Origin: Paludicola sp. MB14-C6
GTDB lineage: Bacteria > Bacillota > Clostridia > Oscillospirales > Ruminococcaceae
Direction of reading: 5' to 3'
NCBI RefSeq assembly: GCF_030908625.1
Contig: NZ_CP133133.1
Location: forward strand, 1,736,001-1,800,000
DNA length: 64,000 nucleotides
Of this stretch, positions 1 through 64,000 are shown in pieces; the stretch's first letter is position 1, and every line of letters starts with the position of its first letter. The notes under the pieces were generated by a model that saw only the letters and a program-made list of their open reading frames with translations, was not told where the DNA came from and searched no databases. Made by a program: the position numbers and the translations under genes.

Positions 1-263
1 TTTTGGAATTATCTAAACGAAAGCAGATCGGTTAGATAAATATAATTATTCGACATACGGGGCATATTTTGTAACGATATGTGTTGCGAATAGACATAGA
101 TTGTTGTGGAAAAATGTCGAGGATTATAAAACAATTTAAAGGATCAATAACCAAATAGATTGTTTTTTCTATCTGGCAAAAATCATTTAATGATAGGATA
201 ATCCGCAATGAGCAGGAGTATTGTGAGATTTGGCAATACATAAATGAAAATTGGTTAAAATGA
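1..263 (+). pseudogene. Decayed REP-associated (Y1/IS200-like) transposase remnant, RAYT type
   Basis: Three reading-frame pieces together look like a shortened RAYT protein. Nucleotides 6-29 read ELSKRKQI, the usual basic N-terminal stretch. After a one-base frame change, 29-122 read RLDKYNYSTYGAYFVTIC and onward, the typical start of these HUH/Y1 transposases. In another frame, 123-263 read QFKGSITK, an in-frame TAG, then IWQKSFNDRIIRNEQEY and IWQYINENWLK, the typical C-terminal end. The middle of the gene, which should carry the HUH histidines and the catalytic tyrosine, is deleted, so it is dead. The 5' edge coincides with the window edge. Family membership is from remembered motif patterns; the lesions are read directly. 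Confidence 0.7.
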
Positions 264-276
264 GAGGAAATTTAAA

Positions 277-1458
277 ATGTCAGAAAAACAAATTACGAAA
301 AAACAACATTATATATCCCAAGGACTCCTTCGACTTTTTTCTATAGACGGAAAAAGTATCTTTGAATGTGATATTAACAAAAAGAAGCAATATAATACTA
401 GGATAGTAAATGCTATGGAGGAAAACTATACTTATGAATATCCACTGCTTGAAGATAATTTTTTGGAAAAAGAGTTTTCAAAAATTGAATCAGAGTTTAT
501 TCCTCAAATTGTAAATATAGTAAATTCTCTTGCTAACAATGTGCCTAATTTAAGTAGCATATATGAACTTGTTTCTTCGTTATTTGATACTTTCTTGCTG
601 TTTTACTATCGTAGTGGCGCGGTACTTTCAGAATTTAGCTATGGAGTTAATGATAATGAATTAAGAAAAAGAGCAAAAGTACGGCGGCTACTTGAAGTAA
701 TTACAGATCGTGTTTATCTTAAAAAGTTGGCTAACATTTTAAGAAATTGTTACTCATTTTCCGTGCTATATTCAAAAGATAATAATTTTGTTATTTCTGA
801 CCAATACATATCGACGGTTGCATTATCATTCAAAAATCAGTTTATAAATTCGTCAAATAGAGCTATTGGTATTAAAGAGAGCATGGTTCTTCTACCACTC
901 TCATCCTCTTACTATATTGCATTATTTCATGGAAAGGTTCCCGCATTTATTCAAAGTAACGAGATTTGTTCATTGTCCCAAGAAGAAGTGTTTATTATAA
1001 ATAAAATAATCTACCATAATTCTTTCAGAAAATGTGCAGGACCAAAAGAAAATACACTTGAGATATTATCACAGCAGGAGTATTCTTCTTTTGGTGCAAC
1101 GCAGGTTTTCTTTAAAAGCAATGATGGTAAATATGGCGGCTATACAAATAAGAAAGAAGTGTTTTTTTATAAAGAAGATCAAGAAATATATATACATAGA
1201 ATTGAATATGCAATGAAGTATTACGAACTAAAGAAATTATATGGTAAAGCTCACTTGCAAAATATTCGATGCCCTTGTTGTTCGGGCTATAAGTTTAAAA
1301 AGTGTTGTCTAAAAAAATATAAAAAAGCCTATCAGTCGGTAGAGGAAACCCAAAAAGCTATACAACCAGACTACAAAATTGGGAGTATTTCAGAAATGCC
1401 AATTTATGAATTCTGGAGTGGCGATGCACAATTATCAAAAAAATATCTAACAAAATAG
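277..1458 (+). CDS. DUF4238 domain protein with C-terminal SEC-C zinc motif
   Basis: 393 aa. The N-terminus (KKQHYISQGLLRLFS, about residues 8-23) matches the QHY start of DUF4238 proteins, a family of unknown biochemical role. Near the C-terminus (about residues 332-345) CPCCSGYKFKKCC is a SEC-C-like zinc-binding knuckle, as found at the end of SecA and of many accessory proteins. No signal peptide or membrane segment is visible. A GAGAGGAAA ribosome site precedes ATG 277, immediately after the dead RAYT. It is a single-gene unit closed by the hairpin at 1503-1528. Function unknown; the isolated position beside mobile-element debris suggests an accessory gene. Confidence 0.75.
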   Translation: MSEKQITKKQHYISQGLLRLFSIDGKSIFECDINKKKQYNTRIVNAMEENYTYEYPLLEDNFLEKEFSKIESEFIPQIVNIVNSLANNVPNLSSIYELVSSLFDTFLLFYYRSGAVLSEFSYGVNDNELRKRAKVRRLLEVITDRVYLKKLANILRNCYSFSVLYSKDNNFVISDQYISTVALSFKNQFINSSNRAIGIKESMVLLPLSSSYYIALFHGKVPAFIQSNEICSLSQEEVFIINKIIYHNSFRKCAGPKENTLEILSQQEYSSFGATQVFFKSNDGKYGGYTNKKEVFFYKEDQEIYIHRIEYAMKYYELKKLYGKAHLQNIRCPCCSGYKFKKCCLKKYKKAYQSVEETQKAIQPDYKIGSISEMPIYEFWSGDAQLSKKYLTK

Positions 1459-1502
1459 AAGCGTTAAACTTTCTATCATCATTTTTCCCCCATCCAAACA
1501 AC

Positions 1503-1530
1503 AAAGCCACCGAGTAATCGGTGGCTTTTG
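1503..1530. terminator. Intrinsic terminator between convergent genes
   Basis: A perfect 11-bp stem (AAAGCCACCGA / TCGGTGGCTTT) with a GTAA loop. It lies between the plus-strand DUF4238 gene and minus-strand nagB and is T-rich on either reading, so it probably serves both. Confidence 0.8.
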
Positions 1531-1545
1531 CTATATCTAATAATC

Positions 1546-2289
1546 TTATTTACCTAATTTCTTGGCAACAGTTGCGTATGCTTCTTCATCAACGATAACA
1601 GTAACGTCAGGGTGAAGTTGTAGTGCAGATGCTGGAACATCAGGAGTGATAGGTCCAAAGCAAGTTTCATAAATAATATCTGCTTTTGCTGGTCCATTAG
1701 CAATTAGCACGATTTTTTTAGCTTGCATAATGGTTTGAACGCCCATAGAGATTGCAGTCTTTGGAACTTCGTCCATAGTTGCAAAGAATCTTGCATTTGC
1801 AGTGATAGTAGATTCGGTTAAATTTACTTCATGAGTTCCCTTATCAAAGTATTTGTTTGGCTCATTGAAACCGATATGACCGTTGTTACCAATTCCAAGA
1901 AGTTGAACATCAATACCGCCTAAAGCTTTAATTAATGCTTCGTAGCGGTCACATTCAGCTTGCTTGTCGGTAGCTTTACCGTTTGGTACATTGGTGTTAG
2001 CTTTGTCTATATTAACATGATTGAAAAGTTTATCATTCATGAAATAGCGATAGCTTTGATTGTTGTTGCCATCTAAGCCAACATATTCATCAAGGTTAAC
2101 TGTTTTCACTTGAGAAAAATCAAGATCGCCATCATTGTACCAGTTAATAAGTTGTGCATATGTACCTAGCGGAGTAGATCCGGTTGCAAGACCTAAAACA
2201 CAATTCGGTTTTAATGTAATTTGTGCTGCAAAGATGCTAGCAGCTTTTTTGGACATATCTTTGTAGTCCGTTGCTTTAATCAATTTCAT
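1546..2289 (-). CDS. nagB: Glucosamine-6-phosphate deaminase
   Basis: 247 aa, close to the usual length of Firmicute NagB. Converts glucosamine 6-phosphate to fructose 6-phosphate and ammonia in amino-sugar catabolism. Visible motifs: phosphate-binding GLATGSTPLG at about 33-42, VNLDEYVGL with the catalytic Asp67, and GIGNNGHIGFNEP at 132-144 with the ring-opening His138. The start at 2289 is chosen because AAAGGAG sits just upstream; the frame stays open 19 codons further, but without a ribosome site and without family similarity. Single gene with its own short leader. Confidence 0.95.
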   Translation of the reverse strand: MKLIKATDYKDMSKKAASIFAAQITLKPNCVLGLATGSTPLGTYAQLINWYNDGDLDFSQVKTVNLDEYVGLDGNNNQSYRYFMNDKLFNHVNIDKANTNVPNGKATDKQAECDRYEALIKALGGIDVQLLGIGNNGHIGFNEPNKYFDKGTHEVNLTESTITANARFFATMDEVPKTAISMGVQTIMQAKKIVLIANGPAKADIIYETCFGPITPDVPASALQLHPDVTVIVDEEAYATVAKKLGK

Positions 2290-2371
2290 TTGTAACGCTC
2301 CTTTGAGCAGGTTACATGAAAAATAATGAATAAAATCGTAACCCACCCTAATATTTTATCTCATACATACT

Positions 2372-2380
2372 ATCATAGCA
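2372..2380 (-). promoter_or_regulatory. Possible extended -10 promoter for nagB
   Basis: On the minus strand, TGC followed by TATGAT forms an extended -10 element about 85 bp upstream of nagB. The -35 is weak. The leader contains a GGTTAC/GTAACC inverted repeat at about 2312-2343. Inferred only. Confidence 0.35.
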
Positions 2381-2435
2381 CTTTTTTTATAAAAGGTACA
2401 GTCTATTTGTAATAAAACATTACAAAATTTTAAGA

Positions 2436-3806
2436 TTACAATTTATTGATAATTTTTTTAGCAGCTTTATAAACATCCCCACAGCCTAACGTAATAATTA
2501 AATCACCTTCTTGAGCAATAGAAACGACATAATCAGCAATTTCGTCAAAGGTAGGAAACCACAAACAGCCATCTATTTTATCAGCTAAATCTTTGGCATA
2601 TATGTTATAAGTGTTTTTTTCACGTGAACCCATGATTTCGGATAACACAACAATGTCAGCAATGCTTAAAACATCTGCAAAGTAATCTAAATGGAGCTTT
2701 GTTCTAGAATAGGTGAATGGTTGATGAACAGCGATAACACGTTTAAAGTTCATGGCTTTTGCAGCATCTAGTGTGACTTTTATTTCAGCTGGATGGTGTG
2801 CATAATCATCAACAATGGTAATACCGTTTTTAACGGCGAGAAGTTCAAATCGTCTGCCTGCACCTTTAAATTCAGCCAATCCCGCTTTTACTTGTTCAAA
2901 GGTGGCGCCAGCATTTAATGCAGCTACACAAGCAGAAATCGAGTTGGTTACATTGTGTTTTCCGGGAACGTAAAGGTCAAGATTACCTAATAATTCGCCT
3001 TTATGCATCAGATCAAAAGTGGTATGGATTTTACCTTCATGCATAACTATATTTTGAGCATAGTAGTCATTTTTATCTGTCAATCCAAAGGTGATTACTT
3101 TCTTATCAATTCCAATTAAGGCTTTTGCAACTTCAGGATCATCACCATTTGCAATAATTAAATTAGTAGTTAACTCACAGAATTTATGGAAGGAAGCAAT
3201 TAGATTATCCATAGTTTTGAAATAATCCATATGGTCTTCATCAATATTTAAAATAATTGCTGTATCAGGATATAGCTTTAAAAAAGTGTCAACGAACTCA
3301 CAAGCTTCACAAACCATCGTTTGGCTTTTGCCCGCCCTTCCATTGCCACCAATAGAAGGCAGCTTTCCGCCAATTACAGCGGTAGGATCTAAGTTAGCAT
3401 GTAATAGAATTTGGGTAAGCATAGATGTTGTAGTTGTTTTACCATGTGTTCCACTAACGCAAATTGCATTTTGATAACGATGGGTAATTAAACCAAGTAG
3501 CTCACTTCGTTCAACGACAGGAACGCCACTGGCTTTTGCAGCTATGAGTTCTTCATTATCTGCCATAATAGCAGCTGTGTGAACGATTAAATCTGCACCC
3601 TCTATATTTTCTTTTTTTTGTCCCATCATAACGGGAATTCCCAAAGATTTTACAAGTTCAAGAGTATCGGAAGGATTATTATCGGAACCTGTTAAATAAT
3701 AACCTTCGTGATGTAGGATTTGTGCCAATGGAAACATTCCAGAGCCACCAATTCCAATAAAATGAATATGTTTTTTGCCATTAAGAATATGAGAATCTAT
3801 GTTCAT
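2436..3806 (-). CDS. murC: UDP-N-acetylmuramate--L-alanine ligase
   Basis: 456 aa. Adds L-alanine to UDP-MurNAc, the first cytoplasmic step of peptidoglycan stem peptide synthesis. The N-terminal Rossmann motif GIGGSGM is at about 18-24, the Mur ligase ATP loop GTHGKTTTT at about 119-127, and DDYAHHPAEI lies in the C-terminal half, as expected for MurC. Two starts are possible: ATG at 3806, about 12 nt after a GAGGTG box, or GTG at 3821, which lacks a ribosome site. I prefer the ATG. The gene stands alone, divergent from spoVG. Confidence 0.95.
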   Translation of the reverse strand: MNIDSHILNGKKHIHFIGIGGSGMFPLAQILHHEGYYLTGSDNNPSDTLELVKSLGIPVMMGQKKENIEGADLIVHTAAIMADNEELIAAKASGVPVVERSELLGLITHRYQNAICVSGTHGKTTTTSMLTQILLHANLDPTAVIGGKLPSIGGNGRAGKSQTMVCEACEFVDTFLKLYPDTAIILNIDEDHMDYFKTMDNLIASFHKFCELTTNLIIANGDDPEVAKALIGIDKKVITFGLTDKNDYYAQNIVMHEGKIHTTFDLMHKGELLGNLDLYVPGKHNVTNSISACVAALNAGATFEQVKAGLAEFKGAGRRFELLAVKNGITIVDDYAHHPAEIKVTLDAAKAMNFKRVIAVHQPFTYSRTKLHLDYFADVLSIADIVVLSEIMGSREKNTYNIYAKDLADKIDGCLWFPTFDEIADYVVSIAQEGDLIITLGCGDVYKAAKKIINKL

Positions 3807-4125
3807 AATTGTCGGTTGCACCTCGCTTTATTGCTTCATTCATTTGTAAATAGTATTGACAAAATGAAATTACTCTTATCTATTATATTGCATTGCATTA
3901 TGAAAATAAACAATTATCTGAAATTAATTTTAATCTTTTAAGAAAATTGCGTATATCAAATATAAAATTTGCCAAACATAATGACAAATAGAGTTTCGTA
4001 TGCCATTTTCTAATGAAAAAATGAATATAGTTATATGGCATAGACAATAGAACCGATGTGTCCGACGAGTATCGGAATCATAAAATCTCTATTAACGTAA
4101 TGCGTCGGAGAAATGGAGCTTAAGT
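3807..4125. promoter_or_regulatory. murC/spoVG divergent intergenic region with two inverted repeats
   Basis: About 320 bp without a gene. It holds two perfect interleaved inverted repeats before spoVG: TATGCCAT at 3999-4006 with ATGGCATA at 4035-4042, and TCCGACG at 4061-4067 with CGTCGGA at 4103-4109. The second arm ends just before the spoVG ribosome site (GGAG at 4115-4118), so a leader hairpin could affect access to it. I could not place a convincing sigma-A or sigma-H promoter. Confidence 0.4.
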
Positions 4126-4401
4126 ATGAACATAACGGACATCAAGATTCGTAAGTTAATTAGTGAAGGAAGACTAAGAGCAATTATTTCAATTACAATT
4201 GAGGATACCATAGCAATCCATGATATTAAGGTAATTGAAGGCCCAACAAGATTATTTATTGCAATGCCAAGCCGCAGAGATGACAACGGTGTATTTCGTG
4301 ATATTGTTCATCCAATTACCCCCGAGGCAAGAACGGAAATAGAAGGAATTTTATTAGATGCATATAAAGAGCATATCGCGCAAATAGAAGCAGAAGAATA
4401 A
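4126..4401 (+). CDS. spoVG: SpoVG, RNA/DNA-binding regulator
   Basis: 91 aa, full family length. The start (MNITDIKIRKL) and the central RLFIAMPSRR and FRDIVHPITPEAR motifs are diagnostic of SpoVG. In Bacilli it affects asymmetric septation at sporulation and acts as a nucleic-acid-binding regulator; here that role is inferred from family. TGGAG sits 7 nt before ATG. It is monocistronic, closed by a strong terminator, and flanked by murC and hemW rather than by the purR-yabJ neighbourhood known in Bacillus. Confidence 0.95.
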   Translation: MNITDIKIRKLISEGRLRAIISITIEDTIAIHDIKVIEGPTRLFIAMPSRRDDNGVFRDIVHPITPEARTEIEGILLDAYKEHIAQIEAEE

Positions 4402-4411
4402 AAAGGGAACG

Positions 4412-4449
4412 ACAACCGTTAAAGCAACTTGCTTTAACGGTTGTTTTTA
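4412..4449 (+). terminator. spoVG intrinsic terminator
   Basis: A perfect 14-bp stem (4412-4425 with 4431-4444, core ACAACCGTTAAAGC) with a 5-nt loop, running into a T tract. Confidence 0.9.
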
Positions 4450-4454
4450 TGTGA

Positions 4455-4487
4455 CAAAAAAAGAAAGTAAGGCAAAAGCCTTACTTT
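4455..4487 (-). terminator. hemW/rsmA intrinsic terminator
   Basis: A 10-bp stem (AAAGTAAGGC at 4464-4473 with GCCTTACTTT at 4478-4487) and a 4-nt loop. On the minus strand it is followed by a long T run (the A run at 4455-4462), so it terminates the rsmA-hemW transcript. Confidence 0.85.
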
Positions 4488-4603
4488 TAGTGGGGGTAGT
4501 ATATGAAAAAGAGTCATACTTAACTCCGTGGATGTCGTTACCACTATTTTATCCTAATTTTAACAATGTGTCAAGCGTTTCATTCTATAATTATAACAAA
4601 TAG

Positions 4604-5764
4604 TTAAAGCTTTGTTGCTTTATACAAATTTAAGCTGGAGTTTTCATTAACGGCTATTGCATTTAGTAAATCTGAAATTAGAGTATTTGATATTAAAAAG
4701 CCTTGAGGAGTGAGAGAAAGGTAATCGTTTTTTATGTTTCCAAGTCCATATTGCTCATATTGTTCGGCTTTTCTTAATAGTTTATTTTTATCAACTCCAA
4801 AATCTGAGACTAACCTATTAAACGCTAACCCTTTTTTTAAACGTAATTGTAACATCACATATTCTTCAAGATCGTTTGAATGGGTATCGGAATAAAGAAT
4901 ATGATTTCCATTTGTGAAGATATACTCGTCAATGTCATTGGGATGATAAAACCGTTTTGTTCCAAGATGAGAATGTGCAGAAGCACCAAATCCAATATAA
5001 TCCTCACAATTCCAGTATTTCAGGTTGTGGAGACTTTCAAACCCGACTTTAGAAAAGTTAGAAATCTCATATTGTGCAAAACCCATATTTTCTAAAAAAG
5101 AAACAGTATGAAGATAAATATCCGATTGTAAATCTTCATCCCCACAATGATTGATAATAGCACTATTGTAAAAAGGTGTATTCGGTTCGATTTTTAACAT
5201 ATAAGCAGAAATATGTGTAATGGGAAGTGTGGTAATGTGGGCTAATGTTTTCGAAACACTTTCCAGTGTTTGATAAGGAGTTCCTAACATTAAGTCTAAA
5301 GAGATGTTGAAAATTCCTGCTTCTCTTGCAAAGCAAATTGCTGTTTCGACTTGATTGGGTTTATGCGTTCGACCTAATGCTGACAGTTCGTTTTCATGAT
5401 TGGATTGCATGCCAAATGATATGCGATTCACACCTGCTTGCTTATAAGCTTTACATTTTTCTAAGGAAACGGAATTGGGGTTTGCTTCTATCGTGATTTC
5501 CCCTTTAAGCGAAAAAACATCTTTAGCGGTTTGGATGATACGTTCAATCCATTCTGGTTTCATTAAGCTAGGTGTCCCACCACCAAAATAAAGGGTATCT
5601 GCAATATATCCCTTATCATGATACGATTTCATATGTGTAACAATTGTATTGATATATTTTTCTGCTAATAACGATTGATAGGGAACGGAATAAAAGTCAC
5701 AGTAGGGGCATTTTGTTGCGCAAAACGGAATATGCACATACAGCCCGATAGATTCAGTCATCAC
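4604..5764 (-). CDS. hemW: Radical SAM heme chaperone HemW (HemN-like)
   Basis: 386 aa. Radical SAM protein with the cluster motif C15xxxC19xxC22 followed by DF; it lacks the fourth cysteine of true HemN, which is the HemW signature. GGGTPSL and the C-terminal HemN domain are present. HemW is thought to deliver heme to target proteins and is often misnamed coproporphyrinogen oxidase. It abuts the rsmA stop codon with no gap. GTG at 5764 has AAAGGA 7 nt upstream; ATG at 5761 is the alternative. A two-gene operon with rsmA. Confidence 0.9.
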   Translation of the reverse strand: MMTESIGLYVHIPFCATKCPYCDFYSVPYQSLLAEKYINTIVTHMKSYHDKGYIADTLYFGGGTPSLMKPEWIERIIQTAKDVFSLKGEITIEANPNSVSLEKCKAYKQAGVNRISFGMQSNHENELSALGRTHKPNQVETAICFAREAGIFNISLDLMLGTPYQTLESVSKTLAHITTLPITHISAYMLKIEPNTPFYNSAIINHCGDEDLQSDIYLHTVSFLENMGFAQYEISNFSKVGFESLHNLKYWNCEDYIGFGASAHSHLGTKRFYHPNDIDEYIFTNGNHILYSDTHSNDLEEYVMLQLRLKKGLAFNRLVSDFGVDKNKLLRKAEQYEQYGLGNIKNDYLSLTPQGFLISNTLISDLLNAIAVNENSSLNLYKATKL

Positions 5765-6625
5765 TTACGCTTCCTTTACTAGCTGGTTGGATAATAAGAT
5801 AAATTGTTCTAAGGTTAGCTCTTCTGCTCTTGCCGTTGGTTTGAGCCCAACTTCTGCTAAGGCTGCAATAACAACTTCTTTTTTTATGCCCATAAGCGAA
5901 GAAACAGGGTTTGCCAGTGTTTTTCTTCTTTGAGAAAATGCGGCACGAATTAACTTAAATAAATGTTGCTCATTTTCTACATTCCTTGGAGTTTCTTGTT
6001 TGATGTCTAAGCGGATGACCGTTGAATCCACATTGGGAGCGGGCATAAAGCTGCCTCTTGATACTTGAAACAATACCTTTGGATCACTGTAATAGCAAAC
6101 AGCAGCGGTTACAGCACCACAATCTCTCGTGCCCATTTTTGCGCATAAACGCTGTGCAGCCTCTTTTTGCACCATTACTGTGATTGATTGAATTGGCAAA
6201 CGTTGTTCCAATAATCCCATGATAATAGGCGAAGTGATATAGTAAGGCAAATTTGCACAAACTGCAACATTCATACCTTTAAATTCTTCTTGAATCAGTT
6301 TGGCTAAATCAACCTTTAAAACATCTTCATTAATAACTTTAACATTGTTGTATTCCGACAGCGTTTCGTTTAATACGGGGATTAGCTTGCTGTCTATTTC
6401 AATTGCAACTACTTTTTTTGCCCTCTTTGCAAGCTCTACTGTTAATACGCCGAACCCTGTTCCAATTTCAATAATACCGAAGTCTTGGTTAGCATTACCC
6501 ATTTCTGCAATTCGTGGACAAACGCTTGGATTGATAAGAAAGTTTTGACCAAGTGATTTAGAAAAAGTAAAGCCATGACGTTTCATAATATCTTTTATTG
6601 TGTTTATATTTGAAAGATTGTTCAT
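5765..6625 (-). CDS. rsmA: 16S rRNA (adenine1518/1519-N6) dimethyltransferase
   Basis: 286 aa, normal for RsmA/KsgA. Dimethylates two adenines in the 3' terminal helix 45 of 16S rRNA late in 30S assembly. Motifs in order: SLGQNFLINP (about 24-33), SAM-binding EIGTGFGVLT (about 53-62) and the catalytic NLPYYITSPI. AAAAGGAG lies just before ATG 6625. First gene of a two-gene minus-strand operon with hemW. Confidence 0.96.
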   Translation of the reverse strand: MNNLSNINTIKDIMKRHGFTFSKSLGQNFLINPSVCPRIAEMGNANQDFGIIEIGTGFGVLTVELAKRAKKVVAIEIDSKLIPVLNETLSEYNNVKVINEDVLKVDLAKLIQEEFKGMNVAVCANLPYYITSPIIMGLLEQRLPIQSITVMVQKEAAQRLCAKMGTRDCGAVTAAVCYYSDPKVLFQVSRGSFMPAPNVDSTVIRLDIKQETPRNVENEQHLFKLIRAAFSQRRKTLANPVSSLMGIKKEVVIAALAEVGLKPTARAEELTLEQFILLSNQLVKEA

Positions 6626-6657
6626 TGAAAACTCCTTTTGTGTTTCTTATTAGTACT

Positions 6658-6686
6658 ATTATAACGGAAAGTTGTATTATTGTATA
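6658..6686 (-). promoter_or_regulatory. Promoter for rsmA-hemW
   Basis: Minus-strand -10 TATAAT (6658-6663) with a weaker -35 TATACA (6681-6686) at 17-bp spacing, about 35 bp before the rsmA start. Confidence 0.5.
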
Positions 6687-6717
6687 GAGGAATTGATTGA
6701 AATGGAAAAAGATAGGA

Positions 6718-6746
6718 TTGCAAAAAATTGCAAGTTAACGTATAAT
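6718..6746 (+). promoter_or_regulatory. Promoter for the dCMP deaminase gene
   Basis: TTGCAA (6718-6723), a 17-bp spacer, then a perfect TATAAT (6741-6746), 39 bp before the start codon at 6786. Confidence 0.65.
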
Positions 6747-6785
6747 GAAAACATAAATTCGTAATCCATTTAAGGAGGAACAAAT

Positions 6786-7274
6786 ATGACAAGACGAGAT
6801 AAAATAAATTATTATTTAGATATTGCTCAAGCAGTTTTAGAAAGAGGAACTTGCCTTAGAAGAAATTATGGTGCAATCATTGTGAACAATGATGAGATTG
6901 TTTCAACCGGTTATGTTGGCGCACCAAGAGGAAGAGAAAATTGTTCTGATTTAGGTTATTGCACAAGGGAAAAGTTGAATATTCCAAGAGGAGAACGATA
7001 TGAGCTTTGCCGATCTGTGCATGCGGAAGCAAATGCAATTATATCTGCTTCAAGAAATCAAATGATTGGTGCAACTTTGTATTTGGTTGGGGTAAACTAT
7101 GCAACTAAAGAATTGATTCCTGATGCTGCTCCTTGTTCTATGTGTAAACGAATGATTATCAATGCCGGAATCGGTACTGTTATCGTGCGCAATACAAAAG
7201 AAGAATATACTACATACAATGTGGAAAATTGGATATCCGAAGATGAATCCTTGGAAGGTAAATTAGGGTATTAA
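6786..7274 (+). CDS. dCMP deaminase family protein (ComEB-like)
   Basis: 162 aa zinc deaminase. The catalytic HAE is at 79-81 and the second zinc pair PCSMC at 116-120. An insertion with more Cys residues (CSDLGYC at about 53-59) between the N-terminus and HAE is typical of dCMP deaminases and ComEB, which often carry an extra structural zinc. Probably converts dCMP to dUMP for thymidylate synthesis; cytidine deaminase activity is less likely. Strong AAGGAGG before ATG. Monocistronic. Confidence 0.85.
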   Translation: MTRRDKINYYLDIAQAVLERGTCLRRNYGAIIVNNDEIVSTGYVGAPRGRENCSDLGYCTREKLNIPRGERYELCRSVHAEANAIISASRNQMIGATLYLVGVNYATKELIPDAAPCSMCKRMIINAGIGTVIVRNTKEEYTTYNVENWISEDESLEGKLGY

Positions 7275-7283
7275 TATTTCATG

Positions 7284-7316
7284 AAAGCTCCTCTAATGTA
7301 AATAGAGGAGCTTTTT
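7284..7316 (+). terminator. Terminator after the dCMP deaminase gene
   Basis: Stem AAAGCTCCTCTA (7284-7295) with TAGAGGAGCTTT (7303-7314) and a T tail. Confidence 0.85.
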
Positions 7317-7443
7317 AGTTATATTTTACAAACAATAAACCCGTAACTTATGTATTTTAACTAAAAAGAATGATTGAGCATGAAAAAAGTTCGGCGTTTC
7401 ATAAATTGATATTTTTGTGGAAAAATGATATTATACTAATGTA

Positions 7444-7459
7444 GTATATTTTAATATAC
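7444..7459. promoter_or_regulatory. Palindrome in the pflB leader
   Basis: GTATAT-TTTA-ATATAC, 40 bp before pflB and just after a TATACT -10-like box at 7432-7437. It could be an operator for anaerobic control; no partner -35 at good spacing was found. Confidence 0.3.
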
Positions 7460-7498
7460 GTTATTGGTATACATTGTATTTGATAAAGGAGAAAAGAG

Positions 7499-9715
7499 AT
7501 GGATTTCAACAGAACAAAATGGGTAGACAGCGTTAACGTTCGAGATTTTATAATAAACAATTATACTCCATACGAAGGCGATGAAAGCTTTTTAGTTAAC
7601 CCAACACAAAAAACTGTGCAACTATGGAACAAAGTAAGCGCATTGATGAAAGAAGAGCATAAACGTGGTGGCGTTTATGATATCGATGCAGATACTATTT
7701 CAACAGTAAACGCACATGAAGCAGGTTACATTGATAAAGAGCTTGAAACAATTGTAGGTTTACAAACAGATGAGCCATTAAAACGTGCAATTATTCCGTT
7801 TGGTGGATATCGTATGGTTCAAACATCTTTAAAAGCATATGAAAAACCAGAAAACAAAGATGTTGCAAATGTATTTAAATATAGAAAAACTCATAATGAT
7901 GGTGTTTTTGATGCTTATACTGATGACATGAAAAAAGCTCGTCATACAGGTATCATCACTGGTCTTCCAGATGCTTATGGCCGTGGAAGAATTATTGGTG
8001 ACTATCGTCGAGTTGCATTATACGGTGTTGATTACTTAATGCAACAAAAACAAAGAGCACTAAAAGAAGACTTAGTTCTTGATATTATGGATAGTCCAAC
8101 AATCCGTTTAAGAGAAGAAGTTTCCGAGCAAATCAGAGCATTGAAAGAACTAAAAGATATGGCTGCTAAATACGGCTTTGATATTTCAAAACCTGCTACT
8201 GATACAAAAGAAGCGATTCAATGGTTATACTTCGGTTACCTTGGCGCAGTAAAAGAGCAAAACGGTGCTGCAATGTCTATTGGTAGAGTATCCACATTCT
8301 TAGATTGCTATGCTGAAAAAGATTTAGCTTCCGGTAAATATACAGAAGAAGAAATCCAAGAATTCGTTGACCATTTCATTATGAAATTAAGAATGGTTCG
8401 TTTCTTAAGAACACCTGCTTATGATGAATTGTTCTCTGGTGACCCAACTTGGGTAACAGAAGCATTAGGTGGTATGGCATTAGACGGAAGAACTTTAGTA
8501 ACAAAAATGACATATCGTTTCCTACACACTCTTGTAAACTTAGGTCCGGCACCAGAACCAAATATGACAGTTTTATGGTCTCAAAGACTTCCTGAAGCTT
8601 TCAAAAAATTCTGTGCAAAAATTTCAATTGAAACTTCATCTATTCAATATGAAAATGATGACCTAATGATGCAAAAATTTGGCGATGATTATGGTATTGC
8701 TTGTTGTGTATCTGCAATGAGAATTGGTAAACAAATGCAATTCTTCGGCGCTCGCGCAAACCTTGCAAAAGCATTACTATATGCATTAAATGGTGGTAAA
8801 GACGAGAAATACAACGAGCAAGTTGGCCCAATGATTGCTCCAATTACAAGTGAATATTTAGATTATGATGAGGTAATGGCACGTTTTGACTTAATCTGTG
8901 ATTGGTTATCAAAACTATATATTAACACATTGAATATTATTCACTACATGCATGATAAATATAGCTATGAGAAATTACAAATGGCTTTACATGATGAAGA
9001 AATTCTTCGTACTTCTGCTTGTGGTTTAGCTGGACTTTCTGTTGTTGCGGATAGTTTATCTGCAATCAAATATGCTAAAGTAAAAGCAATTCGTGATGAA
9101 AATGGTTTAATTAAAGATTTTGAAATCGAAGGCGACTTCCCTAAATTCGGTAATAATGATGAGCGTGCAGATGAAATTGCTGTAGAGCTAGTAAACAGCT
9201 TTATGAAGAAAATCAGAAAAGTACGCACATATCGTGATAGTGTTCCTACAATGTCTATTCTTACAATTACATCAAATGTTGTATATGGTAAGAAAACAGG
9301 TTCAACTCCAGACGGCCGTTTAGCTGGCGAGCCATTTGCACCTGGTGCAAACCCAATGCATGGACGTGACACAAGAGGTTGTGTAGCTTCTATGAAATCA
9401 GTAGCGAAGCTTCCTTATGAAATGTCTGAGGATGGTATTTCTTATACATTCTCAATTGTTCCTGATGCATTAGGCAAAGCAGATGAAGAAAAAGCAGAAA
9501 ACTTAGTAACATTGATGGATGGTTATTTTGCAGAAGCAGGCCACCACATTAACGTTAACGTATTAAATCGTGAAGTATTACTAGATGCTATGGATCACCC
9601 AGAGTTATACCCACAATTAACAATTCGTGTTTCCGGTTATGCTGTAAACTTCATTAAGCTTTCAAGAGAACAACAATTAGACGTTATCAACAGAACATTC
9701 CATACAAGATTCTAA
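7499..9715 (+). CDS. pflB: Formate C-acetyltransferase (pyruvate formate-lyase)
   Basis: 738 aa, slightly shorter than E. coli PflB (760 aa). Glycyl-radical enzyme that splits pyruvate with CoA into acetyl-CoA and formate during fermentation. The catalytic adjacent cysteines are Cys402-Cys403 ([12 protein letters not shown]) and the glycyl radical loop is RVSGYAV with Gly713, 25 residues from the end as in the family. AAGGAG lies before ATG. The activating enzyme gene pflA, often adjacent, is absent from this window. The terminator hairpin after it is the target of the IS1182-like insertion. Confidence 0.96.
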
Positions 9716-9733
9716 TTGAATATTATAATAGTA

Positions 9734-9762
9734 AAAGGAGTAAGCGTTGTGCTTACTCCTTT
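9734..9762 (+). terminator. pflB terminator, left copy of the 29-bp target duplication
   Basis: Stem AAAGGAGTAAGC / GCTTACTCCTTT with a GTTGT loop. An identical 29-bp copy lies at 12779-12807 on the other side of the IS1182-like element, so the whole hairpin is the target-site duplication. Confidence 0.85.
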
Positions 9763-9773
9763 CAGTCTGAAGA

Positions 9774-9810
9774 AAAAGCCCGATTTTGGCGTAACCAAAG
9801 TCGGGCTTTT
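9774..9810. repeat. Subterminal hairpin of the IS1182-like element, left end
   Basis: A 16-bp stem with one G-T pair (AAAAGCCCGA...TCGGGCTTTT) around CGTAA. It overlaps the 3' end of the broken transposase gene and may stop transcription entering or leaving the element. Confidence 0.65.
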
Positions 9811-9981
9811 GAATATATGGTTGAAAATTTGAAAAAAGTGGAAAGGATACAAAAAGGAGAGTTCACCCTCCACTTATGTATTGCCAGCTTTTTAAGGTTC
9901 ATGCACGCAAATTTAAGCCTAACCCAGTTTGTTACTTGGGCAAGACCTCGATAAGGTGTATAACGCATTGCGTATTTTTCT

Positions 9982-9989
9982 TTCGCATC
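9982..9989 (+). repeat. 8-bp target duplication, left copy (IS256-like)
   Basis: TTCGCATC, repeated at 11473-11480, exactly flanks the nested element. Confidence 0.85.
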
Positions 9990-10089
9990 GGGTATACCAA
10001 GAATTTTGTGTAAATATAAAAACAATCAGAACAAGAAATAGGAACAAAATAGTAATTGACATAGTGTATAGGTTAGTTGAAACAAGTTT

Positions 10090-10129
10090 ATTTAATGACA
10101 AAAGGGGCATGCCCCTTTTGTCATTAAAT
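10090..10129. repeat. 40-bp perfect palindrome inside the IS256-like element
   Basis: The two 20-nt arms meet at GGGGCATGCCCC with no mismatch. It lies 21 bp past the transposase stop codon, between the gene and the left terminal repeat. It could end transposase transcription and block transcripts entering from outside. Confidence 0.85.
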
Positions 10130-10149
10130 TTTGGCGGCTGAACATAGAA

Positions 10150-11376
10150 TCATCCAGCGATTCTGTCCGAAAACATGATGTTTAATTGGTTTAAAACAAC
10201 GTCCCAATTTCGACAACGTTGTGTCCATCGTTCGACAATTTTCTTTGAAGCTAAATACAGTATCCTTTTTAAACTATCATCATTTTGAAATGATGGTTTG
10301 TTCTTGGTTATTTGTCTGAACTGCCTGTTTAATCCCTCAATAATATTAGTTGTGTATATTATTTTCCTTACATCAGTTGGATATGCAAAAAAGGTTGATA
10401 GTATATCCCAGTTATCCTCCCAACTCTTTATGCAAGAAGGATAACTTTTACCCCATTTTTCTTTGAATGATATTAGATTATTCAATGCTTCTTCCTCTGT
10501 AACAGCTTGATATACTAGTTTTAGATCTGCCATTAACTTCTTGATATCTTTGTATCCTACATATCGTGTTGAATATCGAATTTGATGTATAATACAACGT
10601 TGAATGTGCGCTTTGGGATATGCTGCATTGATTGCTTCTTTAAAACCTTTTAAACCGTCAACACAAAATAGGTATACATCTTGCAAACCCCTTGATTTCA
10701 AGTCATTCATAACGCTCAACCAGAATTTTGAGCTCTCGTTTTCTCCAATCCAAATGCCCAATATATCTTTATTTCCTTCAAGTGTAATTCCTAAAACCAC
10801 ATATGCTGCTTTCGTTACAAACTGATTGTTTTCTTTTACTTTGTAGTGTATTGCATCCATGAACACAAATGGGTATACACTATCTAGTGGACGGTTTTGC
10901 CATGCTGTTACTTCCGGCATTATTTTTTCTGTTATCTTGCTTACTAGTCCATCTGAAATTTCTACATCATAAAGATTTTTTACTTGTTCAGCAATATCTC
11001 GTTGAGACATGCCACAAGAGTAAAGTGCAATAATTTTTTCTTCCATCCCGTCAGCATTACGATTATATTTACCAATAATTTGTGGTTCAAATTCACCGTT
11101 TCTATCACGAGGAACATTAATATCCACTTCGCCAAGTTGTGTTTTAACTGTTTTCTTTGAATATCCATTTCGATAATTTTTCGACATGCTTTTTCCGTCA
11201 TCGTTCGCTATTCTTTGACTTTTTTGGTAACCCAATTCTTCGTCTAATTCACTATCCATAACTTGCTGAAGAACATCTTTGAACATCTCTTTCATTGCCT
11301 GCATAACCTCTGTTGTGCTTGTGAAGTTTTGGCTGTTCACATACTCTTTTAATAACTCTTTCGGTTGCTTTTCCAT
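10150..11376 (-). CDS. IS256-family (Mutator type) transposase
   Basis: 408 aa, full length. DDE catalytic residues appear in FVFMDAIHYKV, LFCVDGLKGF and TNIIEGLNRQF, in the usual order. The N-terminal region (GYQKSQRI, then GYSKKTVKT and DINVPRDRNGEF) is typical of the family. A GGAAG ribosome site precedes ATG. The gene looks intact, so this copy could be active; the clean 8-bp duplication and terminal repeats support fairly recent insertion. Confidence 0.95.
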   Translation of the reverse strand: MEKQPKELLKEYVNSQNFTSTTEVMQAMKEMFKDVLQQVMDSELDEELGYQKSQRIANDDGKSMSKNYRNGYSKKTVKTQLGEVDINVPRDRNGEFEPQIIGKYNRNADGMEEKIIALYSCGMSQRDIAEQVKNLYDVEISDGLVSKITEKIMPEVTAWQNRPLDSVYPFVFMDAIHYKVKENNQFVTKAAYVVLGITLEGNKDILGIWIGENESSKFWLSVMNDLKSRGLQDVYLFCVDGLKGFKEAINAAYPKAHIQRCIIHQIRYSTRYVGYKDIKKLMADLKLVYQAVTEEEALNNLISFKEKWGKSYPSCIKSWEDNWDILSTFFAYPTDVRKIIYTTNIIEGLNRQFRQITKNKPSFQNDDSLKRILYLASKKIVERWTQRCRNWDVVLNQLNIMFSDRIAG

Positions 11377-11472
11377 AAAAAAATACTTCCTTTCATACTT
11401 GAATTTATTATCTTAATTCTTGTCTGATTGGAAGTACCTTATTCACTTTTACACAAAATTTTCGGGAGTCTC

Positions 11473-11480
11473 TTCGCATC
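11473..11480 (+). repeat. 8-bp target duplication, right copy (IS256-like)
   Basis: TTCGCATC, identical to 9982-9989. It lies in the codons for DAK of the interrupted transposase. Confidence 0.85.
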
Positions 11481-12731
11481 AGCAAAAACTCGCTCAATCG
11501 TTTCTTTTCGCTGTGCATAAAGATCTTTGTATTTTATTGCATAACGAATATCTGAAACTTGCTCTAAGTACTCATGCCAAACATGAACTGTGTATTGTTT
11601 CTGGAATTCTTTACTTTCAGTGCATTTGTAACGAAACCCACAGATTTTACAGTCGTTTGGATTGCTTTTAAATTCTTTGTATCCTTCTCTATTCGTGGTG
11701 GAATAGTGTAAAACTTTATTGTTTGGACATACTACACAGTCAAAATATTCATCATATGAAAAATCATATTTCTTAAAAAAGCCTTGTTTTGTCATTGGTC
11801 TACGATATGGTACTAATAAATCTTTTCCATCATCTATAAGTCTTTTTGCAATATAGGGAGTATTGTAGGCACTATCTGCCACTATTGTTTGGATTTCGGG
11901 GTGGTTTTCTTTTAATTTATCATACAAATCATCGAATGCTACGCTGTCATGTACATTGCCTGCTGTTACATGAACATCTACAATGTAGCCTTTTTTGTCA
12001 CAAGCTGTATGTGCTTCATAAGCAAGGCATTTCTTATGCTCTCCTTTATGAAATACACCGCTTTCAGGGTCAGTGGTTGATTCATTGATGATTTTTTCTT
12101 CTATTTTAGGTGGCTTTGTATCGTCAAATGGCTTTTTTTTATGTTCTTCTCTATCTTTATTGATTTCGTCCATTAGTTGTTTCTCATAATGTTTTGCTGC
12201 TACGGGGATTGATTTCTTTACAACCTTTTTTATATTTGCATTTGCTTTTATATGGGTTCCATCTACAAATACCACCTCTGGGTCAAGATATCCCATATCA
12301 TTGATTTCATTCAATATCCAGTTGAAAATGCATGCAATAGTATTCTCGTTAAATCTATGTTTAAAGGCATAACTTATTGTTGTAAAGTGAGGTATTTGTT
12401 CTGTCATTAAATATCCTAAAAACCAACGATATGCACAGTTCATTTGTACTTCTTCTACCAATTTGCGCAACGAACTTATTCCATACAAATGTTGTATTAA
12501 GACCATTTTGATTAGTACTACTGGGTCTATGCTTGGTCTTCCATTATCTTTACAATACAAATCCTCTACGAAATCATATATATGACAGAAATCCACTGCA
12601 CTATCTATTTTTCTAAGCAAATGTTCTGCTGGAATAAATTCTTCTAAGCACAAAAACTCTACTTGTGTTCGGTCTTTTTTAGCTTTAACTAACATTTAAT
12701 CACCCTATTTAATTATACCATTTTTCGCGTC

Positions 12732-12767
12732 AAAAGTCCCCTAAATCATCAAATTTAGGGGACTTTT
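12732..12767. repeat. Subterminal hairpin of the IS1182-like element, right end
   Basis: A 14-bp stem (AAAAGTCCCCTAAA / TTTAGGGGACTTTT), upstream of the minus-strand transposase and mirrored by the hairpin at 9774-9810. Confidence 0.65.
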
Positions 12768-12778
12768 TCTACAAGCTG

Positions 12779-12807
12779 AAAGGAGTAAGCGTTGTGCTTA
12801 CTCCTTT
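12779..12807. repeat. Right copy of the duplicated 29-bp terminator
   Basis: Identical to 9734-9762. Without the insertion there would be one copy, followed directly by the sequence from 12808. Confidence 0.85.
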
Positions 12808-12918
12808 TGTGGTTCATGGGCTTTTTCTGCATGGGATTGATGTGCTTCGTTGTAAGATTATGTTGCTAGGATACAAGAAATGTTTGGAAAAATTGAGTGT
12901 ACAAAGAAAATTTATAGT

Positions 12919-12927
12919 GATATAATG
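12919..12927 (+). promoter_or_regulatory. Possible extended -10 promoter for the GNAT gene
   Basis: TG-A-TATAAT (TATAAT at 12922-12927) about 35 bp before the start at 12963. No good -35 seen. Confidence 0.4.
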
Positions 12928-12962
12928 GTGATAATGAGTATTTTTGTGAGGTATTAAAGATA

Positions 12963-13496
12963 ATGAAACTACAAGCTGAAGATATTTATTTAGCAACATT
13001 GGTACGTAAAGATTGCAAAACAATTTGGAACGATTTTGAATATGATTTTAATAATCCTACAGAACAATTAAACATAGGGCATTCTGAGGAAAAATCAGAT
13101 CAATGGTTTGATGATATCCAAAAGCAACAGGGAAAATCGAATGTTAGACTTGGTATTTTCTTAAATGATGGAACAGTAATTGGTGATATTGCATTACAAG
13201 ATATCGATAGAACAAATCGTAACTGTTCAGTTGGTATGGGTATTGCTAAAATTGAAAATCGTTGCAAAGGTTATGGTCAACAAGCAGTTAATTTAATTCT
13301 AAATTATGGCTTTGAATACTTAGGCATGGAAAGAATAACAGCAAATACTCTTGAAATTAATATAGGAGCACAAAAATCTCTAGAAAAATGTGGTTTCATT
13401 CTAGAAGGGAAAGAACGAAAAGCAATATACTTAAATGGTAAAAAATACGACAGATTTAATTACTCTATATTGAAAGAAGAGTACTTGACAAAATGA
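12963..13496 (+). CDS. GNAT family N-acetyltransferase (RimJ/RimL-like)
   Basis: 177 aa. The GNAT fold is seen from LGIFLNDGTVIGDIALQDI (strands 2-3) and the acetyl-CoA loop region ENRCKGYGQQAVNLIL (about 99-114), with GAQKSLEKCGFILEG near the end, typical of the RimJ/RimL group that acetylates protein N-termini or small molecules. Substrate not predictable. Single gene between the transposon and the cobalamin riboswitch. GAGGT lies about 12 nt upstream of ATG. Confidence 0.8.
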   Translation: MKLQAEDIYLATLVRKDCKTIWNDFEYDFNNPTEQLNIGHSEEKSDQWFDDIQKQQGKSNVRLGIFLNDGTVIGDIALQDIDRTNRNCSVGMGIAKIENRCKGYGQQAVNLILNYGFEYLGMERITANTLEINIGAQKSLEKCGFILEGKERKAIYLNGKKYDRFNYSILKEEYLTK

Positions 13497-13704
13497 GAAT
13501 TTTACTTAGAAAACAAGGTTCCTATTTAACAAACAGTACCTTTAGTTATAAAATTTTAAAGTGTATTTTAGGAGGTCAGTTTAGGATGTCCGCCTAATTT
13601 CAAAAAGTGAAAGCCTAGTAATGATCACATAAGCTGATTATCAGACAAAAGCTTGTAAAAATAAGCGGTTTTTAGTAATAATAAAGCATATTTATTTAAA
13701 ACAA

Positions 13705-13733
13705 TTGACATACTCTTAATAATCACCTATGAT
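13705..13733 (+). promoter_or_regulatory. Promoter of the cobalamin operon
   Basis: A perfect -35 TTGACA (13705-13710), a 17-bp spacer and -10 TATGAT (13728-13733). It sits about 60-90 bp upstream of the riboswitch aptamer and about 430 bp before cbiM. Confidence 0.75.
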
Positions 13734-13794
13734 TATAATAAATAGGGGTTTGTTGCTTATACAAATTTTATTTAGAGTCATTAACTGTGATTTT

Positions 13795-13960
13795 AAACTT
13801 GGATTTAATAAGCACAATGAAAAGGGAAGTTGGGTGAAATTCCTACGCAATCCCGTTGCTGTAATGTGGAGCATACTTTCATGATGTCACTGGAATACTG
13901 GGAAGACGAATGTGTGTGATGAAGCTAAGCCAGAAGACCTGCCTTTATTTAGATTGCATT
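13795..13960 (+). ncRNA. Cobalamin (adenosylcobalamin) riboswitch
   Basis: The B12 box AGCCAGAAGACCTGCC lies at 13928-13943, close to the consensus. The conserved core upstream, AAAGGGAAG then GGTGAAATTCC and CCCGTTGCTGTAA (13822-13864), is in the right order and spacing for the aptamer. The edges are approximate. It is followed by a strong terminator at 14053-14097, so cobalamin binding probably stops transcription before cbiM. It controls the whole downstream operon. Confidence 0.93.
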
Positions 13961-14052
13961 TTTCTGCGTGGATACAGAGAATGTTATTTATGGGGTATTG
14001 TTTTGTACGATTGTAGTTTTTTCGGTACATACTGATTATTCAATAAATAATA

Positions 14053-14097
14053 AAAAGGCTCTAACGCAGTATTTGCGATAGAGCCTTTTGGCTTTTT
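14053..14097 (+). terminator. Riboswitch-controlled terminator
   Basis: Stem AAAAGGCTCTA / TAGAGCCTTTT with an inner CGCA/TGCG pair, followed by GGCTTTTT. It lies between the B12 aptamer and cbiM and is the probable expression platform. Confidence 0.8.
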
Positions 14098-14162
14098 CGC
14101 AACTATTGGAGGTGAAAGAGTTTATTAGTCGAACCTATTTTTACTAAATTGGAGGAGAAAGT

Positions 14163-14900
14163 ATGTTTAAAAAATCTGAAAAAAGAATTATTTTATTCTC
14201 ATTCGTTATTTCATTATTTTTAGCAGTACAAATGAATGTAAGTGCAATGCATATCATGGAAGGCTTTTTGCAGCCGGTATGGGCTATTAGCTGGGGTGTT
14301 ATTTGCATACCATTCATTGTTGCAGGCTTCTTTGCAATTAAGAAAAAAGTTACTGCAAATCAAAAAAATCTAGTTTTACTTGCACTATGTGGTGCGTTTG
14401 CATTTGTTTTATCAGCACTTAAAATCCCTTCTGTAACTGGAAGCTGCTCACACCCAACTGGTGTTGGACTTGGTGCTATCTTATTTGGACCTCTTGTTAT
14501 GTCTGTTATCGGTGTTATTGTTTTGCTGTTCCAAGCGCTTTTGCTTGCTCATGGTGGAATAACAACACTAGGAGCAAATACATTTTCAATGGGAATTGTT
14601 GGTCCTATCGTTTCTTTTTTCATATATAAAATCTGTAGAAAATCTAAAGTGAGTGTAGGAATATCTGTATTTCTTGCAGCGTTTTTAGGTGACTTACTTA
14701 CATATGTAACTACTTCCGTTCAACTTGCCTTTGCACATCCTGATGGTGGTAGCGTTATCGCATCACTTGTAAAATTCTTGAGTATATTTGCATTGACACA
14801 AATTCCACTTGCGATATGCGAGGGATTGGTAACCGTAGTTGTATTCAATGTAATTGCAAAATACAGAAGCTCAGAACTTAAAGAATTAACAGTTATTTAG
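14163..14900 (+). CDS. cbiM: Cobalt ECF transporter substrate-binding subunit CbiM
   Basis: 245 aa membrane protein. A signal-like N-terminus (about 1-28) ends before MHIMEGF; in CbiM/NikM the processed Met-His start coordinates the metal, and here Met29-His30 fill that place. Several membrane segments follow, with [16 protein letters not shown]. It is the S component of an energy-coupling-factor cobalt importer made with cbiN, cbiQ and cbiO. First gene of the riboswitch-controlled operon, with GGAGGAG before ATG. Confidence 0.95.
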
Positions 14901-14911
14901 GGGGTAATAAT

Positions 14912-15214
14912 ATGTCAATGTTTAAAAAGAATCTAATACTGATAATTATTGCAGTTGTGATTGCTGTTGTTCCGCTCGTTATCTTTAAAAATGCAGAATT
15001 TGCAGGAGCAGACGGATTAGCAGAAGAAGCGATAACAAAAATTGATCCAAACTACAAGCCTTGGTTTGAACCGATTATTGAACTGCCAAGCGGTGAGGTT
15101 GAATCATTACTTTTTTGTACTCAAGCAGCAATAGGCGCTGGAATCATGGGATTTATATTTGGCAGAATGACAGCTAAGCCAAAAAAAGAGGAAAAAGATG
15201 ATAAAAATAGATAG
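14912..15214 (+). CDS. cbiN: Cobalt transport accessory protein CbiN
   Basis: 100 aa, the usual small size. Two membrane helices (about 6-26 and 70-85) flank an extracytoplasmic loop with the CbiN-type sequence GADGLAEEAI and NYKPWFEPI. CbiN is needed with CbiM for cobalt loading. The end overlaps the start of cbiQ by 17 nt. Confidence 0.93.
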   Translation: MSMFKKNLILIIIAVVIAVVPLVIFKNAEFAGADGLAEEAITKIDPNYKPWFEPIIELPSGEVESLLFCTQAAIGAGIMGFIFGRMTAKPKKEEKDDKNR

Positions 15215-15980
15215 CTATGCTTATTCATCAAAACTTTCTAAGGAATTGCCGAAAAGTAAATTACTTTTCGGCTGTATTCCTTTAATGATATGTTTATTTG
15301 CAAATTCATTTTTAGCAAATATCGTTACAATAATTTTAATGGGGCTAATATCGGTTAAATATACGCAAATAGGTTTTAGAAAATATTTGAATTTGATGTT
15401 GATTCCATTTGCTTTTTTAATCATAGGTACTTTGTCTATTATTATTTCTAAGCATTCAATTGGCCATAGGGTTTTACTTGGTTTTCAACTTCAAAATAGT
15501 GTTTATGGTATTGATTATACTTCTTTAATGTATGGATTAAACCTTATTTTGAAAGCACTTGCAGCGGTAAGCTGTATGTATTTTATTTCGTTAAATACTC
15601 CGATGACAGATATTTTAGCAGCATTAGAGAAATTGAAAATTCCAAAGTTAATGATTTCGTTGATGGAGCTGATTTATAACTATATTTTTATTCTTTTGGA
15701 TGAAGCTGCAAAAATGAAAATTGCCCAGTCATCAAGGCTTGGATATATTGATTTTAAAACTTCGGTGAAATCAACTGGTGAGCTGATAGCAAGATTGTTT
15801 CTGAGAACCTATATGCGTTGCGACAGAATCTATTCAGCACTTGAATCACGAGGCTATACCGGCGAATTCAAAACACTTGAAAAAACATATGGCAATCAAA
15901 AAAAATTGATGTTGTTTTCAATATTAAATGGAGTGATACTAATTGCAATATCATTCATTGAAAGGAGGTTTATACTGTGA
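15198..15980 (+). CDS. cbiQ: Cobalt ECF transporter transmembrane subunit CbiQ
   Basis: 260 aa. The T component of the ECF transporter: hydrophobic with several helices, and the coupling motif ESRGYTGEF near the C-terminus that contacts the ATPase. GAGG ribosome site inside the end of cbiN. Overlaps cbiO by 4 nt. Confidence 0.93.
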   Translation: MIKIDSYAYSSKLSKELPKSKLLFGCIPLMICLFANSFLANIVTIILMGLISVKYTQIGFRKYLNLMLIPFAFLIIGTLSIIISKHSIGHRVLLGFQLQNSVYGIDYTSLMYGLNLILKALAAVSCMYFISLNTPMTDILAALEKLKIPKLMISLMELIYNYIFILLDEAAKMKIAQSSRLGYIDFKTSVKSTGELIARLFLRTYMRCDRIYSALESRGYTGEFKTLEKTYGNQKKLMLFSILNGVILIAISFIERRFIL

Positions 15981-16825
15981 AATTAATCGAAACAAGAAAC
16001 TTAAGTTACAGCTATGACCAAGAACATCTTGCTTTGAATCAAGTGAATATTTCAATTGAAAAAGGTAAGGTTACGGCAATATTAGGCGGAAACGGTGCGG
16101 GAAAATCCACCTTGTTTTTGAATTTAAACGGTGTACTTACCCCTTCCGAAGGTGAAGTTTATTTTGATGGCAAATTGGTTACATATAACAAGAAAAATAT
16201 CATGGAACTTAGAAAACGTGTCGGAATTGTATTCCAAGATCCCAATGACCAGCTTTTTTCAGCAGATGTATTAAGCGATATTTCTTTTGGACCTATGAAT
16301 TTGGGGCTTTCAAAAGAAGAAACAAAAAAAATTGTAGATGATGTTATTATGAAAACGGGTATACAGGAATATGTAAATAAGCCAACTCATGCGTTAAGCT
16401 TTGGACAAAAAAAGCGTGTTGCAATAGCCGGAGTCTTGGCAATGAAGCCTGATATCATCATACTGGATGAACCAACCGCAGGGCTTGACCCGAGCGGAGT
16501 AAGCGATATTTTAAAACTTCTTACCGATTTACAATCTCAAAACAATCTAACAATCATTATTTCAACTCATGATATAGATATTGTACCGCTTTACTGTGAT
16601 TATGCATATGTACTTGATCACGGAAAAGTAGTATTAAGCGATACGAGTGAAGAACTGTTTACAAAGGCAGATGAACTTAGAAGTTATTCATTAAGACTTC
16701 CAAGAATAGCGCATCTTATGGAAATATTAAAAAAAGAAGATCATATGAATACTGATGAAAGAGCCTCAACCATTTCAAAAGCGAGAAAGAATATCAGGGA
16801 GTTGCTGCAAAGTGAACAAAAATAA
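15977..16825 (+). CDS. cbiO: Cobalt ECF transporter ATP-binding protein CbiO
   Basis: 282 aa ABC ATPase. Walker A GGNGAGKST (about 36-44), Q-loop in GIVFQDPNDQLF, signature LSFGQKKRVAIAG, Walker B IIILDEPTAGLDPSG. Powers cobalt uptake with CbiM, CbiN and CbiQ. GTG start with AAAGGAGG placed correctly. The 3' end overlaps cbiD by 14 nt. Confidence 0.94.
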   Translation: MKLIETRNLSYSYDQEHLALNQVNISIEKGKVTAILGGNGAGKSTLFLNLNGVLTPSEGEVYFDGKLVTYNKKNIMELRKRVGIVFQDPNDQLFSADVLSDISFGPMNLGLSKEETKKIVDDVIMKTGIQEYVNKPTHALSFGQKKRVAIAGVLAMKPDIIILDEPTAGLDPSGVSDILKLLTDLQSQNNLTIIISTHDIDIVPLYCDYAYVLDHGKVVLSDTSEELFTKADELRSYSLRLPRIAHLMEILKKEDHMNTDERASTISKARKNIRELLQSEQK

Positions 16826-17969
16826 CGATATTGTAGTGAAAAACGGTCAAAAGCTTCGTTGTGGTTATACAACGGGGAGTTGTGCGACAGCGGCGACAGC
16901 CGCTGCAACACAAATGATTCTATCAGGGCAGCGAGTTGATCATATAAAAATTATGCTACCAAACTCAAACGAGGCTTTATTTGAAGTAAATGATATTAAC
17001 ATAGGAGAAAACTTTGCCTCTTGCAGTGTGCAAAAAGATGCAGGAGATGATCCCGATGTAACCGATGGAATAAGGATTTTTTCAAAGGTCATGTTATGTG
17101 ATAAAGGAATCCATATTAAAGGTGGAAAGGGCGTTGGCTTAGTAACAAGCAAAGGTTTGCAATGTGAAGTTGGCGAGCCTGCTATCAATCCCGTTCCAAA
17201 AAAAATGATAACGCAAAATGCACAAAAGATATGCGAGAAATATTCCTATGATAAAGGATTGGAAATAACAATATCCGCTCAAAACGGAGAAGAAATTGCA
17301 AAAAAAACGTTTAATCCAAGACTCGGAATAGTAGGCGGAATTTCTATTTTAGGTACAACCGGAATCGTTGAGCCTATGAGTGAAAAAGCGCTTATTGATA
17401 CAATTAAGGTATTGATTGATAAGCAAAAAGTGAAAAATGAAAAATTGATATTGATTTCACCAGGTAATTACGGAAGAGATTATTGTAAAAATGTCTTACA
17501 TTTTGATATTGATAAAGGAATTAAATTTTCAAACTATATTGGTGAAACACTGGACTACTTGGTCTATAGCGGATTTGAAAAAGTCTTACTTGTCGGACAT
17601 ATTGGAAAGCTTGTTAAAATTGCAGGCGGAATTATGAATACCCATTCTTCATATGCTGATTGTAGAATGGAAATTTTAGCAGCTCATTCAGCTATGGCTG
17701 GAGCTACTAGCGTAACAATAAAACAGATAATGAACTGTAAAACAACGGATGAAGCAATCGAAATAATAGAAAAAGCGGGATTGAAAAATCAAGTTTTTGC
17801 TTCAATAAAAGAAAAAATACAGTTTCATATAGATTATAGAACTAAAGGTAAAATGCAGGTTGAATTTTATATTTTTTCAACGGATGATAGCATTATTACG
17901 CAAACAGAAAATGCAGACGAATTTGCAAAAGAAATAAGGGGTATTGAAGATGAAAGCGAAATTCTATAG
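16812..17969 (+). CDS. cbiD: Cobalt-precorrin-5B (C1)-methyltransferase
   Basis: 385 aa. Methylates C1 of cobalt-precorrin-5B in the anaerobic corrin pathway. The N-terminal LRCGYTTGSCATAATAAA is the CbiD hallmark. The start GTG 16812 is chosen for the GGGAG box and the family N-terminus; an ATG 19 codons earlier lies deep in cbiO without a ribosome site. Overlaps cbiO and cbiL. Confidence 0.94.
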   Translation: MNKNNDIVVKNGQKLRCGYTTGSCATAATAAATQMILSGQRVDHIKIMLPNSNEALFEVNDINIGENFASCSVQKDAGDDPDVTDGIRIFSKVMLCDKGIHIKGGKGVGLVTSKGLQCEVGEPAINPVPKKMITQNAQKICEKYSYDKGLEITISAQNGEEIAKKTFNPRLGIVGGISILGTTGIVEPMSEKALIDTIKVLIDKQKVKNEKLILISPGNYGRDYCKNVLHFDIDKGIKFSNYIGETLDYLVYSGFEKVLLVGHIGKLVKIAGGIMNTHSSYADCRMEILAAHSAMAGATSVTIKQIMNCKTTDEAIEIIEKAGLKNQVFASIKEKIQFHIDYRTKGKMQVEFYIFSTDDSIITQTENADEFAKEIRGIEDESEIL

Positions 17970-18624
17970 CGTGGGTACAGGTCCTGGTGATCCGAAATTA
18001 ATAACATATAAAGCGGTTGAAGTAATAAGAAATTGCGATATTATTGCAGTTCCAAACAGCGGTGCAAGTGAAAATGCCGTATTGAAAATTGTGGCAGAGC
18101 ATATTAAGGATAAAGAAATAATCTATTGCGATATGCCTATGATTCGAGATAAAGCTAAATTAGAGGAATATCATCAATCTGCGGCAAATTTGCTGGCAAG
18201 TTATCTCGACCAAAACAAGAGTGTTGCCTTTTTAACATTGGGCGATCCTACCATCTATTCTACAACGCTATATGTTCATCAAAAGCTTCAAAATATGGGC
18301 TATGAAGCTGAAATTATTTCGGGCGTTCCGTCTTTTTGTGCAGTCGCAGCAAAGTTAAACATTCCTCTTTGTGAGGGGGGAGAGCCGCTTCACATCATTC
18401 CTGCTTCATACGAAGATACCGAACAAGCAGTAAATTACAATGGAAATAAAGTATTGATGAAATCGGGAAAAAGTATAGCTAAAATCAAAGAACTACTGAA
18501 TGAAAAGCAAGCACAGTCTGTGGAATGCTGTGGAATGGAAAATGAAAAAATACACAAATCCCTTGATACATTAGATGAAAATTCAAGCTACTTTAATGTT
18601 ATAATTGTAAAGGAGAAAAAATGA
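17950..18624 (+). CDS. cbiL: Cobalt-factor II C20-methyltransferase
   Basis: 224 aa SAM-dependent tetrapyrrole methylase. The N-terminal VGTGPGDPKLIT is the family SAM/substrate loop, and LTLGDPTIYST and IISGVPSFCAVAA place it in the CbiL/CobI group that methylates C20. ATG 17950 follows AAGGGG at 8 nt; a TTG two codons earlier is the alternative. Overlaps cbiD by 20 nt and cbiF by 4 nt. Confidence 0.92.
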   Translation: MKAKFYSVGTGPGDPKLITYKAVEVIRNCDIIAVPNSGASENAVLKIVAEHIKDKEIIYCDMPMIRDKAKLEEYHQSAANLLASYLDQNKSVAFLTLGDPTIYSTTLYVHQKLQNMGYEAEIISGVPSFCAVAAKLNIPLCEGGEPLHIIPASYEDTEQAVNYNGNKVLMKSGKSIAKIKELLNEKQAQSVECCGMENEKIHKSLDTLDENSSYFNVIIVKEKK

Positions 18625-19385
18625 TGGTTTATTTTATAGGTGCAGGGCCGGGTGCGGTTGATTTAATTACAGTTAGAGGAAAGCAAAAGCTTGAAGAGGC
18701 TGATGTTGTAATATATGCGGGCTCGCTTGTGAATCCCGAACTATTAACATATACAAAATCCAATTGTGAAATCTATAATAGTGCAAAAATGACATTGGAA
18801 GAAGTTATCGACGTTATGGTAAAAGCCGAAAAAGAGAACAAAATGACGGTACGACTTCATACTGGTGATCCATGCATTTATGGTGCAATTAGAGAACAAA
18901 TGGACTTGCTTGATGGCTATGATATTGAATATACCGTTGTACCTGGTGTAAGCTCATTTATCGGTGCAGCATCTGCTTTAAAAGCGGAATTTACGTTGCC
19001 TGATGTAAGCCAAACGGTGATATTAACCCGTATGGCAGGCAGGACTCCAGTTCCCGAAAAAGAAGATATTGAAAAGCTTGCTTCACACAATGCAACAATG
19101 GTAGTCTTTTTAACAAGTACAATGCTTGGCGAATTGTCAAAGCGTCTGATAGATGGTGGATATAAAGAAGATACTCCGGCGGCTATTGTTTATAAAGCTA
19201 CTTGGCCTGATGAAAAGGTTATTATTACTACCGTTAAGGATATTGAAAAAGCTGCATTGGATAACGATATTCACAAAATGGCACTTATTATGGTAGGTGG
19301 ATTTTTAGGAGATCGCTATTCACGTTCTAAGCTATATGATAAATATTTTACGCATGAATTTAGAGAGGCAGTAAAATGCGAATAG
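18621..19385 (+). CDS. cbiF: Cobalt-precorrin-4 (C11)-methyltransferase
   Basis: 254 aa tetrapyrrole methylase. GAGPGAVDLITVRG at the start, RLHTGDPCIYGAI (about 77-89) and VPGVSSFIGAASAL are typical of CbiF/CobM, which methylates C11 before ring contraction is completed. ATG overlaps the cbiL stop (ATGA). Confidence 0.94.
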   Translation: MMVYFIGAGPGAVDLITVRGKQKLEEADVVIYAGSLVNPELLTYTKSNCEIYNSAKMTLEEVIDVMVKAEKENKMTVRLHTGDPCIYGAIREQMDLLDGYDIEYTVVPGVSSFIGAASALKAEFTLPDVSQTVILTRMAGRTPVPEKEDIEKLASHNATMVVFLTSTMLGELSKRLIDGGYKEDTPAAIVYKATWPDEKVIITTVKDIEKAALDNDIHKMALIMVGGFLGDRYSRSKLYDKYFTHEFREAVKCE

Positions 19386-20365
19386 GATTGCTTTGTTTTA
19401 CAAGTAATGGTGAAGCAGTTGCAAACAAAATTGCAACGATAGAAAATATTGAATTTACGATATATGATAAAGCTACTCAAAATGTAAAAGAATTCGTAAA
19501 AGACTGTTTTTTATTGGATGGTATTATTTTTATTGGTGCGGTAGGCATTGCTGTAAGATTGATTGCACCATATATAAAATCAAAAGATACCGATCCTGCT
19601 GTGATTGTAATTGATGAATTAGGCAAATATGTTATTCCAATTTTATCGGGACATATAGGTGGTGCAAATAAGCTTGCTCAAACGACTGCCGACTTTTTAA
19701 ATGCAACTCCGATTATTACAACAGCAACCGATTTAAACAATGTCTTTGCGGTTGACGTTTGGAGCACAAATTCAAACTGTGTGATACCAGATATATCAAA
19801 AATTAAGTATATTTCCTCTGCATTATTAAAAGGCGAACAAGTTGGCTTTGCAAGTGATTTTGAATGTGGCGATCCACTTCCCGATGGTGTAGTGAAAAGT
19901 GATAATTTCAATATAGGTATTATGGTTTCTTTGGATGAAAAGAAACATCCATTTGATATTACCCTTAACGTGATTCCAAAAATAATAACCATAGGAGTAG
20001 GCTGCAAAAAAAATACTGATGCAAAAGTATTTGAACAATATGTTTTAGATACACTTCAAAACCTTGCCATTTCAATGAAAGCGGTAAAAGAAATTGCTTC
20101 TATTGATTTAAAAAAAGAGGAAGAATGTATCATACAATTTTGTAATAAATATAAAATACCGTTTCAAACTTATACTTCAGACGAACTTTCTAAAGTAAAA
20201 GGCGATTTTTCGTACTCCGAGTTTGTAAAGAAAACAACAGGAGTCGATAACGTATGTGAACGAAGTGCGGTAATGAAAAACGGTGGAGAATTGATATTAA
20301 AGAAACAATCAAATAATGGTATGACAATAGCCATATCAACTGAAAAATGGGGATGTAAATTTTGA
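19376..20365 (+). CDS. cbiG: Cobalt-precorrin-5A hydrolase
   Basis: 329 aa. Opens the delta-lactone of cobalt-precorrin-5A, releasing acetaldehyde. Central motif GAVGIAVRLIAPYIK, then VIVIDELGKYVIPILSGHIGGAN; the C-terminal domain starts with GVGCKKNTDA. Overlaps cbiF by 10 nt and hemA by 4 nt. Confidence 0.93.
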   Translation: MRIGLLCFTSNGEAVANKIATIENIEFTIYDKATQNVKEFVKDCFLLDGIIFIGAVGIAVRLIAPYIKSKDTDPAVIVIDELGKYVIPILSGHIGGANKLAQTTADFLNATPIITTATDLNNVFAVDVWSTNSNCVIPDISKIKYISSALLKGEQVGFASDFECGDPLPDGVVKSDNFNIGIMVSLDEKKHPFDITLNVIPKIITIGVGCKKNTDAKVFEQYVLDTLQNLAISMKAVKEIASIDLKKEEECIIQFCNKYKIPFQTYTSDELSKVKGDFSYSEFVKKTTGVDNVCERSAVMKNGGELILKKQSNNGMTIAISTEKWGCKF

Positions 20366-21369
20366 ATGTACGAATGGCAGGAATAGATTATTCCATGGCA
20401 GGGCTTCATATAAGAGAAAAATTTTCTTTTACAAAATCCTGCCAAAATAAAATATATGAAAAGCTTAAATTGAATGAAAATATTCTTGGTTCGGTTATTG
20501 TTTCAACTTGCAACCGTACAGAGATTTACCTTTCTTGTGTTGATGGATATGAAGCAAATCCATTTGAAATCATATGTTCAATAATAGATGCTGACTATTT
20601 GAAATATCAAAACTTGCACAAAGCTCGTCAAGGTGAAGATTTATTTTGGCATTTATGCAGGCTTTCATGTGGCGCAAAATCTCAAATATGGGGCGAAGAT
20701 CAAATTATTACGCAAGTTAAAAACTCCCTTATACTTGCAAGAGAAAATAATGCAACGGATAATATTTTGGAGGTGCTTTTTAGAACCGCAATAACTTGTG
20801 CTAAGAAAATTAAAACCAAAATTAAATTTTCAAATTCTGAGAATACGGTTGCATTAAAAACGCTTTCGGTTTTGAATAAACATAAGGATATCGGAAATAA
20901 AGTTCTCGTAATCGGAAATGGTGAAGTAGGAAAATTAGTTGCGAAAACACTCATTGAAAATGAGTATGACGTTACAATGACATTACGACAATATAAGTAT
21001 TCTGATGTTCAGCTTCCAATAGGAGCAAAAGCAATTGATTATGCTGAAAGATATGAGAATATGGCTGATTTTGATATATTAATAAGCTGTACATTAAGCC
21101 CTCATTTTACTGTTGAGAAAGAAAAACTTTTATTGGTAAAAAGTTATCCGAAGATTATGATTGATCTAGCAGTACCTCGTGATATTGAATCGGATATTGC
21201 TGACCTTGGAAATATTACATTGTATGATATTGATACAATAGGTAAAGACGCAATCAATAAATCTCATGCACAACAACTCGAAGAAATTGATGCTATCATA
21301 GAAAAATATCATGGCGATTTTATAAAATGGAAAAACTATTCGAAAAATAAGGAGCTAGTTACAATTTGA
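20362..21369 (+). CDS. hemA: Glutamyl-tRNA reductase, short form
   Basis: 335 aa. Reduces glutamyl-tRNA to glutamate-1-semialdehyde with NADPH. The catalytic Cys50 lies in STCNRTEIY, GAKSQIWGEDQI is the conserved substrate region, and the Rossmann loop VIGNGEVGKL is intact. The usual length is about 400-430 aa; here most of the C-terminal dimerisation domain is missing, the protein ending at about KWKNYSKNKE. TTG start (20362), matched to the family N-terminus, overlaps the cbiG stop. Confidence 0.9.
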   Translation: MNVRMAGIDYSMAGLHIREKFSFTKSCQNKIYEKLKLNENILGSVIVSTCNRTEIYLSCVDGYEANPFEIICSIIDADYLKYQNLHKARQGEDLFWHLCRLSCGAKSQIWGEDQIITQVKNSLILARENNATDNILEVLFRTAITCAKKIKTKIKFSNSENTVALKTLSVLNKHKDIGNKVLVIGNGEVGKLVAKTLIENEYDVTMTLRQYKYSDVQLPIGAKAIDYAERYENMADFDILISCTLSPHFTVEKEKLLLVKSYPKIMIDLAVPRDIESDIADLGNITLYDIDTIGKDAINKSHAQQLEEIDAIIEKYHGDFIKWKNYSKNKELVTI

Positions 21370-22094
21370 AAAAGATATATGTAGTAGGAATCGGCCCTGG
21401 CAATGAAATATTTATGACAAATGAAGCAAAAACTGCAATACAAGATAGCGATGTTATCGTTGGATATGACCTATATGTTGAGCTGATAAAAGAATTGGTA
21501 AGCGGTAAAACGGTGGAATCAACACCTATGAAAAAGGAAGTTGACCGTTGTAAAATCGCACTTGAATACGCTCTAAAAGGACAAACGGTTTCAATGGTAT
21601 GCAGTGGCGACGCTGGTGTTTATGGTATGGCGGGAATCATGATTGAAGTAGCACAAGAAAATCCCGAGGTTGAAATTCAAGTTGTTTCCGGAATTACTGC
21701 CGCTTGTTCAAGTGCCGCAGTGTTGGGTGCTCCGTTGATTCATGATTTTGCAATTGTAAGTTTAAGCGACCTTTTAACCCCTTGGGAAAAAATCGAAAAA
21801 AGATTAAGACTGGCTTCTGATGCTGATTTTGTAATCTGTTTATATAATCCTTCCAGTAAAAAACGACATGATTATCTTAAAAAGGCTTGTGAGCAAATGC
21901 TGTTGTTCAAATCCCCAGATACCAAATGCGGATATGTTAAAAATATCGGAAGAGAAGGGCAATCCTATACATTATGTACGTTGCAGGAGCTGAAAGATAA
22001 AGAGGTTGACATGTTTACAACCGTAATAGTAGGAAACAGCCAAACAAAAGTAGTAAACGGAAAGCTTGTAACACCAAGGGGCTATCATCTATAA
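21366..22094 (+). CDS. cbiH: Cobalt-precorrin-3 (C17)-methyltransferase
   Basis: 242 aa tetrapyrrole methylase. VGIGPGNEIFMT at the start, VCSGDAGVYGMAGIM, VVSGITAACSSAAVLGAPL and DFAIVSLSDLLTPW are characteristic of CbiH/CobJ, which methylates C17 with ring contraction. TTG start overlapping the hemA stop. Confidence 0.93.
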   Translation: MKKIYVVGIGPGNEIFMTNEAKTAIQDSDVIVGYDLYVELIKELVSGKTVESTPMKKEVDRCKIALEYALKGQTVSMVCSGDAGVYGMAGIMIEVAQENPEVEIQVVSGITAACSSAAVLGAPLIHDFAIVSLSDLLTPWEKIEKRLRLASDADFVICLYNPSSKKRHDYLKKACEQMLLFKSPDTKCGYVKNIGREGQSYTLCTLQELKDKEVDMFTTVIVGNSQTKVVNGKLVTPRGYHL

Positions 22095-22114
22095 AGCTAT
22101 AAGGAGGCGTTTTG

Positions 22115-23362
22115 ATGGATAAGAAACCAATATTGCTTTTTGCAGGAACAACAGAAGGACGCCTGCTATTTAACGAGCTTACGGACAAAGGCGTTTTGAT
22201 AGATGTGTGTGTTGCAACTGAATATGGGAAAGAAGTAATTGATGAAAAAAGTGAACACGTATTTGCAAAAAGGCTGAATATTGATGAAATGAAAACGCTG
22301 ATGCAAAACAATAGCTATGCATTGGTTATCGATGCAACCCATCCTTACGCAGAATTAGTAACTCAAAATATAAAAGCTGCTTGTGAAGCACTTCGTATTC
22401 CTTACATCCGACTACTGAGAAAAGAAAGCAATTATTCAGATGTAATCTATTGCGAGAATATAGATGATGCTGTAGCATATTTATCGCTGCATGAAGGAAA
22501 TGTTTTATCTACAATAGGCAGTAAAGAGCTTAACCACCTTACAACTATTCCAGAGTTTGAAAAAAGAATTTTTGCTAGAATATTACCCTTACCCGATGCA
22601 GTTACTTCTTGTTTTGATATGGGTTTTAAGGGAAGCAATTTAATATGTATGCAAGGACCATTTCCCTATGAAATGAATGTTGCAATGCTCAAACAATATA
22701 ACTGTTGCTATCTATTAACAAAAAGCTCAGGAAATACTGGTGGCTTTGATGATAAAATAAAGGCTGCAAAAGATGCAAATGCCAAGGTTGTGTTAATCGG
22801 ACGTCCAACGCAAGAACAGGGGCTTTCTTTAGAAGAAGTAAAAGAATATGTGTTTCATCAGTTTGGCTATCAACATTTTGAAAGAAAAGAGTTGAAAACA
22901 TTCTTCCCTTTCTTTATTGATATTTCAAACAAAAGAGTCCTAGTTGTAGGCGCAGGGAAAATAGCATTACGACGCATTGATACGTTATTAAAATTCAACT
23001 GTAAAATAAAAGTGGTTGCGCCAGAGGCTTTAGATGAGATTACAAAGCTTTCTGCGTTGAATCAAATTGAGTATGAAAAGCGTGGATTTAATCCTAATGA
23101 TATAGACGATATGTTTATTGTAGTCGCCGCTACAGATAACAGAGAAGTAAACCATGATATTGGTGCTTTGGCAAATAGTAAGAATATATATGTAAGCGTT
23201 GCAGACTGCAAAGAAGAATGTAATTTCTATTTTCCTGCAGTGATTGAAACGAACGATACGGTAATAGGGGTAACCGCTGAGGGAAAGTCGCATAAGGCGG
23301 CTTCACAAATGGCGGATCGAATAAGAAAATTGACTAGGAAAGGCAGTGAAGAGAGATCATGA
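22115..23362 (+). CDS. CbiJ-SirC fusion: cobalt-precorrin-6A reductase plus precorrin-2 dehydrogenase
   Basis: 415 aa, two domains. Residues 1 to about 255 are a CbiJ/CobK reductase (LLFAGTTEGRLLF, VIDATHPYAELVT, IGRPTQEQGLSLEEV). From about 260 to the end is a SirC/CysG N-terminal type dehydrogenase (FFPFFIDISNKRVLVVGAGKI), the enzyme that oxidises precorrin-2 to sirohydrochlorin. The fusion joins an early and a later step of the path. Start ATG 22115 after AAGGAGG; overlaps hemC by 4 nt. Confidence 0.9.
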   Translation: MDKKPILLFAGTTEGRLLFNELTDKGVLIDVCVATEYGKEVIDEKSEHVFAKRLNIDEMKTLMQNNSYALVIDATHPYAELVTQNIKAACEALRIPYIRLLRKESNYSDVIYCENIDDAVAYLSLHEGNVLSTIGSKELNHLTTIPEFEKRIFARILPLPDAVTSCFDMGFKGSNLICMQGPFPYEMNVAMLKQYNCCYLLTKSSGNTGGFDDKIKAAKDANAKVVLIGRPTQEQGLSLEEVKEYVFHQFGYQHFERKELKTFFPFFIDISNKRVLVVGAGKIALRRIDTLLKFNCKIKVVAPEALDEITKLSALNQIEYEKRGFNPNDIDDMFIVVAATDNREVNHDIGALANSKNIYVSVADCKEECNFYFPAVIETNDTVIGVTAEGKSHKAASQMADRIRKLTRKGSEERS

Positions 23363-24243
23363 AAATAAAAGTCGGAAGCAGAGAAAGCAAGCTTGCGGTT
23401 ATTCAATCCCAGATCGTGATTGATGCTATAAAAAAGAAGAACCCCGATATTGAGGTTGAACTTGTTACAATGAAAACAACAGGAGATATCATTCTAAATA
23501 AAACTCTTGATAAAATAGGCGGAAAAGGTTTGTTTGTAAAAGAGCTTGATCGTGCTTTATTAAATGGCGATGCAGATATTACAGTACACAGCTTTAAAGA
23601 TATGCCTATGGATGTGGATGAAAGACTTCCGATTGTTGCGGTTTCAAAAAGAGAAGATGCTCGAGATGTATTGATACTTCCAAAAGGACAAACAGAAATT
23701 GATTTTTCAAAACCAATAGGCTGCTCCAGCGCAAGAAGAAGAATACAACTGCAAAAGCTTTATCCTCAATGCACCGTAAAAAGTGTACGAGGAAATGTAC
23801 TAACTCGTCTTGACAAGCTTGATAGCGGTGAATATTCTGCGTTGATATTGGCTTATGCAGGAATAAAAAGGCTTGGCTTGGAAGATAGAGTGAGCCGCAT
23901 ATTTGAAACATCAGAAATTTTACCTGCCGCTTGTCAAGGAATTTTAGCAGTGCAATCCAGAAAAGATTTTGATGTTTCATTTTTAGATGAGTTTTGCGAT
24001 AAAGATACACTTGCAATTTCTATTGCAGAAAGAAGTTTTATCAAAACATTAGATGGCGGTTGTAGTTCTCCCGTTGCAGCATATGGCGTAATAGAAAACG
24101 ATAATATTATTCTCACTGGGCTTTATGTTGAAGACGATGAGAATCAATACATAATCAAATCAAAAACAGCAAACAAGAGCAAAGCCGAAATTTTGGGTAA
24201 AGAGCTTGCAATCGAAATGAGAGAGGGATATATAAATGGCTGA
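23359..24243 (+). CDS. hemC: Hydroxymethylbilane synthase (porphobilinogen deaminase)
   Basis: 294 aa. Polymerises four porphobilinogens. KVGSRESKLAVIQSQ at the start, GLFVKELDRALL, SSARRRIQLQKL and the cofactor cysteine in LDGGCSSPVAA (about residue 234). Between cbiJ-sirC and cobA-hemD, overlapping both. Confidence 0.95.
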   Translation: MKIKVGSRESKLAVIQSQIVIDAIKKKNPDIEVELVTMKTTGDIILNKTLDKIGGKGLFVKELDRALLNGDADITVHSFKDMPMDVDERLPIVAVSKREDARDVLILPKGQTEIDFSKPIGCSSARRRIQLQKLYPQCTVKSVRGNVLTRLDKLDSGEYSALILAYAGIKRLGLEDRVSRIFETSEILPAACQGILAVQSRKDFDVSFLDEFCDKDTLAISIAERSFIKTLDGGCSSPVAAYGVIENDNIILTGLYVEDDENQYIIKSKTANKSKAEILGKELAIEMREGYING

Positions 24244-25741
24244 GTATGGTAAGGTGTTTTTAGTCGGAGCTGGTCCGGGCGATGAAGATATGCTGACTGT
24301 AAAAGCAAAAAGATTGATTGAAAATGCTCAGGTTGTAGTGTTCGACAGGCTTGTAAGTGAGCCAATTATGAATCTAATTCCCGATAGTGCAATTAAAATT
24401 AACGTAGGAAAAAATGTAGGCGATCATCCTGTTCCGCAAGAAGAAATCAATCAAATACTGGTTGATAAAGCCAAAGAGGGCTATGATGTTGTACGCTTAA
24501 AAGGCGGGGATAGCTTCTTATTCGGAAGAGGCGGAGAAGAGCTTGAGCTTTTATGTGAAAACAAGATCAATTTTGAAGTAATACCAGGAATCACTTCTGC
24601 CATTGCGGCAGCTGCATATGCAGGAATACCTGTAACACATAGGGATTATTGCTCCTCACTTCATATCATTACAGGACATAAGAAAAAAGATGGTGCATTA
24701 GATCTTGATTATTCCGCTCTTGTAAAGTTAAATGGAACACTGATTTTTATGATGTCGGTTGCGAATATTGGGGAAATTGCAAAAGGCCTTATGGAGAATG
24801 GAATGTCTCCATCAATGGATTGCGCAATAGTTGAAAACGGAACACGACCAAATCAAAGAAAGTTCGTAGCTGATATTGGAACAATCAAACAAGTAATTGC
24901 AAACAATAATGTAAAATCGCCTGCACTCATTGTTGTTGGTAAGGTGTGCAGCCTAGCTGATAAATTTGATTGGTTTTCCAATCAACCGTTGAGTGGAAAG
25001 CGTATTTTAGTAACAAGGCCAAAAGCAAATTCAAACAAATTGGCTGAAAAGCTGAAAAGCCTAGGCGCAGATGTTATCAGTATAGCGGCAATTAAAACAA
25101 AGCCGATTGACTTTATAATGCCGCAACTAGAAAACTATACAATGCTTATTTTTACAAGCGCAGTTGGCGTTGATGTATTCTTTCAAAAATTATTGAGTTT
25201 GGGGAAAGATACAAGACAATTAAGCGGATTAAAAATTGCGGTAGTCGGAAAAGAAACGGCGAAAGCATTATTAAACTATGGAATTCAAGCAGACTTTATA
25301 CCGAATACTTTTAGTGGGGAAATACTTGCGAAAGAAATGCTGCAAAAAGAAGTGATAGGTCAAACGGATAAACTGCTTTTATTACGTGCAAAAGATGCTT
25401 CAAAAGAACTTACGAACATCTTAAGTGAATATAACATACGTTTTGAAGAAACCGCAGTTTATGAAACGGTATATGAGAAAAATGACAGTATCAATCCTCT
25501 TGATTTTGACTTGGTTACTTTTACAAGCGCAAGCTGTGTAGACGGTTTTATAAATTCAGTCAACAATCCATTTGATTTTTCAACTATTAATGCAGTATGC
25601 ATAGGCGAACAAACTGCAGCAGAAGCAAAAAAATACAATATGAACATAACCATTTCAAAAGAAGCTACAATTGATTCAATGGTTGAATGTATAGGGGGAA
25701 TTTATCATGCTTCAAAGAGCCAGAAGACTCAGAGTAAATAA
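24236..25741 (+). CDS. Uroporphyrinogen-III C-methyltransferase / uroporphyrinogen-III synthase fusion
   Basis: 501 aa bifunctional protein. Residues 1 to about 245 form the SUMT (CobA) domain: VGAGPGDEDMLTVKA, RLKGGDSFLFGRGGEE, VIPGITSAIAAAAYAGIPVT. Residues about 255-495 form HemD (LSGKRILVTRPKAN, FTSAVGVDVFF, VTFTSASCVDGF). Makes and methylates uroporphyrinogen III to precorrin-2. The 3' end overlaps hemB by 35 nt. Confidence 0.94.
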   Translation: MAEYGKVFLVGAGPGDEDMLTVKAKRLIENAQVVVFDRLVSEPIMNLIPDSAIKINVGKNVGDHPVPQEEINQILVDKAKEGYDVVRLKGGDSFLFGRGGEELELLCENKINFEVIPGITSAIAAAAYAGIPVTHRDYCSSLHIITGHKKKDGALDLDYSALVKLNGTLIFMMSVANIGEIAKGLMENGMSPSMDCAIVENGTRPNQRKFVADIGTIKQVIANNNVKSPALIVVGKVCSLADKFDWFSNQPLSGKRILVTRPKANSNKLAEKLKSLGADVISIAAIKTKPIDFIMPQLENYTMLIFTSAVGVDVFFQKLLSLGKDTRQLSGLKIAVVGKETAKALLNYGIQADFIPNTFSGEILAKEMLQKEVIGQTDKLLLLRAKDASKELTNILSEYNIRFEETAVYETVYEKNDSINPLDFDLVTFTSASCVDGFINSVNNPFDFSTINAVCIGEQTAAEAKKYNMNITISKEATIDSMVECIGGIYHASKSQKTQSK

Positions 25742-26687
25742 AGATATAAGAGATATGGCAAGGGAGACAAGAGTAAGTAAAAATACTTTAATACTTCCTA
25801 TGTTCTTAAAAGAAGGCAAAAACATAAAAGATGAAATTTCATCTCTGGATCATCATTATCATTACAGCCCAGACAGAATTTTTGAAGGGATTGAGGAAGG
25901 CTTAAAAGCAGGAGTAAACAAATTCTTGCTTTTTGGATTACCTAACCATAAAGATGAAGTAGGCTGTGAAGCATATAGCGATAGCGGAATTGTACAGCAA
26001 GGGTTAAGAGCAATTAAAGATCGCTATAAAGATGAAGTTTATTTGATTACCGATATTTGTATGTGCGAATATACTTCACATGGACATTGCGGAATTTTAC
26101 AGGATGAATATGTAAACAACGATAAAACGCTTGAATATCTTGCAGAAATTGCAGTTTCTCATGCTAATGCGGGTGCTGATATGGTTGCACCATCTGATAT
26201 GATGGATGGAAGAATTCTTTCTATGCGAAACGCACTCGATCAGAATGGATATACTGAAACTCCAATTATGTCTTATGCAGTTAAATATGCTTCTTCCTTT
26301 TATGGACCATTTAGAGCGGCAGCAGATTCAGCGCCAAGCTTTGGCGATAGAAAAAGCTATCAAATGGATTATCACAATATAAAAGAAGGACTAAAAGAAG
26401 CAAAAACCGATGAGCAAGAGGGCGCCGACATTATTATGGTTAAGCCTGCTATGTCATATCTTGATGTCATAAAAAAAGTATCTGAAAATACGAATCTTCC
26501 CGTTGCTGCATACAGCGTAAGCGGTGAATATGCAATGATAAAAGCGGCAGCAAAAATGGGGCTTATCAATGAATATGGTGTTATGTGTGAAAGTGCCATT
26601 TCTATTTATCGTGCAGGTGCCGATATTCTCATTACATACTTTGCAAAAGAACTTGCGGAAGCTATGAGAAAAGGAGATATTGGATAA
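25707..26687 (+). CDS. hemB: Delta-aminolevulinic acid dehydratase (porphobilinogen synthase)
   Basis: 326 aa. Condenses two 5-aminolevulinates. Starts RARRLRVNKDIRDM; zinc-type cysteine cluster DICMCEYTSHGHCG; Schiff-base lysines in YAVKYASSFYGPF and MVKPAMSYLD. The start lies 35 nt inside cobA-hemD. The stop (TAATG) shares its last base with the hemL start. Confidence 0.96.
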   Translation: MLQRARRLRVNKDIRDMARETRVSKNTLILPMFLKEGKNIKDEISSLDHHYHYSPDRIFEGIEEGLKAGVNKFLLFGLPNHKDEVGCEAYSDSGIVQQGLRAIKDRYKDEVYLITDICMCEYTSHGHCGILQDEYVNNDKTLEYLAEIAVSHANAGADMVAPSDMMDGRILSMRNALDQNGYTETPIMSYAVKYASSFYGPFRAAADSAPSFGDRKSYQMDYHNIKEGLKEAKTDEQEGADIIMVKPAMSYLDVIKKVSENTNLPVAAYSVSGEYAMIKAAAKMGLINEYGVMCESAISIYRAGADILITYFAKELAEAMRKGDIG

Positions 26688-27943
26688 TGACTGAATCTGA
26701 ACTATTGTTTGATAGAGCAAAAAAAGTAATGCCCGGTGGAGTAAACAGCCCTGTAAGAGCATTTAATGCGGTCGGCGGTGCTCCTAGATTTATAAAATCC
26801 GCAAAAGGTGCAAGAATTTATGATGCTGACGGCAGAGAATATCTAGATTATATCGGTTCATGGGGTCCAATGATATTGGGACATGCCAATGAGAAAGTTT
26901 TGGATGCAGTATCAAAAACTATGGCAAATGGTTTGAGTTTTGGTGCGGCAACTGAGCTGGAAGTAATTATGGGCGAACTAATAACAAGTATTGTAAAACC
27001 AATTGAAATGATTCGAATGGTAAACAGCGGTACAGAGGCTGTAATGAGTGCAATCAGGCTTGCTCGTGGTTACACCCAAAGAGAAAAAATCATTAAGTTT
27101 GCAGGTTGTTATCATGGCCATTCCGACGCGATGCTTGTAAAAGCGGGTTCAGGAGCATTAACCAACTCAAATCCCGACAGCAGCGGTGTAACAAAGGGTG
27201 CCGCAAAAGATACATTACTTGCGCAGTATAATGATATAAATTCTGTAGCAGAGCTTTTTGATAGCAACAAGGGCGAAATTGCGGCAGTAATTGTAGAGCC
27301 GGTAGCTGCAAATATGGGTGTTGTTCCCCCACAAAAAGGATTTCTAGAGGGGCTAAGAAAGCTTTGTGATGAACAGAATGCATTGCTTATTTTTGACGAG
27401 GTTATAACAGGTTTCCGTTTGGCTCTTGGCGGTGCAATGGAATACTTTAACGTAAACGCTGACTTAGTGACTTACGGAAAGATTATCGGCGGAGGAATGC
27501 CGGTTGGTGCATATGGCGGAAGAAGAGAAATCATGTCTCATGTTTCACCAACAGGAAGCGTTTATCAAGCAGGAACCTTATCGGGTAATCCGGTTGCTAT
27601 GGCGGCAGGGCTTGCAACCTTAACCGAACTGAAAAACAATCCACAGGTTTATACAAACATTAACACGATGGCATCACGTTTAGCTGATGGTATTAGGAAA
27701 CACACAAAATATACCGTTAACAATATCGGCTCTTTATTATGCACATTTTTTACCGATCAAAACGTCTATAACTATGAAACGGCAAGAACCAGCGATACAA
27801 AGCGTTATGCAAGCTACTTTAACCATATGCTTGATAACGGAGTCTATATTGCGCCTGCACAGTTTGAAGCAATGTTTGTTTCCAATGTGCATACCAATGA
27901 AGACATTGATAAAACAATAGAAATTATAAAGAAATTCAAATAA
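26687..27943 (+). CDS. hemL: Glutamate-1-semialdehyde 2,1-aminomutase
   Basis: 418 aa PLP enzyme of the class III aminotransferase fold, giving 5-aminolevulinate. MPGGVNSPVRAF at the start, MVNSGTEAVMSAIRLARG, and the PLP lysine in TYGKIIGGGMPVGA. With hemA it forms the C5 pathway within the B12 operon. Confidence 0.96.
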   Translation: MTESELLFDRAKKVMPGGVNSPVRAFNAVGGAPRFIKSAKGARIYDADGREYLDYIGSWGPMILGHANEKVLDAVSKTMANGLSFGAATELEVIMGELITSIVKPIEMIRMVNSGTEAVMSAIRLARGYTQREKIIKFAGCYHGHSDAMLVKAGSGALTNSNPDSSGVTKGAAKDTLLAQYNDINSVAELFDSNKGEIAAVIVEPVAANMGVVPPQKGFLEGLRKLCDEQNALLIFDEVITGFRLALGGAMEYFNVNADLVTYGKIIGGGMPVGAYGGRREIMSHVSPTGSVYQAGTLSGNPVAMAAGLATLTELKNNPQVYTNINTMASRLADGIRKHTKYTVNNIGSLLCTFFTDQNVYNYETARTSDTKRYASYFNHMLDNGVYIAPAQFEAMFVSNVHTNEDIDKTIEIIKKFK

Positions 27944-27955
27944 CGGAGGTATCTT

Positions 27956-28312
27956 ATGCAAGGTATTTTAATTATTGCTCACGGAAGTCGTGAAAAACAA
28001 ACTGAGGAAACATTTTTAAAAATGGTTTCTATGATAAAAGAAAAAGTAAATATGCCTGTTGAATATGCTTATATGGAATTTTCACCTAAAAATATTGAAT
28101 GTGGTTTAAATGCACTTGTTGAACAAGGCATAAACGATATTAAAGTTGTGCCATATTTTTTGTTTAGTGGTATTCATATACGTGAAGATATTCCACAAGA
28201 AATCAATGAATTTGTTGAAAAGAATGCTAATGTAACGATAACAATGGGCGATACTTTGGGTGCTGACCCTCGTATTGCTGATGTTTTGGCAGATAGGATT
28301 TTGGGAAAATGA
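27956..28312 (+). CDS. cbiX: Sirohydrochlorin cobaltochelatase, short CbiX type
   Basis: 118 aa, the length of the small homodimeric CbiX. Inserts cobalt into sirohydrochlorin, which makes this the cobalt-early pathway. IIAHGSREKQTEE with His9 and VVPYFLFSGIHIREDIP with the second metal-handling His are visible. No CbiK is present. Overlaps cbiE/T by 4 nt. Confidence 0.92.
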   Translation: MQGILIIAHGSREKQTEETFLKMVSMIKEKVNMPVEYAYMEFSPKNIECGLNALVEQGINDIKVVPYFLFSGIHIREDIPQEINEFVEKNANVTITMGDTLGADPRIADVLADRILGK

Positions 28313-29499
28313 AAATATATGTGATAGGTGCAGGACTTGGAAAAGCAGAGCTTATCAGTCAAAATTCACTTAACATCATTCAAAACTCCGACATGGTTAT
28401 AACAACAGATCGGCTTCACGAGAAATTTAAAAGCTTAAATCAAAACAGTATCTCATTGCCTTTAAGCCAAATACCTCAAAAAATAAAAGAGAACGGTTCA
28501 CTTAAAAAAATAGCAATATTGGCTTCGGGCGATATTGGTTTTTATAGCATTTCAAGTATGCTGAAAGAAGCTCTTTCTGATTTTGAGCTTGAATTTATAA
28601 GTGGAACAAGTAGTCTGCAATATTTAACTGCGAAAATGCAAATTCCTTATGATAACGTTAAAACCGTTAGTGTTCATGGCAGAGAACGCTCTGTAATACC
28701 GTTTGTTTGTTATAATGAAAGGGTATTTGTATTAACTGGTGGAAAATATAAAGCTCATGATGTCATTAACGAGTTAATCAATGCTGGTTTGGGTAATGTT
28801 TTTGTTACTTTAGGTGAAAATCTTTCCGATAGTAACGAAAGAATTATCAGTGACAAGGCTTGTAATTTAAAAGATATCATGTTTGATAATCTTTGCGTTA
28901 TGTTGATTGAAAATCTAAATTATCATAACGCTAATCAGGTTTTGCGTGATAGCGATTTTGTTAGAGCGAAAGTCCCTATGACAAAAGAAGAAATCAGAAA
29001 CTTAAGCCTTTCAAAGCTTGCAATCAATAAATCCGATATTGTTTACGATATTGGCGCAGGAACAGGCTCTGTATCGATTGCTATGGCTTATAAAGCATGT
29101 GAAGGCTTTGTATATGCAATTGAAAAAGAGCAAGATGCTGTTGAGTTAATTGGTGTCAATAAAGCAAAACTTGGCGCTTTTAATTTAATTGAAAAAAACG
29201 CAAAAGCTCCTGAGGGGATAGATGAATTACCTACTCCAAATAAGGTATTTATCGGCGGAAGTTCAGGCAATCTGGATCAGATTTTTGACAGCGTATTATC
29301 CAAAAACAAAAATGTTAGAATCGTAGTGAATGCAATAACGTTAGAAACGTTGAATGAGGCAGTCAACTGTTTTCAAAAAAGAAGTATTGAAGCTGATATT
29401 ATATGTGTAAACGTATCAAAATCAGAAACAATTGGTAGCTACCATATGATGAAAGCGCAAAATCCTGTATATATTATAAGCGGTGAAAGTGATGAATGA
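28309..29499 (+). CDS. CbiET fusion: cobalt-precorrin-7 C5-methyltransferase / cobalt-precorrin-6B C15-methyltransferase (decarboxylating)
   Basis: 396 aa. The N-terminal CbiE methylase domain (about 1-200; VIGAGLGKAELIS, ILASGDIGFYSISSML) is fused to a CbiT Rossmann methyltransferase (about 215-396; VYDIGAGTGSVSIAMA, KVFIGGSSGNLDQI). It is equivalent to CobL of the aerobic pathway. Overlaps cbiA by 8 nt. Confidence 0.92.
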   Translation: MKIYVIGAGLGKAELISQNSLNIIQNSDMVITTDRLHEKFKSLNQNSISLPLSQIPQKIKENGSLKKIAILASGDIGFYSISSMLKEALSDFELEFISGTSSLQYLTAKMQIPYDNVKTVSVHGRERSVIPFVCYNERVFVLTGGKYKAHDVINELINAGLGNVFVTLGENLSDSNERIISDKACNLKDIMFDNLCVMLIENLNYHNANQVLRDSDFVRAKVPMTKEEIRNLSLSKLAINKSDIVYDIGAGTGSVSIAMAYKACEGFVYAIEKEQDAVELIGVNKAKLGAFNLIEKNAKAPEGIDELPTPNKVFIGGSSGNLDQIFDSVLSKNKNVRIVVNAITLETLNEAVNCFQKRSIEADIICVNVSKSETIGSYHMMKAQNPVYIISGESDE

Positions 29500-30874
29500 T
29501 TTAACTTTAACTAGTAACAGAATTATGCTTACCGCAACAGGCAGCGGAGCAGGTAAAACTACGATTACTTGTGGACTTTTAAAAGCTTTGATAAATCGCC
29601 ATAAATCAGTTGTAAGTTTTAAATGCGGTCCTGATTATATAGACCCGATGTTTCATTCCAAAATAATCGGTACAAAATCAAGAAATCTAGATATCTTTAT
29701 GTGTGGTGAAGATAACGTTAAATATCTTCTTGCAAAAAATTCTGTTGGTTGTGATATTTCGGTTATAGAGGGCGTTATGGGAATGTATGATGGGCTTTTG
29801 TTCCAATCTGATTATGCATCATCCAATCACCTATCAAAATTAACCGACACACCCCAAATACTGATTGTAAACGTAAAAGGTATGAGTCTTTCCGTTGTTG
29901 CTTTAATTAAAGGCTTTCTTTGTTACAAAGAAAACAACATAAAGGGTGTTATTTTGAATAACTGCACACAGGGTATGTATTCAATTTATAAAAAAATGAT
30001 AGAAGATGAACTATCTGTTCATGTATATGGATACTTTCCCAATGTAAAAGAGGCTTCCATTGAAAGCAGACATTTAGGCTTGGTAACCGCTAACGAAATA
30101 TCCGATATCAATAAAAAGCTGGATTTACTTGCAAAAACAGCAGAAGAATGTCTTGATATTGATGCCATTCTTTCTCTAGCGTCATCTGCTAAAGCGTTGC
30201 AATACAAAGCCATAGAGCCAAGTATGACAAAGAAATTGAACGTAAAAATAGCAGTAGCAAGGGATAACGCATTTTGTTTTACTTATGAGGACAATATCGA
30301 TTTGCTGAAAAAACTTGGAGCAGAAATAGAATATTTTTCACCGCTCAATGACACTACACTTCCCAACAATATGGATGGGTTGATTTTATGCGGAGGATAT
30401 CCCGAAGAATATGCCCAAGAGCTTTCAAAAAATAAAGCCATGTTACAATGCATCAAAAATGCAATTGAAAACAAAATGCCTACCATTGCGGAATGTGGCG
30501 GTTTTATGTATCTTATGGATAGCATAACGGATAAAAACAATATCTCATATCCAATGGTATCGGCAATTAAGGGCAATTCCTATATGACTTCAAAGCTTTC
30601 AAGATTTGGCTATATTAATCTTACCGCCAAAGTTGATAATTTACTTTGCAAAAAGGGTGAAAGCATTAACGCACATGAATTTCACTATTCAAACAGTGAC
30701 AATAACGGTGATGACTTTCAAGCAAGCAAACGCAGTAAAGAATGGGATTGTATTCATGCAACAGATACCTTATTTGCGGGCTATCCTCATATTCACTTTT
30801 GGGGAAATACCAATTTCGCAGTAAACTTTATTCAAAAATGTGATGCATACAAACAGAGTAAGGAGAGCCTATGA
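29492..30874 (+). CDS. cbiA: Cobyrinate a,c-diamide synthase
   Basis: 460 aa. Amidates the a and c side chains of cobyrinate with glutamine and ATP. N-terminal dethiobiotin-synthetase-like domain with TATGSGAGKTTITCG; C-terminal class I glutaminase with LILCGGYPEEYA and the nucleophile Cys in ECGGFMYL. ATG 29492 is preferred; GTG codons 3 and 9 nt upstream are possible. Confidence 0.94.
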   Translation: MNDLTLTSNRIMLTATGSGAGKTTITCGLLKALINRHKSVVSFKCGPDYIDPMFHSKIIGTKSRNLDIFMCGEDNVKYLLAKNSVGCDISVIEGVMGMYDGLLFQSDYASSNHLSKLTDTPQILIVNVKGMSLSVVALIKGFLCYKENNIKGVILNNCTQGMYSIYKKMIEDELSVHVYGYFPNVKEASIESRHLGLVTANEISDINKKLDLLAKTAEECLDIDAILSLASSAKALQYKAIEPSMTKKLNVKIAVARDNAFCFTYEDNIDLLKKLGAEIEYFSPLNDTTLPNNMDGLILCGGYPEEYAQELSKNKAMLQCIKNAIENKMPTIAECGGFMYLMDSITDKNNISYPMVSAIKGNSYMTSKLSRFGYINLTAKVDNLLCKKGESINAHEFHYSNSDNNGDDFQASKRSKEWDCIHATDTLFAGYPHIHFWGNTNFAVNFIQKCDAYKQSKESL

Positions 30875-31938
30875 TGACATTGAGCGAAGCTTTAACCAAA
30901 ATAGAAGAACCATCAAAGGATGCTATAGCAAAGGCAATTAATCGTTGGGATAATATTGCAAAGCCTTTAAAAAGCTTAGGATTGCTTGAATCTACTATTG
31001 TTAAAATAGCAGGAATTCAAAAAACGCCAAATGTAAACATAGATAAAAGATGTGTTGCGGTTATGTGTGCCGATAATGGAGTTGTCGCACAAGGTGTAAC
31101 GCAATCCCCAAGCGAAATTACTGCCGTCGTTACTGAAAATTTTGCAAAAGGCTGTACAAGTGTATGCATTATGGCAAAAAGTGCAAATGCAGATGTCATT
31201 CCAATTGATATTGGCGTTTATCGTGATGTTAATGTTAGCGGAGTTATCAATAAAAAGGTTATGTATGGCACAAACGATATGACACAAATGCCTGCAATGA
31301 CAAGAGAACAAGCTGTAAAAGCAATCGAAGTCGGTATTAACACCGTAATCGAATTAAAGGAAAAGGGTTATAAAATTATAGCAACCGGTGAAATGGGAAT
31401 TGGCAATACAACAACTAGTGCAGCAATTACGTCAGTGCTTTTATCATTACCTGTAGAATATGTAACTGGAGTGGGTGCAGGGCTTACAAGTGATGGGCTA
31501 AAGCGTAAAATCAATGCAATCAAAAAAGCAATAGAAGTGAACCAGCCAAATAAAAATGATCCGATTGACGTTCTTGCAAAGGTCGGCGGGTTGGATATTG
31601 CGGGAATTGTAGGGCTATATATAGGTGGTGCAGTATGTAATATACCGATCATGATTGACGGCGTTATTTCAGCGGTTGGAGCTATTATTGCATTGAAACT
31701 ATCTGAAAGATGTAAGCATTACATGATTGTATCCCATGTTTCAAAAGAGCCTGCAGGCAAATTATTGTTAGAAGAGTTAGGATTTAAACCGCTTTTAACA
31801 TGTGAAATGTGCCTTGGCGAGGGAACCGGTGCAGTTGCAGCACTCCCAGTTATCGATATGGGACTTGCGGTTTATAACAATACATATACCTTTGAAGATG
31901 CAGAAATCGAAAAATATGAGGACTTAAATAAGGCATAA
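30871..31938 (+). CDS. cobT: Nicotinate-nucleotide--dimethylbenzimidazole phosphoribosyltransferase
   Basis: 355 aa. Makes alpha-ribazole phosphate from a lower-ligand base and NaMN. Conserved CADNGVVAQGVTQSP, GEMGIGNTTTSAAI and the catalytic Glu region CEMCLGEGTGAVAALP. No bluB or bza genes for making the lower-ligand base are in the window. Overlaps cbiA by 4 nt. Confidence 0.95.
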   Translation: MMTLSEALTKIEEPSKDAIAKAINRWDNIAKPLKSLGLLESTIVKIAGIQKTPNVNIDKRCVAVMCADNGVVAQGVTQSPSEITAVVTENFAKGCTSVCIMAKSANADVIPIDIGVYRDVNVSGVINKKVMYGTNDMTQMPAMTREQAVKAIEVGINTVIELKEKGYKIIATGEMGIGNTTTSAAITSVLLSLPVEYVTGVGAGLTSDGLKRKINAIKKAIEVNQPNKNDPIDVLAKVGGLDIAGIVGLYIGGAVCNIPIMIDGVISAVGAIIALKLSERCKHYMIVSHVSKEPAGKLLLEELGFKPLLTCEMCLGEGTGAVAALPVIDMGLAVYNNTYTFEDAEIEKYEDLNKA

Positions 31939-31958
31939 ATAACAAGTGGAGGTGTACA

Positions 31959-32486
31959 ATGCTGATTTTAGTTTTAGGCTCAAGCGGAAGTGGAAAATCC
32001 GCATTTGCAGAAAATATTGCTACCTCCCTCTCGAAAGAATTGCTTTATGTTGCAACGATGCAGCCTTTTGGAAATGAAGCAGAACAAAGAATTAAAAGGC
32101 ATCGTGAAATGCGCAAAAACAAGGGCTTTATAAGCGTTGATTGCTATGCGGATTTGGAACACTTTCAGCTTGAAAAGAAATATGGAGTTGTGTTGTTGGA
32201 ATGTATGTCAAATCTGCTTGCAAACGAAATGTATCGTGAAAATGCCAATAGGGAAGATTTAATTCATAAAATAATAAGCGGGATTGAAAAAATAAAAGCA
32301 CAAACTGACCATTTCATTATCGTTTCAAATGATGTTGGATGTGATCTGAACGATTACAGCGAAGAAACACTTTCTTATATAAATAAGCTTGGAATAATCA
32401 ATCAAGAGCTTGTAAAAAAGGCTGATACAGTAGTTGAAGTTGTTTGCTCAATACCGATATATCACAAAGGGGAAAAGCTATGGTAA
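31959..32486 (+). CDS. cobU: Adenosylcobinamide kinase / adenosylcobinamide-phosphate guanylyltransferase
   Basis: 175 aa, usual CobU length. P-loop GSSGSGKSAFAE at the N-terminus and RIKRHREMR, which carries the histidine that is guanylylated in CobU. Phosphorylates and then GMP-loads adenosylcobinamide. AAGTGGAGGTG upstream of ATG. Overlaps cobS by 7 nt. Confidence 0.93.
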   Translation: MLILVLGSSGSGKSAFAENIATSLSKELLYVATMQPFGNEAEQRIKRHREMRKNKGFISVDCYADLEHFQLEKKYGVVLLECMSNLLANEMYRENANREDLIHKIISGIEKIKAQTDHFIIVSNDVGCDLNDYSEETLSYINKLGIINQELVKKADTVVEVVCSIPIYHKGEKLW

Positions 32487-33250
32487 AAGACATAATAAGT
32501 GGATTGGTAACCGCATTTTCAATGTATTCCATTGTACCAATGCCACAAATGGAATGGAATAAAAACACAATGAAATACGCAATGTGCTTTTTTCCTTTAA
32601 TAGGATTGCTTATTGGCGGAGTGGTATATGGAGCAACTGCACTAAGCAGTTATTTTAAAATTAGTCCGTTACTTTATTCTGCTATTTTAGTTTTCATTCC
32701 TATTATTATTTCGGGAGCGATCCATCTTGACGGGTTGATTGATACAGGAGATGCACTCTATTCTAGGCTTGAAAGAGAAAGAAAGCTGGAAATACTAAAA
32801 GATCCTCATGTTGGTGCGTTTGGAGTCATTTTATGTGGAGGATATTTGTTATTAAGCTTCGGAGTAGCAGGACAATTTTATCAAAATACAAAACTGCTGC
32901 CTTTCTTATGTCTTGGATATATCCTATCAAGAGGCTATAGTGCATTATCTATAGTGAGTTTTAAAACGGCTAAAAATTCAGGACTGGCTTACATTTTTTC
33001 AGACAATGCCAGTAAAAAAACTGTTAAAATAACAAGTTTGCTTTATATCATAATAGCTTACGTGGGTATGCTTTTTATAAATCCTATCATAGGAATGATT
33101 ACATTGGCTTTAAGCCTAGGTCGGTTTATTTTGTTTAAAATGATGTGTTATAAAAAATTTGGTGGTCTTACTGGCGATTTAGCAGGATATCTACTTTGCA
33201 CAATTGAATTTATAATACTTTGTATAAGTGCATTTGGGGTGATGATATGA
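32480..33250 (+). CDS. cobS: Adenosylcobinamide-GDP ribazoletransferase (cobalamin synthase)
   Basis: 256 aa integral membrane protein. Joins adenosylcobinamide-GDP and alpha-ribazole(-phosphate). The conserved HLDGLIDTGDALYSR aspartate motif is at about 78-92, followed by several membrane helices. Start ATG 32480 with AAAGGGG upstream; the frame is open 12 codons further back inside cobU without a ribosome site. Confidence 0.93.
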   Translation: MVKDIISGLVTAFSMYSIVPMPQMEWNKNTMKYAMCFFPLIGLLIGGVVYGATALSSYFKISPLLYSAILVFIPIIISGAIHLDGLIDTGDALYSRLERERKLEILKDPHVGAFGVILCGGYLLLSFGVAGQFYQNTKLLPFLCLGYILSRGYSALSIVSFKTAKNSGLAYIFSDNASKKTVKITSLLYIIIAYVGMLFINPIIGMITLALSLGRFILFKMMCYKKFGGLTGDLAGYLLCTIEFIILCISAFGVMI

Positions 33251-33636
33251 GGTTTATTATAGGTGGAAATGCAAGCGGAAAGCTTCAAAGAGTATATGAG
33301 CTTGGCTATCAAGACAGTGATATTCTTTATTGTAAACATAATGAAATACCTCAAATAGAAAACCAAAGAGTTTTATACAAGCTAAATACTTTGATAGATA
33401 CACTTATGAAACATGATATTGAGCCTAAAGAATATATAAATTCATTGATGAAAAATTCAAATATCGAGGTTATTGTTTGTGATGAAGTTGGGTGTGGCGT
33501 TGTACCTATGCAAAGATATGAACGTGATTTCAGAGAATGTGTCGGTAGAATCAGCTGTTTGGTTGCAACAAATGCAAATAGTGTTGAAAGGATATACTGC
33601 GGCATAGCTACAGTTATAAAATCAGATGAAAGTTAA
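33247..33636 (+). CDS. Small CobU-like protein with degenerate P-loop
   Basis: 129 aa. The N-terminal RFIIGGNASGKLQRVYELG looks like the CobU P-loop, but the Ser/Thr after GK is Leu, and no RHRE-type histidine is seen. VIVCDEVGCGVVPMQRYERDFRE and GRISCLVATNANSVERIYCG resemble the CobU C-terminal half. A true CobU is encoded just upstream, so this may be a partner, a diverged paralogue or another activity in loop assembly. ATG overlaps the cobS stop; overlaps cobC by 11 nt. Confidence 0.7.
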   Translation: MRFIIGGNASGKLQRVYELGYQDSDILYCKHNEIPQIENQRVLYKLNTLIDTLMKHDIEPKEYINSLMKNSNIEVIVCDEVGCGVVPMQRYERDFRECVGRISCLVATNANSVERIYCGIATVIKSDES

Positions 33637-34216
33637 CGTTATCATGATACGCCATGCCAAAACTCGTGGTAATTTGAACCATGAATATATAGGATCAACG
33701 GATGAAAGCTTGTGTGAAATAGGTGTAGAAGAGTTGAAAATGAACGGTAAGCGTTATCCTCATGCTGACTATATCTATTCAAGCCCATTGAAACGATGCA
33801 TTGAAACAGCAGCTATCATATATGATGATAAAAAACCTATCATTGAAAATGATTTGCGTGAATGTGATTTTGGCGATTTTGAAAAAATGAATTATGAACA
33901 GTTAAAAGATAGAGAAGAATACCAACGCTTTATTGATAGTAATGGGGAAGCGAGCTTTCCAAACGGCGAAAGTAAAAGCCAATTTTCAAAACGATGTATT
34001 AAGGCTTTTGAAAAAATAGTAATAAATCAGGATGATGGGGATACCATAGCTATTATTTGTCATGGCGGCACAATTATGGCTGTTTTACATCAATACAGCA
34101 ATCCACATAAAGACTTTTACGAATGGCAAGCGAAAAATACGCAAGGCTTTACTTTTGTATTTGATACAAACATAAAAAAGGCTATAGATATTAGAAGATT
34201 ACAGGGGGAAAGTTGA
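33626..34216 (+). CDS. cobC: Alpha-ribazole phosphatase (histidine phosphatase family)
   Basis: 196 aa. Histidine phosphatase with IMIRHAKTRGN (catalytic His9), ECDFGDFE (acid/base Glu region) and CHGGTIMAVLH. Context and size fit CobC, which dephosphorylates alpha-ribazole 5'-phosphate or cobalamin 5'-phosphate. Start overlaps the previous gene. Confidence 0.88.
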   Translation: MKVNVIMIRHAKTRGNLNHEYIGSTDESLCEIGVEELKMNGKRYPHADYIYSSPLKRCIETAAIIYDDKKPIIENDLRECDFGDFEKMNYEQLKDREEYQRFIDSNGEASFPNGESKSQFSKRCIKAFEKIVINQDDGDTIAIICHGGTIMAVLHQYSNPHKDFYEWQAKNTQGFTFVFDTNIKKAIDIRRLQGES

Positions 34217-34218
34217 AG

Positions 34219-35175
34219 ATGGAAATATTAGTTGCAGTAATAATCGGGTTTATACTTGATTTGATTATTGGTGATCCACAATGGCTTCCACATCCTGTAA
34301 GATTGATTGGCTTTTTGATTGCAAAAGGCGAAAAAATAATCAGAAAAATTCTTCCTAAAAAAGAGTTTATAGGCGGTATGATATTAACCGTATTGGTAAC
34401 GGCAATCTCTTTTGTAGTCCCATATTTTATCCTATACTTTGCAGGACTGTTTAGCATCTATCTAAAAATAGCAATAGAGGCTGTATTTTGTTATCAAATA
34501 CTTGCAACGAAGTGTTTAAAGGTTGAAAGTATGAGAGTATATCAATATCTTATAAAAAAGGATATTTTAAATTCAAGAAAATATCTATCATGGATTGTAG
34601 GAAGAGATACCGAAAATTTAGATGAACAGCAAATATCAAAAGCAGTGGTTGAAACAATTGCCGAAAATACATCTGACGGAGTAATTGCTCCTATGATTTT
34701 CTTAGTAATTGGTGGTGCACCATTAGGCTTTTTCTATAAAGCGGTTAATACACTGGATTCTATGATAGGCTATAAAAATGACAAATATCTGTATTTTGGA
34801 AGATTTGCGGCAAAACTTGATGATGTCTTAAACTTTTTACCGGCTATAATTTCAGCAATGTTTATGATAGCGGCAAGCTTTATCGTAGGCCTTGACTCTA
34901 AAAATGCAGTGAAAATATATAAACGTGATAAACATAATCATTCAAGTCCTAACAGCGCAAAAACTGAGGCAGTTGCAGCCGGTGCTTTAAACTTAATGCT
35001 TGCGGGAGATGCTTATTATTTTGGCAAACTGGTAAAGAAGAAAACCATAGGCGATGATAATAAAACGATAACGCCCCAAGATATTCCTACTATGAACAAG
35101 CTGATGTATGCAACAGCAACGGTTTCTATTCTTATTTTATCCGCAATAAGGCTAACTATGGTGATATTACTATGA
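34219..35175 (+). CDS. cbiB: Adenosylcobinamide-phosphate synthase
   Basis: 318 aa membrane protein joining cobyrate with aminopropanol phosphate. Typical start motif GFILDLIIGDPQWLPHPVRLIG, then ETIAENTSDGVIAPM and NSPNSAKTEAVAAGAL-type loops (HNHSSPNSAKTEAVAAGAL). ATG 34219 follows GGGGG; TTG two codons earlier overlaps the cobC stop and is the alternative. Confidence 0.94.
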   Translation: MEILVAVIIGFILDLIIGDPQWLPHPVRLIGFLIAKGEKIIRKILPKKEFIGGMILTVLVTAISFVVPYFILYFAGLFSIYLKIAIEAVFCYQILATKCLKVESMRVYQYLIKKDILNSRKYLSWIVGRDTENLDEQQISKAVVETIAENTSDGVIAPMIFLVIGGAPLGFFYKAVNTLDSMIGYKNDKYLYFGRFAAKLDDVLNFLPAIISAMFMIAASFIVGLDSKNAVKIYKRDKHNHSSPNSAKTEAVAAGALNLMLAGDAYYFGKLVKKKTIGDDNKTITPQDIPTMNKLMYATATVSILILSAIRLTMVILL

Positions 35176-36284
35176 TAAATAACAATAATACATATACGAA
35201 AAAGAAAAGCGATGTGAATACAGTATCATGCCGCCATGGTGGAGATGTCTATACCAAGCGTATAATGAAATATGCGGATAAAATAGTCGACTTTTCTGCA
35301 AACATCAATCCGTTGGGAATGCCCGATAATGTAAAGAATGCGATTATTGAAAATATTGATGCATATGAGTGCTATCCGGATCCATTTTGTAGAGAGTTAA
35401 GAGATGCAATTGCAAAAGTTGAGAATACAAAACCGCAAAATATAAGTTGTGGTAATGGTGCGGCGGATATTATATATAAATTAGCATGGGGATTGAAGCC
35501 TCAGAAAGCATTACTGCTTGCTCCAACTTTTTCGGAATACGAACAGGCTTTAAATACCGTTAGCTGTAAAGTCGAATATTATAACTTAAAACAAGAAAAC
35601 GAATTTCAATTAGATGAGGATATATTAGATTGCATTACAGATGATATTGACATTATGTTTGTTTGTAACCCGAATAATCCAACCGGAATTGTTACTCCTA
35701 AACCGTTAATGAAAAAAATATTGGATCAATGTAAATGCTGTGGGGCTATTTTGATTGTAGACGAATGTTTTATGGATTTTGTAATGGATGAAGAACAATA
35801 TAGTATTTCTTCTATGATAGAAAGCTATGATAATTTAGTAATCATGAAGGCTTTTACGAAAATCTACGCTATGGCGGGAATAAGGCTTGGATATATGCTT
35901 TGCTCCAATCAAAACATCATTTATTCTGTTAATAATGCATCGCAATCATGGAGTGTTTCAACAGTTGCAAGCAAATGCGGAATAGCTGCTTTAAATAATT
36001 CCGATTATGTAAACAAAACCAAACAGATGATAAAACAAAACAGGGAGTATCTGATTATTGAACTCAATTCACTTGGCTTTCGAACCTTTGATTCAAGTAC
36101 AAATTATATACTATTTTATACCGATAATGTAACCATTCAAACAGAGCTTGAGCAGTATGGGGTTTTAATTCGAAATTGTGATAATTACCATAACTTAAAA
36201 AGTGGCTTTTATCGTATTGCGGTTAAATCTCAAAAGGATAATCAATATTTAATAGAATGTATTAGAAAAGTAGTAACGGAGTAA
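35172..36284 (+). CDS. cobD: Threonine-phosphate decarboxylase
   Basis: 370 aa PLP enzyme of fold type I, related to histidinol-phosphate aminotransferase. HGGDVYTKRI and DFSANINPLGMP near the start are CobD features; CNPNNPTG and the PLP lysine in IMKAFTKIYAMAGIRLG follow. Makes (R)-1-amino-2-propanol O-phosphate. No threonine kinase (pduX) is recognised nearby. Confidence 0.92.
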   Translation: MINNNNTYTKKKSDVNTVSCRHGGDVYTKRIMKYADKIVDFSANINPLGMPDNVKNAIIENIDAYECYPDPFCRELRDAIAKVENTKPQNISCGNGAADIIYKLAWGLKPQKALLLAPTFSEYEQALNTVSCKVEYYNLKQENEFQLDEDILDCITDDIDIMFVCNPNNPTGIVTPKPLMKKILDQCKCCGAILIVDECFMDFVMDEEQYSISSMIESYDNLVIMKAFTKIYAMAGIRLGYMLCSNQNIIYSVNNASQSWSVSTVASKCGIAALNNSDYVNKTKQMIKQNREYLIIELNSLGFRTFDSSTNYILFYTDNVTIQTELEQYGVLIRNCDNYHNLKSGFYRIAVKSQKDNQYLIECIRKVVTE

Positions 36285-36290
36285 CAACAG

Positions 36291-37265
36291 ATGAAAGTTA
36301 TATTTGTAATTATAGACGGTGCAGAACGATCCGATTATGAATCGCTCACATTGAATCAATATACTCATGAACATCTGCTTTTGAATAATACACCTATGGG
36401 AATGAATGCAAACAGCCTTACTTGTATCTTAAACATACTTGGTGTTCCACATGATAAAATTCCGAAAGGAAGAGCCTATCTGGAAGCATTAGCGTCCAAT
36501 ATTAACATAGATCAGAATGATATAGTATTTCGTTGTAACGGCGTTGAGATACAAAATAATGTGCTTGTGTCTTCTTGTAAAGAGGTCAATACTACTTTTG
36601 TTAATAATCAAGTGCAAATCATACCTCTTGGAGGTTATAAAAATCTACTTATGATTAAAAACAGTAAGGAATGCTTTGATTCCATATCTACTTATGAGCC
36701 TCATAATAATATTGGAAAAAATATAAATTCTCTATTGCCTACATGCAGTAATATGCAATTACAAAATTTGTTGCAAGAGCTTATATTGAAAAACAATCTT
36801 TGGGCATGGGGTCAAGCCGTTCAAACAGATCTACCTTCATTCAATACTCTTCATCATAAAAATGGTGCAATTGTATGTAAAACCGAAATTGTAAAGGGTA
36901 TTGCTAAAGCAATGGGAATGGAATGTCCCGATATGAAAAATGCAACAGCAGAAACCAATACGGACTTGAAAGAAAAAGCCGATATGACTTTAAAGCTTTC
37001 ACAAATATATGATTTTACAATGCTGCATATTAACGGCGCAGATGAAGCGGCTCATAGGAAAAACGCTGATGAAAAACATGCGTTTATTCAAAGAATTGAT
37101 CAGGAAGTCATATCGTATCTGATAAAAAATATTGATCAGGATACTGCTTTGATTGTTACTTCAGATCATGTAACAGATGTTAAGACGGGCGAACACAAAA
37201 ATGAGCCTACAGACTGTTTTATATTGAATAAAAACAAGGAGTGTGAACAATGGCTAAAGCGATAA
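36291..37265 (+). CDS. Alkaline-phosphatase-superfamily protein, archaeal-type phosphoglycerate-mutase-like
   Basis: 324 aa. [11 protein letters not shown] (metal Asp9), a Ser/Thr in [22 protein letters not shown] (DxxxH), TSDHVTD (DH) and GEHKNEP (His) reproduce the metal ligands of cofactor-independent phosphoglycerate mutases. The protein lies in the B12 operon between cobD and cbiP, overlapping cbiP by 16 nt, so a role in arm or loop assembly is more likely than glycolysis. CobC is already present, so simple replacement of CobC is not the obvious answer. Exact substrate unknown. Confidence 0.7.
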
Positions 37266-38704
37266 TGATACAGGGAACAACATCAAACGCAGGCAAAAGC
37301 TTAGTTGCGGCTGGACTTTGCCGAGTTTTTATGCAAGACGGTTATAAGGTTGCTCCTTTTAAGTCTCAAAATATGGCGCTCAATTCTTTTATTACAGATG
37401 ATGGCTTTGAAATGGGAAGAGCACAGGTTATGCAAGCAGAGGCAGCTGGTATTGCTCCTGATGTAAGAATGAATCCGATTTTATTAAAGCCTACAAGTGA
37501 TAAAGGCTCACAAGTAATTGTGAACGGCGAAGTTATGGGCGATATGTCGGCAAAAGATTATTTTGCACATAAGCTTGAACTTGTTCCAAAAATAATGGAA
37601 GCTTACAATAGTCTTTCAGAGGAATATGATATTATTGTTATAGAGGGTGCAGGCAGTCCTGCAGAAATTAACTTAAAGTCACAAGATATCGTAAATATGG
37701 GTATGGCAAAGCTAGCAAAAGCACCTGTACTGATTGTAGGCGATATTGACAGAGGTGGCGTTTTTGCGGCACTAGCAGGAACAATGCTGCTTTTAGATGA
37801 TGATGAAAAAGCGATGGTTAAGGGCACAATTATTAATAAATTCCGTGGCGATGTATCCATATTGGAGCCAGGGCTTAGAAGCCTTGAAGAGATAGTGAAA
37901 GTGCCTGTTGCAGGTGTTTTACCATATTTAAAGATAAATGTGGATGACGAGGATAGCCTAAGCGAAAGATTTGATAAGAGCCTTGCTCCCGCACTAGTAG
38001 ATATAGCGGTCATTCGATTGCCTCGTATATCTAATTTTACTGACTTTAACCCATTTGAATATATTGAGGGGGTATCCTTAAGATATGTTGGTGGTATTTC
38101 GGAACTTGGAAATCCTGATTTAATTATCATTCCTGGAACCAAAAATACAATGTCTGATTTGCTTTGGTTACGTCAATCCGGATTGGAGGCTGCAATTTTA
38201 AAGCATGCATCAAAAGGGTTTCCGGTAATAGGTGTGTGCGGTGGATACCAAATGCTTGGAATGACATTAAAAGATCCCTATTCTGTTGAACATGGCGGCG
38301 AAATGTCTGGACTTGGCTTGCTTGAATGTGATACTGTATTTGAAAAGCAAAAAACTAGAACAAGGGTTGAGGGGAGATTATCAAGTGTCGGCGGCATTTT
38401 TAGTGAGTTATCCAATACTGAATATGAGGGTTATGAAATACATATGGGTGTTACTTCAAATAATAAAGACATTGTAAACTCAGATAATATTTACGGTACT
38501 TATATTCACGGTATTTTTGATAGAGATACAGTATCTAAAGTAATCGTTGAAGCTTTGTTAAAAGCCCAAGGTCTTGATTGCTCTTCCATAAAAGCATTTA
38601 ACATCGCTGATTATAAAAGCGAGCAATATGATATCTTAGCTGAATCAATCAGAACATCGCTTGATATGGAGTATATCTATAAAGTTTTGAATGAAGGAAT
38701 ATAG
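37250..38704 (+). CDS. cbiP: Cobyric acid synthase
   Basis: 484 aa (CobQ/CbiP). Amidates positions b, d, e and g with glutamine. [19 protein letters not shown] at the start, [11 protein letters not shown], and the glutaminase nucleophile in [10 protein letters not shown] (about residue 330). AAGGAG before ATG inside the end of the previous gene. Confidence 0.95.
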
Positions 38705-38706
38705 CT

Positions 38707-39240
38707 ATGAAAAATGAACTTGGACTAATTCATATCTATTGTGGAAATGGAAAAGGAAAAACGACTGCAGCTATAGGGCTTGCATTAAGGGCGTTGGGAT
38801 TTGGGTTTCAAGTTGTAGTGGTACAGTTTTTAAAAGACGGCAACAGCAGTGAATTGAAAGCGCTTAAAATGTTTCCGAACGCAACCGTAATCTCAGGAAA
38901 AGATGTTGCAGGCTTTTCGTTTAAAATGACTGATGATCAAAAGCAAATTGTAAAGGAAAATCATAATCAACACCTAAAAAGTGCAATTGAGCTTTGTCAA
39001 AATGAGCAATGCGATGTGCTAATACTTGATGAGGTTTTAGATGCAGTAAATTTGGAACTGATTGATTATAATATGCTTATAGAATTTATCAAAAACAAAT
39101 CATCACATATCGAAATAATTATGACGGGTAGAAATCCTAAGAAAGAACTTGTTGACCTTGCCGATTATATTTCTAATGTGACAAAAGAAAAACATCCTTA
39201 TGATCAAGGTATAAAAGCAAGAGGAGGAATAGAAATTTGA
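38707..39240 (+). CDS. cobO: Corrinoid adenosyltransferase, CobA/CobO (BtuR) type
   Basis: 177 aa. Adds the adenosyl group from ATP to the corrinoid. IHIYCGNGKGKTTAAIGLAL is the inverted-type P-loop of this family; QFLKDGNSSEL and VLILDEVLDAVN follow. Two nt after cbiP, overlapping cbiC by 4 nt. Confidence 0.93.
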   Translation: MKNELGLIHIYCGNGKGKTTAAIGLALRALGFGFQVVVVQFLKDGNSSELKALKMFPNATVISGKDVAGFSFKMTDDQKQIVKENHNQHLKSAIELCQNEQCDVLILDEVLDAVNLELIDYNMLIEFIKNKSSHIEIIMTGRNPKKELVDLADYISNVTKEKHPYDQGIKARGGIEI

Positions 39241-39857
39241 AGATAGATAACATTCAACCTGCTGATATTGAAAAACGCAGTTTTGAAATCATAACTGAAA
39301 TTTTGGGCGATAAAAAGCTTGATCCTAAAAACGAAAAAATAATCAAGAGGGCAATTCATACTTCAGCTGATTTTGATTATGCCGATAATCTTTATTTTTC
39401 AGAGAATGTAACCGATATTTTAATCAATGCTATTCGAAATGGCGCTGATATTGTAACGGATACGCAAATGGCGAAATCAGGAATTAACAAGAATACTCTG
39501 AAAAAGTTAGGTGGAGAAGTCCATTGTTTTATTTCCGATGAGGATGTTGCTTTGGAAGCAAAAGAGCGTGGGGTAACAAGGGCAATTGTTTCAATGGAAA
39601 AGGCTTGTGAAATTAAAAAGCCTGTAATCTTTGCAATTGGAAACGCACCGACAGCACTTTTAAGGCTGAAAGAGCTTGTTCAAGAGAACAAATTGAATCC
39701 AGTTGGAATAATTGGAGTACCAGTTGGATTTGTTAATGTTGTGGAATCAAAAGAACAAATTATCGATACGACCATTCCTTGTATTGTTGCAAGAGGCAGA
39801 AAAGGCGGCAGCAATATTGCCGCTGCAATCTGCAATGCACTTATTTATATGGCGTAA
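39237..39857 (+). CDS. cbiC: Cobalt-precorrin-8 methylmutase
   Basis: 206 aa. Moves the methyl from C11 to C12 to give cobyrinate. RRAIHTSADFDYA-type motif with the catalytic His (AIHTSADFDYA), DTQMAKSGI and AIGNAPTAL are typical. TTG start with GGAGG upstream. Last gene of the operon; terminator about 70 bp later. Confidence 0.93.
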   Translation: MKIDNIQPADIEKRSFEIITEILGDKKLDPKNEKIIKRAIHTSADFDYADNLYFSENVTDILINAIRNGADIVTDTQMAKSGINKNTLKKLGGEVHCFISDEDVALEAKERGVTRAIVSMEKACEIKKPVIFAIGNAPTALLRLKELVQENKLNPVGIIGVPVGFVNVVESKEQIIDTTIPCIVARGRKGGSNIAAAICNALIYMA

Positions 39858-39928
39858 TTATGCTTATTATGGTGAAGTATATTAATTTAATGCCTAGATG
39901 TATCTAATTTGTACTGTAATATGATAAT

Positions 39929-39963
39929 AAAAGCCTTGAGTTGATTGACTCAAGGCTTTTGTG
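39929..39963. terminator. Terminator of the cobalamin operon
   Basis: A 13-bp stem (AAAAGCCTTGAGT / ACTCAAGGCTTTT) with a 6-nt loop. T-rich on both readings, so it may also serve the convergent MFS gene. Confidence 0.88.
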
Positions 39964-40003
39964 TGATTAACTTTTTATCTTGACTTTGACTCAAGATTCT
40001 TGT

Positions 40004-41095
40004 TTATTGCTTTTTTCGCAACCATATATTAAAGCATATAAATCCAGTAAAGCAAAAGATGCAACCTAATAACATGGAAATACGAATACTATAATCCGCA
40101 GAGATTCCAAACAACAAATTGGGAATTAAACTGACAATGTTCATTGCTATTGAGTAGATAGACAATATCGTAGCTCGATTTTTTGAAATTTGCTGGTTTT
40201 GAATTTCCATACTGATGGGGAAAAATAAGCTTGTCGCAATGCGAAGTAGTAAAATACCTAATACCGAGAGAATTGCATTATGAAATAGTGAAAGTATAAA
40301 GCAAGCGATAGTACCAAATAAAAACAACATATTTCCAGTTTTATTTTGTCCAAGCTTGGTTACTAAGCGATGTGAAAATAAAGATGCAAATTCAGATATT
40401 GTTAAAAGAATATATAAATAGCCCATGTTGGAAACTGAAATGCCACTCTCAGTATACTGTAATTGGCTTAAAAATACGGTAATAGTCTGATTGCTTTCCA
40501 CCAATAATGCACTACCAATTAAAAATAAAAAGAACTGTTGGGGTAGGTTGAAAAAAGAATTTACAGCTTCTTTTATAGAAAGTTTTTCTTTCTTATTATC
40601 CTTCTTTTTTGTTGGCTCTTTCAAAAAAAGTGATAAAAATAAAGCCATGGAATACGCAATTACTGTTAACAATCCAAGAGATTTATAATTAATATTTGAA
40701 AGAAAAGTAAAAGAAAGAGAAGCAATAAGAATGCCTAAAGTGCCCATGGATTGCCATATGCCAAATACTTTATTTGCTTTTTTTTGATCAATTGATTCAT
40801 ATAGAAATGCACTATCACAACCTGATTGTCCAGATAACGCAAAGGCGAGTAGTATACGTTCAAATATGAACATCGAAAAACTATTTGCTTGCCAAAATAT
40901 AATTTTGGATAAAAAATATATTGAGTTGGAAATCAGTATTGTATTTTTATAGCCGATTTTATCAGCAATGACACCCCAAGGAAATTCTAAGAATAGAATT
41001 AATACCATATAAATACACTCGATTATAGCAATTTGAAATACAGTAATACCTTGTGATTTGCGATAAAGTGTTGCAACGGGTGCATAAAAAACCAT
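40004..41095 (-). CDS. MFS transporter, probable drug efflux; true start probably an ATT codon at 41146
   Basis: 363 aa from the first ATG, with about eleven membrane segments; WGVIADKIGYKN (about 40-51) is the MFS loop 2-3 motif. The first helix is incomplete with this ATG, which has no ribosome site. The frame continues upstream to an ATT at 41146-41144 (then NRKNLILLFTITFLQG), 7 nt after a strong GGAGG (GGAGGG at 41158-41153), restoring a normal first helix and about 380 aa. No ATG, GTG or TTG lies between. So either ATT is used or the start was lost by a G-to-T change. The leader upstream looks like an attenuator. Substrate unknown. Confidence 0.75.
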   Translation of the reverse strand: MVFYAPVATLYRKSQGITVFQIAIIECIYMVLILFLEFPWGVIADKIGYKNTILISNSIYFLSKIIFWQANSFSMFIFERILLAFALSGQSGCDSAFLYESIDQKKANKVFGIWQSMGTLGILIASLSFTFLSNINYKSLGLLTVIAYSMALFLSLFLKEPTKKKDNKKEKLSIKEAVNSFFNLPQQFFLFLIGSALLVESNQTITVFLSQLQYTESGISVSNMGYLYILLTISEFASLFSHRLVTKLGQNKTGNMLFLFGTIACFILSLFHNAILSVLGILLLRIATSLFFPISMEIQNQQISKNRATILSIYSIAMNIVSLIPNLLFGISADYSIRISMLLGCIFCFTGFICFNIWLRKKQ

Positions 41096-41155
41096 ACCTT
41101 GTAAAAAGGTAATGGTAAATAATAAAATTAAATTTTTTCGGTTAATAATGAACCC

Positions 41156-41229
41156 TCCGATTTAAAAAATGTATAACAACAAAGCCATTTTAAAATGGCA
41201 GGTATGAAATTCCATTGTATTAAATCGGA
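41156..41229 (-). promoter_or_regulatory. Attenuator-like leader of the MFS gene
   Basis: On the minus strand TCCGATTTAA (41229-41220) is perfectly complementary to TTAAATCGGA (41165-41156), and the second arm includes the GGA of the gene's GGAGGG ribosome site. Inside lies a perfect 16-bp palindrome, GCCATTTTAAAATGGC (41199-41184), followed by a T-rich stretch. Two short ORFs overlap this structure. The layout resembles ribosome-controlled leaders of antibiotic resistance genes (erm, tet types). Confidence 0.65.
41162..41215 (-). CDS. Putative 17-codon leader peptide
   Basis: Reads MEFHTCHFKMALLLYIF and a TAA, ending 3 nt before the GGAGGG of the MFS gene. It has no ribosome site of its own and starts 4 nt after the stop of the 5-codon ORF, so it would depend on translational coupling. 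Its codons cover the central palindrome, so a ribosome here would change the fold. Confidence 0.5.
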   Translation of the reverse strand: MEFHTCHFKMALLLYIF

Positions 41230-41237
41230 CAAATCAT
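41220..41237 (-). CDS. Putative 5-codon leader peptide
   Basis: Reads MICPI and stop, preceded by AAGGAG (41249-41244) with ideal 6-nt spacing. Its last codons and stop form the arm that pairs with the MFS ribosome site, so translation here would release it. Confidence 0.55.
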   Translation of the reverse strand: MICPI

Positions 41238-41266
41238 AATAAACTCCTTGAAATATTATATATAAT

Positions 41267-41295
41267 ATTATAATAACTAGATTAGAAATAGTAAA
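41267..41295 (-). promoter_or_regulatory. Promoter for the MFS leader
   Basis: -35 TTTACT (41295-41290), 17-bp spacer, -10 TATAAT (41272-41267) on the minus strand, about 30 bp before the first leader ORF. Confidence 0.55.
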
Positions 41296-41315
41296 TAGTA
41301 AATTGAAATAATTAT

Positions 41316-42674
41316 TTACTGCTTTACCGTTTCTTTCAACTTTGTTTTTTCATAAATCATAAATAGGACAAATAAGATAACACCTTTTAGAATGCTTGAA
41401 ATGCTAATACTCCACCATATACCGCTTAAGCCAAGCGCAGTACTGCTAAGAAATAGAGCCATTGGAATACGGGCTACAGTAAAAGTAATGCTTACAATAG
41501 ATGGTGGCAGTGTTTTGCCGAAACCGGAGAATGCGCCAGCTGTTACAATTTCTACACACATGAATAATTGTGAAACGCCGAGGATTACAAGATAATCAAC
41601 ACCAACTGGAATAACAGCTGTTTCTGTAATGAAGATTTTGAATATTGGCTCTGCAAGAAAAATGAGTAAAAGAGTGGATAGTGTACCCCATATTGAAATT
41701 AAAGATAAAGCAGATTTATATCCTTTTTTCGCACGTTCAATATTCTTTGCACCATAGTTTTGCGCAATAAACGAGTTGATTGCAACGGAAAATCCGTCTG
41801 CGGTCATCCAAGAGATGGATTCGATTTGGCTTCCAACTTTTTGTACAGCAACAGCAGCATCACCAAAATTAGCAATTAGCCTTGCAATAATCATAGAAAT
41901 TGCGGTGAATGTCATACTTTGAATTGCGGTTGGAAAGCCAATTTTAATAATTTCTTTTTGACAGATCCAGTTTGGCTTTTGGAAAACGTTGACTTGATGA
42001 AATAACATGGTATCTTTGATTGCGTAAAAAACAAATAGTAAAGAAACAACACCTTGTGCTATAATAGTAGCCCAAGCAGCACCTGCAACACCCATCGGAG
42101 GAATTGGACCCACACCAAATATGAAAACAGGATCTAATATAATGTTGATGAATAGGCCAACGGTTGTTGTTAGAAATGGTGTTCTACTGTTACCGGTTGC
42201 AGTAATCAATCCAGAAAAAATTTGGTTAACAAACTGAAAGATAATTGCACCACCCGTAATCTTTAAATATACTTCAGCATCAGCAATTACGGTTGCACTA
42301 TTTAAATTGAAAAATGCGATAAGCGGCTTTGCAAAGAGAAACATAATCAAGCCAAAAACAATCGAAAAGAATATTCCTAGCTGTAGGGAATTGCTTGCAT
42401 ATTCTGTAGCTTCTTCCCGTTTTTGTGCGCCCCATTTTTGTGCAACCATAACTTGTCCGCCCATACGTGCAAGAACAGCCATACCTGTTGAAAGCCAGCC
42501 AAACATAGAAGCAGAACCAACTGCAGCAACCGCATTACTGCCTATTTGACCGATCCAAATCATGTCGGTTAAGTTATATGCCATTTGAATGAGCGATGTA
42601 GCCATAATAGGGATTGCCAGTTTTGTAAGTGAGGTGAAAATGTTTCCTTCTAAAAGGTTAATACGTTTGCTCAT
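41316..42674 (-). CDS. MATE family efflux transporter
   Basis: 452 aa, about twelve helices in two halves. Starts LLEGNIFTSLTKLAIPIMATSLIQMAYNL-like region, with NLTDMIWIGQIGSNAVAAVG following, typical of NorM/MepA-type multidrug-sodium or proton antiporters. AGGAG before ATG 42674. Encoded on the same strand as the MFS gene, which has its own promoter and leader. Substrate not predictable. Confidence 0.9.
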   Translation of the reverse strand: MSKRINLLEGNIFTSLTKLAIPIMATSLIQMAYNLTDMIWIGQIGSNAVAAVGSASMFGWLSTGMAVLARMGGQVMVAQKWGAQKREEATEYASNSLQLGIFFSIVFGLIMFLFAKPLIAFFNLNSATVIADAEVYLKITGGAIIFQFVNQIFSGLITATGNSRTPFLTTTVGLFINIILDPVFIFGVGPIPPMGVAGAAWATIIAQGVVSLLFVFYAIKDTMLFHQVNVFQKPNWICQKEIIKIGFPTAIQSMTFTAISMIIARLIANFGDAAVAVQKVGSQIESISWMTADGFSVAINSFIAQNYGAKNIERAKKGYKSALSLISIWGTLSTLLLIFLAEPIFKIFITETAVIPVGVDYLVILGVSQLFMCVEIVTAGAFSGFGKTLPPSIVSITFTVARIPMALFLSSTALGLSGIWWSISISSILKGVILFVLFMIYEKTKLKETVKQ

Positions 42675-42815
42675 TAAAACACTCCTGTAAAATTAATGTT
42701 GTGAAATGGAATAGACAAATGTCTTTTATTATGTTAAGATAATAAAAATATAATGAAAAAGAGGAATTTTATGCAAATAGAAAAACTACTTTCATTTATG
42801 TAAGTTCTTGAAAAA

Positions 42816-43343
42816 ATGAAATGTAATACGCGTCATTCATGGACATCCAATAATCGCCATGAGAGTGTTGCCGAACATAGCTGGCGGTTGGCGGTGTTTG
42901 CTTATTGTATGAAAGATGAATTTTCTGATATAAACATGGATAAAGTAATGCTTATGTGCTTAACTCATGACATTGGTGAAGCAGTAACAGGCGATATACC
43001 ATCATTTCTAAAAACAGATACACACGAGGAAAAAGAAGAATTTGCAATTTATGAATTGCTTGATACATTAGATAGTCCGCAAAAAGAAGAACTGAAAGCG
43101 CTGTTTCAAGAAATGTTAGCTTTAGAGACGAATGAGGCAAAGCTATATAAAGCATTAGATAAACTTGAAGCGGTTATGCAGCATAATCAAGCAGATTTAT
43201 CTACATGGATACCGATTGAATATGAACTCAATCAGACTTACGCAAACGAAGAAGTAGAAGCGTTTCCATATCTAAAAGAGCTGCGAGAGATTCTTTGCAA
43301 AGAAACGCAAACAAAAATTGCTTTTCAAAATAGAGTGAAATAA
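42816..43343 (+). CDS. HD-domain phosphohydrolase (YfbR-like), with an in-frame stop near its original start
   Basis: 175 aa from ATG 42816. Metal-binding HD motif: HSWRLA (about 21-26), THDIGEA and DIPSF. Related to 5'-deoxynucleotidase YfbR-type proteins. The original start is probably ATG 42771, preceded by GAGGAA; from it the frame reads MQIEKLLSFM, a TAA at 42801-42803, then VLEKMKCNTRHSW, which is continuous with the family N-terminus. A single C-to-T change from CAA would explain the stop. Reinitiation at 42816, 12 nt after the stop, could still give a nearly full protein. Confidence 0.75.
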   Translation: MKCNTRHSWTSNNRHESVAEHSWRLAVFAYCMKDEFSDINMDKVMLMCLTHDIGEAVTGDIPSFLKTDTHEEKEEFAIYELLDTLDSPQKEELKALFQEMLALETNEAKLYKALDKLEAVMQHNQADLSTWIPIEYELNQTYANEEVEAFPYLKELREILCKETQTKIAFQNRVK

Positions 43344-43375
43344 AAATCCTCCTAAAAAGGAGGATTTCTTTTTTA
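43344..43375. terminator. Bidirectional terminator
   Basis: Stem AAATCCTCC / GGAGGATTT with a T run on the plus strand and a T-rich tail on the minus strand, between the convergent HD-domain and DegT genes. Confidence 0.85.
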
Positions 43376-43423
43376 TACTGATTTCGTTCAAAATTAACAT
43401 ATGTGATTTTAAAGAAATCAGTA

Positions 43424-44626
43424 TTACTTCAAAAGTTCAAGCAACGTAGCTGTAACATAGTCAATTTCGTCATCCGTTAATTTTGTATGCAACGGTAGGG
43501 TAATTTCATTTTGATACAACTCAAATGCATTCGGATAATTTTGAATATCGAATCCTATATTTTTATAAGCAGAAAGCAAAGGAAGAGGTTTATAATGGAC
43601 ATTTGCTGAAATGCCACGTTTCGCTAATTCTATTATGATATTGTTGCGAAATGAAATATCTTTTCCCATTAACCGAGTGACATATAAATGACCAGAGGAT
43701 GCATTGTTTTCGTCATAGTGTGTAAGCGGCTTGACAATGGTTCCTTCAAACGCTTTATTATAGCGTGTAATCATTTCTTTTCTACGAGCCAACATTCCGT
43801 CATAACGTTGTAGTTGTCCTAAACCGAGTGATGCCATAATATCGGTCATATTACATTTGTAAGCAGGCGAAACAATATCATATTCCCATGCACCTAACTG
43901 AGTTTTTGCAAGTGCATCTTTGGATTGACCATGAAGAGATAATAACATATATTGCTTGTATATATCATCTACATTTTTACTGTCTGTATTAGAGAAAACA
44001 GCAGCACCACCCTCAGCAGTAGTAAGATTTTTTACAGCGTGGAATGAGAAACAAGTAAAATCAGCGATTGATCCTGCATGTTTGCCGTTTTGTGAAGCAC
44101 CAAAAGAATGTGCTGCATCCGCAATAACTGCAATACGTGCAATTTGCTTGGCAGTATCGCTATTACCTGTAAACAAGTCTGCTTTTTCTTTTACAATAGA
44201 AAAAATAGTATCGTAATCACAAACCACACCTGCAATATCAACAGGGATAATTGCTTTTGTTTTCGGTGTAATAGCTTCTTTTAGTTTTGTATAATCCATT
44301 TGGAAGCTGTCTTTTGCAACATCGACTAAAACCGGAGTAGCTCCAACGTGACAAATGACACTTGCAGATGCCGTATAGGTATATGCAGAAGTAATAACTT
44401 CGTCGCCTTCACCAATTCCGAGTATATGCAAAGTAAGTTCAAGTGCCGCAGTAGCTGAGTTTAGGCAAGCAGCTTTTGTTGCACCGCAATAGTCAGCTAT
44501 TTTTTGCTCAAACAATTTTGTTTTTGGGCCTGTTGTAATCCAACCGGATTTTAAAGTATCGATAACCTCGTTAATTTCAATATCTGTAATATCGGGTGGA
44601 GAGAATGGAATTTGATAGTTTGACAT
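43424..44626 (-). CDS. DegT/DnrJ/EryC1/StrS family aminotransferase
   Basis: 400 aa PLP enzyme used in making amino sugars for cell-surface polysaccharides. IPFSPPDITDIEINEVID at the start, SGWITTGPKTKLFE, and the PLP lysine in FSFHAVKNLTTAEGGA. Start 44626 is chosen because AAAGGAATGATTGAA precedes it; an upstream in-frame ATG lies within the HAD gene. No other sugar genes adjoin it, so its substrate is open. Confidence 0.9.
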   Translation of the reverse strand: MSNYQIPFSPPDITDIEINEVIDTLKSGWITTGPKTKLFEQKIADYCGATKAACLNSATAALELTLHILGIGEGDEVITSAYTYTASASVICHVGATPVLVDVAKDSFQMDYTKLKEAITPKTKAIIPVDIAGVVCDYDTIFSIVKEKADLFTGNSDTAKQIARIAVIADAAHSFGASQNGKHAGSIADFTCFSFHAVKNLTTAEGGAAVFSNTDSKNVDDIYKQYMLLSLHGQSKDALAKTQLGAWEYDIVSPAYKCNMTDIMASLGLGQLQRYDGMLARRKEMITRYNKAFEGTIVKPLTHYDENNASSGHLYVTRLMGKDISFRNNIIIELAKRGISANVHYKPLPLLSAYKNIGFDIQNYPNAFELYQNEITLPLHTKLTDDEIDYVTATLLELLK

Positions 44627-44654
44627 TTCAATCATTCCTTTCGAAGATGTTTTA

Positions 44655-45308
44655 TTATTGACATAATATATTGTTAAGTTCATTCATATCTTTGGCGATG
44701 GCAATTGCGCCATGTTTGATAAGCTCTTGCTCAGAGCCGAATCCGTATAATACACCTATGCAGTCAATATTGACTTTCTTTGCACCAATGACATCATATT
44801 TTGTGTCGCCTATCATGACAACCTCATTATATTCATTTGTTTTGAGTAAGTCTGCGGCAGTTTGAATAATATGAGCTTTTGAGTTGTCAGCTTCGTTTAA
44901 GTCACTTCCACAAATTGCGTCCATGTATTTGGCTAATCCTAGATGCTCCATAACGGTAATGGCAAACGGCTCAGGCTTTTTTGTCGCAATTGCTATACGT
45001 TTATTTACTTGCTTTAAGTGTAAGAACAGTTCTTCAATACCTTCGTAAGGCTCACATTCATAAATGCCTTTGGATTGATAGTATTCCCGATAAATTGAAA
45101 CCGCATGGATTGCTTCTTCGTTGGTCATTTGGTATAAGTTTTGAAAAGAGGAACCTATGGAAGGACCGATAAATTGTTGGAGCTTATGCTCGTCCTGTTC
45201 TATCATGCCTAGCTTATCAAATGTATAGTATAAGGAATTAAAAATTCCCTCTTTTGAGTTAATTACAGTTCCGTCTAAATCGAATAAAACAACATTCTTT
45301 TTGTACAA
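44655..45308 (-). CDS. HAD family hydrolase (phosphoglycolate phosphatase-like)
   Basis: 217 aa. VVLFDLDGTVINSKEGI (motif I, nucleophile Asp), IATKKPEPFA (motif II/III region) and MIGDTKYDVIGAKKVN (motif IV) are present with a helical cap, as in Gph/PpaX proteins. TTG start with AAGGAG 7 nt upstream. Precedes the DegT gene by about 30 nt on the same strand; probably co-transcribed. Confidence 0.88.
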   Translation of the reverse strand: MYKKNVVLFDLDGTVINSKEGIFNSLYYTFDKLGMIEQDEHKLQQFIGPSIGSSFQNLYQMTNEEAIHAVSIYREYYQSKGIYECEPYEGIEELFLHLKQVNKRIAIATKKPEPFAITVMEHLGLAKYMDAICGSDLNEADNSKAHIIQTAADLLKTNEYNEVVMIGDTKYDVIGAKKVNIDCIGVLYGFGSEQELIKHGAIAIAKDMNELNNILCQ

Positions 45309-45340
45309 TGTTTTGCTCCTTAGTTTTTATTCTAATCGTC

Positions 45341-45349
45341 ATTATATCA
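45341..45349 (-). promoter_or_regulatory. Possible extended -10 promoter for the HAD-DegT genes
   Basis: Minus strand TG-A-TATAAT, about 32 bp before the HAD start. Confidence 0.4.
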
Positions 45350-45484
45350 CAATCTTAAAAAAATTGCTAATATAATATCGTACGAGATTTTTGTTTATTT
45401 TTGTGTGATTATGGTAACAATAACATCAAATCTTGTAATGCATATTAGAGTATTACTGTAATTACCATTGGAGGAGGATTGCGA

Positions 45485-46378
45485 TTGGCTAGATCAAAAA
45501 AAAGCATTTGGGTGTTTTTTGTTTCGGCAGGAATAAGCTTTATTGTCTTTGGAACAGTATTTGTAATATTCTTTTATATAACCGATGCCACTAAGATTGA
45601 TAAAAATCAGGAGGGTATTCCGTATATTAGTCAATATGTCCCTTCGCCGAAGGAAAGTATAAATGTCCTTGTGGTTGGATGTGAGCAAGAGAATTATCCC
45701 CCTTCTTTTGAAATGCTTTTTTGCTATGATGCACCCAATGGAATCATATATGTAAGTTCCTTTCCAATACAATCGATATCTACAGTGGGAATTCGTGAAG
45801 ATACATTAGAAGGTCATTATGATTATCAGGGATTGCAAGGTAGTGTAATTGCGACAGAAAACTTACTATCGATTCCAATTGATCGCTATGTGCGCTTGAA
45901 TAAAGAAGGTGTATCTAATCTTGTCGATTTCTTCGGTGGAATTGATTATGAGCTTACCGAAGATTTGGCAGTAGGAGAAGAAACCTTTGTAAAAGGAAAA
46001 CAACTGCTGGATGGTAGACGAGTCAGTACGTTGTTGTTTCAAAAAAAAGAGAAGGATGTATATCATACATCATTACAAGAGGAATTGATAACAAAGTTAA
46101 TTCAACAACGATTTAATCAGTCATTAGCTGATAAATATGCAAAGTTCAGTTCTGCATTTTTTTATAATACGGAAACAAACTTAAATCAATATGATTTTGC
46201 ATTACGCCAAAAGGGAATTTGCAGTAAAATGCAGTTGGATAGTGTAGTTGTAAAAAAGCTTCCAATTCGAGGCAACTATACTCAGGAGAAAACAAAGTTT
46301 ACTCCAACGGAACAAAGCTTAAACGAAGTTAAAACAGTATTACAAGCAATAAAGCGTGAACAGCAGCCGAGTAGTTGA
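45485..46378 (+). CDS. LytR-CpsA-Psr-like membrane protein, catalytic residues apparently missing
   Basis: 297 aa. One N-terminal membrane helix (about 8-33), then an extracytoplasmic domain. IPIDRYVRLNKEGVSNLVDFFGGIDYEL and KGKQLLDGRRVSTLLF match the middle and end of LCP domains, which attach glycopolymers to peptidoglycan. However, the usual S-x-P-R-D strand reads SSFPIQSIS and the preceding Asp position is not conserved, so enzyme activity is doubtful. TTG 45485 has AGGAGG 7 nt upstream. Confidence 0.65.
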   Translation: MARSKKSIWVFFVSAGISFIVFGTVFVIFFYITDATKIDKNQEGIPYISQYVPSPKESINVLVVGCEQENYPPSFEMLFCYDAPNGIIYVSSFPIQSISTVGIREDTLEGHYDYQGLQGSVIATENLLSIPIDRYVRLNKEGVSNLVDFFGGIDYELTEDLAVGEETFVKGKQLLDGRRVSTLLFQKKEKDVYHTSLQEELITKLIQQRFNQSLADKYAKFSSAFFYNTETNLNQYDFALRQKGICSKMQLDSVVVKKLPIRGNYTQEKTKFTPTEQSLNEVKTVLQAIKREQQPSS

Positions 46379-46381
46379 TGA

Positions 46382-46416
46382 AAAAAGTCGATAGGATTTT
46401 GTCCTATCGACTTTTT
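46382..46416. terminator. Bidirectional terminator
   Basis: A perfect 15-bp stem (AAAAAGTCGATAGGA with its complement) and a 5-nt loop, between the convergent LCP-like and methyltransferase genes. Confidence 0.9.
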
Positions 46417-46418
46417 GT

Positions 46419-47651
46419 CTAATATAAAATTGCTCCGTATTTTTTAGATAACTGTTCTAAATAGGTCATCTCAATTGGTGATTGATTATCAACAATACAG
46501 CGACCTTGATATGAAAATAAAGCCGTAACCAATGCTTTTTCATTGGTAGAGTGGAAACATACCGGAAGGTTTGCCAAATGAGAGTTTATAATAAATTGAT
46601 TTGCATCATCTACAGTATTTAGATGAATCAAAAGTACATCAAAACTATCTTCTTCTGCGGTTAGAAATTGGTCAGCCATATCGTATTCGCAAAAAATAGG
46701 TTCTGTAAATTCGATACGTTCATTATCTAAAGCGAAAAGTTGTGTTTCATTGCATAGAATCATATCATTCGGCAGTTCTGGTGGAACAATTTTTTCATGA
46801 GGTGGATAAGTATCAAGTAGTTCGCGCATTTCGTGAATATGTTCCGGAGTTGTTCCACAACAACCTCCAATAATACTTGCACCTGCTTCAAGCAGTCTTG
46901 CTATATTATTTTTCATCATAACAGGTGAAAGGTCATACACATTTTCAAGCAGTGGATTTGGTTGACCTGCATTCGGCTTTGCAATTAACGGTATCTTAGA
47001 AAATTGAGAGAGTTCCTCAATACATTCAACTAAAGATTCCGGTCCACAAGAGCAGTTGATACCAAAAGCGGAAATTCCAAGTTCTTGTAACGTGATGAGA
47101 CAAGTAAGTGGGGTAGCACCGGATAATAAGCGCCCTTTTTCGTTAATGGTAACCGTCACAAATATTGGCTTGTTAAATTCTCTGCAAGCGATTACTGCTG
47201 CCCTAGATTCACTTAATGAAAGCATCGTTTCAATTACAAACAGGTCAACTCCTGCTTCGTTTAAAGCAGAGGCTTGCTCTTTGTAGATATCAACCAATTC
47301 AGCAAAAGTCGTATCCCCATATGGCTCGATAAAAAGTCCGGTAGGTGATAAATCGCCTGCAACTTTTTTGCCATTTGCAACTTCTTTTGTTAGTGCAACT
47401 AATTTTTTGTTCCATTCAGTAACATGATTTTCAAATCCAAATGTTTGCAGCTTGGCACGGTTTGCAGAAAAGGTAGGCGCATAGATAATATCGCTTCCTG
47501 CAGCTACAAATTCCGTTTGCAACTCTTGGATTAGTTCGGGATGATTTAACAGATACTCCTCGATACAAATTCCTTTCGGCATTCCTTTAGCGTAAAGGTT
47601 TGTAGCAGTTGCTCCGTCTAAAAGTAAATATCCCGATTGCGGTATGTCCAT
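46419..47651 (-). CDS. Homocysteine S-methyltransferase domain protein (MetH N-terminal type)
   Basis: 410 aa. LLLDGATATNLY at the start and the zinc cysteines in FGINCSCGPE and IIGGCCGTTPEH define a homocysteine-binding barrel (about 1-290). The last 110 residues (with CFHSTNEKALVTALFSYQGRCIVD and KKYGAILY) resemble a fragment of the folate-binding domain of MetH. No B12-binding domain is present. Probably part of a split methionine synthase or a methyl transfer from another donor. AAAGGA before ATG 47651. Confidence 0.8.
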   Translation of the reverse strand: MDIPQSGYLLLDGATATNLYAKGMPKGICIEEYLLNHPELIQELQTEFVAAGSDIIYAPTFSANRAKLQTFGFENHVTEWNKKLVALTKEVANGKKVAGDLSPTGLFIEPYGDTTFAELVDIYKEQASALNEAGVDLFVIETMLSLSESRAAVIACREFNKPIFVTVTINEKGRLLSGATPLTCLITLQELGISAFGINCSCGPESLVECIEELSQFSKIPLIAKPNAGQPNPLLENVYDLSPVMMKNNIARLLEAGASIIGGCCGTTPEHIHEMRELLDTYPPHEKIVPPELPNDMILCNETQLFALDNERIEFTEPIFCEYDMADQFLTAEEDSFDVLLIHLNTVDDANQFIINSHLANLPVCFHSTNEKALVTALFSYQGRCIVDNQSPIEMTYLEQLSKKYGAILY

Positions 47652-47712
47652 AAATATAATCCTTTCTTTCATCAATAATATTGTTTTTGAAAGTAAGCTT
47701 AAGGCTTACTAA

Positions 47713-49407
47713 TTACATAGATGTTGGTGCGTCAATTTTCAAAAGGGTTAATACATTTTTAATTGTGGTTTTAACTGCCATGCAAAGTGCAAGTCTTGCA
47801 TACATCAGCTCTTTATCATCAGATTTTACTCTGCAAGCGTTATAAAACTTATGAAATAAAGTAGCAAGGTCAATTGCATAACGAGTAATTCTTGGTGGGT
47901 CATATGATTTTGATGCTTCGATTATTTCATTAGGGAAAATAGAAAGATGGCGAATAAGCTCAACTTCTTCTGCAGCATTTAATAAATCAAGGTTACATTC
48001 TTTTGCAGCTTTAGGGGTAATTCCTTCTGCTCCTAAATTCAATAATATGCTGCAAATTCTAGCATGTGCATATTGAACGTAGTAAACCGGATTTTGAGAA
48101 GATTGTTCTACTGCTAAATCTAAGTCAAAGTCAAAATGAGAATTTGCTTCTCTTAGGTTGAAATGGAATCTTGCAGCATCAATTGGAACTTCATCTAATA
48201 AAGTAACCAATGTAATCGCTTTACCGGAACGCTTGCTTGCTTTGATAATTTCGCTTCCACGAACCAAACGAACCATTTGCATTAAAACAACATCCAATCT
48301 GGATGGATCAATGTCGAGTGCTTGCAAAGCAGCTTTCAGTCTTGGAACATATCCGTGATGATCTGCGCCTAAAACGTCAATTGCTTTATCAAACCCACGA
48401 GTAACCAATTTATTGTAATGATAAGCTATATCTGGTACAACATAAGTTGGAACGCCATTGGAGCGTACCAATACAAAATCTTTATCTGCGCCAAACTCGG
48501 TTGCTTTAAACCAAGTTGCACCTTCTGATTCGTATGTGTGACCTTTTTCTTTTAAAAGAGCAACTACTTTGCTTACTTCATCATTTTTATGAAGAGTAGA
48601 TTCTAAGAACCAATTATCATATTCAATACGATATTTTAATAAATCATCATGTAAGCCTTTGATATTTAAAGGAAGTGCATAAGCAACCAAAGCATCTTTG
48701 CGCTCTTCAGATGAAACATCAACGAATTTATCACCATGAATTGCCGCAAATGCTTTAGCATGGTTGATAATATCTTCGCCTTGATATGCATCTTCTGGCA
48801 TTTCAATATCATTTAGATAAAGCTGTAGATATCTTGTTTCTAAAGAGATAGCAAATTTGTTAATTTGGTTACCCGCATCATTTACATAGAATTCTCTTTT
48901 TACATCATAGCCAGCCCAATCTAAAACAGAGGCTAATCCATCACCGATTGCACCACCGCGCGCATTGCCAATGTGCATTGGTCCGGTAGGATTTGCAGAA
49001 ACAAATTCAACTAATACCTTTTTGTTTTCGCCATAGCTTGTTTTTCCATAATCATCTTTGTTTTCATCAATAGAAGAAACAACGTTGGAAAACCAACTGC
49101 GGCTTAAAAATACGTTGATAAATCCTGGACCGGCAACCTCTACTCTTTCGAAGCTGGTTCCTTCTAACACCATTGCGTTCGCAATAATTTCTGCAATTTT
49201 TCTTGGTGGTAATTTAAAAGCTCTAGCAGATACCATAGCGACGTTAGTTGCAAAATCGCCATTATTCTTATCAGCAGGAATTTCAATATTAAAAGCTGGA
49301 ATAGGTTCATTTGAAAGTTCGTTGTTCGCAACAGCTCTTCCAAGAGCGGCTAATATAACCTCACGCAATTCTTTTGTTGCATCAGATACGGGGTTGACAA
49401 GTTTCAT
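47713..49407 (-). CDS. argS: Arginyl-tRNA synthetase
   Basis: 564 aa. Class I synthetase charging tRNA-Arg. The N-terminal additional domain precedes FVSANPTGPMHIGNARGG, the HIGH-type signature; the KMSKS-like loop is degenerate, as usual in ArgRS. The C-terminal anticodon-binding domain ends near KTTIKNVLTLLKI. AAGGAG before ATG. Follows the DUF1934 gene at about 30 nt, an order conserved in Firmicutes. Confidence 0.96.
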   Translation of the reverse strand: MKLVNPVSDATKELREVILAALGRAVANNELSNEPIPAFNIEIPADKNNGDFATNVAMVSARAFKLPPRKIAEIIANAMVLEGTSFERVEVAGPGFINVFLSRSWFSNVVSSIDENKDDYGKTSYGENKKVLVEFVSANPTGPMHIGNARGGAIGDGLASVLDWAGYDVKREFYVNDAGNQINKFAISLETRYLQLYLNDIEMPEDAYQGEDIINHAKAFAAIHGDKFVDVSSEERKDALVAYALPLNIKGLHDDLLKYRIEYDNWFLESTLHKNDEVSKVVALLKEKGHTYESEGATWFKATEFGADKDFVLVRSNGVPTYVVPDIAYHYNKLVTRGFDKAIDVLGADHHGYVPRLKAALQALDIDPSRLDVVLMQMVRLVRGSEIIKASKRSGKAITLVTLLDEVPIDAARFHFNLREANSHFDFDLDLAVEQSSQNPVYYVQYAHARICSILLNLGAEGITPKAAKECNLDLLNAAEEVELIRHLSIFPNEIIEASKSYDPPRITRYAIDLATLFHKFYNACRVKSDDKELMYARLALCMAVKTTIKNVLTLLKIDAPTSM

Positions 49408-49438
49408 TCTTTTTTAACTCCTTATTTTTAGTCTATTT

Positions 49439-49861
49439 TTAATCAGATTTTACATTAATAAATACTTCATTTTCACTTATGAGAGTTGAGTTGATATCAA
49501 GGGCATAGCGAAAATAGATATCTCCACCATTTTCGTTGAGATTGGAGTCCATTTGCTTTGTATAAACACCAACCATTAAACTACCTTCATTGGTTCCGTA
49601 ATGGCCAACATTACGTGTTCCGTTTTCGATTATCAAATGTGATTTTACATTTCCGCTTCGCATCAAAGTAACTTTATCGTTTCCTTCAACTTTCAATGTG
49701 GTTGTGCTGCCTTCATATCCCGTTGTTTCGGATTCATCATAAGTAATATAATAATTATTATTTTTTTTATACAATAAACCTTGGGTGAACAATTCCGTTA
49801 CGTCTTGATCGTCCTCAATTTGCTGTATACCTTTTATTTTTATAAATACGTTTTTTTTCAT
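49439..49861 (-). CDS. DUF1934 family beta-barrel protein (YwiB-like)
   Basis: 140 aa. VFIKIKGIQQIEDD at the start and GSLMVGVYTKQMDSNLNENGG in the second half are typical of the lipocalin-like DUF1934 family, commonly upstream of argS as here. Function unknown. ATG 49861 is preferred because AAAGG lies about 10 nt upstream; the ATG at 49873 has no room for a ribosome site. Confidence 0.85.
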   Translation of the reverse strand: MKKNVFIKIKGIQQIEDDQDVTELFTQGLLYKKNNNYYITYDESETTGYEGSTTTLKVEGNDKVTLMRSGNVKSHLIIENGTRNVGHYGTNEGSLMVGVYTKQMDSNLNENGGDIYFRYALDINSTLISENEVFINVKSD

Positions 49862-49977
49862 ATATGTGATCATCCTTTTTGCAAAGTGCTTGAATTTGAT
49901 CAGACTTTGCTTTTACTCATACGAATTAGATTGAAAAACACAGTCATTATTCTAATAAAATTAGCATAAAACAATTG

Positions 49978-50793
49978 TTAATAGCTTTCAATGTCAATTT
50001 TCTCGACATGGCCGACAACAGGCTCTTTTAAAATTGCAGTTGCATTTGTTGCAAAATGTTCAACTGTATCGCTGATATAATATTCACTGGTAGCTATTAC
50101 TTTAGCATCGTTGAGCATGTTTTGTTTCGCTAAAAATTTAAAAGCATATCGAGCGGCTTCCTGTCCGGAATCAATTAACCGAACATGTTCGCCCATAACA
50201 GACTGAATAATATCCTTTATAATTGGATAGTGAGTACATCCTAGAATTAAAGTATCAATATTTGCTTCAATGAGTGGAGCAAGATATTGACGTGCCACTA
50301 AAATGGTAACTTCGTTGTCGGGATTGGTAAATCCGCTTTCAACTAAAGGAACAAATAAAGGGCAAGCATTGGCATGAACAGAAAATTGATTGTTAATGTT
50401 TCCAAGTGCACGTTCATACGCACCGCTTCGAATGGTAGCAGGAGTACCGATTACACCGATTCTTCCTGATTTTGTTGCTTTTGCAGCAGCTTTTACCGCT
50501 GGAATGGGAACGCCTGTATAGGAAACAGGGAGCCCAGCAACAATTTCATCAGAAATGACAGAACTTATTGTTCCACAAGCTACAATTATATATTTCACAT
50601 CTTTGCTTAATAAAAAGCGAATGTCTTGTTTTGTATATTTTTGAATGGTTTCTTTACTACGAGTACCATATGGTACTCGACCGGTATCACCAAAATAAAT
50701 GATGTTTTCATTTGGCATAATCTTTTTTAATTCCGAAACAGCAGTTAATCCGCCGAGTCCGGAATCGAATATACCAATGGGACGGTTATCCAT
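49978..50793 (-). CDS. murI: Glutamate racemase
   Basis: 271 aa. Makes D-glutamate for peptidoglycan. IGIFDSGLGGLTAV at the start, YFGDTGRVPYG, and the two catalytic cysteines in VACGT (about 72) and LGCTHYPI (about 185). Six nt after ddl, so both D-amino-acid steps are coupled in one transcript. AAAGGAAA before ATG. Confidence 0.95.
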   Translation of the reverse strand: MDNRPIGIFDSGLGGLTAVSELKKIMPNENIIYFGDTGRVPYGTRSKETIQKYTKQDIRFLLSKDVKYIIVACGTISSVISDEIVAGLPVSYTGVPIPAVKAAAKATKSGRIGVIGTPATIRSGAYERALGNINNQFSVHANACPLFVPLVESGFTNPDNEVTILVARQYLAPLIEANIDTLILGCTHYPIIKDIIQSVMGEHVRLIDSGQEAARYAFKFLAKQNMLNDAKVIATSEYYISDTVEHFATNATAILKEPVVGHVEKIDIESY

Positions 50794-50799
50794 ATGAGG

Positions 50800-51882
50800 T
50801 TATTTCCTTTCTAGAGCAAGTTCAATTAAACGGTCAATCAGTTTTGTATAAGGAATTCCGCTTGCAGCAAATAGCTGAGGATACATACTGATTGAAGTGA
50901 ATCCCGGAATTGTATTGATTTCATTTAGAATAATTTCGTTGTTTTCAGTTAAAAAGAAATCTACTCGAGAGAACCCTTCGCAGCCCAATGCTAAATAAGC
51001 TTGAATTGCAATGCTTTTGATTGTTTCTGCAACGGATGCGTCAATACGAGCAGGAATATGTGTAACAGTTTTATTTGCAAGATATTTTGCATCATAATCA
51101 TAAAAATCGTTACAAGGAACAATCTCCCCCAATACAGATGCGATTGGGGCTTCATTGCCTAAAACGGCACATTCGATTTCTTTTCCTTTAATATTTTGTT
51201 CAATTACCACTTTTTTATCGTGAATAAAGGCAAGTTCAAAAGCTTTGATCAAAGAAGAACGGTCAGTAGCTTTGGTAATACCAACAGATGAACCAGCATT
51301 AGCAGGTTTCACAAAGCAAGGATAACCTAAATTTTCTTCAATACGTCGGAAACAAGCTTCTTGGTCTTTATTATATTGATATTGTAAAACACATTCCCAT
51401 TTTGCATTATTGATTTTTGCATTGTCAAAAATAGTTTTGGTAACAGCTTTATCCATACAGCAAGCAGAAGAAAGTGTATCGCAACCAACGTAAGGAATGT
51501 TAGCAAGAGCCATTAAGCCTTGAAAGGTTCCGTCTTCACCATTTTTACCATGTAATACAGGGAATATAACATCTAAGCGAATGATTTTAGTTGAATCGCC
51601 TAACACAATAATACCATGATGAGAGCGATCAGGACTGATTACACAAGGCACACAATGAGCGCCTTGCCAGTTGTTTTTTTGAATTTCTTCAATCTCTCCA
51701 TTATAAAGGAAAGAAACACCCTCTTTGGTAATTCCAATTTTATATATATTATACTTTTCAGAATCTATATTTTTTAAAACGGAAGTCGCAGACATCAGGG
51801 AAACATCGTATTCACTTGATGCGCCACCAAAAATGATACCCAGGTTTAATTTGTTTGAGGAATGGCTGTTATTATCGGACAT
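50800..51882 (-). CDS. ddl: D-alanine--D-alanine ligase
   Basis: 360 aa ATP-grasp enzyme. GIIFGGASSEYDVSLMSA at the start and CFVKPANAGSSVGITKA in the ATP-binding part. The omega-loop YDYDAKYLANKT has the Tyr associated with D-Ala-D-Ala ligases rather than the D-Ala-D-Lac enzymes. First gene of the ddl-murI pair, with its own promoter. Confidence 0.94.
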   Translation of the reverse strand: MSDNNSHSSNKLNLGIIFGGASSEYDVSLMSATSVLKNIDSEKYNIYKIGITKEGVSFLYNGEIEEIQKNNWQGAHCVPCVISPDRSHHGIIVLGDSTKIIRLDVIFPVLHGKNGEDGTFQGLMALANIPYVGCDTLSSACCMDKAVTKTIFDNAKINNAKWECVLQYQYNKDQEACFRRIEENLGYPCFVKPANAGSSVGITKATDRSSLIKAFELAFIHDKKVVIEQNIKGKEIECAVLGNEAPIASVLGEIVPCNDFYDYDAKYLANKTVTHIPARIDASVAETIKSIAIQAYLALGCEGFSRVDFFLTENNEIILNEINTIPGFTSISMYPQLFAASGIPYTKLIDRLIELALERK

Positions 51883-51917
51883 ATGCGTACTACTCCTATC
51901 ATAATGTAATTATTATT

Positions 51918-51946
51918 ACTATACCACGTTTTTTTTCGATTCGCAA
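51918..51946 (-). promoter_or_regulatory. Promoter for ddl-murI
   Basis: Minus strand -35 TTGCGA (51946-51941), 17-bp spacer, -10 TATAGT (51923-51918), 36 bp before ddl. Confidence 0.6.
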
Positions 51947-52056
51947 TGAAAATACGCATTGAAATATGAATTTGGGAAAAATTATTTGTTAAAAAAACCA
52001 AACCAAATTAAATCCCAATCCTATACATATATATTATGAGAACAGTTAAAATATAA

Positions 52057-52086
52057 TTGACAACCCTGTTTCGAAAATGTTACTAT
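52057..52086 (+). promoter_or_regulatory. Promoter for pth-mfd
   Basis: TTGACA (52057-52062) with -10 TACTAT (52081-52086) at 18 bp. A second -10-like TATACT follows at 52092-52097. Confidence 0.5.
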
Positions 52087-52103
52087 TTACCTATACTATA
52101 TTA

Positions 52104-52136
52104 GGGGTAAATGGGGAGTATCGTCCTATTTACCCC
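52104..52136 (+). promoter_or_regulatory. Leader hairpin before pth
   Basis: GGGGTAAAT (52104-52112) pairs perfectly with ATTTACCCC (52128-52136); no T tract follows. It lies at or near the start of the transcript, about 60 bp before the pth start. The rest of the ddl-pth gap (51883-52195) shows nothing else beyond the promoters. Confidence 0.45.
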
Positions 52137-52195
52137 CAATACCACATACAGAAATAACATATTGATAAAAAAGTTATTGTGAAAGGACAAATAAA

Positions 52196-52792
52196 ATGCT
52201 TTTTAATAAGGATAAATCATCTTCCATAGAATATTTGATCGTTGGATTAGGGAATCCCGATAAAAAATATGAAAACACTCGCCATAATGCAGGTTTTCAT
52301 GCAGTAGATAAAATTGGTGAAGAATACAATGCACCATTAATTAAATTGAAATTCAAATCTATGATTGCGCAAGCTACTATTTCGGGGCATAAATGTTTGC
52401 TGATGAAACCAACCACATATATGAACAATAGCGGGCAAGCAGTAGTAGAGGCAATGAATTTTTATAAAGTACCAATTGAGAATGTAATTGTTATATATGA
52501 TGATATTTCATTAGAACCATCCAAAATTCGAATCCGTCGGAAAGGCAGCGATGGAGGTCATAACGGAATAAAGAGTATCATATATTTAACAGGAGGGGAC
52601 AACTTTCCACGCATTAAGCTAGGCGTTGGGAAAAAACCGCATCCGGATTATGATTTAGCTGATTGGGTGTTATCAAATTTCACAAAAGAAGAGCAAAGCC
52701 AAATGCAAGCGGCATACAATAGTGTACCTGAAATAGCATCTTATATTATTGAAGATAAAATAGATGTTGCAATGAATCAATATAACGCATAA
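52196..52792 (+). CDS. pth: Peptidyl-tRNA hydrolase
   Basis: 198 aa with a short N-terminal extension of about 11 residues. Rescues tRNAs from peptidyl-tRNA. LIVGLGNPDKKYENTRHNAGF carries the catalytic His of the RHNAGF motif; MKPTTYMNNSG and DDISLEP follow. GAAAGGAC before ATG. Forms the conserved pth-mfd pair. Confidence 0.95.
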   Translation: MLFNKDKSSSIEYLIVGLGNPDKKYENTRHNAGFHAVDKIGEEYNAPLIKLKFKSMIAQATISGHKCLLMKPTTYMNNSGQAVVEAMNFYKVPIENVIVIYDDISLEPSKIRIRRKGSDGGHNGIKSIIYLTGGDNFPRIKLGVGKKPHPDYDLADWVLSNFTKEEQSQMQAAYNSVPEIASYIIEDKIDVAMNQYNA

Positions 52793-52828
52793 TAGAAAAG
52801 ACATAAAACCGTAACAGGAGATAACATA

Positions 52829-55800
52829 ATGAAGCTTTACCGCCATATTGCAAGTGAACTTGAGCAGTTTAAGTCGCTTGTCAGTAACTTAGAGTCGGGT
52901 AAAAATCCTACATTAGTTGTAGGGCTAAGCCAAATTCACAAAGCACATTTTATTTATTCCACACAAGACACATTAAAAAAACAAACGCTCATCATAACGC
53001 ATGATGAGCTTTCTGCACGTGTACTTGTAGAAGACATTAACGCAATGCAAGGGGATACGATTGCATATCTATATCCCACTCGTGATTTCGCATTACGTCA
53101 AGTTGAAACTGCATCAAGAGAATACGAGCAAATTCGTTTGGGCGTTTTATCCAGATTGCTGTCAGGGGAATGCAGGGTAGCCGTTGCATCAATTGAAGCG
53201 GTTTTACAGCATACCATTCCGCCAAGTTATTTAAAAGAACGCAGCTTTCAAATTCGACTAGAGGGAAACTATGTATTAGATGAGCTAGTACAAAAGCTGG
53301 TTCGTTCGGGATATGAAAACAAACCGCAAGTAGAAGGCGTATGTCAGTTTTGCGTAAGAGGCGGCATATTAGATGTATTTCCACCGAATTATGCATTCCC
53401 TGTTCGTATTGAATTTTGGGGCGACCAAGTAGATACTATGGCATTTTTCGATATTGAAACGCAGCGCCGTACCGAGCGGGTAGATATCGTTTCGATTACC
53501 CCTGCCAATGAAGTATTATTTGATAGTATGGACGACCTTGCCAATAAAATCGAAGCCTTGATTGCAAAAACAAAACTGCAAAAGGCAAAAGAGGTATTTG
53601 GCAAAGACTTAGATCACCTTCGTTCTAGAATACTACTCAATTCCTATGATAAATATTTGTGTTTGGCATATGATACGCCAGCCACTATTTTTGATTACTT
53701 ACAAGATCCCATTTGTTTTGTAAGTGAATATTCTTCAATGAAAGAGCGATGCAAAACATATTTATGGCAATATCAAGAGGATATTAAGCTATTATTAGAA
53801 GAAGGCGAGATGTCTAAGCCGCTTTGCAACTTAAATCAAACATTGCCTTATGTCATGAATCGACTAGATAAAATTCCTACCGCATATCTTGATACATTCG
53901 CACATACCAACAATGATGTAAAGTTTGCAAGCCTATTATCTATTAATCCAATTCAAACCAGTAGCTTTGGTGGTGAACTGAAGTTATTATGTGAAGATAC
54001 CGCACCATTACTTGAGCAAGGGTATGCCGTAGTTGTATTAGCTGGAACGAGCAAAGCTGCAATGGCATTAGCACAAGATTTGCAACAGCTTGATATGCCT
54101 GCTCAATATGTAACTGATAGCGATCAAATTGCCTATAACAAAATAACAGTAGTTGCAAATACTTTGTCTTCCGGTATGGAATATCCTGATATTAAGGTAA
54201 ATATCATCACCACAGGAAGACAAGCTGATTCCAAGAAACGAAGTGAACGCTTTAAAAAAGGAAAGCAAATTCGCAGCTTAACCGATTTGGAAAAAGGCGA
54301 TTTAGTTGTTCATGTTTCTCATGGTATTGGTGTGTTTGAGGGTATTCACAAGCTGGAAATGCAAGGCATTGTAAAAGACTATATTAAAATCAGCTATGCG
54401 GGTGCAGATACGCTATATGTTCCGGTAACGCAATTAGATTTAGTATCGAAATATATCGGGCCAAAAGATGATGGCAAGGTAAAGCTGAATAAGCTACATT
54501 CTACCGAGTGGCAAAAAACACGTTCTCGTGTAAAAAAAGCTGTAGAGGATATGGCGGATGAGCTGATTCTTTTATACGCACGTCGGATGCAGGCAAAAGG
54601 ATATGCTTTTAGCGAAGATACCGAATGGCAAAAGGATTTTGAGCAGCATTTCCCTTATACAGAAACAGACGATCAGCTCCGTTGCATTGAAGAAATCAAA
54701 GCAGATATGGAACGCCCCGTTCCAATGGATCGTGTATTATGCGGTGATGTTGGATTTGGTAAAACAGAAGTAGCAATGAGAGCTTGCTTTAAATGTGTTA
54801 TGGATAATAAGCAAGCGGCTATTTTATGCCCTACAACGATTTTAGCATGGCAGCATTATCAATCATTCACAAAACGGTTCGAGAGCTTTCCGATTAATAT
54901 AGAGGTACTTTCACGTTTTCGTACTCCGAAGCAGCAAAAAGAGATATTGCAAAAGCTGAAAGATGGAAGAATTGATATTATAATCGGAACACATCGTTTG
55001 GTGCAAAAGGATATTGAATTTCATGATTTAGGGCTTGCAATTGTCGATGAGGAGCAGCGTTTCGGTGTTCGCCATAAAGAACGATTCAAAGAGATGTTTA
55101 CGAATGTAGATATGTTGAACCTTTCAGCAACACCAATTCCAAGAACCTTGAATATGGCGATTTCGGGTATTCGTGATATGTCAACAATAGAGCAAGCACC
55201 ACAAGACCGTCATCCCGTACAATCTTATGTATTGGAGCATGATATGAGTATCTTGGGTGATGCGATTAAAAAGGAACTTCGTCGTGGTGGACAGGTATAT
55301 TATATTCATAATAAGATAGATTCGATTGAGCTTTGTGCTTCTAAAATACAAGCAGAGGTACCCGAAGCACGAATTGCTGTTGCTCATGGGCGAATGGAAG
55401 AGAAAGAAATTACTGAAATTTGGCGTCAGCTTTTAGAGCACGAAATTGATATATTGGTTTGCACAACCATTATTGAAACAGGTGTTGACGTTGCAAACTG
55501 TAATACGCTGATTATTGAAAATGCAGATCATATGGGATTATCCCAACTATACCAATTACGTGGTCGAGTAGGTCGATCTAACCGTCGTGCGTTTGCTTAT
55601 TTTACTTTTACAAGAGGAAAAGTGTTAACCGAAATTGCAAATAAACGATTGAGTGCAATACGGGAATTTACAAAGTTTGGGTCGGGCTTTCGTATTGCTA
55701 TGCGTGACCTTGAAATTCGAGGAGCGGGTAGTATCTTGGGTGCAAAACAGCATGGACATATGGAAGCGGTTGGTTACGATATGTATCTACGTTTATTAAG

Positions 55801-56278
55801 CGAAGCAATTGCTGAAAAGAAAGGTGAACAAAAACAAGTACAAACGCATGAATGTTTAATCGACCTTCGTTTGGATGCACATATTCCGGAAGAATATATT
55901 GATGATACTTCACAGCGTATTGATATTTACCGTAAAATTGCGACGATTAAAACAAAAGAAGATAGCCTAGATGTAATAGACGAGTTAATCGACCGTTTCG
56001 GCGAGCCACCAAAAGCAGCGTTAAGCTTGATTGATGTTGCATTATTAAGGAATACGCTTGCAACATATGGCTTTGAAGAGATCAACGAGAAACCGCAAGG
56101 GCTATTATTGTACCCGAATAAATTGGATATGGATATTGCGCAAAAGCTGATTGAAGGAATCAAAGGCAGAGTTATGGTAAATGCGGGTAACCGTCCATAT
56201 ATTGTGGTAAAACCAATCCGTGGGCAAAAGGTAGATGCCGTTGCAATATTAAGAGAATGCGTTGATGCATTAGGATAA
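52829..56278 (+). CDS. mfd: Transcription-repair coupling factor
   Basis: 1149 aa, full length. Displaces stalled RNA polymerase and recruits UvrA. UvrB-like N-terminal module, RNA-polymerase-interaction domain (LEKGDLVVHVSHGIGVFEGI, about 490), helicase motor with Walker A CGDVGFGKTEVAMRA and DEEQRFG, then RGRVGRSNRRAFAY and the TRCF C-terminal domain. AGGAG before ATG, 36 nt after pth. Repeat R1 begins 10 bp after the stop. Confidence 0.96.
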   Translation: MKLYRHIASELEQFKSLVSNLESGKNPTLVVGLSQIHKAHFIYSTQDTLKKQTLIITHDELSARVLVEDINAMQGDTIAYLYPTRDFALRQVETASREYEQIRLGVLSRLLSGECRVAVASIEAVLQHTIPPSYLKERSFQIRLEGNYVLDELVQKLVRSGYENKPQVEGVCQFCVRGGILDVFPPNYAFPVRIEFWGDQVDTMAFFDIETQRRTERVDIVSITPANEVLFDSMDDLANKIEALIAKTKLQKAKEVFGKDLDHLRSRILLNSYDKYLCLAYDTPATIFDYLQDPICFVSEYSSMKERCKTYLWQYQEDIKLLLEEGEMSKPLCNLNQTLPYVMNRLDKIPTAYLDTFAHTNNDVKFASLLSINPIQTSSFGGELKLLCEDTAPLLEQGYAVVVLAGTSKAAMALAQDLQQLDMPAQYVTDSDQIAYNKITVVANTLSSGMEYPDIKVNIITTGRQADSKKRSERFKKGKQIRSLTDLEKGDLVVHVSHGIGVFEGIHKLEMQGIVKDYIKISYAGADTLYVPVTQLDLVSKYIGPKDDGKVKLNKLHSTEWQKTRSRVKKAVEDMADELILLYARRMQAKGYAFSEDTEWQKDFEQHFPYTETDDQLRCIEEIKADMERPVPMDRVLCGDVGFGKTEVAMRACFKCVMDNKQAAILCPTTILAWQHYQSFTKRFESFPINIEVLSRFRTPKQQKEILQKLKDGRIDIIIGTHRLVQKDIEFHDLGLAIVDEEQRFGVRHKERFKEMFTNVDMLNLSATPIPRTLNMAISGIRDMSTIEQAPQDRHPVQSYVLEHDMSILGDAIKKELRRGGQVYYIHNKIDSIELCASKIQAEVPEARIAVAHGRMEEKEITEIWRQLLEHEIDILVCTTIIETGVDVANCNTLIIENADHMGLSQLYQLRGRVGRSNRRAFAYFTFTRGKVLTEIANKRLSAIREFTKFGSGFRIAMRDLEIRGAGSILGAKQHGHMEAVGYDMYLRLLSEAIAEKKGEQKQVQTHECLIDLRLDAHIPEEYIDDTSQRIDIYRKIATIKTKEDSLDVIDELIDRFGEPPKAALSLIDVALLRNTLATYGFEEINEKPQGLLLYPNKLDMDIAQKLIEGIKGRVMVNAGNRPYIVVKPIRGQKVDAVAILRECVDALG

Positions 56279-56287
56279 AGAGGAGTA

Positions 56288-56381
56288 CCCTCTCAGTTTC
56301 GCTTTGCTCAACAGCTCTCCCAAGGGAGAGCCGTTTTTGCCTCTCCTTTAGGAGAGGGGAACCGCTGCAGCGGTGGAGAGG
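56288..56381 (+). repeat. 94-bp GC-rich hairpin repeat (R1), left of the first DUF559 gene
   Basis: Begins CCCTCTCAG and ends GGTGGAGAGG, so its tips are inverted repeats. Inner hairpins: GCTCTCCC/GGGAGAGC (56314-56331), CCTCTCC/GGAGAGG, and the perfect palindrome CCGCTGCAGCGG (56362-56373). A second copy of the same length and orientation is R2 at 56758-56851. Confidence 0.85.
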
Positions 56382-56417
56382 TTGAATATGCAAAATCTTT
56401 GCTAATAGGTGATAAAA

Positions 56418-56774
56418 ATGTATGACTATAATAAAAAGCTGGTTGTAAGAGCAAAACAATTAAGAAAAGAAATGACAAAGCAAGAGCATCATTTGTGGTA
56501 TGATTTTTTACGAGGTTTATCAGTCAAAGTGTATAAACAAAAAGTGATAGGAAATTATATTGTAGATTTTTATTGTGATAAAGCAAAGCTCGTTATTGAA
56601 CTAGATGGTAGCCAGCATTTTACTGAAATGGCAATGGATTATGATAAAGAAAGAACAGCAATATTATCAAATTTAGGTATAACCGTAATACGGTTTACCA
56701 ATCAAGAAGTGGAAGAACAATTTGAAGTTGTATGCGAAAAAATAAATTCGTTAATTACCCTCTCAGACAGCTAA
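56418..56774 (+). CDS. DUF559 endonuclease-like protein, copy 1
   Basis: 118 aa. ARAKQLRKEM-type start (VVRAKQLRKEMTKQEHHLW), then VIGNYIVDFYCDKAKLVIEL with DGSQHF following and VIRFTNQEV, the DUF559 core, which has a PD-(D/E)XK/Vsr-like nuclease fold. ATG 56418 has AGGTG upstream; GTG 56409 is an alternative. The last five codons and the stop lie inside repeat R2. Bracketed by direct 94-bp hairpin repeats. About half its core residues match the second copy at 60558. Nuclease activity is inferred from fold only. Confidence 0.85.
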   Translation: MYDYNKKLVVRAKQLRKEMTKQEHHLWYDFLRGLSVKVYKQKVIGNYIVDFYCDKAKLVIELDGSQHFTEMAMDYDKERTAILSNLGITVIRFTNQEVEEQFEVVCEKINSLITLSDS

Positions 56775-56851
56775 CGCTGCCAGCTCTCCCAAGGGCGAGC
56801 CTAAAAAAGCCTCTCCTTTAGGAGAGGGGAACCGCTACAGCGGTGGAGAGG
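56758..56851 (+). repeat. 94-bp GC-rich hairpin repeat (R2), right of the first DUF559 gene
   Basis: Same length and orientation as R1, sharing CCCTCTCAG at the start and AGGAGAGGGGAACCGCT and GGTGGAGAGG at the end. It differs mostly in the first stem (GACAGCTAACGCTGCC here). It contains the 3' end and stop codon of the DUF559 gene. Confidence 0.85.
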
Positions 56852-56892
56852 TCGTTCTCACATAATTTCCAAATTAATTGAATAAATATATC

Positions 56893-56930
56893 AATTACGG
56901 ACACAATACAAGTGTTCGTAATTTTTTTTT
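56893..56930 (+). terminator. Terminator after the first DUF559 unit
   Basis: Stem AATTACGGACAC / GTGTTCGTAATT (one G-T pair) with a 7-nt loop, then a run of T. Confidence 0.85.
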
Positions 56931-57328
56931 GGTAACTTTATTGGTAATATACTAATACATTTACTAAAAAATAAAAACCATAACATATACTTAATGGCTA
57001 ATTATTACAAAAACAAGAGGAAACTGTAACCTTGATGACAAAATTTTAATTAAAAAATGGAAAATAGGGCTTGATTAATTGGTAAATTAATGATATGTTT
57101 ATGGTAGTCCGAACCAAAGGTTTGGATAGAGGGCATAACAAGTGTAATTAAGTTAAGTAATAAGCTTAAAAAGTTCACTAGAAATAGATTAGAACTCGGA
57201 TAGCGAAGTGCTTCGCTCAATCGTGTTTGGTAATGCCGTATCGTTTTTAAGATGCATAACGATGTTTTTTGTCTTTTGGTTATAAAAGCATAATAAAGAT
57301 ATTATTTGCTAATATTTTTATAATGTAC
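56931..57328. other. Gene-free stretch with several inverted repeats
   Basis: About 400 bp with no credible ORF. Inverted repeats: ATTAATT/AATTAAT (57074-57091), CCAAA/TTTGG near 57114, and AGCGAAG/CTTCGCT (57202-57217). A weak terminator-like ATCGTT...AACGAT followed by T-rich sequence lies at about 57239-57270. It could hold a small structured RNA; I could not assign a known class. Confidence 0.3.
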
Positions 57329-57357
57329 TTGCATTGGTTAAAAATGTATGGTATTAT
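57329..57357 (+). promoter_or_regulatory. Promoter for the Ig-like exported protein
   Basis: TTGCAT (57329-57334), 17-bp spacer, TATTAT (57352-57357). The transcript start would fall near an ACATAA/TTATGT inverted repeat (about 57362-57382). Confidence 0.65.
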
Positions 57358-57414
57358 TGAGACATAATTACATACGTTATGTAAATGTATGATGAAAGAA
57401 GAGGTAATCAAAAC

Positions 57415-58695
57415 ATGAAAAAGAAAATCCTTGCAACCCTTTTAGCTGTTTGCCTATGCGTAGGCATTGCTATTCCTGCAGTTTTTGCTGCTGCAACAAA
57501 TCCTCTAGCTATTTCAACTTTAAAAGTTGACAAAGCTAGTTATGCAATCGGTGTTTCTGCAGCAACAGCTGGTGAAGATGTTACTATCGTAGCTAAAGCA
57601 ACAGGTGCAGACGGTAAAGATCTAAAATTAGAAGGTGTTGAATTTAAAGTAACATCTGATAACCAATTAGTTGTTCCAGATGCTGCGACACTAACTTGTC
57701 TCAGTGGTGATGATGCTGGTAAAATCGTAATTCCAGTTGGAACAAAATTAGGTAAAGCTAACGTAACAATTGCAGCTAATGGCTTAAAAGCTACTACTGC
57801 TATTGAAATTGCTGCTGATGTTTACCCAACAAGTGTAACTGTTAAAGAATCAAAAACAGTTGTTGCAACAACATATGCTGAAAAAGAAGCAAAATTTGAG
57901 TATGTTGTTTCTCCATCAAACACTAATATCCCTGTAGTTGCTACATGGGACGCTTCTGTTGCTGGTATGGCTACTAATGGAACATTCACAGCAACTGATG
58001 CTACAGCCGCTGGTGCTTACAATGCTAAAGTTAAATTAACTTTCACTGGTAAAGACGGTAAACCTGCAGAATTAGCTGCTGTTGGCGTTCTTAACGTTGT
58101 TAAAGCTGAAAATGTTAAAACTATTTCTCTTCCAGCTTCTATGGATGTTGTTGCTGGTCAAAAAGCTAAAGCTCCTACTGTAACTTATAATCCAGCAAAT
58201 GCAAATGCTGGTAAAGTAATCACTTGGGTAATAGAAAACGAAACTGAGAAAACTAAAGAAGTTGCTACAATTGATACAAAGACTGGTGAAATCACTGGTG
58301 TAGGCGCTGGTTCAGTAATTGTTGTTGCTACTACTGCTGGTAATGTTTCTGATAAAATCCAAGTTAATGTAGTTGGTGCTATTAAAGCAACTAAAGTTAC
58401 TTTAGATAAAGCTGCTGCTGATTTAGAAGTTGCTAAAACTCTAACTCTAAAAGCAACAATTGACCCATCAAACTCAAATGATAAAGTTGAATGGTCTACT
58501 TCTGACGCTGCAATCGCTACAGTTAAAGATGGCGTTGTAACTGGTGTTAAAGCTGGTACAGCTACAATTACAGTTAAAGTTGGCGAACAAACTGCTAAAT
58601 GTGTAGTAACAGTTAAAGCTGCTGCTCCTGTAGCTCCAAGCAAACCATCTAAGAACCCACAAACTGGTGATAGCTTATTTGCAAACTTATTCTAA
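57415..58695 (+). CDS. Exported Ig-like (BIG2) domain protein with truncated sorting-type tail
   Basis: 426 aa. Signal peptide (KKKILATLLAVCLCVG, cut near AVFAA, about residue 25). Ala/Thr/Val-rich body with repeated Ig-like modules; the last (about 330-410: ATKVTLDKAAADLEV, ATIDPSNSNDKVEWSTSD, VTGVKAGTATITVKVG) is a clear BIG2 domain. The C-terminus, PSKPSKNPQTGDSLFANLF, has a sortase-like NPQTG but only eight residues after it, with no membrane helix or basic tail. ATG 57415 has GAGG upstream. Likely secreted or loosely cell-wall associated, and well expressed judging from its strong promoter and terminator. Confidence 0.85.
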   Translation: MKKKILATLLAVCLCVGIAIPAVFAAATNPLAISTLKVDKASYAIGVSAATAGEDVTIVAKATGADGKDLKLEGVEFKVTSDNQLVVPDAATLTCLSGDDAGKIVIPVGTKLGKANVTIAANGLKATTAIEIAADVYPTSVTVKESKTVVATTYAEKEAKFEYVVSPSNTNIPVVATWDASVAGMATNGTFTATDATAAGAYNAKVKLTFTGKDGKPAELAAVGVLNVVKAENVKTISLPASMDVVAGQKAKAPTVTYNPANANAGKVITWVIENETEKTKEVATIDTKTGEITGVGAGSVIVVATTAGNVSDKIQVNVVGAIKATKVTLDKAAADLEVAKTLTLKATIDPSNSNDKVEWSTSDAAIATVKDGVVTGVKAGTATITVKVGEQTAKCVVTVKAAAPVAPSKPSKNPQTGDSLFANLF

Positions 58696-58738
58696 GAATA
58701 AATTTCAATAAACGAAACTAAGTTTTAAGTGAATGTTT

Positions 58739-58768
58739 AAGAGCAAGCACAATCGTGCTTGCTCTTTT
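58739..58768 (+). terminator. Terminator of the Ig-like protein gene
   Basis: A 12-bp stem (AAGAGCAAGCAC / GTGCTTGCTCTT) and a 4-nt loop, then T. Confidence 0.9.
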
Positions 58769-58782
58769 CATGTCTCTATGAG

Positions 58783-59233
58783 AATCGACTCCCTCAGTCA
58801 GCTAACGCTGCCAGCTCCCTCTAGGAGGGCGCCTTTTTTGCCTTCCTCTTTGAGGAAGGTGGCACCGAAGGTGACGGATAGAGTATTTTGAAAAGGGGAA
58901 ACCGTCCGCAGATGGAGGGGGATTGGATAGCGAACAAAAATAAGTGGGGAATCGACTCCCTCAGTCAGCTAACGCTGCCAGCTCCCTCTAGGAGGGCGCC
59001 TTTTTTGCCTTCCTCTTAGAGGAAGGTGGCACCGAAGGTGACGGATAGAGTATTTTGAAAAGGGGAAACCGTCGGCAGACGGAGGGGGATTGGATAGCGA
59101 ACAATAAATTGGTGGGGAAACGACTCCCTCAGTCAGCTAACGCTGCCAGCTCCCTCGGAGAGGGAGCCAAGAAAGAAACCCTAATCCCCCTTGTCAAAGG
59201 GGGAAACCGTCGGCAGACGGAGGGGGATTATTT
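58783..59233 (+). repeat. Tandem array of a 167-bp hairpin repeat
   Basis: Unit 1 58783-58949, unit 2 58950-59117 (almost identical), and a shorter, rearranged unit 3 from about 59118 to 59233. Each begins AATCGACTCCCTCAGTCAGC (unit 3 starts AACGACT), contains GGAGGGCGCC and CCTTCCTCT/AGAGGAAGG hairpins, and ends ACCGTC..GACGGAGGGGGATT. Together with 59234-59276 this fills the gap between the Ig-like gene and the manA promoter; the short open frames inside are repeat-derived. Confidence 0.85.
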
Positions 59234-59276
59234 TGGTGAACCTCTTATTTTTCTTCTTCAAAACACAAAACAATGA

Positions 59277-59305
59277 TTGCGTTTTTATCGTGTTTTGGTT
59301 ATAAT
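59277..59305 (+). promoter_or_regulatory. Promoter for manA
   Basis: TTGCGT (59277-59282), 17-bp spacer, perfect TATAAT (59300-59305), 73 bp before the start. Confidence 0.65.
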
Positions 59306-59378
59306 GATAACATGAGAAATAAAGCGTACAGGTAAGAGAAAAATGCGCTTGCGATAACGAAAAGTGAGGGAAAATAAA

Positions 59379-60341
59379 ATGTATCCATTAAAGCTAACTG
59401 CGCCATTAAAAGACTATATTTGGGGCGGAACAAAGCTAAAAACTGATTATAATAAACAAACTGATTTACAAAAGGTAGCTGAAAGCTGGGAACTATCTTG
59501 TCATAAAGACGGTAACTCCATCATAGCAAACGGCGAATATGCTGGGAAAACATTGGTTGAATATATCGAGCAAAATGGGAAAGCTGTATTAGGAACGAAT
59601 TGTGATCGCTTTGAAAACTTTCCGATTCTAATTAAGCTAATTGATGCAAAGGACAACCTTTCCGTACAAGTTCACCCTGAAAACGAATATGCATTACGTG
59701 TTGAAGGGGAATATGGAAAAACGGAAATGTGGTATATCGTGGATTGTGAAGAAGGAGCAAGCTTGCTTTACGGCTTCAAACATGATATTTCAAAAGAGGA
59801 ATTTAAACAAAGAATTGAAAACAATACCTTATTAGAGGTATGTAATAAAGTTGAAGTGAAAAAGGGCGATGTATTCTTTATTGATGCCGGAACACTTCAC
59901 GCAATCGGCAGTGGCATTTTAATTGCTGAAATTCAACAAAACTCTAACACTACTTATCGTATTTACGATTACGGTAGAGTAGGCGTTGACGGCAAACCTC
60001 GTGAACTACATGTTGATAAGGCGATTGATGTAACAAATTTATGCCCACCAACTAAACCAACAACTCCACAAGGTAAAACAGAGAAATATGATGGTTATAC
60101 AAAAACATTACTATCTACTTGTGAATATTTTACTGTATATGCATTGGACATTGAATTAAAAGCAGATTTTAATGTGGACAACACTTCTTTCCAATCTGTA
60201 CTTTGCTTAGAGGGAACTTTGGTATTATCAAGCGAAAACGGTACGATTACGCTGCAAAAAGGCGATAGCGTATTTTTACCTGCTAATTATGGTAACTATA
60301 CATTACAAGGCAAAGCAAATGTTGTTTTAACAATGGTGTAA
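59379..60341 (+). CDS. manA: Mannose-6-phosphate isomerase, class I
   Basis: 320 aa cupin-type zinc enzyme interconverting mannose 6-phosphate and fructose 6-phosphate. LKDYIWGGTKLKTDY near the start, SVQVHPENEYA (zinc His), GKTEMWYIVD (zinc Glu), and DAGTLHAIGSG with the later His. ATG 59379 follows GAGGG at 8 nt. Short Firmicute form. Confidence 0.94.
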   Translation: MYPLKLTAPLKDYIWGGTKLKTDYNKQTDLQKVAESWELSCHKDGNSIIANGEYAGKTLVEYIEQNGKAVLGTNCDRFENFPILIKLIDAKDNLSVQVHPENEYALRVEGEYGKTEMWYIVDCEEGASLLYGFKHDISKEEFKQRIENNTLLEVCNKVEVKKGDVFFIDAGTLHAIGSGILIAEIQQNSNTTYRIYDYGRVGVDGKPRELHVDKAIDVTNLCPPTKPTTPQGKTEKYDGYTKTLLSTCEYFTVYALDIELKADFNVDNTSFQSVLCLEGTLVLSSENGTITLQKGDSVFLPANYGNYTLQGKANVVLTMV

Positions 60342-60347
60342 AGGGAG

Positions 60348-60376
60348 AATCTCCCTCCGTCTTTAGCAAGGGGGAT
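60348..60376 (+). repeat. Short variant of the AATCCCCCTCCGTC repeat, upstream of the second DUF559 gene
   Basis: Begins AATCTCCCTCCGTC and ends TTTAGCAAGGGGGATT; compared with 61000-61046 it lacks 17 internal bases. It starts 7 bp after the manA stop. Confidence 0.75.
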
Positions 60377-60381
60377 TAAGC

Positions 60382-60428
60382 CTTGCCTCCCTTGAAAAAG
60401 GGAGGGGAACCGCTTGCGGTGGTGGGAT
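60382..60428 (+). repeat. 47-bp hairpin repeat, left of the second DUF559 gene
   Basis: CTTGCCTCCCTTGAAAAAGG at its start, ending CGCTTGCGGTGGTGGGAT. It matches 60915-60961 at 46 of 47 positions in the same orientation. Confidence 0.85.
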
Positions 60429-60557
60429 GGTTATATCACACCAATTAAAATTTTATCGTAGGGTGATTCTATGTGGTCGCCCATAATCGAAACAGCTTGA
60501 AGGCAAATGAGATAAAGTTACAGGTGTAAGATTTAACTTCAAAAGAGGGCGAACTAT

Positions 60558-60968
60558 ATGAGAAAACATAACCCTAAATTGACACCAAGAGCAAAAGAAC
60601 TCCGAAAGGGAATGACACCTCAAGAAAAAAGGTTATGGTACAATTATTTGAATCAATTACCTATTCGCTTTCTCCGCCAAAAAATAATATGTAATTATAT
60701 TGTTGATTTTTACTGCGCTAAGTTAAAATTAGCAATAGAAATCGATGGCACACAACATTTTACACAAGATGCAATTCAATATGATATTCAGCGAACACAT
60801 ATTTTGAATACTTATGATATAGAGGTTATTCGCTTTAATAATCATGAAGTCGATAATAATTTTTATAGTGTTTGTGGTAAGATTGACTATATTATCAAAA
60901 AACGTGGAAATAATCTTGCCTCCCTTGAAAAAGGGAGGGGGACCGCTTGCGGTGGTGGGATAAAATAA
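60558..60968 (+). CDS. DUF559 endonuclease-like protein, copy 2
   Basis: 136 aa. Same family as the gene at 56418: LTPRAKELRKGMTPQEKRLW, then NYIVDFYCAKLKLAIEIDG with TQHF and VIRFNNHEV. The last 20 residues (from about LASLEKGRG) are encoded by the downstream 47-bp repeat, so the natural end may have been extended by the repeat. GAGGGCG before ATG. Bracketed by direct copies of a hairpin repeat, as in the first unit. Confidence 0.85.
   Translation: MRKHNPKLTPRAKELRKGMTPQEKRLWYNYLNQLPIRFLRQKIICNYIVDFYCAKLKLAIEIDGTQHFTQDAIQYDIQRTHILNTYDIEVIRFNNHEVDNNFYSVCGKIDYIIKKRGNNLASLEKGRGTACGGGIK
60915..60961 (+). repeat. 47-bp hairpin repeat, right of the second DUF559 gene
   Basis: Direct copy of 60382-60428 with one substitution; overlaps the last codons of the DUF559 gene. 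Confidence 0.85.
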
Positions 60969-60999
60969 CGCCGCACTTAAAAATACGATATAAACCAAA

Positions 61000-61046
61000 A
61001 ATCCCCCTCCGTCTACGGACGGTGTCCCCCTTTAGCAAGGGGGATT
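61000..61046 (+). repeat. AATCCCCCTCCGTC hairpin repeat
   Basis: 47 bp with inverted tips (AATCCCCC / GGGGGATT), an inner CCGTC-TACG-GACGG hairpin and CCCCCTT-TAGC-AAGGGGG. It is related to the shorter 60348-60376 and, reverse-complemented, to the end of the 167-bp tandem units. Confidence 0.8.
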
Positions 61047-61108
61047 CGAAATAAATTATTCGCACCCCCCAAAAAAAGAATATATGAATATAAAGGAGAT
61101 ACTTGAAC

Positions 61109-62065
61109 ATGAAATACTATTTAGGAATTGACTTAGGCGGTACCAATATCGCTGCCGGTGTAGTAGATGAAAACTACAAAATAATTGCTCAAGCAAGCGT
61201 AAGAACAAATAGCCCTCGTCCTGCTGACGATATAGCAGATGATATGGCTTTTGTTGCAATGGAAGCATTGAAAAAAGCCGAAATTGATATGAACGATATT
61301 GAGTGGGTTGGTGTAGGCGCACCAGGTTCTATTAACCAAGATACAGGAATTGTTGAATATTCCAATAACCTTGGTTTCTTAGATGTTCCTTTAAAGAAAA
61401 TGCTAGAAGAAAGAATGCAAAAGACCGTTTACATTGAAAACGATGCCAATGCAGCAGCTTATGGTGAATATAAAGCAGGAAGCGCAAAAAGCGTTGACAT
61501 TTCTGTAATGGTTACTTTGGGAACAGGCGTTGGCGGCGGTATCGTTATCAACAACAAGATTTATACGGGCTTTAACTATTGTGGTGCAGAACTTGGTCAT
61601 GCCGTTATTAAATTGGATGGTAGACCATGTACTTGTGGCCGTCGTGGCTGCTTAGAAGCATATGCAAGCGCAACAGGTTTAATTCAAACAACAAAAGAGC
61701 TTATGCAAGAGAATAAAGATTCAGCACTATGGGAAATTTGCGGTGGCGACATTAGCCGTGTAAATGGTAGAACTGCGTTTGACGGTGTGCGTCAAGACGA
61801 TGCAACAGCAAAAAAAGTAGTTGATTTATATGTAAAACAGCTTGCTTGCGGTATTACAAATATCATTAATATCTTCCAACCGGATATGTTATGTATCGGT
61901 GGAGGTATTAGCCGTGAGGGTGATAATTTATTAAATCCATTAAAAGAAATTATCAATCAAGAAGTATATTCAAGAAACAGCGAACGAAACACCAAAATTG
62001 TTGTTGCTACATTAGGAAATGATGCAGGAATTATTGGTGCTGCATTATTAGGTTTATCACACTAA
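61109..62065 (+). CDS. ROK family glucokinase
   Basis: 318 aa. YYLGIDLGGTNIAAGVVD (phosphate loop), IENDANAAAYGEY, TLGTGVGGGIVI, and the zinc motif CTCGRRGCLEAYAS. Phosphorylates glucose; other hexoses are possible. ATG 61109 is matched to the family N-terminus, with AAAGGAG upstream; TTG 61103 is an alternative. Confidence 0.92.
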   Translation: MKYYLGIDLGGTNIAAGVVDENYKIIAQASVRTNSPRPADDIADDMAFVAMEALKKAEIDMNDIEWVGVGAPGSINQDTGIVEYSNNLGFLDVPLKKMLEERMQKTVYIENDANAAAYGEYKAGSAKSVDISVMVTLGTGVGGGIVINNKIYTGFNYCGAELGHAVIKLDGRPCTCGRRGCLEAYASATGLIQTTKELMQENKDSALWEICGGDISRVNGRTAFDGVRQDDATAKKVVDLYVKQLACGITNIINIFQPDMLCIGGGISREGDNLLNPLKEIINQEVYSRNSERNTKIVVATLGNDAGIIGAALLGLSH

Positions 62066-62074
62066 ACAGTAGAT

Positions 62075-62109
62075 GGGATATGAGGTTGCAATATGCAGTC
62101 ACATATCCC
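62075..62109 (+). terminator. Hairpin after the ROK kinase gene
   Basis: GGGATATG pairs with CATATCCC, with an inner TGCA-ATA-TGCA. No clear T run, so termination is uncertain. Confidence 0.45.
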
Positions 62110-62112
62110 TAC

Positions 62113-62141
62113 TTGTATTTAGAGCTTTAATGCTGTATAAT
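62113..62141 (+). promoter_or_regulatory. Promoter for glyA
   Basis: TTGTAT (62113-62118), 17-bp spacer, TATAAT (62136-62141), about 90 bp before the start. Confidence 0.6.
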
Positions 62142-62231
62142 TAATTAGTAAATTATGTATTCGATAATAGGTAAATAAAAATTAATATAAATGGTAGTGA
62201 GTTGCAAATATAAATTAAGGAGTCGTTTTGA

Positions 62232-63485
62232 ATGTACAAAGAAATGCTAGATACAATTGGTTATGTAGGCCAATACGATGAAGATGTTGCAAAAGCAATG
62301 AATCTTGAATTAAAACGTCAACGTAGAAATATTGAATTGATTGCAAGTGAGAATATTGTTTCTCCTGCAGTTATGGCTGCAATGGGCTCTGTTTTAACCA
62401 ATAAATATGCAGAAGGATACCCATCAAAGCGTTACTATGGCGGATGTGAATGCGTTGATATTGTAGAAAATATCGCAATCGAACGTGCGAAGAAGTTGTT
62501 TGGTGCAGAACACGCAAACGTGCAACCTCATTCCGGTGCGCAAGCGAACCTTGCTGTTTATTTTGGATTATTGGAACATGGCGATACCATTTTAGGTATG
62601 AATCTCGCTCATGGCGGCCATTTAACACATGGATCTCCTGTTAACATGAGCGGTAAATATTTTAATTTTATTCCATATGGCGTAGATGATGTAACCAATA
62701 CAATTGATTATGATAAGTTAGAAGCTTTGGCAAAAGAACATAAACCAAAGATGATCGTAGCTGGAGCAAGTGCATACCCAAGAGAAATTGATTTTAAACG
62801 TATTAGCGAGATAGCAAAAAGCGTTGACGCTTATTTCATGGTAGATATGGCTCATATCGCAGGCTTAGTAGCAGCAGGATTGCATATTTCACCTGTGCCG
62901 TATGCAGATGTTGTAACAACTACAACTCATAAAACACTGAGGGGCCCTCGTGGTGGCATGATTCTTTGTAAAGAAGAGCTTGCAATGAAAATTAACAAAG
63001 CAATTTTCCCTGGTACTCAAGGTGGTCCTTTAATGCATGTGATTGCTGCAAAAGCTGTGTGCTTTGGCGAGGCGTTAACGGATGATTTTAAACAATATCA
63101 AAAGACAGTTGTGGAAAATGCGAAAGCACTAGCAGATGCTTTAATGGCAAAAGGCTTTAAGTTGCTTTCAAATGGAACAGATAATCATTTAATGCTCCTT
63201 GATTTAAGAAACTTTGATATTACAGGTAAAGAGTTGGAAAAACGTTTAGATGAAGTATATATTACAGTTAATAAAAATGCAATTCCAAATGATCCACAAA
63301 GTCCATTTATAACAAGTGGTATTCGTATTGGTACTCCTGCAATTACAAGCAGAGGAATGGTTCCTGCTGATATGGAGATTATCGCAGATTGTATTTATAA
63401 AACAGCAACTGATTTTGAAAACACAGCTGATGAAGTAAGAAAAACTGTCGACGCATTGTGTGCAAAATATCCATTATACGAATAA
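62232..63485 (+). CDS. glyA: Serine hydroxymethyltransferase
   Basis: 417 aa PLP enzyme converting serine and tetrahydrofolate to glycine and methylene-tetrahydrofolate. [48 protein letters not shown] and the PLP lysine in [20 protein letters not shown] before ATG. Monocistronic. Confidence 0.97.
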
Positions 63486-63503
63486 TAAATTGCGTATCAC
63501 GAT

Positions 63504-63531
63504 AAACGGCAGGCTTTGTGCCTGCCGTTTT
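63504..63531 (+). terminator. glyA terminator
   Basis: An 11-bp stem (AAACGGCAGGC / GCCTGCCGTTT), 5-nt loop, T tail. Confidence 0.9.
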
Positions 63532-63599
63532 CAGCCGAGAAGTCAACGGGAAATATAACAATTGTATATTTACAATTTACAATAAAAAGGAGAATGAAC

Positions 63600-64000
63600 A
63601 TGGCTTTTTTTAGAGGGGATTTTACATCAAATGAATTGCAAATGAATACAAGTATCAATGTAATTATTCCGCAAGGAATGAATAATAATGAGCTTAATGT
63701 AGTTTATTTATTACATGGATTATCTGATAATTGTACAGGATGGACAAGACTAACAAGTATTGAGCGTTATGCCAATGAGCATAAGGTCGCTATTGTTATG
63801 CCTGAGGTACAACGTAGTTATTATACTGATATGAAATATGGGCTGAATTATTTTAGCTATGTATCAAAAGAGCTTATTCAATTTGTAGGTTCTATGTTCC
63901 ATCTATCTACTAAAAGAGAAAATACTTATGTAGCTGGCCTTTCAATGGGTGGATATGGTGCGATGAAATGTGCATTTTCAAGACCGGAGCAATACGCAGC
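63600..64000 (+). CDS. Esterase D/acyl hydrolase family protein, partial
   Basis: The first 133 residues are present; the gene runs off the window. Alpha/beta hydrolase of the putative-esterase family (tributyrin or S-formylglutathione hydrolase-like): VVYLLHGLSDNCTGWTRLTS gives the oxyanion-side HG motif, and GLSMGGYGAMK the nucleophile elbow with Ser near 117. AAAAGGAG before ATG. Substrate unknown. Confidence 0.85.
   Translation, partial: MAFFRGDFTSNELQMNTSINVIIPQGMNNNELNVVYLLHGLSDNCTGWTRLTSIERYANEHKVAIVMPEVQRSYYTDMKYGLNYFSYVSKELIQFVGSMFHLSTKRENTYVAGLSMGGYGAMKCAFSRPEQYA

Follow-up and report, generated by a model that had tools for sequence, protein, structure and literature searches.

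A DUF559 nuclease-like gene between hairpin repeats with an intrastrand-triplex layout, a candidate REP-like minimal mobile element

Directly downstream of a gene that we take to be mfd, the genome of Paludicola sp. MB14-C6 contains a short nuclease-like gene enclosed by two hairpin-rich repeats, which raises the question of whether the gene and the repeats form a single unit and, if so, of what kind. The window analyzed here is a stretch of 64,000 nucleotides (contig NZ_CP133133.1, positions 1,736,001 to 1,800,000), and coordinates refer to it unless indicated otherwise. The segment of interest spans 565 bp and consists of the upstream repeat R1 (56288-56382), a DUF559 gene encoding 118 amino acids (56418-56774; ATG at 56418, TAA at 56772-56774) and the downstream repeat R2 (56758-56852), all on the plus strand. 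It is flanked by mfd (52829-56278) on the left and by a surface-protein-like gene (57385-58695) on the right; the names of the window neighbors, namely, mfd, surface protein, manA, and ROK kinase, are our presumed assignments from reading the sequence. The DUF559 gene is the sole long gene inside the segment, the mfd frame is intact, and the unit is intergenic. An initial annotation of this DNA described repeats of exactly 94 bp in the same orientation, 10 bp after the mfd stop codon; the orientation is as described, but each repeat is 95 nt long and R1 starts after 9 bp. The start-to-start distance is 470 bp and, as originally noted, the stop codon of the DUF559 gene lies inside R2.

Global alignment of R1 and R2 includes 78 identities, 15 mismatches, and 4 gap positions, with 98% identity across the 3' 44 nt and drifted, merely similar 5' halves. 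Both repeats are doublets of a shorter unit, with variable element end points; R1 comprises two REP-like units arranged head to head (left, 56288-56332; right, 56339-56382). Each repeat that was originally described as single is thus a pair of head-to-head REP-like units, so that inverted units, too, flank the DUF559 gene. In R1, the core hairpin CCTCTCC-TTTA-GGAGAGG (pyrimidine arm, loop, purine arm; 56340-56357, plus strand) is followed by a variable hairpin, ACCGC-TGCA-GCGGT (56361-56374, plus strand), which separates the second arm from the third, GGAGAGG (56375-56381, plus strand), a mirror-symmetric copy of the purine arm and a candidate triplex third strand or tag. Folded as single-stranded DNA, R1 and R2 each form an outer stem with inner hairpins; the z-scores are -2.6 and -2.3, and 2 and 6 of 200 shuffles, respectively, fold equally well, so that the folding energy by itself is modestly above chance.

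A search of the genome for PF04480 yielded three matches: the gene bracketed by R1 and R2, a second gene in the same window about 4 kb downstream of the first, and a domain in a 1122-aa frame. The second unit (60383-60968) contains a DUF559 gene with a 136-aa frame (60558-60968, plus strand), the 3' end of which reads through the downstream repeat (60916-60961, plus strand, z-score -3.3), a direct copy that is 98% identical to the upstream one (60383-60428, plus strand, z-score -4.0). The upstream repeat consists of CCTCCCTT-loop-AAGGGAGG, the small hairpin ACCGCTTGCGGT, and the third arm GGTGGGAT. These direct repeats of 46-47 nt are unlike R1 and R2 in their letters and share their plan (pyrimidine arm, loop, purine arm, small hairpin, purine tag), each of the two DUF559 genes in the window having its own repeat type. 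The third match (G000:C1:2771903-2772085, L003), inside the 1122-aa reading frame, is probably part of a fusion protein.

Repeats of this kind are also found without a nuclease gene. Directly 3' of the surface-protein-like gene, there are three tandem copies of about 167 bp (58782-59232, no strand assigned) of a related hairpin repeat that lack such a gene. With R1 as the query, 13 matches were detected in the genome, namely, R1, R2, and ten further distinct places (one matched on both strands), with E values up to 0.13. Nine of these ten places were inspected: several retain the entire doublet, roughly 90 bp long, in which the small hairpins differ, and the rest are halves or worn copies. One solo copy has ACCAC-AGCA-GTGGT where R1 has ACCGC-TGCA-GCGGT, that is, both sides of the stem are changed. 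The 18-mer core hairpin of R1, or its reverse complement, recurs elsewhere in the genome, as do two further copies of the unit 2 repeat, and solo repeats without a gene outnumber the DUF559 genes in this genome. The other seven genomes of the genus contain no DUF559 match (the gene is present in 1 of 8), and, among the relatives in which the site after mfd is readable, a comparison suggested by the initial annotation, none carries the unit: mfd is followed by manA in G001, G003, G004, and G007, and by a surface-protein gene in G005.

The window protein matches Pfam DUF559 (PF04480) with an E value of 4.1e-31 and 107.5 bits, compared with a gathering score of 20.6; two other Pfam families were matched below the cut-offs, as was the NCBIfam DUF559 model. 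The gene is intact, with the conserved acidic and histidine positions present, and the protein corresponds to a catalytic domain alone. In a Foldseek search with the AlphaFold model (pLDDT 90.5), the best solved structures were 3hrl, the putative endonuclease-like protein NGO0050, and 3r3p, the catalytic domain of the homing endonuclease I-Bth0305I (E value of 1.1e-4 and TM of 0.70 for the latter), followed by mitoribosomal proteins and modified-cytosine restriction enzymes; Vsr (1cw0, 1vsr), the substrate of which is T:G mismatches in methylase target sites, ranked 11th, with an E value of about 0.03. A profile search by sequence recovered 3hrl with an E value of 1e-21 and 3r3p with 0.0027. 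Given these matches, the gene product is predicted to be a stand-alone, nuclease-like protein of the Vsr/EDxHD fold, nearest to I-Bth0305I and more weakly related to Vsr. The residues E22, Q40, D49, E60, D62, and H66 are conserved without exception in the 79 related loci (the best-scoring 79 of 578 confirmed places) and in all 10 distant proteins compared, with the invariance of E22, E60, and D62 among the 79 being partly built in because the search peptide patterns hold these residues. No in-frame stops were found in the matched DUF559 segments of the 79 loci, with a matching method that favors open frames.

The DUF559 family is very large, with at least 7999 homologs among 8000 candidates scored. 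In the excerpts of the sources on which we draw, YcjD of E. coli appears as a putative PD-(D/E)XK/Vsr relative identified by profile in 2005 (PMC1189080), a cyanobacterial genome paper places a DUF559 gene in the EDxHD family (PMC9403480), and VsrA of Caulobacter, which holds DUF559, is a Vsr-like endonuclease behind the SOS response in methylase-lacking cells (PMC12907096). The window protein resembles Vsr, YcjD, and VsrA in fold, profile link, and DUF559 domain; the difference lies in the flanking repeats, of which the excerpts of PMC1189080 and PMC12907096 make no mention.

The repeats are neither missing from most DUF559 homologs nor equally common beside random genes, the two observations that the initial annotation had named as contrary to its proposal. 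A strict hairpin, defined as a 7-bp all-pyrimidine arm, a loop of 2-10, and an exact purine arm at most 150 bp from the gene, is present near 70 of the 79 DUF559 loci, compared with 13 of 142 control ORFs of the same loci, and on both sides of the gene at 41 DUF559 loci compared with 1 control. The Fisher test gives 1e-33 for at least one side and 2e-21 for both sides, values that are valid if the loci are independent; the 79 loci, which were found by peptide patterns, are mostly from Clostridia MAGs and are not independent. The difference persists with 6-bp arms within 300 bp (75/79 vs 19/98) and with 8-bp arms within 150 bp (55/79 vs 8/142); the 7-bp hairpin is missing from 9 of the 79 loci. 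Repeats that recur from flank to flank were detected at 48 of the 79 DUF559 loci (direct at 21, inverted at 33) and, among 98 other ORFs of the same loci, at 1 in the direct and 3 in the inverted orientation. When the phylum was sampled, hairpins were found at 6 of 7 strong DUF559 matches (those with a locus returned, the window's own excluded) compared with 3 of 22 weaker ones, so that the link to repeats seems to be a property of one subfamily. One locus, L054, has a partial DUF559 match beside a repeat array and looks like a decayed unit, and binning errors may underlie the taxon names assigned to L086, L095, and L126.

A distant set of 14 genes comprised ycjD of E. coli K-12 together with the genes of 13 out of 32 plasmid records from Cyanobacteriota, Deinococcota, and Pseudomonadota, the 19 records left out being from pathogens, the same genera, and a few others; PCC 7003 (L158) stood outside the count. 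With 6-bp arms and a distance of 250 bp, the hairpin was found at 12 of these 14 DUF559 genes, E. coli ycjD among them, the two misses being L146, where the domain is part of a very large ORF, and L147, which has 5-bp arms by eye. The hairpin density was 3.85 per kb near the 13 stand-alone genes compared with 0.41 per kb in the remainder of the loci, hairpins within one locus not being independent, and 3 of 41 control slots in these loci held a hairpin. Twelve of the 14 hairpins in the control parts sit in the 3.2-kb locus of a Photobacterium plasmid (L151), in a local repeat array away from the gene.

The association between gene and repeats is therefore general across several phyla, and the arrangement of R1, the DUF559 gene, and R2 is real, neither ordinary nor an artefact, with R1 and R2 placed beyond chance by the ten further places in the genome, the separate repeat pair of unit 2, and the similar repeats at most related genes. 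R1 contains a hairpin followed by a T-run and, like R2, has a modest folding z-score, as might be expected if G/C-rich hairpins, such as terminators, adjoined many genes by chance or through base composition. This explanation is hardly credible in the face of the low counts at the control ORFs and at the plasmid-locus control slots, and because terminators are characterized neither by a mirror third arm nor by repeat types specific to a gene.

The third arm is what sets these repeats apart from simple hairpins. Along the strand, the purine arm is followed by the variable hairpin and then by the third purine arm, and the variable hairpin has a stem of at least 5 bp in 68 of 95 unique inner segments compared with 4.5% of shuffles. 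Where the arm is not itself symmetric, the third arm tends to be its mirror image rather than a direct copy: across 322 hairpin sides, at 84% identity or more, it was found as a mirror copy in 126 cases, a direct copy in 42, the complementary arm in 37, and in shuffled sequence in 11. In a head-to-head comparison restricted to a better match of at least 74%, the mirror copy was superior in 122 cases and the direct copy in 14, with 32 ties; counted by locus, the mirror arm is found in 51 of 79 compared with 5 of 79 for the direct arm and 1 of 79 for shuffled sequence. The distance to the third arm peaks at 18 nt, and the tags face the gene in 83 elements and point away from it in 31. The arms of R1 and R2 are themselves mirror-symmetric and are hence compatible with the mirror layout while being unable to discriminate it from a direct one. 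A mirror third arm is the requirement of an antiparallel purine-motif triplex, and it cannot be accounted for by Watson-Crick pairing or by pairing of the tag with the other end. Judging by the order of their arms, most units are laid out like an intrastrand triplex, with a pyrimidine arm, a purine arm, and a mirrored second purine arm, and the retention of this layout while the letters drift suggests that it is the shape that is read.

At the level of whole genomes, repeat number tracks the presence of DUF559 incompletely. Among 398 genomes, a generic hairpin pattern reaches at least 8 copies per strand in four (162, 12, 9, and 8), and all four are among the eight genomes with a DUF559 E value below 1e-20 (p = 7e-8, with the pattern and threshold chosen after seeing the repeats). 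The other four genomes with a strong DUF559 match contain 0 (G382), 1 (G325), 3 (G116), and 4 (G319) pattern copies, and in G076, one of the four leaders, a reversed control pattern gave 36 matches compared with 8 for the pattern itself. In one genus, a query consisting of the unit and about 1.1 kb of host flank produced at least 95, at least 40, and at least 121 matches in three genomes with DUF559, two genomes in this comparison being scored for 40 of 71 and 40 of 113 candidates. A fourth genome of that genus, without the gene, gave 0 matches, and the host flank was likewise unmatched, so that this genome is perhaps too distant and the three-versus-one comparison is weak. Two strong DUF559 genes are found next to other systems, L031 (G382) by a cas1-like gene and L036 (G319) by a CRISPR-like array of 32-nt repeats, and possibly belong to another subfamily with another role.

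The clearest indication of mobility comes from the genus of G217, in which a filled and an empty state can be compared in a region that we read as spoIVB-spo0A. The region runs without interruption in G409 and G217, with 88.6% identity across an alignment of 2377 columns. In G410, the left flank can be followed up to the counterpart of position 1621 of the G409 locus, and the right flank from position 1654 onward; between them, with 32 bp replaced, lie the DUF559 gene and arrays of repeats. This filled state is spread over two MAG contigs, each of which terminates in repeats and which, from synteny, probably join at the filled site. The hpa operon carries the unit in two Deinococcus plasmids, at a different junction in each, and in Sphingomonas, the unit is located between sufB and sufC. 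Neither a target-site duplication nor an exact element end was found at the examined sites, G410 included. Comparisons of Sinorhizobium and Azospirillum plasmids revealed repeat copies elsewhere and no clean empty site, and an apparently moved 520-bp cassette in Picosynechococcus 7002 versus 7003 was rejected because the neighboring stretches align as well, so that the pair provides no evidence of movement.

The filled/empty junction, along with the closest solved folds, 3hrl (NGO0050) and I-Bth0305I, is also what would be expected of homing-like spread, whereby the nuclease cuts empty intergenic targets and homologous recombination copies the unit, with the repeats being the cut site or scars rather than a self-moving substrate. 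We regard such spread as unlikely because homing needs a conserved target allele, whereas the sites occupied by the units are unrelated (downstream of mfd and of manA, within the hpa operon, between sufB and sufC, and at the spoIVB-spo0A-like junction), and because geneless solo repeats outnumber genes in the Paludicola genome. Furthermore, the window protein has no domain besides the catalytic one, in contrast to I-Bth0305I, which is described in PMC3943268 as a long enzyme with several domains. The DUF559 unit shares with I-Bth0305I the EDxHD catalytic domain fold but has no intron or further DNA-binding region and does have flanking hairpin repeats, and its identity as a homing endonuclease, which would call for residence in an intron or homing site, was rejected on this context.

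A closer parallel is provided by RAYTs, the HUH single-strand transposases that, in the excerpts of PMC8266576 and PMC3733652, act on hairpins with a GTAG in front of them. As in RAYT/REPtron/REPIN systems, a small enzyme gene is located between short extragenic hairpins, often inverted, with solo copies and head-to-head doublets; the DUF559 unit differs in having a nuclease of the Vsr/EDxHD fold, no GTAG at the unit end, and a third mirror arm. GTAG is absent from both strands of R1 and of the unit 2 repeats; the single GTAG of R2 is a minus-strand one and lies within the small-hairpin loop rather than at an end, at a place where R1 differs. Identity as a RAYT was rejected on the tag and on the enzyme, given that the protein is not an HUH tyrosine transposase, matches Pfam DUF559, and is of the I-Bth0305I/Vsr fold type. 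Among insertion-sequence features, inverted terminal units are seen by eye, no target-site duplication was identified, and 32 bp of the empty site are replaced. These comparisons suggest that the unit belongs to a REP-plus-enzyme kind that is neither a RAYT nor a homing endonuclease and was previously unnamed.

Other published repeats were compared as well. CGTC-tagged REPs 'apparently lack a dedicated transposase', in the wording of an excerpt of Di Nocera 2013 (PMC3733652), and some Clostridial units resemble them, by eye alone, in carrying CCGTCAC..GTGCCA on one strand, but the DUF559 repeats of A. lipoferum (L144), a species listed for CGTC REPs, lack that tag. The terms RAYT, nuclease, and transposase were not found in the RepRanger paper, and a link between DUF559 and repeats was not found among the matches listed from the open-licence PMC literature, as represented by excerpts. 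The sole Rfam match near the unit, L20_leader, was rejected (22.7 bits compared with a gathering score of 58.7; E value 0.44).

The reading that we favor, with a probability of roughly 0.6, is that the unit is the gene-bearing form of a REP/RAYT-like minimal mobile element with a Vsr-type nuclease and triplex-forming ends, for which recognition, cutting, and copying would proceed as follows. The hairpin or triplex would extrude when the repeat tract is single-stranded or strongly supercoiled, with one strand folding back as an antiparallel purine triplex in which the third purine arm mirrors the second. DUF559 would recognize the extruded shape and nick or cut at the tag, and host repair or replication would copy one end, or both ends together with the gene, into another intergenic site. 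Under this scheme, solo repeats would be non-autonomous copies and the repeat-flanked gene the autonomous one. The small selfish unit with RAYT-REP logic and a different enzyme fold that the initial annotation envisaged fits the association, the solo copies, and the I-Bth0305I/Vsr-type fold; the triplex layout, the second unit, and the triplex repeat beside E. coli ycjD were not part of that annotation. Given that the enzyme class is unlike RAYT, the chemistry must differ: the extruded hairpin or triplex would be cut or nicked hydrolytically, and host repair or replication would then make the copy elsewhere. Hydrolytic nucleases are not known to have strand-transfer activity, so that copying must rely on host repair, which we count against the favored reading, along with the retention of repeats in E. 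coli records that lack the ycjD region (see below), the split of the filled site over two contigs with 32 bp replaced, and the target-site duplication that was looked for and not found. Its main weaknesses are the sampling (mostly Clostridia MAGs), the failure to find an exact element end, and the incomplete correlation between repeat number and gene.

Mobility could also be supplied from outside, with another transposase that targets REP-like repeats moving DUF559 cassettes in which DUF559 itself has no role. Known insertion sequences reportedly target REPs (PMC1525189), and one weak solo copy (L021) adjoins what reads as a transposase-like frame. Such hitch-hiking is nevertheless very improbable, given that the nuclease is the only long gene of the segment, among neighbors read as mfd, surface protein, manA, and ROK kinase, and that its frame stays open, without stops in any of the 79 matched segments, the method favoring open frames.

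Outside the Clostridia, the comparison with E. coli is the most informative for the generality of the favored reading. The excerpts of Holder et al. 2015 (PMC4666352) describe intrastrand triplex repeats, with 23 copies in E. coli MG1655 and 3610 in 262 proteobacterial genomes; these TM-ECO repeats are intergenic and scattered, include some inverted pairs, and are linked to instability, their loci in E. coli are reported to be more rearranged, and the reported CD/NMR evidence of a triplex pertains to them and not to the window family. The terms 'nuclease', 'DUF559', and 'ycjD' are absent from the main text of that paper. TM-ECO copy no. 9 (1,351,204-1,351,239 in E. coli) lies 167 bp from ycjD (1,351,407-1,351,760), the DUF559 gene of E. 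coli. The TM-ECO repeats resemble those of the window in the order of pyrimidine arm, loop, purine arm, second loop, and second purine arm and in being intergenic and scattered, with some inverted pairs; they differ in having 9-nt arms and a 3-nt second loop, compared with 7-8-nt arms and a hairpin as the second loop in the window repeats. A place covering at least 80% of the ycjD region was identified in 3362 of 5426 genomes. At least 22 E. coli records without this region keep repeats at 1-5 places, one of which is the fabI-side flank itself, and solo TM loci differ between strains. A clean empty site for ycjD was not found in three of the genomes without the region (L152-L154); these have a TetR gene and efflux genes beside fabI instead, so that a simple insertion could not be read from them. 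In the E. coli locus L138 (3041-3828), ycjD and a triplex repeat are found, between fabI and sapF, in place of the efflux genes of other lineages; in an excerpt of a 2026 paper, ycjD occupies the place of the eef operon in E. coli, which is read there as operon loss (PMC12817139).

Rearrangement at such loci bears on a different role of the enzyme, in host repair or maintenance, whereby a Vsr-like DUF559 protein would resolve or trim hairpin or triplex DNA, and the gene would have come to lie near the repeats because these are hot spots of insertion or rearrangement. Caulobacter VsrA, with its DUF559 domain, is reported to be Vsr-like and SOS-related (excerpt of PMC12907096), Vsr is a weaker fold match of the window protein (rank 11), triplex-repeat loci of E. 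coli are reported as more rearranged (excerpt of PMC4666352), and ycjD marks a rearranged locus. Repair enzymes, however, are expected at one locus, whereas the DUF559 gene is found in 1 of 8 genomes of the genus, changes location from relative to relative, and occurs twice in the window, each time with its own repeat type, all of which makes a maintenance role rather improbable.

A broader version of the favored reading, which we put forward tentatively and at somewhat less than even odds, is that stand-alone DUF559 proteins might be the enzymes devoted to spreading intrastrand-triplex repeats throughout Bacteria, those of the TM type in E. coli among them. They would define a class of minimal mobile element in which a nuclease of the homing-endonuclease fold might read a shape, the hairpin with its mirror third strand, rather than a fixed sequence. 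If so, arms and loops could drift while the triplex layout stays. Many bacteria have large numbers of G/C-rich hairpin and triplex repeats in their intergenic regions, and the 2015 description of those in E. coli named no enzyme; DUF559 would be a candidate partner for repeats that had none, turning their origin into a question for the bench in E. coli K-12. Recognition of a triplex or hairpin shape would be an unusual principle for a mobile element and could provide a handle on non-B DNA in living cells, and a very large, little-studied nuclease family would gain a role. On three cyanobacterial plasmids (L142, L147, and L158), the DUF559 unit adjoins DUF1156 genes and, in one case, a DUF499 gene, which may represent a defence-type cluster.
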